A stretch of 25,618 nt of DNA from a virus: positions 1 through 25,618 of IMG/VR virus record IMGVR_UViG_3300040789_000010. The stretch is one strand, 5' to 3'. Below are positions 1-25,618 of the stretch, one piece after another (position 1 is the stretch's first letter; each line of letters begins with the position of its first letter). Below the pieces are notes generated by a model. The model was not told where the DNA came from and ran no database searches. It saw only the letters and a program-made list of their open reading frames with translations. Position numbers and translations under genes: made by a program.

Positions 1-238
1 CGACGGGCGGGACGCCCGTCTCGAGCCACTGCAGGTTGACCCCGGTGGCCAGTGCCCACGCCTTCAGCACGATGCGCCGCGGGGCCACTTTGCCCGTCTC
101 GTTGTTCGAGACCGTGTTGCGCCCAACCCCCATCGCCTCGGCCAGGTCTGCTTGATCTAGACCAGCGAACTCTCGCGCCACACGAAGTCGAGTGTGGCGT
201 TCAATGCTGGGTACTGCGCCGACTGGTTGCGTGCTCAT
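1..238 (-). CDS. XRE-family helix-turn-helix regulator, C-terminus outside window
   Basis: The reading frame opens with ATG at 238 and has no stop before the left edge, so 79 residues are visible. Residues about 17-60 match the Cro/C1-type helix-turn-helix: helix two is DQADLAEAMG (28-37) and the recognition helix is GRNTVSNNETG (39-49). The visible end, ALATGVNLQWLETG, is the usual continuation seen in actinophage repressor-like proteins. The family binds operator DNA as dimers. The gene is divergent from the integrase, so a lysogeny repressor or a Cro-like early regulator are both possible; the visible part cannot separate them. No Shine-Dalgarno precedes the ATG, and a promoter-like pair lies just upstream, which suggests a leaderless message. 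Fold confidence is high; role confidence is moderate. Confidence 0.85.
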   Translation of the reverse strand, partial: MSTQPVGAVPSIERHTRLRVAREFAGLDQADLAEAMGVGRNTVSNNETGKVAPRRIVLKAWALATGVNLQWLETGVPPV

Positions 239-244
239 GTGCCC

Positions 245-274
245 AACTTAGCGCAAGTCTTGATCAGTGCGCAA
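245..274 (-). promoter_or_regulatory. Putative leaderless promoter of the XRE gene, with direct repeat
   Basis: On the minus strand a TTGCGC box (274-269) and a TAAGTT box (250-245) are separated by 18 bases, and the ATG at 238 is about 7 bases after the -10-like box, where transcription would begin. The hexamer TTGCGC occurs again at 256-251, directly upstream of the -10 box, so a regulator could bind both copies. The boxes are only partial matches to a housekeeping promoter, so this is inference from spacing and from the missing ribosome binding site. Confidence 0.4.
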
Positions 275-437
275 TCCCTGGTGGCATGGCGGCCAGCGCC
301 ACCCGAGGTCGCCGACACCTACGTGCGCCACCACTTCAACGGGCAGCCGTGGCGGCCCTGGCCCGAAGCTGCAGCAGAGGCCGGCGTCGACCCTCGACCC
401 TGCCTGCCGTAAGCGCCAGGTCAAAGCACGATCCGCG

Positions 438-1325
438 ATGGTCAAGACACGCCCAGGGCTACGTCTGGTCCCGGTCAGCGAAGCGCACCCGGGCGTCGGT
501 GTAGTGCATTCTCCGGTAATGCAGCAGGGCAGCAGCAGAGATGCTGTAGAGGATTTCGAGACGTGGCTGCGAGCCGGGGGCCGGCCGCAGTCCACGATCG
601 ACCTACGCATCTACCAACTCGGGCGGGTCTCCCGCGAGCTCGGGGACCTGCACGCGCTCACCACGGCGCAACTCGTCGACTGGGTCGCCAGCAAGGGCTG
701 GGCCACGTCGACGCTGCGGTCCTACCGGGCCGCGCTGACCACCTACTACCGGTGGGCACACCGCACCGGGCACATCACCACAGACCCCACCGTGGGCCTA
801 CCCACCATCGGCGGCCCGCACGGCGCGCCACGACCCGCCGACGAGCGCACCGTCACCCAAGCCATCCTGCGAGCCACCCCGCGGGTGCAGCTTATGATCC
901 GACTGCAAGCCAGCGCCGGCCTGCGCCGAGCGGAGGTCGCCCGGGTTCATACCCGCGACATACTGACCGACCCCGGCGGGCACAGCCTCCACGTCACCGG
1001 CAAGGGTGGCCGCGAACGGATCGTGCCGCTGACCCGCGACCTCGCCGCCCGGCTACGCGAGAGCCCCGAAGGGTGGCTGTTCCCCTCGAGCACCCACCCA
1101 GGGCACCTGTCGGCCAGGTACGTGGGGAAGCTGATCAGTGATGCCCTAGGGCCCGGCGTCGTCCCCCACCAGCTGCGGCACCGGTTCGCGACCCGTGCCT
1201 ACGCCGCCGGCCAAGACCTGCTCGCCGTGCAACAGCTGCTCGGGCACGCACGCCCCGAGACCACCATGATCTACACCCACGTCCCCACCGAAGCGAAGCG
1301 GCACATCGTCAACACCGCCGCCTAA
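438..1325 (+). CDS. int: Tyrosine recombinase / phage integrase (short, Xer-like)
   Basis: This enzyme should carry out site-specific recombination between phage and host attachment sites. From ATG 438 it has 295 residues: a SAM-like core-binding domain (about 30-115) and a catalytic domain (about 125-290). The active-site set is complete: Arg163 in GLRRAEV, Lys189 in GKGGRERIVPL, His244 and Arg247 in HQLRHRF, His270 in LLGHARPETT and nucleophile Tyr279 in IYTHV. No separate N-terminal arm-binding domain is visible, so it resembles XerC/D more than lambda Int. The start is uncertain: no strong ribosome binding site precedes 438, and an in-frame ATG at 519 would still keep both domains. The frame stays open to 267, but that part reads as low-complexity, non-coding translation. 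It is divergent from the XRE gene and 52 bases ahead of the lipoprotein gene. Confidence 0.93.
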   Translation: MVKTRPGLRLVPVSEAHPGVGVVHSPVMQQGSSRDAVEDFETWLRAGGRPQSTIDLRIYQLGRVSRELGDLHALTTAQLVDWVASKGWATSTLRSYRAALTTYYRWAHRTGHITTDPTVGLPTIGGPHGAPRPADERTVTQAILRATPRVQLMIRLQASAGLRRAEVARVHTRDILTDPGGHSLHVTGKGGRERIVPLTRDLAARLRESPEGWLFPSSTHPGHLSARYVGKLISDALGPGVVPHQLRHRFATRAYAAGQDLLAVQQLLGHARPETTMIYTHVPTEAKRHIVNTAA

Positions 1326-1377
1326 CCCCGACCCGGCTACCTCCAACCCAGGGGGGAGGCCACCACCAGGAGGAAGC

Positions 1378-1854
1378 ATGGCACGCAAGCTCATCACCGG
1401 GATCGTCGCAGCAGGAACAGGGATCCTGCTGTTCTCCTGCGGCGCCGTCGTCGGCAGCGCCGGCGACGACACCACACCCACCACCGAGACAGTCACCGTC
1501 GCCGGGCCCACACCCGCAGCGGTCACCGTCACCGAACCCGCACCCGAAGGCGAGCCCGCGACCGAGACCATCACTGAGACACAGACCGCGACGGAGACTG
1601 AGACTGCCACCGTCACCGAGACCGTCGAAGCCGCAGCACCCGAAGGAGATGGAGACATCGGGCTGTCCGACTCCGAGATCGGGTCGATGGCCCTCGAAGT
1701 CACATGGGGCAACATGTCCACCAGCCAACAGGGCGACATCTGCCTTGGGTGGGGCCTCGACCAGGACGCCATGCTCGACGCGTTCCTGCAGGGCAGCGAC
1801 GACATGGTCACCCGGAGCGAAGCGGAAGCGTTCTTCGACGGCAAGTGCAACTGA
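1378..1854 (+). CDS. Secreted or lipid-anchored protein with Thr/Glu-rich stalk
   Basis: The 158-residue product starts after a good AGGAGGA ribosome binding site. It begins with a signal-like segment: basic MARK, a hydrophobic stretch to about residue 20, and LLFSC, a plausible lipobox although Phe at -2 is not ideal. Residues about 30-95 are a Thr/Glu/Pro/Ala-rich stalk with repeated TET and TVTE motifs. A compact C-terminal part (about 97-158) holds two cysteines, in DICLGW and at GKCN near the end, which could form a disulfide. A stalked cell-surface protein beside integrase is a common setting for lysogenic conversion or superinfection exclusion factors. That role is inferred from context, since no specific family was recognised. 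It may be cotranscribed with int and is followed by a terminator. Confidence 0.8.
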   Translation: MARKLITGIVAAGTGILLFSCGAVVGSAGDDTTPTTETVTVAGPTPAAVTVTEPAPEGEPATETITETQTATETETATVTETVEAAAPEGDGDIGLSDSEIGSMALEVTWGNMSTSQQGDICLGWGLDQDAMLDAFLQGSDDMVTRSEAEAFFDGKCN

Positions 1855-1882
1855 TCCGCCTCATCGACAGCACAGCAAAGCC

Positions 1883-1913
1883 GCCCCACCCTCCTGCGCT
1901 GGGAGGGTGGGGC
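1883..1913 (+). terminator. Intrinsic terminator after the int/lipoprotein genes
   Basis: A perfect 12-bp GC-rich stem (1883-1894 with 1902-1913) has a 7-base loop and is followed by a moderately T-containing stretch, TTCTTGT. It lies 28 bases after the lipoprotein stop and just before the next promoter, so it isolates the two transcription units. Its left flank and arm share the 14-mer AAGCCGCCCCACCC with the terminator at 2801-2834. Confidence 0.8.
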
Positions 1914-1933
1914 AGACGTTCTTGTATAGCGGG

Positions 1934-1963
1934 TTGACACTTCCCTGCACTTCGTTGTATAGT
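1934..1963 (+). promoter_or_regulatory. Consensus sigma-A type promoter of the two-gene operon
   Basis: TTGACA (1934-1939) and TATAGT (1958-1963) are separated by 18 bases, an almost ideal housekeeping promoter and AT-rich against very GC-rich surroundings. The gene start at 1997 is about 33 bases downstream, with a GAGGAAGAGG ribosome binding region between. The -10 box is embedded in a palindrome, so repression is expected. Confidence 0.85.
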
Positions 1964-1972
1964 GGCTATACA
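1956..1972. promoter_or_regulatory. Palindromic operator over the -10 box, with an upstream half-site
   Basis: TGTATAG-TGG-CTATACA is a perfect inverted repeat with 7-base arms and a 3-base centre. It covers most of the -10 element and the expected transcription start. The half-site TGTATAG is repeated in the same orientation at 1923-1929, just upstream of the -35 box and 33 bp away, about three helical turns. This is the classical layout for a dimeric repressor that occludes RNA polymerase. The binding protein is unknown; candidates are the 131-residue HTH protein of this operon and the XRE protein at the left edge. Confidence 0.75.
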
Positions 1973-1996
1973 CACCGAGGAAGAGGAACCCACACC

Positions 1997-2356
1997 ATGC
2001 AGAACGAGACCAGCACCCAGACCGGCGGGCTACGGCCCCGCCGCCGCCACGAGTCCCCCGAGGACAAGGCCGCCCGCGCCGCCCGCGAGCAGGCCCGCGC
2101 TGACGCAGAGACCAAGGTCTTCACCGACTCACTCGGCAACGACGTCGACCCGATGGTCATGGAGACCGCCAAGCAGCTGGGCAACCAAGCGCTCACGCCC
2201 GACCTAGCGGGGCGCTTTGCCCTCGCCGACGACACGGACTGGGCAGACATCGTGGCCCCCGTCGCAGCCGCCGGCAAGGGCCAGGCCTACACCGACGCAC
2301 GCCGCGCCGCCCGCGCCGCTGCATGGGTCCGCGCCTACACCATCCTGTCCCGCTGA
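1997..2356 (+). CDS. Hypothetical protein, first gene of the palindrome-controlled operon
   Basis: The product is 119 residues from ATG 1997, placed about 10 bases after a GAGGAAGAGG ribosome binding region. The first 50 residues are highly charged (GLRPRRRHESPEDKAARAAR) and probably helical or disordered. The rest is a mixed helical domain containing MVMETAKQLGNQALTP and a C-terminal Ala/Arg-rich helix ending WVRAYTILSR. No signal peptide, membrane segment or known catalytic motif is visible and the family was not recognised. It sits 30 bases ahead of a gene for a helix-turn-helix protein, and both share one strong regulated promoter. A regulatory pair, a toxin-antitoxin-like pair or an immunity module would all fit; nothing in the sequence selects among them. 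Confidence 0.75.
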   Translation: MQNETSTQTGGLRPRRRHESPEDKAARAAREQARADAETKVFTDSLGNDVDPMVMETAKQLGNQALTPDLAGRFALADDTDWADIVAPVAAAGKGQAYTDARRAARAAAWVRAYTILSR

Positions 2357-2386
2357 CCCCCGCCCCCACCCCCAGGAGAAGCCACC

Positions 2387-2782
2387 ATGCAGACCTACAA
2401 ACGAGCGGACCGGCTTACCACCAGCGACCGAATCCAGGCATGGGGCCGGCAGCACATCGTCACCGCTGACCCCACCCCTGTCACCAGCACACGCGAGCAC
2501 GCCGAAGAGCGGGTCGAGGTCCCGCTTCTGGACGTGCACAGCGGCGAGCGCACGGTCATGGACTCCCGTGCCGACGATCAGCTGCTCATCGACACCTCGG
2601 AGCTCTACGACCTGGGCGCGCACGTCGCCGCTCACCGGCAGGCACAGTCAGCGGCCGAGGACGCCCTGGCCGCACTCAAGACCTGCGTGCGCGTCGTCGT
2701 CGCAGACGGGATGACCGAGGTCGAGGCCGCCCGCCAGGTCGGCGTCACCCGCATGACCATACGGGCTTGGCTCGGGAAGTAG
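2387..2782 (+). CDS. Putative DNA-binding protein with C-terminal helix-turn-helix
   Basis: This 131-residue protein follows an AGGAGA ribosome binding site. Residues about 108-131 form a resolvase/transposase-type helix-turn-helix: MTEVEAARQVGVTRMTIRAWL has the expected Ala in the first helix, Gly at the turn and TRMTIRAW as recognition helix. The preceding 107 residues contain an acidic part and a helix (about 85-105), and may serve for dimerisation or partner binding. No recombinase active site is present, so a regulator is more likely than an enzyme. It is the last gene of its operon, ends 18 bases before a strong bidirectional terminator, and is a good candidate for binding the palindrome at 1956-1972 and regulating itself. 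Confidence 0.78.
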   Translation: MQTYKRADRLTTSDRIQAWGRQHIVTADPTPVTSTREHAEERVEVPLLDVHSGERTVMDSRADDQLLIDTSELYDLGAHVAAHRQAQSAAEDALAALKTCVRVVVADGMTEVEAARQVGVTRMTIRAWLGK

Positions 2783-2800
2783 CCCGGCCCAGGACATGAC

Positions 2801-2834
2801 GAAGCCGCCCCACCCGTCAGGGTGGGGCGGCTTC
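2801..2834. terminator. Bidirectional terminator between convergent blocks
   Basis: A perfect 15-bp inverted repeat (2801-2815 with 2820-2834) closes on a 4-base loop, GTCA. It lies 18 bases after the plus-strand operon and downstream of the minus-strand tRNA-like element and lysis genes, so it can stop transcription from both sides. No long T-run follows, as is usual in high-GC actinobacteria. It shares the 14-mer AAGCCGCCCCACCC with the terminator at 1883-1913. Confidence 0.88.
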
Positions 2835-2845
2835 CGTTGGGGGGG

Positions 2846-2925
2846 TGGAGGCGCTGGGACTCGAACCCGGGTGCACCGGCCCTCCGACAAGCGGTTCTGA
2901 GCCGGCGACGATACCTGTCGCCCCC
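2846..2925 (-). tRNA. Atypical tRNA-Leu(CAG)-like gene or tRNA remnant, D-arm missing
   Basis: On the minus strand 80 bases fold like a class II tRNA. The acceptor arms GGGGGCG and CGCCTCC pair over seven positions (one G-U) and are followed by A73. The T-loop GTTCGAGTC sits on a stem with one mismatch. The anticodon loop CTCAGAA gives anticodon CAG (Leu) with U33 and A37; its stem has three firm pairs. A long variable arm with a stem of about 6 bp (including wobbles) and loop AGGG is as expected for tRNA-Leu. Only about 12 bases remain for the D region instead of 19 or more, so no D-arm forms. It could be a degraded phage tRNA, a functional odd tRNA, or a tRNA-derived attachment sequence. 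CCA is not encoded. Confidence 0.5.
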
Positions 2926-2976
2926 GTGACGCCCGCGGTGAGCATGAGGGCTCAGGCGGGTCGTTGTGGGTCGATT

Positions 2977-3009
2977 CTACTCGCCCCAGACCACAACGCT
3001 GCTGATCAT
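2977..3009 (-). CDS. Ten-codon mini-ORF with a perfect Shine-Dalgarno
   Basis: On the minus strand AGAGGAGGT is followed after six bases by ATG and nine more codons (MISSVVVWGE), then TAG. The ATG overlaps the stop of the preceding 50-residue gene as ATGA. The mini-ORF overlaps an imperfect hairpin (2963-2972 with 2989-2997). It could be a short leader peptide, or the 5' end of a gene lost by deletion. The binding site is among the strongest in the window, but a coding role is unproven. Confidence 0.3.
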   Translation of the reverse strand: MISSVVVWGE

Positions 3010-3158
3010 GCCGGTACCTCCTCTACGTGGGTCGGTGCGGGACAGGCAGGGTCAGACGCGAGCACCATCAGAGGCGGCACCCCCAGGTAGACGAGCAGGC
3101 CGCGCAGCACACCCCGCGCCTGGTAGGCACGCACACAGGTGCACCGCGTCGCCGGCAT
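3006..3158 (-). CDS. Small putative membrane protein next to the holin
   Basis: The 50-residue frame starts with ATG five bases after the holin stop, so translation is probably coupled; no clear independent ribosome binding site is seen. It has a basic, cysteine-containing N-terminus (MPATRCTCVRAYQARG), one hydrophobic segment (GVLRGLLVYLGVPPLMVLA, about 16-34) and an acidic tail ending HVEEVPA. Its stop overlaps the start of the mini-ORF (ATGA). One short membrane span beside holin and endolysin suggests a lysis accessory or holin modulator. That is inference from position; no family was recognised. Confidence 0.55.
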   Translation of the reverse strand: MPATRCTCVRAYQARGVLRGLLVYLGVPPLMVLASDPACPAPTHVEEVPA

Positions 3159-3163
3159 CAGCG

Positions 3164-3451
3164 TCAGGTGGTGGGGTCGACCTCGGCGGCCGGTGCCTCA
3201 TCGTCCTCGATGAGCGCCACCGTCTGGCCATCCTGCGCCGGGGTGTTCGTCGCGGCCGTGTACCCGATCGCGGTCCCCAGGAAGGCGTAGACGGACAGGG
3301 ACACAGTCAGCCACACCGGTTGCCCGGCGTCGGCGGCCGCATACCCAACCTGGGCGGCGCCGACACCGAGACCCACGAACCCGAACACGGTGTAGACGTG
3401 GCCACGGGCCTTGGCGGGGATGAAGCCAGGGTTGAAAGCCGGCATGGTCAT
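3164..3451 (-). CDS. Phage holin, two membrane segments
   Basis: Holins collect in the cytoplasmic membrane and open at a set time to free the endolysin. The product has 95 residues with two hydrophobic segments (about 17-40, HVYTVFGFVGLGVGAAQVGY; about 46-67, VWLTVSLSVYAFLGTAIGYT). The loop between them is short and the C-terminus is acidic (LIEDDEAPAAE). Size, spacing and the pattern GQPxWLTVxLxVYAFLG are those of small actinophage holins. The start ATG overlaps the endolysin stop by four bases (ATGA), and AAGGAG lies eight bases upstream. A second in-frame ATG occurs at codon 3. The position directly after the endolysin strongly supports the call. Confidence 0.88.
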   Translation of the reverse strand: MTMPAFNPGFIPAKARGHVYTVFGFVGLGVGAAQVGYAAADAGQPVWLTVSLSVYAFLGTAIGYTAATNTPAQDGQTVALIEDDEAPAAEVDPTT

Positions 3452-4566
3452 GGGGTGTTCTCCTTCTCGTCGAGCTCGGCGGCCACAGCGGCCGTGTAGG
3501 GCCGCGGCGGCGCCCCGAGGGTCTTGGATGCCACCTGCATCTGGATGTCAGCAGGGGAGCCAGGGTCAGCAGGGAAGCGGCGGTGCTCGGGGTCGAGCAC
3601 GAGACCGCGGCGCAGGAACCACCACGCGTTGAAAGGCCCGTGGTGGGCGACGACGTACGACCAGACCAGGCGGGGCACCCGCATGATCTCGGTCTTGACG
3701 ACCTCTCGGACGTCCGCGCGGGACGCCGCGGGCTCAGCCGTGCGGAGCTGGTCCACGTCGTCCTGGAGGTTGTCCAGCTTCTGCTCGATGCGCTGCAGTG
3801 TCACGTTGTACTCCTTGTGTGCTCTGGTCGTGCGGGAGCCCCACAGTCCGTCTGCGGGGCCAGGGTCGAACCCGGCCTTGTCGAGGTGACGTTGGTGCCT
3901 GGCGACAGCGGTCCGGGTCTTCGGGCCGTAGTCACCGTCGACGGTCACGCCGACGACGGCCTGCACCTGCTCAGTGGTCATACCGACCGGCTCGTACCGC
4001 TCGGTCTTCGCGATGATCTTCGCGGCGGCGCCCCAGTCCGGCCGGTGCGTACCGACGATCGTCCCCGACCGCAAGTAGCGGCGCTGCCGAGACACAGTCG
4101 CGCCCTCACCCGGCCGGCCACCGCCCCGGCCGGAGGCGACCGAGTTGAAACCGACCGTGTCGAAGAACCACCCCCGCTGCCGGTCATAGCCGGCGTCAGC
4201 GGTGAGGATCTCGACGTGGTTCGTTGGGTTCTTCGACCGGCCCCCCGACGGGTTCGGGAACCGCATCATGAGGATGTCGCCGCGTACCGCGTTCCGATAC
4301 CCCGGATACTCCCGGTTCCTCCGGAACCAGCCCAGCCACAACCACGTCGCAGCCCACCCCACCGTCATCCCACCCTGGCGACCGATGGCCGCATTGCCAG
4401 CGGGGACGCCCAACGCCCACATCACACAGGTGCTGATCCCGCGAGCGCACCACAGCCCCTGCCACCCGTTCTGCGCGTACTTCGACCTGCGCGGGTTGCC
4501 GCTGCTGTACCCCACCTGCTTCTCGACGACGCGCATCACGCGCTCGATGACCTCGTGCTCAGTCAC
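3448..4566 (-). CDS. Endolysin with cysteine-peptidase/amidase and peptidoglycan-binding domains
   Basis: The product should cut host peptidoglycan at the end of infection. GTG 4566 is chosen because GGAGGA lies six to seven bases upstream, giving 372 residues; the frame is open 15 codons further but without a binding site. The N-terminal domain (about 1-170) resembles CHAP or NlpC/P60 enzymes: likely nucleophile Cys40 in GLWCARGIST, then RGDILMM, and His117 in NPTNHVEIL. Residues about 195-275 look like a PG_binding_1 domain (VDGDYGPKTRTAVARHQ, then DGLWGSRTTRA). A short coiled coil (LQRIEQKLDNLQDDVDQL) and a C-terminal region of about 85 residues follow, with the Trp-rich stretch VWSYVVAHHGPFNAWWFLRR and unknown role. 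There is no signal peptide, so it depends on the holin, whose gene it overlaps. Confidence 0.9.
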   Translation of the reverse strand: MTEHEVIERVMRVVEKQVGYSSGNPRRSKYAQNGWQGLWCARGISTCVMWALGVPAGNAAIGRQGGMTVGWAATWLWLGWFRRNREYPGYRNAVRGDILMMRFPNPSGGRSKNPTNHVEILTADAGYDRQRGWFFDTVGFNSVASGRGGGRPGEGATVSRQRRYLRSGTIVGTHRPDWGAAAKIIAKTERYEPVGMTTEQVQAVVGVTVDGDYGPKTRTAVARHQRHLDKAGFDPGPADGLWGSRTTRAHKEYNVTLQRIEQKLDNLQDDVDQLRTAEPAASRADVREVVKTEIMRVPRLVWSYVVAHHGPFNAWWFLRRGLVLDPEHRRFPADPGSPADIQMQVASKTLGAPPRPYTAAVAAELDEKENTP

Positions 4567-4586
4567 GGGTGTTCCTCCAATGCAGA

Positions 4587-4608
4587 AGCCCCGCACAGTG
4601 GCGGGGCT
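4587..4608 (-). terminator. Hairpin between membrane-protein gene and endolysin
   Basis: An 8-bp stem (AGCCCCGC with GCGGGGCT) and a 6-base loop lie between the stop at 4634 and the endolysin start at 4566. No T-run follows, so it may weaken transcription into the lysis genes or act as an RNA-processing or stability element rather than a full terminator. Confidence 0.45.
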
Positions 4609-4633
4609 CACGGTTACGGGTGGTCCGGTTCGG

Positions 4634-5113
4634 TCAGGTGTCTTGACGTGGGATGCCCATCGGGCCGGGGCGGGTCCACGTCATCAAGGCAGGGTCGATC
4701 CGGTCATGCAGCTCGGGTGGGATCGGTGACGTCGGCCGGTCGTGCCCGGCGCGCATATCCCGCAGCAGCCGCTCGATGTACGACACCGCTGTGGACAGCA
4801 TCCGCTCGAGCGACTCGACCCGGCCCGCCATCAGGTTCATGTCGCGGTGTTGGGAGTCGAGCCTGGCCGAGACCTTCGCGATCTGCGCCTTGTGCGTCTT
4901 CAACTCACGGTCTTGACGCTCCAACTGCGCCGACAACATGGCGTTGAGCGACCCCGCGGTAGCCATCTGCTGCTCGGCCATCGTGGACGCAGCAGACGCC
5001 CTCGTCACAGGATCGCGTGACTTCCACTTGTGCGTCAGCCACGCACCGGCCAGCAGGGCCACGGCACTGACGATGGAGGCGATCACAGTGGAGTCGATGC
5101 TGGCCAGGCTCAT
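4634..5113 (-). CDS. Membrane-anchored coiled-coil protein of the lysis region
   Basis: The 159-residue product has one N-terminal membrane segment (about 8-26, TVIASIVSAVALLAGAWLT), then basic THKWKSR, which would leave the remainder in the cytoplasm. Residues about 45-120 form a long coiled coil (QLERQDRELKTHKAQIAKVS and following heptads). The tail is proline-rich (HDRPTSPIPPE). Its ATG overlaps the stop of the preceding gene (ATGA). Such proteins between tail and lysis genes may be second holins, antiholins or spanin-like factors. The sequence gives the architecture but not the function. Confidence 0.78.
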   Translation of the reverse strand: MSLASIDSTVIASIVSAVALLAGAWLTHKWKSRDPVTRASAASTMAEQQMATAGSLNAMLSAQLERQDRELKTHKAQIAKVSARLDSQHRDMNLMAGRVESLERMLSTAVSYIERLLRDMRAGHDRPTSPIPPELHDRIDPALMTWTRPGPMGIPRQDT

Positions 5114-5580
5114 GTGTCACCGCGCTCGGTCTGCCGCCGCACAGCCCACTCCTCCACCCGCTCCAGGGCGACGATCCGCAGCACGTGAGCTGCGATAGCC
5201 GCCACGGGCGGGGCCAGCGTCAAGAACGTCTCTTGGTAGTAGACCACCCAGAGCCACAGATAGATCAGCCACCCAGCGGTAGCTGCGACCAGCCCAAGGC
5301 GTTCCTTCATCCACGCCACCGTGGAGTCCTGCGGGTCACCCGACAGCAGCAGCCCGCAGAGGATGAGCCCGCCCCCGACCAGGAACGCGGCGGCCATCAG
5401 GATTGTCGGGTAGAGCGGCAGCACCGCCAGGGTGGACGCTGACAGCCACCACGACGCGACCCGGCCAGCGCAGAACGCCGCCCCGAGGACCAGGTACATC
5501 GCCGCCAGGCACACCTCGAACGGGTGCGCCAAGACACGGTCAGGGACCGTGGTGGTGGCGGTGTAGCGACGGTCAGGCAC
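5110..5580 (-). CDS. Four-span integral membrane protein
   Basis: GTG 5580 is chosen because GGAGG lies nine bases upstream and the preceding gene stops within eight bases of overlap; this gives 156 residues. Four hydrophobic segments are visible: around FEVCLAAMYLVLGAAFCAG, LYPTILMAAAFLVGGGLILC, LVAATAGWLIYLWLWVVYY and LTLAPPVAAIAAHVLRIVAL. The C-terminus is charged and cytoplasmic-like (VEEWAVRRQTERGDT). It joins the coiled-coil membrane protein by an ATGA overlap. A holin-like or membrane-remodelling role in lysis is possible from position; no family was recognised. Confidence 0.8.
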   Translation of the reverse strand: MPDRRYTATTTVPDRVLAHPFEVCLAAMYLVLGAAFCAGRVASWWLSASTLAVLPLYPTILMAAAFLVGGGLILCGLLLSGDPQDSTVAWMKERLGLVAATAGWLIYLWLWVVYYQETFLTLAPPVAAIAAHVLRIVALERVEEWAVRRQTERGDT

Positions 5581-6274
5581 CGCTGACCACCTCCCACAAC
5601 GCCGGCACCAGCGGCGGAGTGTGCACCGAGATCGACGCGTGATCCTGCAACGCCCGATACGTGACACCCTCGAAGACCACCAGGTTGCCTACGACATAGT
5701 TCACGCCCGCGAGCCAATCCACCGGGCCGGGGCCGTCGCCGTCAGGGTCGACCCACAGCTCCCACAGGGCCGGTGTGTTCGGGGGCTCCTGCCCGGCCTG
5801 CGCCGTGTGAGCCTGGATGCAGTCGTAGACGTCAGCAGCCCAGATCACCGAGTCGCCGACCTCGTAGACCTGCCCCGGCTCCCAGTTGTCGTCACCGGGG
5901 CCGGGCGCCGGCGTTGAGATGTCTTTCCACCACCGGTAAGCCTGCGGGTCACCATCGTCGCCGGGCTCAGTGGTGTTCGCGGGAATCAGCGACACCCACA
6001 CCGTGCCGGCATGGGCCACGACGAAGTTCAGCGGGTACGCATCATGAGCCCCGGTCGGCTGAACCCACGGCGGGGCCTCGCCCGACGCCACGCCCCGATC
6101 CCGAGCCCGCAGATAGCCCCTAGCCACGTCGTCACGCTCCCGCACCAGGCGCGCCTCCACCTCTTGCGCAAGCCCAGGCGCCTCCTCCAAGGTTCGACGT
6201 GCGTTCATCTCTGCCTGCACGTCCCGGAACAGCCGACGCAGTTCGTCTGTGGACAGCTCGGTCAAGTCAGTCAT
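5573..6274 (-). CDS. Tail-associated carbohydrate-binding protein with tandem CBM-like modules
   Basis: The 233-residue product begins with a charged helix (about 1-55, TDELRRLFRDVQAEMNARRT) that could anchor it to the tail. Three related modules follow, about 67-118, 129-170 and 187-232. The last two have the CBM5/12 (chitin-binding) signature: an aromatic start (DNWEPGQVYEVGDSV; VDWLAGVNYVVGNLV), a mid-module Tyr (VYDCIQAHT; TYRALQDHAS) and a PALWE ending. The first module is more divergent (LNFVVAHAGTVWVSLIPAN). Such repeats usually bind surface glycans, so a receptor-binding or accessory fibre protein is likely. It lies nine bases downstream of the large tail fibre gene, consistent with a shared tip structure. 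The glycan specificity is unknown. Confidence 0.8.
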   Translation of the reverse strand: MTDLTELSTDELRRLFRDVQAEMNARRTLEEAPGLAQEVEARLVRERDDVARGYLRARDRGVASGEAPPWVQPTGAHDAYPLNFVVAHAGTVWVSLIPANTTEPGDDGDPQAYRWWKDISTPAPGPGDDNWEPGQVYEVGDSVIWAADVYDCIQAHTAQAGQEPPNTPALWELWVDPDGDGPGPVDWLAGVNYVVGNLVVFEGVTYRALQDHASISVHTPPLVPALWEVVSGA

Positions 6275-6283
6275 GTTGTACCC

Positions 6284-9200
6284 CTATTCCGTTCCTGTGA
6301 GTCGAAGCCGTGGACGGTCGGACTGGGACGCCCCCGTGCCGTAGTAGTCGATCAGCGGTGACCACACAGTCCGCCCAATCACGAGGCCCTTCGCTAGCCC
6401 CGACTTGATGTCCGCCAGGTGATCTGCGTGCAGGGTCACATAGTCCTTGTCGCCCGGACTGAACGTGACAGGGTTGTTCTTGCTATCGAGCATTCTCTTG
6501 CCGTCATAGATCGTCGGCTCGGTGGACCCGTCCACGTCCAAGGTGCGGATCGTCCCAACCCACAAGTCGACATCGCTGCGGCCCTGCGCCCCAGACAGGT
6601 ACAGCTCCGCCTTGGTGAGGTCGTCCGCAGCAGCGACCTGATCCCGCATGAGCTGACTGAACGGCAGATACGTTCGGTAGCGAGACGAACCACCCTGCCC
6701 GTGCCGCAAGAAGTGAGGGTCGAAAGACGTGTTCTTCCCGAACTGCGACCACACCTGGTGGTCCTCGAATCGCCAGAAGAACCGGAAGTCATCAACCTCA
6801 GCCACCGGGGGCGCCGTCGTCCCGGACGCCCCACCCATCGACGGCTGCCCCGACAGCAACACGGTCGGACCCTCATCAACCACCCAGAAGTAATGCCCCC
6901 GACTATCCACGTCATGCGATGAGTTCGCAGAATCCACCCAGAACAAGACACGGGCGTAGCCGTCGCCGGGCGGGACGTACTCCCACGCCGCAATACGCGA
7001 CTCGAACAGCGACGACCCCGAATCGAAGAACAGCGTGTCACCCACCGGGGACGACGTGACCAGCGGAGCGTCAGTGAGAGCCTTCGTCTCCCGACGCACC
7101 GCCGTAATCCCAGCCGAGAAGTACGAAGTCGGGCAACGCCCACGAAAGCGGGCGTTGAAACGGTACGAATGGCCTTCCTTGACCCTGAACCCGAGCTCGT
7201 AGACGCCCGTCTTAGTGTTGTAAGGACCCACCTTGGTGGAATACTCGCCACGGGCCACGATCCGCTGATAACCCCGGTCCAGAAGCCCCTGAAGGTCGTC
7301 CCCGTCGAGGGTGACACGCGAAGCGTCGACATGCCCCGACGTGACACTACCGTCCGAGCGCAACGCACCAAGCACGGCACCCGTCGCGGGGTCGACCGCA
7401 GCCACCGAGTTGCCCTGCGTCCCACCGAAGGCGGCGATCTCGATCGGGTCACCCCACACCCCCGCCTCGACCTCACGACCCGGCAAGTAGACCCGCACCG
7501 CGCCATCCTTGATGCGCACATGCACCTGCGAGGTGTCCCCCACCTGCAACTCACCCTGCGACAAAATCTTCACCAGGGCGACGATCTCGCCGCCCGTGAT
7601 TTGATCCGCCAAAAGCTGAAGAAACTCACCAGTCTGCGAGGCAATGGCCTGGGCCACCACGGTCGCCATCTGCGCGTCGCCCGTAACCGTCAAGTTCCCG
7701 ATGTTGGCCTCGATGATGTCCGCGAGCTGCACAGCCATGCGGTCGATGACAGCCTGCTGGATGACACCCGTGCCGGCGGTCAACTTGCCGACGTCCAAGG
7801 ACCGCAGGATCGCGTCGCCGAAGTTGACGACCCGCCATGCCGTCCCAGACCACAGCCACTCCGCATACACCTCGCCCGTGGACGCATTCCGGTTGCGGTG
7901 CACGTCATTCACCGCACGGCCAGAATCCGCAGCAGGTGGCCCGCCAGGCTTGTCAGCGGCGAGCACGTCGGTATAGGTGATGGTGTTCTTGCCGGACGCG
8001 GTGACCATCGCAGCATCCGCCGTGGACTGCGCCCCATCAGCAGCAGACTGCGCCGCGTCGGCAGCATCCTGGGCGGCAGCAGCGTCCGCGATGGCCTGCT
8101 GCGCCGCAGAGTCGGCGGCGGCGGCGGCGCTGGCAGCATCGAGCGCGGCCTGGTCAGTGACCGCCACCCACGACGACCCGTCAAAAGTGTGCGGCTTGTT
8201 GTCAGAGGCCCTGATCCATAGGTTTGCGGCGTTCGCCCGCGATCCTGTGGGCGGTGACGCTTGGTAGATGACCTCCCCCTTGGACTCAGCCAGCCCCGCT
8301 GCGGCGAGCGCGGCAGCGTCGGCGTCCGCCGCGTCCGACACGGCCTGGTTGGCAGTGGACTGGGCGGCGTTCGCGGCCACGCGCGCCGCAGCCGACAAGG
8401 TGGCCGTGTCTTGCGTGATCGTCACATCGCTGATCACCCAGCGACCGTCACCATTGTTGTAGTCCAGGATCGCCAGCGCGGATAGCGCCTCGACATCGGC
8501 ATGCACCACAGCGGGGTCGTCTCGGTCAGGCGCGGCGCCCCCCGGCGCGTCCTGCCCGGCTGGCGCATGCCCACGGACCCACCCCGTGTAGGTGACGGGT
8601 CCATCAGCGACGGTCTGCTGGTAGCCCGCGACGGCCACATAGTGCTGCGACGCATACGACGCTGCGCCCTTCTTGTTGACCAGTTCGCCGCTTGCGCTGC
8701 GCCCAGCCACACCCACGTACACCCGATGGTCTGAGCCAGTGGTGTCGCGCGTGACCTCGACGGTGGCCTGCACCCGGTACAGCGCATCAGGGTCGAACGG
8801 CACCTGGTCTTTGGAGATGATCCACCCGTGACCAGGGCCGTCCTTGACCAGCCCATCCGGGGTGCCTACCGCCAACTCGTTAAACAGGTCCCACACTGAA
8901 GCATCGCTGGTGTCAGGCTCCAGCACCACCGAGCGACCCTCGCTGTCCAAGCGAACAAACGCAGCATCAAGGCGACCCTGGGCGTCCACCAGGCTCGCCT
9001 CAGCGGCGTCCAAGTCGCCCTGCAAGTCATCGAACTGCCCCTGGTCGACCAGCGGCTCCACCGTCACCGGCACCGCCACCGAGGGCGGGCCGTGCTTACC
9101 GGCCTGCGAGCGGACCACCAGCCGCACCCACCAGTCCCCCGCCGGTGCTGGCACACCCGCCGTTGACGCGGTACGTGCCCTGATCTCGCCCCGCAACGTG

Positions 9201-9610
9201 CCGCCGGCGGCACCCCAGGACGGGAAGAACACGTCACTGTCACCGAGGTGGACCTCAACGGCGTCGGTGTCGGCCTTCTGGGTCAGGTGCTCGTCGACCT
9301 GGCCCGTGTCCGGGTGCACCAGATGCCCGTCCCACGCGACCTCGACCTCCAGAGCCAGACCCGTGCAGGTCGGCGCCGAAGGTTGCAAAGGTGTCGGGCC
9401 GTCCAGCACCACATGGGTATGGGACCCGTCAGGTTGCTTCCCGATGACGCCCACCAAGGTGCCGGCGGCGTCGTACTCCGGTATCGCCCCATCCTCCAGC
9501 GCGGACGCCGCGAGCTGCGGCGCGACCCGGCCGGCGTTCAGGCGGGCAATGTCACGCTTCAGCTGGTGGATGGTGCGCGCCAAGTCCAGCACCGAGTCCG
9601 ACGTGGCCAT
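6284..9610 (-). CDS. Large tail fibre / tail tip protein
   Basis: This 1108-residue protein is the main candidate for the distal tail fibre. The N-terminus has a coiled coil (MARTIHQLKRD-like helix, about 8-24) and a beta-rich part. Further helices (about 190-225) precede a carbohydrate-binding-like beta region (about 230-395). Two Ala-rich shafts (about 403-440 and 490-533, with repeated DAADAAQSAADG) flank a beta segment. A long helical zone (about 600-677, QAVIDRMAVQLADIIEANIG) resembles the stalk after the hub in lambda J-type tip proteins. The C-terminus (about 760-1108) is beta-rich and is probably the adhesin. ATG 9610 is preferred because GGAGG is five bases upstream; GTG 9613 is possible. 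It joins the upstream gene as TGATG. Confidence 0.85.
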   Translation of the reverse strand: MATSDSVLDLARTIHQLKRDIARLNAGRVAPQLAASALEDGAIPEYDAAGTLVGVIGKQPDGSHTHVVLDGPTPLQPSAPTCTGLALEVEVAWDGHLVHPDTGQVDEHLTQKADTDAVEVHLGDSDVFFPSWGAAGGTLRGEIRARTASTAGVPAPAGDWWVRLVVRSQAGKHGPPSVAVPVTVEPLVDQGQFDDLQGDLDAAEASLVDAQGRLDAAFVRLDSEGRSVVLEPDTSDASVWDLFNELAVGTPDGLVKDGPGHGWIISKDQVPFDPDALYRVQATVEVTRDTTGSDHRVYVGVAGRSASGELVNKKGAASYASQHYVAVAGYQQTVADGPVTYTGWVRGHAPAGQDAPGGAAPDRDDPAVVHADVEALSALAILDYNNGDGRWVISDVTITQDTATLSAAARVAANAAQSTANQAVSDAADADAAALAAAGLAESKGEVIYQASPPTGSRANAANLWIRASDNKPHTFDGSSWVAVTDQAALDAASAAAAADSAAQQAIADAAAAQDAADAAQSAADGAQSTADAAMVTASGKNTITYTDVLAADKPGGPPAADSGRAVNDVHRNRNASTGEVYAEWLWSGTAWRVVNFGDAILRSLDVGKLTAGTGVIQQAVIDRMAVQLADIIEANIGNLTVTGDAQMATVVAQAIASQTGEFLQLLADQITGGEIVALVKILSQGELQVGDTSQVHVRIKDGAVRVYLPGREVEAGVWGDPIEIAAFGGTQGNSVAAVDPATGAVLGALRSDGSVTSGHVDASRVTLDGDDLQGLLDRGYQRIVARGEYSTKVGPYNTKTGVYELGFRVKEGHSYRFNARFRGRCPTSYFSAGITAVRRETKALTDAPLVTSSPVGDTLFFDSGSSLFESRIAAWEYVPPGDGYARVLFWVDSANSSHDVDSRGHYFWVVDEGPTVLLSGQPSMGGASGTTAPPVAEVDDFRFFWRFEDHQVWSQFGKNTSFDPHFLRHGQGGSSRYRTYLPFSQLMRDQVAAADDLTKAELYLSGAQGRSDVDLWVGTIRTLDVDGSTEPTIYDGKRMLDSKNNPVTFSPGDKDYVTLHADHLADIKSGLAKGLVIGRTVWSPLIDYYGTGASQSDRPRLRLTGTE

Positions 9611-10737
9611 CACGCCCTCCCCGCAGCAGCCACCGTCAACACCGCCGTGTCCGTCGCAGGTGTGGTCTCATCGGACAGGACCCGCACCCACTGATGCAGC
9701 CCACCGGCCCACCCCTGCCCGGACCCCTGGATGAAGACCTCGTCGCCGGGCGTCCACGACCCGATCGGCGCCGACGGGTGATCCATCACCGTCACCCGTG
9801 ACACGTCATCGGCCCCGGTGCGCCACGCCAACTCAGCGGCAGCAGCGGCCTCGCAGTCACGGTGAGACTGCAACGCCTTATCGACCACGACCGCGGGGCG
9901 ACGCAACCGGCCGGCGAGCTTGCCCGCGGCGACACCACGACGCATCGTCCGGCCCTCCCCCGCACCGAGCACGACCACCTCGGAGGCCCACGGGCCCGTT
10001 CCCACAGTCGGCTCCACCGTCACGTTCTCCCCCACCACGAACCGCAGATCCGTGCGGCGCCGACCCAGCCGCGGGTACCCGAGCCGCAACCGGTGGGACA
10101 CCGTCTCACCAGCCCAGGCGTGGTGCTCGACGTAGTCCAGGGGCGTGTCGGACGCGAGCTTGTCGACCTCGGACCCGAGGTCATGCGTGGACCAATGGTT
10201 CCACCGGACCGGGCCAGCCGAGAACGACACGTCCTCGCCCTCACCGGTGGTGAACGCCACGTCCCGCTCCTCCTCCCCGACCCTGACGGGGGTGGTGGTG
10301 TCGTCCACGACCACACCCAGGTCGCCACCAGTGAACCCCTGGGCGTGGTCCCAGGCGTGCCGCACCAGGTCAGCCGGGTCGACGTCCACCCACGACCTTT
10401 CACCCTCATACGGGATGCCCTCCAGGTACGCGGAGAACCCCACCGTCGACAACCCCAACGCGGCCCCCTGGCGGGACAACGCCTCATCCGTGACGAGCCC
10501 ACCGGCGACGATCACACCGTCCCGCTCGGCGTAGACCGCGCACGACCACGGCGTCAACACCGGGAGCCCATCAGCGCCCATTAGCCGCGCGACCTCCACC
10601 GGGACCGTCCCCGACACCCCACCCGGCCCAGACAGGGCACGCGCGACCCGCACACCCGTCAACGGCAGGTCCGGCGCGGTCAGAGTCTCCGTGCCGTCAC
10701 CATGCACCCGGGTCGCGACACACCGCCACAAACTCAC
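9610..10737 (-). CDS. Minor tail protein, tail hub (gp37-like)
   Basis: The 375-residue protein resembles the ReqiPepy6 Gp37-like/gp27-type hub proteins of actinophages, which form the ring at the tail tip. Features seen are an N-terminal beta domain with GVRVARALSGPGGVSGTVP, a central part with GLSTVGFSAYLEGIPYEGE and VDVDPADLVRHAWDHAQ, and a C-terminal OB-like end with PGDEVFIQGSGQGWAGG and repeated Val/Thr strands. No enzyme motif is visible. The GTG start overlaps the preceding stop (GTGA) and GGAGG lies five bases upstream. Its position between a baseplate-type protein and the fibre supports a hub or connector role. Confidence 0.75.
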   Translation of the reverse strand: MSLWRCVATRVHGDGTETLTAPDLPLTGVRVARALSGPGGVSGTVPVEVARLMGADGLPVLTPWSCAVYAERDGVIVAGGLVTDEALSRQGAALGLSTVGFSAYLEGIPYEGERSWVDVDPADLVRHAWDHAQGFTGGDLGVVVDDTTTPVRVGEEERDVAFTTGEGEDVSFSAGPVRWNHWSTHDLGSEVDKLASDTPLDYVEHHAWAGETVSHRLRLGYPRLGRRRTDLRFVVGENVTVEPTVGTGPWASEVVVLGAGEGRTMRRGVAAGKLAGRLRRPAVVVDKALQSHRDCEAAAAAELAWRTGADDVSRVTVMDHPSAPIGSWTPGDEVFIQGSGQGWAGGLHQWVRVLSDETTPATDTAVLTVAAAGRA

Positions 10738-11693
10738 TCAGCCTCCTCGACGAACTGCACATCGACGACCACACCCGAGCCGGACCGCAGCCGGGGCTGG
10801 TCAGCCGCAGACGTGCCAGCGTCGATGCGGCCCTTCGTGGCGATGTACACGACCTCGCCGCGCATCCCCGCAGGGACGGCCTTAGAACCCGTCGCGACCC
10901 ACGTCTGCCGCGACGGGCTAGTGACGTCCGACTCGACACGAGTCACCTGGGTCTCGATCTCCTCGACGCCGTTCAGCGTCCGCAGCCGAGTCCACACATG
11001 CCCACCGAAAGCGTTTGGGCACGCCACCTGAGCAAAGGTGGCGATCACGTTGACCTGGGTGGCCCACTCGGGGCAGCGCACCTCGTACGGGCCGATGTCA
11101 GGCCACGTCTCACCACCCGAGGCGGCGGTCGACAACAGGTCCTCGTCGCCGGTGTTCACCCGGTGTGTCCGCAGATCCCGCTGTGTGCGAGGCAGCGCGA
11201 CCTCACGCTGGTCAGTGACCATCCCCTCAGTGATCACCGACGCCGAGCCCGGGATGTTGATCGTCGCCAGCCGGTAGTGCGGCACCGTCAGAGCGGCCCA
11301 CTGGGCACCCGTGAGCACCTGCAGCTCCGCGTAGACCGCGGTGAGCGGGTCCGCCGGCGCAGACACCCCAGCCCGCTCAGGGTCCGGGACAGTGACGACG
11401 ACGTGCCGCTCACGACCAGACGACGACGGGCCAGGGATCGTCACCGTCGCGTCCCCATCCGTAGCGTCCACCCCAGCCACATACGTCTGCCACCGGGACG
11501 TCCCCGACTCCCCACCCGCGACCAGCACCGCACCAGGGGCCACACCCACCGTCAGCCCCGACACCGGCACCACCTTCAGGTGATCCGGCTCCACCACACC
11601 ACGAGCACCGAAGCTCGAGGCATACGTGGCCATCCTCTGCCCCGCCGCAGGGGTCCTCGACCCATCCACCGCGTACGTCGTCATGAAACCCAT
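10734..11693 (-). CDS. Minor tail protein
   Basis: The product has 319 residues from ATG 11693, seven bases after GGAGA. The first half (YAVDGSRTPAAGQRMATYAS, then VSGLTVGVAPGAVLVAGG) matches the layout of actinophage baseplate proteins that start with a short linker and a beta domain; the DPLTAVYAELQVLTGAQW region is typical. The C-terminal half (about 185-319) is a separate beta-sandwich-like part (PYEVRCPEWATQVNVIATFA) that may be a jelly-roll or adhesin module. Precise function is unknown. It lies 25 bases after the distal-tail gene and overlaps the hub gene. Confidence 0.75.
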   Translation of the reverse strand: MGFMTTYAVDGSRTPAAGQRMATYASSFGARGVVEPDHLKVVPVSGLTVGVAPGAVLVAGGESGTSRWQTYVAGVDATDGDATVTIPGPSSSGRERHVVVTVPDPERAGVSAPADPLTAVYAELQVLTGAQWAALTVPHYRLATINIPGSASVITEGMVTDQREVALPRTQRDLRTHRVNTGDEDLLSTAASGGETWPDIGPYEVRCPEWATQVNVIATFAQVACPNAFGGHVWTRLRTLNGVEEIETQVTRVESDVTSPSRQTWVATGSKAVPAGMRGEVVYIATKGRIDAGTSAADQPRLRSGSGVVVDVQFVEEAE

Positions 11694-11718
11694 CAGCGTG
11701 TCTCCTCGGTCTGGTCGG

Positions 11719-12585
11719 TCACAGCGAATGCCAGCCCGGGCGCCACGACACCGTCGCCGTCGCCGTCCGGGTCGCGTCCGCGCACGAGAACGTCAGCTCC
11801 GACTGTCCCGGCGCGAGACGCGCATTTAGACGGGTCCTGCGGGACAACTCCACGCCGTGGCGGCCACCGATCGTCGCCGTCATCGACCTCGTGTCCACCA
11901 CCAGCTGCTCATCGAACGCAACCGGGCCCGGCACGTCCACCGCCCACCCCGGGCCCGTCACAGTGATATCGGAACACTGGCCCGTCACCGGGCCAACCAC
12001 CACCACCCGGAACGGCACCCGCGCGTCACCATCCACGAACACCAGCCCCTGACGGGCCACCGACGACGCACCCCACACCACCGGCCACGTCACCGGCCAC
12101 ACCGCCCCCCCATCGGTGTCCTGCACCAGGCTCAGCTCAAGCGACTCCAGAGCGTCGGCGTAGACCACAGGATCGGTCAGGGCGAAGTCGATGACAACGG
12201 GGCCGGCGCCCTGCCGCGCCAACACACTCCCCGACGGCCCAGAGAAACGGCGGGGGCGACCGAACACGCACACCGTGCGGTCACCGAGGGTGTGCCGCAA
12301 CCGTGCCAGACGCGTGGGTTCTGCCAAGTAACCACGCCACACAGCAGCCAGCCCCCGGGCCGCCGACAGGGCACCGTCAAGATCAGTCGTATTGGTTGAT
12401 ACCGTCCACGCCCACGTTGAACCACCGAGCATGTCCCGCCCAGGCTGCACGCCGTGAACACCAGGCAATGCCTCATCTTGGGTCCGCAGATCAACGCTGC
12501 CAGGATCGAACTCCGTCGCGATTAGGAGACCACGGTCACCCCACTGAACTCCGTCCAGCTCGAACATTCCATCCGCCAGGCTCAT
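11719..12585 (-). CDS. Distal tail (Dit)-like minor tail protein
   Basis: The gene directly after the tape measure in siphoviruses normally encodes the distal tail protein, which joins tube and tip. This 288-residue protein fits: an N-terminal DGVQWGDRGLLIATEFDPGS, a middle with GDRTVCVFGRPRRFSG and DFALTDPVVYADALES, and a C-terminal galectin-like beta region (VVVVGPVTGQCSDITVTG to LNARLAPGQSELTF). FALTDPxVYAD is recurrent in actinophage Dit-type minor tail proteins. ATG 12585 overlaps the tape measure stop (ATGA). The call rests on position and weak sequence resemblance together. Confidence 0.78.
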   Translation of the reverse strand: MSLADGMFELDGVQWGDRGLLIATEFDPGSVDLRTQDEALPGVHGVQPGRDMLGGSTWAWTVSTNTTDLDGALSAARGLAAVWRGYLAEPTRLARLRHTLGDRTVCVFGRPRRFSGPSGSVLARQGAGPVVIDFALTDPVVYADALESLELSLVQDTDGGAVWPVTWPVVWGASSVARQGLVFVDGDARVPFRVVVVGPVTGQCSDITVTGPGWAVDVPGPVAFDEQLVVDTRSMTATIGGRHGVELSRRTRLNARLAPGQSELTFSCADATRTATATVSWRPGWHSL

Positions 12586-15500
12586 CGCGCCGTCGCCGTC
12601 CTTTCAGCCAACGACCCGACGCGGATGCGCCGCAACGTGTGCTGCAACTCATCCATCAAATAAGCACCGTCGTCGGCGCTTACTCCCTCGAAACTGACGT
12701 GACCTACCAATGGGTTCGCCCCGATCTGGTCTGTACGAGTCAGGTGCTCAGGGTGACCCAGGCGGTTGTCGAGCAGGTTCAGTCCTGGCCGGAGAGTGCC
12801 GCCTGTGTCGAACACCCGCGGTCGCAGCGCGGCGAGCGCCGACGACGACGCCCGGTTGCTGAGGTCATCCAGGATGCCGCCGTCCGCCATCGCCCAGTGC
12901 ACGTGGTTGAACGGGTGCGTGGCCGCGGTCACACCCTTCAGGTAGTGCCGGCGACCGTCCTTGTACGCCGACCCGCCGGGCCCGAAGTAGATCTCCTGGC
13001 TGTTGCGGAAGTTCTTGACGATCCAGTCGAATATGCGCCGCATCAGCCCGCCTGAACCGACAAGGTCCACCGCGCGGCCCTGCCCGTGATAGGACCGGTA
13101 ACCCGAGGCGGTGACCGCACCAGGCCGGTACGCCGACGACAGCCCAGCGTCGGGGAACACGTTGCGGATGATGCCCCACATGCGGCGCCACCCAATGCCC
13201 TTCGACCCGCCCCCACCAGTGCCTGACTCGCCACCGAGCACCTGCTCCTTGAGGTACGCCCCGAGACCCTTACCGAGCCCACCGAGCGCACCCTTCGCGA
13301 TGGTGCCGGGCAAACTGTTCCCCATCCCGCCCAGGAGCCGGGATACGACGCCCTTGACGACGGACAGGGGATCCTTGACGAGGTCGTAGAGTTCCCCAGC
13401 GGCGGACGTGATCCAGTCCACCGGGTTGCCACCTTTGGCCCCACCGGGAATGATGCCGCCGCGAGCGAACCCCAACGCTCTACGGACACCAGCCACCCCT
13501 GCCGTACGGGCCGCGTGGTTCACCTTGTCCACCCATCCGCGGCCGACGACCTTCCCGAACTCGGGTCGCATCACCGGCTCCCCCCCGGCCAGGTCGAGGA
13601 CTCCTGCGGGGCCGACGAACCGCAAGGTGTCGCGCCCCGGTGAGTAGCCAGGCATCATCCCACCGTCAGCGAAGGCCAGGCGCCCGCCGGCGCCAAACCC
13701 GCGGCCCCGGCCGCGCGCCCCGGAGTTGTCCGTAGCTGATGCCGGCATTCCCGGCACCGGGATCAGCTTCAGCCGCAGGGACACCCCAGGCACCTTGGAC
13801 AGCAGACTGTTGATGCCGCCGATGAACTTGTCGTTGATGAACTTGATGACCGAGCGGATCGGGCCGGCGACGGTGCGCGTGATCGCGCCCCACACACGAC
13901 CGATTCCGTCACGGGCATCACCGAATGCGTCCTTGACCGCGCCGATGCCGGCGCGGAACTTGTCGAAGACGCGCTTCGCGCCGTCCCACGCAGCCGAGAT
14001 GACGTCGCCGATCCCGTCGAACGCCGGCTCGATGCCGCGCTTCCACAACCACGACGCCTTGTCGCCGATGGACTGCAACGCGTCACGCATCCACGGCCAC
14101 CCCGTGTCCCGCACCCACCCGAACACACGCTTGCCGACCGCGAGCACCTTCGACAGGTACAGGTCCCAGTACAGCGACCAGAGAACCTTGACCGCGTTCC
14201 CGACCTTCGACAACGCGTCACGCATCCACGGCCACCCCGTGTCCCGCACCCACCCAAACACGACCTTCGCCAGCGACAGGATGCGGGACAGCGCGGGAGA
14301 CACTGCGTTCTCCCACAGCCACGTCGCGATCTGCCCGGCCCGCTGCAGCCCCCGGGTGAACCTAGGGATGCCGGAGCGTTGGAACCAGTCCACCACCGCA
14401 GCAACCACGGTCTTGATGGCCGACCATGCCCGGTTCATGATGCGCCGGGCGTCCTCGTTGTTGCGGTACAGCCACACCAGCGCCGCGACAAGACCAGCGA
14501 TCGCGGTAATGACCAACCCCACCGGGTTCGCGCGCAGCACCAGATTGAACGCCTTGAACGCGGCGATGACCTTGCGGACCGCGAGCGCCGTCAGCAACGT
14601 CCCCACGAACGCTGCCAGGACCGTCTTGTTCCTTCCCAAGACGCCGCCGAGGCTGGTGAGGACACCCCACACCTGCTCGAACGCAGCACGGACCTGGCCA
14701 GCGCGTCCAACACCGGCGCCCCACTGCTCGATGAACGTCTTGAGCGCTGGCACCAGGTGCGTGTTCAGCAACCCGATGCCTTGTCCAAGGACGGCCCACA
14801 GTTTCTCGGCGGCCGGAGCGACCACCACCTGCAGGTTGTTGCCCAGGATCTTCAGCTGCTCCCGCGGGCCTGCGTTTAGGGTCTGCCCGAGCCGGTCCGC
14901 CGCGCCGTCGACGTTCGCGAGCTTCCCGTCAGCCTGCGCGAGCGACCCCACGAACGCGGGTATCTGGTCGGTTCCCAAGTCTTCCAGCGGGGTTCCGAAC
15001 AGCGCCAGCGCAGCCTGAGACTGCGCGACCGGGTCCTGCATGTCGTTCAGGCCCCCGACGATCTTGTCGAACGCGGCCTTGCCCTCGTCGCCGCCCTTCA
15101 GCAACGCGGCAGTCATTGCCTCCTGGTCCAACCCGAGGGCCTCGTAGGCCTTACCGCTGGACTCCGACATGTCCGTTGCCCGGATCGTGAACTCCTTGAG
15201 AGCATCACCGGTCTTGTCGATGCCGAACGCGCCCTTGTCCGCGCCCGCGACCAACGCCGCGAACGCCTGCTCACCCGACAGGCCGACCTGAGCGAAGAAG
15301 GGCGAATACTCATCGGCCGCGTCCAGCAAGTCTTCACGCAACGCCGCCGGCACCTGCTGTGACGACGCGACAAGAAGGTTGAACGCTTCCTGCGAGTCAG
15401 ACACCAGCCCCGTCTTCAACACCTGACCAGCGACCTGTGTCGCCCGGTTCACGTCGACGTCAAACGCCTTGGCGTAGTTCAGGGCGTCCTCGGTTGCCTT

Positions 15501-15914
15501 CGTCAACTCCCGGTCCGACACCTGCGACAGACCGCCCAGGTTCGTCTCGACCGCCGACACCGCCACCCCGATGTCCTCAAAGCTTGCCGGGACCTGCTTA
15601 CTGACGGTCTTCGCCCGGTCGACCAGCTTGTCGAGCTCGTCCCCAGCGGCCCCAGTGTCCGTAGCGATCTGCTTCGTCATACCAGCGAACGTCTCGCCTA
15701 CACCGAGCAGAGCCTTCGTCGCGAGGACACCGCCAGCAGCGACCACCGCAACGCCGGCGAGCAGCGCCTTACCGTAGGTGCGGCCCGTCTGCTGCCCCGC
15801 CTTCTTCGCGTCCGCCTCAGCACCCTTCGCCAAGGTCTGACCAAAGCCCTTCATCGAAGGCAGGACGTCCAACCACACCGCGTCGGTGGCCATCTGGCCG
15901 CTGAAGTCAGGCAC
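12582..15914 (-). CDS. Tape measure protein with a C-terminal peptidase-like domain
   Basis: The protein sets tail length and is probably ejected with DNA. It has 1110 residues from GTG 15914. Residues about 70-400 match the TP901-type tape measure domain (GETFAGMTKQIATDTGAAGD, ALNYAKAFDVDV). Hydrophobic segments follow (about 440-490, including NPVGLVITAIAGLVAALVWL). Next is a Trp-rich helical part with a 45-residue duplication (FGWVRDTGWPWMRDAL twice). Near the end are His943, Asp950, His1004 and His1006 in YHGQGRAVDL and NHVHWA, the zinc-ligand layout of M15/D-Ala-D-Ala peptidases, which would help cross the cell wall. At about 0.15 nm per residue the tail would be near 165 nm (inference). 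Confidence 0.93.
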   Translation of the reverse strand: MPDFSGQMATDAVWLDVLPSMKGFGQTLAKGAEADAKKAGQQTGRTYGKALLAGVAVVAAGGVLATKALLGVGETFAGMTKQIATDTGAAGDELDKLVDRAKTVSKQVPASFEDIGVAVSAVETNLGGLSQVSDRELTKATEDALNYAKAFDVDVNRATQVAGQVLKTGLVSDSQEAFNLLVASSQQVPAALREDLLDAADEYSPFFAQVGLSGEQAFAALVAGADKGAFGIDKTGDALKEFTIRATDMSESSGKAYEALGLDQEAMTAALLKGGDEGKAAFDKIVGGLNDMQDPVAQSQAALALFGTPLEDLGTDQIPAFVGSLAQADGKLANVDGAADRLGQTLNAGPREQLKILGNNLQVVVAPAAEKLWAVLGQGIGLLNTHLVPALKTFIEQWGAGVGRAGQVRAAFEQVWGVLTSLGGVLGRNKTVLAAFVGTLLTALAVRKVIAAFKAFNLVLRANPVGLVITAIAGLVAALVWLYRNNEDARRIMNRAWSAIKTVVAAVVDWFQRSGIPRFTRGLQRAGQIATWLWENAVSPALSRILSLAKVVFGWVRDTGWPWMRDALSKVGNAVKVLWSLYWDLYLSKVLAVGKRVFGWVRDTGWPWMRDALQSIGDKASWLWKRGIEPAFDGIGDVISAAWDGAKRVFDKFRAGIGAVKDAFGDARDGIGRVWGAITRTVAGPIRSVIKFINDKFIGGINSLLSKVPGVSLRLKLIPVPGMPASATDNSGARGRGRGFGAGGRLAFADGGMMPGYSPGRDTLRFVGPAGVLDLAGGEPVMRPEFGKVVGRGWVDKVNHAARTAGVAGVRRALGFARGGIIPGGAKGGNPVDWITSAAGELYDLVKDPLSVVKGVVSRLLGGMGNSLPGTIAKGALGGLGKGLGAYLKEQVLGGESGTGGGGSKGIGWRRMWGIIRNVFPDAGLSSAYRPGAVTASGYRSYHGQGRAVDLVGSGGLMRRIFDWIVKNFRNSQEIYFGPGGSAYKDGRRHYLKGVTAATHPFNHVHWAMADGGILDDLSNRASSSALAALRPRVFDTGGTLRPGLNLLDNRLGHPEHLTRTDQIGANPLVGHVSFEGVSADDGAYLMDELQHTLRRIRVGSLAERTATAR
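14076..14261 (-). repeat. Direct 51-bp duplication inside the tape measure gene
   Basis: Bases 14076-14126 and 14211-14261 are identical but for one position, offset by exactly 135 bp (45 codons). Both encode the FGWVRDTGWPWMRDAL block. The intervening sequence is diverged, so either the unit is an old tandem duplication with conserved cores or the core is under gene conversion. Confidence 0.9.
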
Positions 15915-15953
15915 AAGAGCACCCCCTCGGCGGTCAGGTCAACAGTGGATAGG

Positions 15954-16445
15954 TCAGGGGGAAGGGTGCAGCTCGGCCCAACGTTGCTGCGCAGCCGTCA
16001 CCTCATCGATCAAGCTGGCCATCCGCGCTGCGGCCTGCGCTCGACGCTCCAACTCGAACGCCGTCACCGGCCGCTGCGCTGGCTGCAACCTGGCCGGTTT
16101 CTGGCCGTTGGCCACATCCAGGCGTTCAACCACGGCCTGCAGCAGGTCGCTGATCGTGTCGAGCGCCGCTGCCTCAGGGGTGTACTCAGCGAACGGGACG
16201 CCCGAGTCGACCTCGGACTTGGGCATGGCCATGACCTGCCGGGCGTAGTCGCGGTCCATCGCCCTGGCGTGGCCATACGCAGACGCCGCCGGCAACGAGG
16301 CGAGCAACGCCAACAGCTTGCGCCACGAGTACCGGCCCCGGAAGAAGTCCAACAAGTCCAGCCCGAACACGCGGTGCAGATCAGCCTCTATCGCCTCCCC
16401 GTACCGGTCCACCACATGCAGGACCGTCAGGAGGCGCGGGCTTCC
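15954..16445 (-). CDS. Tail assembly chaperone, -1 frameshift extension
   Basis: This is the second part of the tail assembly chaperone, comparable to lambda gpGT. An internal GTG at 16415 opens the frame, but it lacks a ribosome binding site and the frame continues open upstream through the slippery site at 16442-16448, so it is most likely made only by frameshifting. The fused protein would have about 290 residues: 127 from the upstream frame and 163 from this one. The segment HRVFGLDLLDFFRGRYSWRK followed by LLALLASLPAAS is typical of actinophage chaperone extensions. The rest is charged and helical, fitting binding to the tape measure, whose gene is 39 bases downstream. Confidence 0.85.
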   Translation of the reverse strand, partial: GSPRLLTVLHVVDRYGEAIEADLHRVFGLDLLDFFRGRYSWRKLLALLASLPAASAYGHARAMDRDYARQVMAMPKSEVDSGVPFAEYTPEAAALDTISDLLQAVVERLDVANGQKPARLQPAQRPVTAFELERRAQAAARMASLIDEVTAAQQRWAELHPSP

Positions 16446-16825
16446 CCCGCCGGGCGGTACCCCTGGTTCAGCATCGCCTGTATCTGGGTGGGCCGAGAGC
16501 GAGTCACACGACCCCCACCCGGGCCGATGAGGACGACGTCCTCGTACAGCTTGAAGTGGTCCATCATGTCCTCGGTCAACGCCGCGACGACCTGGTGGCC
16601 AGCGGTGTCGATCAACTCGAGCATCCGCGGCCAGTGGTCGCCGGCGAGCGAGGACAAGATCAGCTCGAGGTCGCCGGTGCGCAACCCGTCGGTGATCCGC
16701 ATCAACGCGGTTCCGGACGGGGTGGTGAACTGCAGCGTCTCATCTGGTGAGACTTGCAGCTCGAACGGTGGTATCTCCGCTTCGGCGGCGTACTGGTCCC
16801 AGGTCTTGAACTGGCGGTCAGGCAT
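16427..16825 (-). CDS. Tail assembly chaperone, short form
   Basis: The 132-residue unshifted product corresponds to lambda gpG. It starts PDRQFKTWDQYAAEAEIPPF and continues with a beta/helix mix (ETLQFTTPSGTALMRITDG) and a helical part with MMDHFKLYEDVVLIGPGGGR, like other short actinophage chaperones. Its last codons overlap the extension frame, and termination occurs five codons after the slippery site. Both forms are normally needed to coat the tape measure during tail assembly and are absent from the virion. It follows the major tail protein and a 55-residue gene, as expected. Confidence 0.87.
   Translation of the reverse strand: MPDRQFKTWDQYAAEAEIPPFELQVSPDETLQFTTPSGTALMRITDGLRTGDLELILSSLAGDHWPRMLELIDTAGHQVVAALTEDMMDHFKLYEDVVLIGPGGGRVTRSRPTQIQAMLNQGYRPAGEARAS
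16442..16448 (-). promoter_or_regulatory. Programmed -1 ribosomal frameshift site
   Basis: On the minus strand the zero-frame codons are GCG GGG GAA, giving the slippery heptamer G GGG GAA. Slipping back one base re-reads GGG in the P-site without mismatch and enters the extension frame as GGA, which is open without interruption to 15954. The zero frame stops at 16427. This is the expected place for the gpG/gpGT-type frameshift of tail chaperones. The A-site re-pairing (GAA to GGA) is imperfect, so efficiency cannot be judged. Confidence 0.72.
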
Positions 16826-16865
16826 GTGGGTGGGCCTTTCAGGTCTAGCAGAGAGGAACGGGGGG

Positions 16866-17033
16866 TCAGGACTTCGCTGGCGGCTTGCGCTTGGCGGCCG
16901 GCTCGCTGTTGGCGGTCGGGTCGATGACCTTCCAGCCGCGCGCGCGGAGGTCGGTCACCTCAGTCGCGGAGTCGGTCACCCACTTGCGCTTGCCCGTGGG
17001 GTCCTGCAGGGTCGTGGTCTGCTTCTGAGCCAT
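16866..17033 (-). CDS. Small basic protein between tail tube and chaperone genes
   Basis: The 55-residue frame has a perfect AGGAGG five bases before ATG 17033, which makes it very likely real. The sequence MAQKQTTTLQDPTGKRKWVT is followed by DSATEVTDLRARGWKVIDP, a short alpha/beta-like unit, then a Lys/Pro-rich tail ending KRKPPAKS. It follows the tail tube hairpin and lies 41 bases ahead of the chaperone. Small proteins at this spot occur in many actinophages; the function is not known, perhaps tail decoration or assembly. Confidence 0.8.
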   Translation of the reverse strand: MAQKQTTTLQDPTGKRKWVTDSATEVTDLRARGWKVIDPTANSEPAAKRKPPAKS

Positions 17034-17093
17034 GTCGTCCTCCTAGGACGTCGGTGTGGATCAACAGGGTCGAGTGGGCGGGTGCTTGGGTGA

Positions 17094-17133
17094 GGTGGCC
17101 CCGGCAGACCCACCCAGGCGCGCCGGGGCCACC
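17094..17133 (-). terminator. Strong hairpin after the major tail protein gene
   Basis: A perfect 12-bp GC stem (17094-17105 with 17122-17133) with a 16-base loop lies four bases after the major tail stop. No T-run follows. It is well placed to lower read-through into the chaperone and tape measure genes or to protect the 3' end of the tail tube message. Confidence 0.7.
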
Positions 17134-17136
17134 CGA

Positions 17137-17787
17137 TCAGGCAGGCGGCTCCGGGAACCCCATCGCGGCGTGATCCAGGCCAGGACCGCCCCACAGCTCA
17201 CGGAACGCCGTACCCACCGCGTCGTCGAGGTAGGCAGTGAACTGAGCCGGGTACTGGATCTCCTGCTCCTCCTGCCACGCCTGCTCCTGCTGCTCGGCGA
17301 TCTCGGCCAGGGGCAGCCACCGCGCCATGTAGATCGCGTCCGGGCCAGCACCGTCCTTGCCGATGGCCAGGGCACGCCACTTCAGCTTCTCGGGCCGGGA
17401 CGGGGTGTCGAAGTAGAAGTTGCCGTCCGAGTCCGTCGTCACCGACGACAGTCGCAGCCCGTGATACAGCTCCATCGACTGCCGTTTCGACTCCTGCATC
17501 GTGAACGACAGGCCGCGCTGGTCCTTCGTGATGTCGCGCCGGGTCGGGGTCGCGTACCCGTGAGACTCGGTCTCGGCGACCTCCTGGTCACGGGACCACG
17601 ACGCACCATCCGACTTCGTCGTCACCCCCACCCCGACATACCCGGCGGGGACCAGCAGGCCCGTCGCGTCGTGAATCTGCGTGATCGGGTCGTCGCTTTC
17701 CTCCCACGGCTTGACGAAGATCGCCAACTCGAGGGGCTTGCGGATGTTGGACGTGTCGTGCTGCTTGCTGTCAGCGAAAGTTGCCAC
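17137..17787 (-). CDS. Major tail protein (tail tube subunit)
   Basis: Tail tube subunits stack as hexamer rings. The product has 216 residues from GTG 17787, with AGGAGGA four bases upstream, consistent with high expression. The N-terminus (IRKPLELAIFVKPWEESDDP) leads to a central part typical of actinophage tube proteins: ATGLLVPAGYVGVGVTTKSD, a Trp-containing ASWSRDQEVAETESHGYATP, then TRRDITKDQRGLSFTMQESK. An acidic Gln/Glu helix (about 160-185) and PAQFTAYLDDAVG complete it. The position after the tail terminator and before the chaperone pair supports the call strongly. There is no extra Ig-like decoration domain. Confidence 0.9.
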   Translation of the reverse strand: MATFADSKQHDTSNIRKPLELAIFVKPWEESDDPITQIHDATGLLVPAGYVGVGVTTKSDGASWSRDQEVAETESHGYATPTRRDITKDQRGLSFTMQESKRQSMELYHGLRLSSVTTDSDGNFYFDTPSRPEKLKWRALAIGKDGAGPDAIYMARWLPLAEIAEQQEQAWQEEQEIQYPAQFTAYLDDAVGTAFRELWGGPGLDHAAMGFPEPPA

Positions 17788-17856
17788 CGGTTCCTCCTGT
17801 GGTGATGGTGGTGCGTGGTTGTACCGGCCCCAGGACGGGAACGGCGGTGGGTGGGA

Positions 17857-18282
17857 TCAGTCAGCAGCGGGTAGGGAACCCGGGCGGCTGAGACGTTGGG
17901 ACACCCGGTAGGACGCGACGAACCGGGTCACTCTTGGGTTGCGGTACTCCACGAACTGAGGCCGCGACACCGTCGACACGTTGTCGATCAATGCACCCGC
18001 CACCGGGACAGTCGATGCCATGTGCCTCATGGCCTCACGCACCTTCTCGGCCGCGTCGCGAGCAGACGCGCGGCCCGCAGCGAACGTCTCAACATCGACC
18101 ACCGCACGCTCAGTGATGCCATCATCCGCGCCCGGGCCAGCAGTCACCCTGTGGAACGGCAACCGCCCACCAAAGTCCGCCGGGGTCTGGGTTGACACGT
18201 TCGCCGTGCTTAGGAAGCCTGAGAGGTGAGTGATGGTGGCGTGCTCGATGTCAGCGAACTGCCCATCCGGAGGTACCAACAT
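17857..18282 (-). CDS. Tail terminator / tail completion protein
   Basis: The product has 141 residues from ATG 18282, which overlaps the preceding stop as ATGA; the frame is open further upstream, but that part falls inside the preceding gene. It includes MLVPPDGQFADIEHATITHL and a conserved-looking LPFHRVTAGPGADDG, followed by VVDVETFAAGRASARDAAEK, a strand-helix pattern typical of gpU/Neck1-type tail terminators in actinophages. The C-terminus (RNPRVTRFVASYRVSQRLSR) is basic. The position immediately before the tail tube gene fits a protein that caps the tube and joins it to the head. Confidence 0.78.
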   Translation of the reverse strand: MLVPPDGQFADIEHATITHLSGFLSTANVSTQTPADFGGRLPFHRVTAGPGADDGITERAVVDVETFAAGRASARDAAEKVREAMRHMASTVPVAGALIDNVSTVSRPQFVEYRNPRVTRFVASYRVSQRLSRPGSLPAAD

Positions 18283-18560
18283 CAGCGCGTCTCTTCCGCT
18301 GCGCGACCAAGGATGCGGGAGCGTCGAGTCTTGGACGTCCCCCACTCCTGGTCCACGTTGTCCGCGGTCACCCGAGCGAACGGCCGGCCCTGAGGGCGAG
18401 TCCCGGACTCCACCGTCACAGTCACATCGACGTCCTCAGCCGACGCGATCTGCCGGGCCCGGGACGCCGTCGCTTCTGCTCTGGCTGCGAGCGCGGCACG
18501 CACAGTGCCGGACTGCATGGCGTCAACGATGAGATCGCCGCTGATGCGGACCCTTGGCAT
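18282..18560 (-). CDS. Neck / head-tail connector component (HK97 gp10-like)
   Basis: The 92-residue protein has the layout of the HK97 gp10 family of neck proteins: a short basic start (MPRVRISGDLIVDAMQSG), a helix (TVRAALAARAEATASRARQI) and a beta part with VDVTVTVESGTRPQGRPFAR, then the characteristic end EWGTSKTRRSRILGRAAEE, in which an E(W/Y)GT motif precedes a basic helix. It overlaps the tail terminator gene by four bases and lies six bases after the head closure gene. Confidence is good for family, less for exact structural site. Confidence 0.75.
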   Translation of the reverse strand: MPRVRISGDLIVDAMQSGTVRAALAARAEATASRARQIASAEDVDVTVTVESGTRPQGRPFARVTADNVDQEWGTSKTRRSRILGRAAEETR

Positions 18561-18566
18561 GCCCGG

Positions 18567-18932
18567 TCAGCCCGTCACTCGCTGCAGCGCCACCCACACA
18601 TACCGCCCCAGCAGGACACCCTGCGGGTGGTGACCCGGTTCCCCGATGACCTCGAACCTCGTCAACTGGCCGGCGATCGTCAACGACACCTGCGTGTCCC
18701 CACGGATCAGGTCGCATTCAGGGGCCTGCACGTACAGCCAGTACCCAGTCACGTACTGCTCTGCCTGGACGGTGTCCTCGCTGCTGCTGCCGCCGCTGTT
18801 GCCGCGAGGCTCCCACCACCCGGTAGCAGGTATCTCTTGCGGGTCACCCACCAGCGGGCGGTTGTACCGGTCGAGCTCACCCGTCGGCTGCCCAGGCAGG
18901 TGCAGGGTCACCGACTCCGAGAACACGCTCAC
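18567..18932 (-). CDS. Head-tail stopper / head closure protein (Hc1-like)
   Basis: The 121-residue protein begins at GTG 18932, overlapping the preceding stop (GTGA). It is beta-rich: SVFSESVTLHLPGQPTGELD, then DRYNRPLVGDPQEIPATG with many aromatic residues and YVTGYWLYVQAPECDLIRGD, then TRFEVIGEPGHHPQG. This fits the SPP1 gp16-like head completion family, which closes the portal after packaging. It sits in the canonical connector cluster of four overlapping genes, and this order is the main support for the call. Confidence 0.72.
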   Translation of the reverse strand: MSVFSESVTLHLPGQPTGELDRYNRPLVGDPQEIPATGWWEPRGNSGGSSSEDTVQAEQYVTGYWLYVQAPECDLIRGDTQVSLTIAGQLTRFEVIGEPGHHPQGVLLGRYVWVALQRVTG

Positions 18933-19432
18933 GGCGCCGGAGCCACCCGGTACAGGTCCAACATCTCGGCTGTCATGATCGACTCGACCGGGTCCAGCTG
19001 CAACGTCCGCGACCCGATGGTCTCACTGGCCACGGTGCGCTTCGCCAAGGTGCGCAACAACGCCGCCAAGTCGTCCGGCCGTTCCGAGAACCCATGAGTC
19101 AACGTCACCTCCACCGTGCGGAACCCTCGAGGCCACCCACCCGGGCGCTGCAGCATGCCCGCCCGGGACCACCGGAAGTCCGTCACCTCCACCGGGTCAG
19201 CGCCCGCGAGGTTCCGGACAGACGACACGGCCGTCACATGCAGCGACGGCAGCATCAACGTGGCAGCCCCGTCAGAGTCCAGGACGATGGTCTGCGTGAT
19301 CTCAGGTGCGATGTGCCACCCGCACTCCGCGCGGATAGCAGCCGAGACTGCCGCGAGCTCGGCCGCAGTGGGATCACCAGGGGCGGGGTCCGCGGCAGCC
19401 TCAACCAGCGGAGGCAACTCCACATCAGGCAT
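18929..19432 (-). CDS. Head-tail adaptor protein (Ad1/gp6-like)
   Basis: The 167-residue product looks like the HK97 gp6/SPP1 gp15 adaptor family that binds below the portal. The N-terminus (PPLVEAAADPAPGDPTAAEL) contains a helix and AAIRAECGWHIAPEITQTIV, the usual helix followed by a beta hairpin. Next come MLPSLHVTAVSSVRNLAG, the loop LQRPGGWPRGFRTVEVTLTH with a conserved-type GF, and C-terminal helices (DDLAALLRTLAKRTVASE). It is the first of four closely packed connector genes, 17 bases after the small basic protein gene. The start has only a weak ribosome binding site. Confidence 0.78.
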   Translation of the reverse strand: MPDVELPPLVEAAADPAPGDPTAAELAAVSAAIRAECGWHIAPEITQTIVLDSDGAATLMLPSLHVTAVSSVRNLAGADPVEVTDFRWSRAGMLQRPGGWPRGFRTVEVTLTHGFSERPDDLAALLRTLAKRTVASETIGSRTLQLDPVESIMTAEMLDLYRVAPAP

Positions 19433-19449
19433 CGCGAACCCCGGCCTGA

Positions 19450-19689
19450 CTACTTGCGCTTCGGGTCGGCGGACGGGGTCTTGCCGCCACCAGCCGGCCC
19501 AGCCGACGTCGACACCCGAGACTTGTTCCGGGGAGTGCGCGGCTGACGGGCCTTCTCGGACTCGGCGTGGGCCTCGTCCAGGGCGTTCCCGGCCTTTGTG
19601 GTCTTGCCGTCTTTGGTCAGTAGGCCCTTGGCGATGGCTTCCTCACGGCGGTAACGGACGCCGCCGACACTGATCATCAGGTCACTCAT
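19450..19689 (-). CDS. Small basic protein downstream of the capsid gene
   Basis: ATG 19689 with GGAGG ten bases upstream gives 79 residues; the frame extends upstream but overlaps the hairpin. The N-terminal 45 residues (MISVGGVRYRREEAIAKGLL, with TKDGKTTKAGNAL) look folded. The rest is Lys/Arg/Pro/Ser-rich and probably disordered (PRTPRNKSRVSTSAGPAGG to SADPKRK). It lies between capsid and adaptor genes, where head decoration or connector-assembly proteins often occur. Specific function unknown; a DNA- or capsid-binding role is inferred only from its charge. Confidence 0.75.
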   Translation of the reverse strand: MSDLMISVGGVRYRREEAIAKGLLTKDGKTTKAGNALDEAHAESEKARQPRTPRNKSRVSTSAGPAGGGKTPSADPKRK

Positions 19690-19732
19690 GGGATGAACCC
19701 TCCTGGGGTGGGTCTTGTCAATCCGTGGGAGA

Positions 19733-19768
19733 GGTGTGGGGCCAAGCGACGATGCTTGGCCCCACACC
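19733..19768 (-). terminator. Perfect 15-bp hairpin after the major capsid gene
   Basis: The arms 19733-19747 and 19754-19768 pair completely around a 6-base loop, 11 bases after the capsid stop. No T-run follows. It may partially terminate transcription or stabilise the capsid mRNA, so that capsid is made in excess over the connector proteins downstream. Confidence 0.78.
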
Positions 19769-19779
19769 ACCGGTTGGGG

Positions 19780-21063
19780 TCAGGCCGCCGACTGGCCGTT
19801 GACCAGTCGCGCCGGCTTCCAGATGACCTGCTCCGCGCGGAGCTCCGCGCGGACGTAGGTCAGGTTGCGCTGCGCGAAGTCCCGGTGCTGGTTGAACGCC
19901 AGGATCGACAGACCCTCCACGTCGAGCAGAGCGACCTGCCGGAAGTCACCCAGGATGTACTGGCCCGCAGCGAGCCGCTCCGAGGTCACCCGGGGGCGAC
20001 CCCACAGGGTGCCCGGTCCGGAACCGAACGGGCCCTGACCGTAGAACCGGTCCTGCGCGTCCTGCATCAGGTCGATCATCTCGTCGTCCTCCGGCGAGAC
20101 CATCACCGCAGTCACCGTGCCACCCGGGGTGCGGGTGACATCGGTGATGCCCTGACGGACCGACTTCACCAGAGGCATCGCGTCACCCGCTGCGGCGGTG
20201 TACTCGCGCTGCTGGACACCGGTCGTGTTCAGGATGCCCCGCGGCTCACCGTTGGTGCCGGTGCCGTTGAGCAGCTTGTCTTCGATGACCGAGTCCAGGG
20301 AGTACCCAACCTCACTGTTGAGGTAGGTCGCCAACGCCGGGGCGTCCGACAGCATCTGGTTCGTCACCACATAACCATCGGCGTAGGTGTACGGCTTGGC
20401 GTCCGCGAGCTGCGTCGCGAACTCACTGACCGGCTTCAGCGCGGCCGCGTCGTCGTCGGCGGTCGCCTCGGGCACGATCGCGGCACGGCGGGTCACCGAG
20501 GTGATCTGCACGTACTCGAACGCACCCGCGGCCTGGCCACGGGTGACCAGGTCGAGCAGCGTCAGCCGGTCACGGTCGACCGTGTTGACGGTGGGGTAGC
20601 GGGCCGGCGCCAGCCGTGCCGTGGGCGAACCGATCACGTCGGCTTTCGCGCCACCTGCCTGGCGGTCGTACCACTCACCGAGCGAGCCGACCTTGACCTT
20701 CCCGATGTCCACGATCGAGCCCTGCCCGACGCCCGTCGGGTGCTGCTTCGCGAACCCGGTGTAGGCCTTCGACCCGGTGAACCGCTCACCGAACGTGCGC
20801 GGCTCGTCGGTGTCCTTCCCGCCGTCCGGGTCGTGCCCGGTGTCGTCGGCGAAAGTGGTGGAGTCGGCGCCGGTCAGCTGAGCGATCAGCTGGGACGACT
20901 TCTCCGCTTTCTCGATCTTGTCCGTGAGGTCTTCGATCTCGGACTGCTTGGACTGCAGGTCCGCGACCTCCTCGTCGGTCAGGTCCCGCTCCTCCGAGCG
21001 GGCCTTCGCGATCACTGCCTGCGCTGCCTTCACCAAGGCAGCGCGCTGGGCCTTGAGATTCAT
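19780..21063 (-). CDS. Major capsid protein, HK97 fold, with delta domain
   Basis: The 427-residue product starts one base after the protease stop. Residues about 1-65 are a coiled-coil delta domain (LQSKQSEIEDLTDKIEKAEK), then a variable linker (to about 105); the protease normally removes this region in HK97-like phages. The HK97 signature follows: RDRLTLLDLVTRGQAAGAF, ADAKPYTYADGYVVTNQML, the spine-helix region LATYLNSEVGYSLDSVIEDK, GTNGEPRGILN, and SPEDDEMIDLMQDAQDRFYG before a C-terminal P/A-domain end with YVRAELRAEQVIWKP. The family is unambiguous. Gene order (protease, capsid) and a strong hairpin downstream fit high expression. Confidence 0.95.
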   Translation of the reverse strand: MNLKAQRAALVKAAQAVIAKARSEERDLTDEEVADLQSKQSEIEDLTDKIEKAEKSSQLIAQLTGADSTTFADDTGHDPDGGKDTDEPRTFGERFTGSKAYTGFAKQHPTGVGQGSIVDIGKVKVGSLGEWYDRQAGGAKADVIGSPTARLAPARYPTVNTVDRDRLTLLDLVTRGQAAGAFEYVQITSVTRRAAIVPEATADDDAAALKPVSEFATQLADAKPYTYADGYVVTNQMLSDAPALATYLNSEVGYSLDSVIEDKLLNGTGTNGEPRGILNTTGVQQREYTAAAGDAMPLVKSVRQGITDVTRTPGGTVTAVMVSPEDDEMIDLMQDAQDRFYGQGPFGSGPGTLWGRPRVTSERLAAGQYILGDFRQVALLDVEGLSILAFNQHRDFAQRNLTYVRAELRAEQVIWKPARLVNGQSAA

Positions 21064-21064
21064 C

Positions 21065-21892
21065 TCAGGCTCCTTCCCCGCCGAGATACTCGGCGGCGTA
21101 GATATTGAACTGCTGGGCTGCCAGGTTCACAGCGGGCAACGGCTTGGGATCACCCGACTTGGCCGGTTCCGGCTCCTCCTCGGGCAGTCCTGACGGGCTG
21201 TCCGAGTTGGCCGGTTCCGGCTCCTCGTCGGGTGTGTCCGGGCCGGTGTTGGCCTTCTCCTGGTCTGTGGTGTCAAGGGAGGACAGCAACACGCCGAGGG
21301 TGCCGTGCGCCTCACGGAGCGCGGCCTCATCCTTAGCCGACAACGTGCGTCCTGCCTTGACCTCGCGGGCGACATGCGCCGTGGCTGTCTTCACCGCGAG
21401 AAGCTCCGTCTCTTGGTTCGCGCCGATCGGGGTCGGCCCCACTTCGTACAGCCGTAGCTTGCGCAGTTCGTAGTACGATTCCGAGTCCCCCGAATCGGTC
21501 TCACGCTCGGCGTACCCGCCGGCGACGATGTCGTAGGAGAAACTGTGCTGGGTGACCCGGCGCCCCTTCAACAGTCGGTACACCTGCGCGGCGGCTGGAA
21601 CGTCGATGTCGAGTTCGGCGAGGATCTCCAACCCCTTGCCGGTCTCCTTCGCCTCCAGGACGCGGCCGATGTTCAGGAACGGGTCGTCCATCCGGTGCGA
21701 CCAGTACACCGGGATCGGGTCGCCAGAGTCCGCCCACTCCTTCAAGCTGTCCTCGAACGCCCCCGGGACGACGACGTCACCGTAGGAGTCCTTGTTGCCG
21801 AACACCGACACCAACGCCCGGTACTGGCCCTCCTGCAGACCATCCGCCTTGCCCGCAGCGTTGACCTTGCACGTGACTGTCTTGTGAAGCAT
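21065..21892 (-). CDS. HK97-type prohead protease (S78/U35) with acidic C-terminal tail
   Basis: The enzyme cuts the scaffold part of capsid protein during head maturation. ATG 21892 follows GGAGG by seven bases, giving 275 residues; 21 more upstream codons are open but unlikely. Motifs are clear: FGNKDSYGDVVVPGAF, catalytic His66 in VYWSHRMDDP, likely catalytic Ser117 in VTQHSFSYDIV, and RLYEVGPTPIGANQETELL. After the catalytic core (about 1-170) is a helical linker and an acidic Glu/Pro-rich tail (about 215-260) containing a repeated EEPEPA(N/K)S motif. This tail is longer than the minimal family and could bind the capsid. It is 19 bases after the portal gene. Confidence 0.93.
   Translation of the reverse strand: MLHKTVTCKVNAAGKADGLQEGQYRALVSVFGNKDSYGDVVVPGAFEDSLKEWADSGDPIPVYWSHRMDDPFLNIGRVLEAKETGKGLEILAELDIDVPAAAQVYRLLKGRRVTQHSFSYDIVAGGYAERETDSGDSESYYELRKLRLYEVGPTPIGANQETELLAVKTATAHVAREVKAGRTLSAKDEAALREAHGTLGVLLSSLDTTDQEKANTGPDTPDEEPEPANSDSPSGLPEEEPEPAKSGDPKPLPAVNLAAQQFNIYAAEYLGGEGA
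21159..21226 (-). repeat. 20-bp direct repeat encoding Glu/Pro motif in the protease tail
   Basis: The same 20 bases occur at 21159-21178 and 21207-21226, offset by 48 bp (16 codons). Both translate to an EEPEPA-type block of the acidic tail. It is an in-frame duplication. Confidence 0.85.
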
Positions 21893-21911
21893 CAGGAGAC
21901 CTCCTGGCCTG

Positions 21912-23861
21912 TCAGTAGTCGATGTCGATCGCGCATTTGCATCCGGCGACCTCATCAGCGTCGGACCCGGCGGCGCCAGGCCACGGCAACCCGTTCGAGA
22001 AGGCCTCGTCGAGCCCGACGGTCTGGCCGTCCAGTGCCTTGTGCTGCGGCCGCGGGTTCTGCGACGTCACCCGCCACGTCTTCGTAGCCGACCCGCCACG
22101 CTGGCGAGCGGACTCCACCACCCCGAACCCCGACGCGAACGTCACCGCAGTGGCCGCGATCTGCGGTGCCCGCTGCTGGTCCGCCGCGTCGAACACAGCC
22201 TGCACCGGGTCCTTGTCCTCGCCCGGCAGTGGATCATCTGCGTCGGGTTCGGTGTCAGTCGCGGTCACCAGCTGGTCCAGCGTGGCCATGTTGATGTCCT
22301 GAGCCGAACGGGCAGCGGACTCCCGCAGGAACGCCACAGTCCGGTCCTCGTCATAGTCGCCCGGGTCCAACCCGGCCGCCTCCAACGCGGACCGGCCCGA
22401 CACGGTCGCCGACAGCAGGTGCAACGACGTCAGGTCGTTGGTGAGCTCAAGGTCCCACCGGGTGCCGTCCCACCAATCCTGCCCAGCGCCCAGTTTCGCC
22501 CGAACCGACCGGGACTGGCGAGCGAAGAAGTCACGCATCACCTGGGTGTGCTTCGTCTCGTGCGAGTCCGGGGCGCGCGTCTTGACCGGCACCCCCGGGT
22601 CTGCCTTCGAGCCGCTCGAGTGCGACGAGGGCGACGGCGGGCGGCCCTGGCCGCCGTCCAGCGGCGACGACTGTCCACCGACCAACACATTCAGCGGGAC
22701 GATCAGCTCGTCGTCACCGTCGATCGGGGGCAGGTTCATCCGTTCCCGTGCCTCAGAGCGCAGCATGTACGGGCCACCAGTGGACTGCGTCAGTACCGCA
22801 GCCTGCTCCTGGAACGACCCCCGCAGCTTGCCCTCCACGTTCGCCTCGACGTACTGCCCGTCAGCGAGGTAATGCCTCATCCCGAGGTCGACGGCCTGCT
22901 CCCACTCGACGATGTCCGGGCCCAGCGTGTCCCGGTAGAGCATTTGCCGGAACGCGTCCATGTTCGAGTAGTTGCCCTGCCGGGCCCCCACCATCTCCGG
23001 GGGGATCTGGAAGAACGACGCCACCTCGATGTCCGACAGCCGGCGACCCTCCAGGTCCTGCACGTTCTGCGGGGACCACTGGTCCAACTGCTCGACCTTC
23101 ATGCCGTCCTCGAGCAGCCCCGTGCCGCCCTCACGGGACCCGCCGCGGCTGAACTCACGGAACCCCTGCAAGAACCGGTCCCGGGCCGTCTCTGATGCCC
23201 ACGGCTTGTCCCGCAACACCATCATCGACGCCCGCGCGCCGCGCTGCCACATGCCCCGCCGGTAGGTGACCGCCTCACGCATCTCGGTGATCAGGTCCGA
23301 CAACGTCGTCACCGGCGACGTGCCAGCCCCGCCACGCTGGGCGTACCCCACCACCAGCACGAACTGGTCGACCGACAGGCGCCGTCCGTGGCCGCGGGCG
23401 TCGAACACCGTCACCCCAGTGACCCGGTCGAAAGAGTCCACGACCGGCTTCCACCGGCGAGCGGGGATCCGGGCCAGCTGCGGGACGCCGTCCTGCCCGT
23501 CGAGGATGATCGCTGCGGCCCGGTCGTAGATCAACCGGTCCAGCACGAACCGGGACCAGAACGCGTACGGCGTGGTCGCTCCCGAACGTTCCGGGTCAGC
23601 CAGCATCCGCGCCACCGGGGAAGTGCGGTCGCGTTCCCGGCCGCCCTCAGCCATCGAGTAGCAATGCAGCGACGTCGACGCGATCAACCGGGCCTTGAAG
23701 TCCAGCACTTTGCGCACCGACGGCTGCGAGCGCCACACGTCGGTGATGTCCGCGTCGTCCCATCGGGACACCGGCACCCCAGGGTCAGCGACCACCATCC
23801 CCGGCGACGTCTCATGCCCCATCGCCTCGCCGAGCTCGACCAAAGTCTGGAACGCGGCCAC
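21912..23861 (-). CDS. Portal protein fused to a C-terminal MuF-like domain
   Basis: The 649-residue product forms the portal ring at the head vertex. Residues about 1-395 carry HK97-family portal features: PVARMLADPERSGATTPYAF, a clip/stem region with RGMWQRGARASMMVLRD, and WSPQNVQDLEGRRLSDIEVA followed by FFQIPPEMVGARQGNYSNMD. A Pro/Ser/Gly linker (about 400-440, GQGRPPSPSSHSSGS) leads to a helical region (about 440-585). The end is MuF-like: PRPQHKALDGQTVGLDEAFS, then LPWPGAAGSDADEV and GCKCAIDIDY with paired cysteines. In most phages MuF is a separate gene. GTG 23861 is preferred (two bases after the preceding stop, AGGTGAT upstream); ATG-less extension to 23906 would overlap that gene. 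Confidence 0.93.
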   Translation of the reverse strand: MAAFQTLVELGEAMGHETSPGMVVADPGVPVSRWDDADITDVWRSQPSVRKVLDFKARLIASTSLHCYSMAEGGRERDRTSPVARMLADPERSGATTPYAFWSRFVLDRLIYDRAAAIILDGQDGVPQLARIPARRWKPVVDSFDRVTGVTVFDARGHGRRLSVDQFVLVVGYAQRGGAGTSPVTTLSDLITEMREAVTYRRGMWQRGARASMMVLRDKPWASETARDRFLQGFREFSRGGSREGGTGLLEDGMKVEQLDQWSPQNVQDLEGRRLSDIEVASFFQIPPEMVGARQGNYSNMDAFRQMLYRDTLGPDIVEWEQAVDLGMRHYLADGQYVEANVEGKLRGSFQEQAAVLTQSTGGPYMLRSEARERMNLPPIDGDDELIVPLNVLVGGQSSPLDGGQGRPPSPSSHSSGSKADPGVPVKTRAPDSHETKHTQVMRDFFARQSRSVRAKLGAGQDWWDGTRWDLELTNDLTSLHLLSATVSGRSALEAAGLDPGDYDEDRTVAFLRESAARSAQDINMATLDQLVTATDTEPDADDPLPGEDKDPVQAVFDAADQQRAPQIAATAVTFASGFGVVESARQRGGSATKTWRVTSQNPRPQHKALDGQTVGLDEAFSNGLPWPGAAGSDADEVAGCKCAIDIDY

Positions 23862-23863
23862 CC

Positions 23864-24082
23864 TCAGATCACCTGCACCCAACGCACCGACGACGTCGGC
23901 ACCCACACGTTGCCGTCGGCGAGCTGCTCACGCACCTCGCCGCTGGGTAGGGCGGTCATCAACGCCGGCCGGTCGAGGACGAAGCTGTCCTTGACGGTCG
24001 CCGCGTCGACAGTTCCCTTCACCGACTCGTCGTCAGTGACCACAACGATCACGGTCCGGCCGATCAGTCTGCGTGCATCCAC
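23864..24082 (-). CDS. Small Sm-like protein between terminase and portal
   Basis: The 72-residue frame has GGAGGG seven bases before GTG 24082, so it is probably expressed. The sequence is five-strand beta-like: GRTVIVVVTDDESVKGTVD, ATVKDSFVLDRPAL, then the C-terminal WVPTSSVRWVQVI. This strand pattern with a final hydrophobic pair resembles Sm/LSM-type folds, and proteins of this size and pattern are common between terminase and portal in actinophages. The function is unknown; a packaging or head-maturation accessory is plausible. It lies 25 bases after the terminase stop. Confidence 0.72.
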   Translation of the reverse strand: MDARRLIGRTVIVVVTDDESVKGTVDAATVKDSFVLDRPALMTALPSGEVREQLADGNVWVPTSSVRWVQVI

Positions 24083-24107
24083 GGTGAACCCTCCCTGTGG
24101 TCGGTGC

Positions 24108-25618
24108 TCAGATCACCGCGAAGTCGTAGGTCTCGTAGGCCGAAGGCGGGGGTATCGCGTTGCGGTGCGCCCACAGCGCGCCCATCACCGCGACAAGCGC
24201 CGAAGCGTCCACCGGCGACGCCTTGCGGTCCACGACCTGGGCGTCGCCCAGCTGCTTCAACACGGCCGCTGCGGCAGCAACGTCGAGCACTGGTTGCGGC
24301 ATGTGCACCAGCGGAGAGTCATCCTGCGCGAGCAAGTCATACATCAGCGCGTACGCGGAGGGCACCGCAGACCCCGACCACTTGATCACTGGTATCCCAG
24401 CCCGCTCGAAGTCCTCCACCAAGTACGACGCCGGTGCGCCGCGCTCCTGCACCACCACTGCATCGAACTGAGGCAGGTCGTCACCGGTTGCGCCCGACAA
24501 GTAGGGCACCAACCAGTCCGTGCCGTACCGGCTCGCGATGATCCCGAAGTGCAACCGTGCGTCATCACGCTCACCGACCAAGGCGACGTGAGCTTTCGAC
24601 CGGTCCCACGACACGTCGACCCCGAGCACACGGCGAGCGTCAGGTCTGGTCCGAGACGCGGGGACCGTTGTCGCTTCCCACGATCCCGCCTTGAAGATGC
24701 CGTTGAGAGCGCCGTCCATCCACTGGCAAAACACCTCGGTGCGGAACTCCGGCTCGGGGTCCGTCGCAGCAGCGGCAGCGATCGCGCGTTCAGTGATGGT
24801 GCCGTGCCCCAGCGAAGGGTTGGACCACGTCCAGCCCTGCCGGTCCCACACATCGCACCCCGGCGGGGCCGACCACTCGAACAGGCCCAGGGACTCTCCC
24901 GCCATCGCCTCGAGCAGCGCCCGCGGGTCCGTCACGTCAGCACCCTGCTCAGCCGCCGCCTTGGCTTCATTCGGGGCGCCGGTGTCTGCGATCTCCTTCT
25001 CCGCGGCCTCCAACAACCGCGCCGGGTCAGACGTGGCCACCAGGCCGTCAGGGTCACCCAGCGCCTGGTGAGCCTTCAACCGCAAGTACCGCAGCACCAC
25101 CGACGTAGCGTCACCCGCGTTCGAGAAACACCACGCCTGCGCCTTCGGGCGGGCCATCAGAGTCTTCGTGATCGCTGACCACGCCCGCCAAGACTTGTGC
25201 TCCCGCAGCTCGTCCAGCAGCAGCAGGTCACCCGTCAGGCCACGGCCCTTACCCGTCGCCCTGATCTTGTACCGGCGTTTGCCCGTCAACCGGATCGCCT
25301 CAGACCCGGCGCGCTTCACCGGGCGCAACGCGAACGCCGACAACACCGGGTTCTCGTCGATCTCCTCGCGGCACCCGTCCCACACCTCGCGGGCAGTGTC
25401 CAGGTCAATCGACGTTCCCACCACGAGCTCTACCTGCAGCCCGAACATCGCGAACAACGCCAGGCACTGCGACAACCTGGTCTTGCCGTTCTGCCTGGCC
25501 ACGAGCACCACGACCGTGCGGAACCGATACGTCCCGTCCTGCAGCTTCTCCAGCCCGTGGATCAGCAACCACTTCTGCCACGGATACAGCTGCCACCGCA
25601 AGACCTTCTCGGCGAAAG
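24108..25618 (-). CDS. Terminase large subunit, N-terminus outside window
   Basis: The enzyme packages DNA into the head with an ATPase motor and a nuclease. 502 residues are visible; the frame enters from the right edge and an internal TTG at 25601 is not a credible start, since family members continue further. Visible residues 36-46 hold Walker A (VVLVARQNGKT), residues 130-136 hold Walker B (DLLLLDE), and RATGKGRGLTG precedes it. The RNase H-like nuclease domain begins near RRVLGVDVSWDRSKAHVALV, with its first catalytic Asp, and continues through VVVQERGAPASYLVEDFERA. It is the first late gene of the block seen here; a small terminase may lie further right. Confidence 0.94.
   Translation of the reverse strand, partial: FAEKVLRWQLYPWQKWLLIHGLEKLQDGTYRFRTVVVLVARQNGKTRLSQCLALFAMFGLQVELVVGTSIDLDTAREVWDGCREEIDENPVLSAFALRPVKRAGSEAIRLTGKRRYKIRATGKGRGLTGDLLLLDELREHKSWRAWSAITKTLMARPKAQAWCFSNAGDATSVVLRYLRLKAHQALGDPDGLVATSDPARLLEAAEKEIADTGAPNEAKAAAEQGADVTDPRALLEAMAGESLGLFEWSAPPGCDVWDRQGWTWSNPSLGHGTITERAIAAAAATDPEPEFRTEVFCQWMDGALNGIFKAGSWEATTVPASRTRPDARRVLGVDVSWDRSKAHVALVGERDDARLHFGIIASRYGTDWLVPYLSGATGDDLPQFDAVVVQERGAPASYLVEDFERAGIPVIKWSGSAVPSAYALMYDLLAQDDSPLVHMPQPVLDVAAAAAVLKQLGDAQVVDRKASPVDASALVAVMGALWAHRNAIPPPSAYETYDFAVI

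Follow-up and report, generated by a model that had tools for sequence, protein, structure and literature searches.

We find that a near-consensus promoter in a tailed actinophage is very probably under negative autoregulation. HTH131, the product of the second gene in the operon that this promoter drives, is predicted to bind two operators, O1 and O2, and the whole appears to form a moron-like cassette. The sequence comparisons below make HTH131 the most likely regulator of the promoter. The DNA analysed (hereafter, the window) is a 25.6-kb fragment of the phage, whose early region lies outside it. Its structural genes are on the minus strand, from the terminase at the right to the lysis genes at the left, and the nearest named portal proteins are those of Arthrobacter phages (~40% identity). 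The portal protein of IMG/VR contig 3300040788_000014, which comes from a different sample, is 100% identical to that of the window; we take this contig for a fragment of a nearly identical phage.

Table 1. Coordinates, strands and basis of the window features discussed in the text.
Feature	Position	Strand	Remarks
XRE gene	1-238	-	starts at 238, runs off window edge
Integrase	about 438-1325	+	
Lipoprotein-like gene	1378-1854	+	between integrase and promoter
Hairpin upstream of promoter	1881-1915	.	end of lipoprotein gene's unit; folding z -4.3
Operator O1, TGTATAG-CGG-GTTGACA	1923-1939	+	predicted site; imperfect palindrome overlapping -35; left arm 1923-1929
-35 hexamer TTGACA (consensus)	1934-1939	+	promoter scan
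Operator O2, TGTATAG-TGG-CTATACA	1956-1972	+	predicted site; perfect palindrome covering -10; arms 1956-1962, 1966-1972
-10 hexamer TATAGT	1958-1963	+	promoter scan; 18-bp spacer to TTGACA
Likely ribosome-binding site GAGGAAGAGGA	1977-1987	+	sequence reading
ORF119 ("cargo")	1997-2356	+	first gene of operon
HTH131	2387-2782	+	second gene; 131 residues; predicted autorepressor
Codons of Thr121 and helix 122-129 of HTH131	2747-2773	+	covariation; helix from structure model
Hairpin downstream of HTH131	2798-2838	.	between convergent units; folding z -4.8

The original prediction described a TTGACA-18-TATAGT promoter with the perfect palindrome TGTATAG-TGG-CTATACA over its -10 hexamer. Both are exact, and the palindrome is far beyond chance: the search proposed with that prediction, for TGTATAG-N3-CTATACA, was run on the 25.6-kb window with up to three mismatches and returned only positions 1956 (none) and 1923 (three), with 0.02 expected. 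With 11/12 matches, the promoter is the sole promoter-like site in bases 1 to 6000 (0.3 expected from shuffles). TGTATAG occurs three times in the whole window, every copy at this promoter (0.15 expected), and of the 50 perfect inverted repeats whose arms reach 7 bp or more, O2 is the only one with AT-rich arms (0.05 expected). The AT-richness claimed for the promoter and operator was borne out, being equalled by only 9 of 25,568 fifty-bp segments. The TGTATAG copy noted 33 bp upstream is present and flanks the -35 hexamer, but it is not the mere half-site it was taken for: it belongs, as left arm, to a complete second operator, O1, whose right arm contains the -35 hexamer. In a search for repeats, 1922-1940 and 1955-1973 match as a tandem pair 33 bp apart, and the left arms of O1 and O2 start at the same offset. 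From the spacing of the hexamers, transcription is expected to start at about position 1970.

The first gene of the operon, ORF119, belongs to no recognisable family: profile and sequence searches gave nothing above noise, and direct homologues are absent from the phage records and IMG/VR searched. Direct homologues of full-length HTH131 are absent from the phage records, plasmids and IMG/VR searched, and no relatives of its N-terminal half were detected. Its C-terminal HTH matches phrog_2311 (E 6.5e-9) and phrog_7061 (E 6.9e-9) in profile searches and, weakly, the HTH proteins of phiPsal1, Finkle, Thimann, Percival and cluster K phages. The structure model has a long helix (residues 70-106) followed by a two-helix C-terminal HTH (111-118 and 122-129), with pLDDT 94-98 over residues 81-131. 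Thr121 stands at the start of, or just before, the modelled recognition helix, a position from which a residue of this kind can contact a base. A structure search with HTH131 returned generic HTH matches only, none with E < 0.001.

Two neighbouring features deserve mention in their own right. The lipoprotein-like gene has a Thr/Glu-rich repeat region and no family match above threshold; it is possibly a surface protein expressed by the prophage. On the minus strand, positions 2843-2925 form an 83-nt element in which the two termini of tmRNA are recognisable (Rfam RF00023, E 2e-17) but 292 positions of the model are absent. A TTCGA loop is present, as is a possible Leu-type (CAG) loop, whereas a normal D arm is lacking. 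ARAGORN does not detect the element, which also folds no more stably than shuffled sequences; it could be a degenerate tRNA or tmRNA, or part of an attachment site.

We find that operators of this kind are tied to genes of the HTH131 family. A profile of the C-terminal HTH collected 61 virus loci, in which the promoter-like sequences upstream of the HTH genes share one design: the -35 and the -10 hexamers each lie within a palindrome, for example TGTAGACAggTCTACA over the -35 with TGTAGAGTggTCTACA over the -10, or TGTATAG-N3-T(T/A)GACA with TGTATAGTnnTATACA. The O1-like arrangement TGTATAG-N3-TNGACA recurs in L278, L291, L316, L339, L340, L342 and L343. When the inner bases are left free, the regions preceding the HTH genes (62.8 kb) contain 52 copies of TGTA-N8-TACA and the rest of these loci (304.5 kb) 5 copies, while other spacers between 2 and 15 give 0 to 2 sites. 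The 5 copies in the rest of the loci, which resemble further promoters, follow closely after the HTH genes of Percival, L299 and L314. Sites with at most one mismatch are present in 51 of 61 upstream regions, compared with 2 of 53 control segments.

The tie also holds when the search starts from the DNA. The pattern TGTATAG-N3/4-TNGACA-N15/16-TGTATAGT occurs in seven IMG/VR contigs, and in 7/7 an HTH-family gene lies downstream, including two that are cut by the locus end yet show family sequence; four of the seven contigs had been missed by the protein search. In whole records of relatives, the site was found in 25 of 28, and in 24 of these 25 it marks a single promoter (one or two sites), the exception being Percival with four places. 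A reversed control pattern does not occur in the 28 records. Paired sites are also present in 5/5 plasmid loci that were added later from a separate collection. The claim that a complete repressor switch drives two unrecognised genes is thus well supported, with the architecture conserved before relatives of HTH131. Literature searches returned no report of this operator family.

Several further sites were seen. In the Microbacterium phages Percival (L277) and Gretchen (L355), small genes that neighbour the HTH gene have the TGTATA operator at their promoters, which seem to be leaderless; the Percival copies, at record positions 20246, 36702, 45223 and 45550, perhaps form a small regulon. In cluster K mycobacteriophages (ZoeJ and kin; L276, L328, L330 and L332), the HTH reads GVDRLT, and a conserved palindrome, TGTTGACGYGCCAACA, which precedes the end of the HTH gene by about 460 bp, is perhaps another operator class. 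In an unrelated phage (L002), TTGACA-18-TATAGT is likewise enclosed in a palindrome of this kind, there in front of an ATPase-like gene, and promoter-in-palindrome architecture can therefore also arise elsewhere. Searching whole genomes for the bare palindrome gave more than 100 matches, spread over many lineages that are often AT-rich and in several cases located at MarR genes, and was uninformative for the phage.

The window is a variant of this design. TGTA...TACA palindromes cover both its -35 and its -10 (O1 imperfect, O2 perfect), but both sites are 17 bp long, whereas family sites are 16 bp, with 52 N8 and no N9 sites upstream of HTH genes. The offset between O1 and O2 is 33 bp, compared with 31 bp in other TGTATA units and 23-24 bp in TGTAGA units. 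Because O1 and O2 share the extra base, we read the 17-bp spacing as reflecting a matching change in HTH131 rather than decay. Since neither ORF119 nor the N-terminal half of HTH131 has detected relatives, the window cassette is, by these sequence comparisons, a distant member of the family; its 17-bp sites make it an outlier and not a typical member.

The residue that precedes the RMT motif in the HTH covaries with the operator. Counted over distinct HTH domains having a site, of which L340 and L342 entered the set through the operator search, Asp before RMT goes with TGTAGA/TGTAG-type half-sites (G:C at position five) in 25/25, and Thr or Asn with TGTATA...TATACA in 7/7, the window (Thr121, TGTATA) included. 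The sole case of Ala (L319) has a hybrid site, TGTAGACTGATATACA. The covariation has a Fisher p of 1.9e-6, calculated over sequences that are related and not independent. On a tree, residue class changes at least five times and operator class five times; firm branches carry just two independent residue-operator pairs, both concordant, a number with which a sign test cannot reach significance. Plasmid loci pair Asp with G:C at position five in 5/5. Four of these (L348, L349, L350 and L352) have Asp with TGTAGA; in the fifth, L351, GVDRMNVR replaces GVDRMTVR and the site is TGTAGT...ACTACA, a second co-change. Proteins with Thr and RRT (the phiPsal1 group and Finkle) go with GTGTACAC or GTGTATAC. 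That the sites exist, that they go with the HTH gene and that residue and base covary can all be read from the sequences themselves.

In content and placement, the units behave like morons. The cargo gene between promoter and HTH gene is missing in about half of them. Where present, it is GNAT-like by Pfam in L320 and L349 (PF00583 E 1.5e-4 in L349) and by sequence similarity in L321, L322, L323 and L351, and it is a "YRIQ" protein in L291, L342 and Finkle; the remaining cargo proteins, ORF119 included, are unrelated. Cassettes lie antisense adjoining the tape-measure gene in L290 and antisense between the portal and terminase genes in L296, near endolysin, recombinase or integrase genes in L295, L313, L329 and L278, and also on Streptomyces and Rhodococcus plasmids. 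In the window, the downstream hairpin is a likely terminator, though without a clear U-run. Thus, the HTH unit appears to be an autoregulated, hairpin-bracketed cassette with variable cargo, often antisense among phage structural genes.

Operators over the -35 and -10 are in the usual place for repression. As O1 and O2 cover both hexamers, they would therefore act to repress, and because the operator-tied gene is the HTH gene, HTH131 most likely represses its own promoter. HTH131 would bind O1 and O2 as a dimer, probably formed through the long helix 70-106, and would block RNA polymerase at both hexamers, with Thr121 contributing to recognition of the half-site TGTA(T)A at its fifth base. On entry into a cell that lacks HTH131, the near-consensus promoter would fire and then shut itself off, giving a pulse; in a lysogen, it would idle at a low level. 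The proposed unit comprises promoter, operators, zero or one variable cargo gene, the HTH gene and flanking hairpins, and occurs, moron-like, at many sites of actinophage genomes and on plasmids. From binding to the pulse, these steps are inferred, as is any role of the cargo. In most Asp-type units that lack cargo, the HTH protein would regulate itself alone, which counts against the autorepressor reading.

The original prediction further suggested that the classical lysogeny switch of the phage may lie here and not at the XRE gene. HTH131 would then be the immunity repressor and XRE a Cro-like or secondary regulator, which we consider unlikely. The operon is near the integrase, on the strand opposite to the structural genes. 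XRE is divergent from the integrase in the window (1-1325), unlike in Angel and Bakery, where repressor and integrase genes are co-directional and overlapping. In phiPsal1, the HTH gene is the sole leftward gene in its region, divergent from the early genes, and the phiPsal1 group has operator-like words in the intergenic region shared with those genes; the four Percival operators are dispersed. The HTH131 family may thus control early genes in the phiPsal1 group and Percival. However, the XRE protein shares 53% identity with gp33 of phage Angel, a BPs-type repressor, and 62% with gp54 of Gordonia phage Bakery, annotated as immunity repressor; these two are the repressors of BPs-like and Wizard-like phages. 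The XRE protein is thus a recognised immunity-repressor homologue; HTH131, with phrog_2311/7061 as best match, is not. Some HTH relatives lie within head or tail gene clusters. Because it is confined to one promoter in 24 of 25 records (the window's own early region lying outside), the operator does not look like that of a master regulator, and the lysogeny claim is unsupported.

XRE might instead bind the palindromes itself, so that the lysogeny repressor would have the operon as a secondary target. In favour of this, PR is not the only promoter under the control of BPs gp33, which acts through palindromic half-sites on several others at dispersed positions (PMC4557955). The gp33 half-site, CGACATATGTCG (PMC4557955), is unrelated to O1 and O2 and shows no enrichment in the window (8 matches against 10.4 expected), TGTATAG is missing from the XRE-int intergenic region, and from phage to phage the operator goes with the HTH131 family; XRE is very unlikely to be the binder. 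Binding by a host repressor is more improbable still, even though exact TGTATAG-N3-CTATACA stands at MarR-type genes in L128, L162, L190, L152 and L166. These sites are in other lineages, at another position relative to the promoter and without a phage tie, and a host repressor leaves the covariation with the HTH residue unexplained. The MarR-type proteins are a different family using the same word; their genomes are Firmicutes, Spirochaetes and one Chloroflexota, and two of the loci also have the palindrome at a neighbouring gene resembling a MATE-type transporter. That ORF119 and HTH131 form a toxin-antitoxin pair with an autoregulating antitoxin is doubtful. Two small genes in one unit, promoter palindromes, relatives on plasmids and GNAT-like cargo in several relatives are consistent with such a pair, but the cargo gene is so often missing, and cargo proteins fall into unrelated groups. 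The cargo matched no toxin or defence model, and the conserved toxin partner of a type II toxin-antitoxin system is not seen.

If autoregulation by HTH131 is taken as the preferred reading, a broader and distinctly tentative one can be drawn from these comparisons. Actinobacterial phages and plasmids might carry mobile self-repressing cassettes whose recognition helix and operator have co-diverged (TGTATA, TGTAGA, TGTAGT and TGTACA), such that a resident cassette silences incoming ones of its own class, while the entry of a cassette from a different class produces a pulse of cargo expression. If true, this would be heteroimmunity at the level of the single cassette, with a readable recognition code. 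The preferred reading, for its part, gives a likely function and DNA target to phrog_2311/7061, a common uncharacterised phage protein family, and would make the operator of each member predictable from a few residues. It would also provide natural repressor-promoter pairs of differing specificity from GC-rich hosts.

Among known systems, the closest are the phrog_2311/7061 proteins annotated "HTH DNA binding protein", such as Finkle gp30 (Gordonia), phiPsal1_028 (Pontimonas) and Percival gp69 (Microbacterium). HTH131 shares their C-terminal HTH with its GV-X-RMT-R-WLGK-like motif and differs in its N-terminal half and cargo, which are unrelated. Finkle resembles the window in having cargo and then the HTH gene, opposite to the structural genes and between membrane-protein genes and the integrase; unlike the window, Finkle and phiPsal1 have RRT helices and GTGTACAC/GTGTATAC words. 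The repressor gp33 of BPs and Angel, known for integration-dependent immunity, acts on promoter palindromes, as proposed here for HTH131. Its homologue in the window is the XRE gene and not HTH131, its operators differ from O1 and O2, and, as the window's repressor gene is cut at the edge, an attP-in-repressor arrangement is unreadable there. Phage morons are insertions that bring along a promoter and a terminator. The window unit is like them in its own promoter, its flanking hairpins (candidate terminators), its opposite strand and its varying insertion sites, among unrelated late genes in L290 and L296; it is unlike them in having a dedicated repressor and paired operators of its own.
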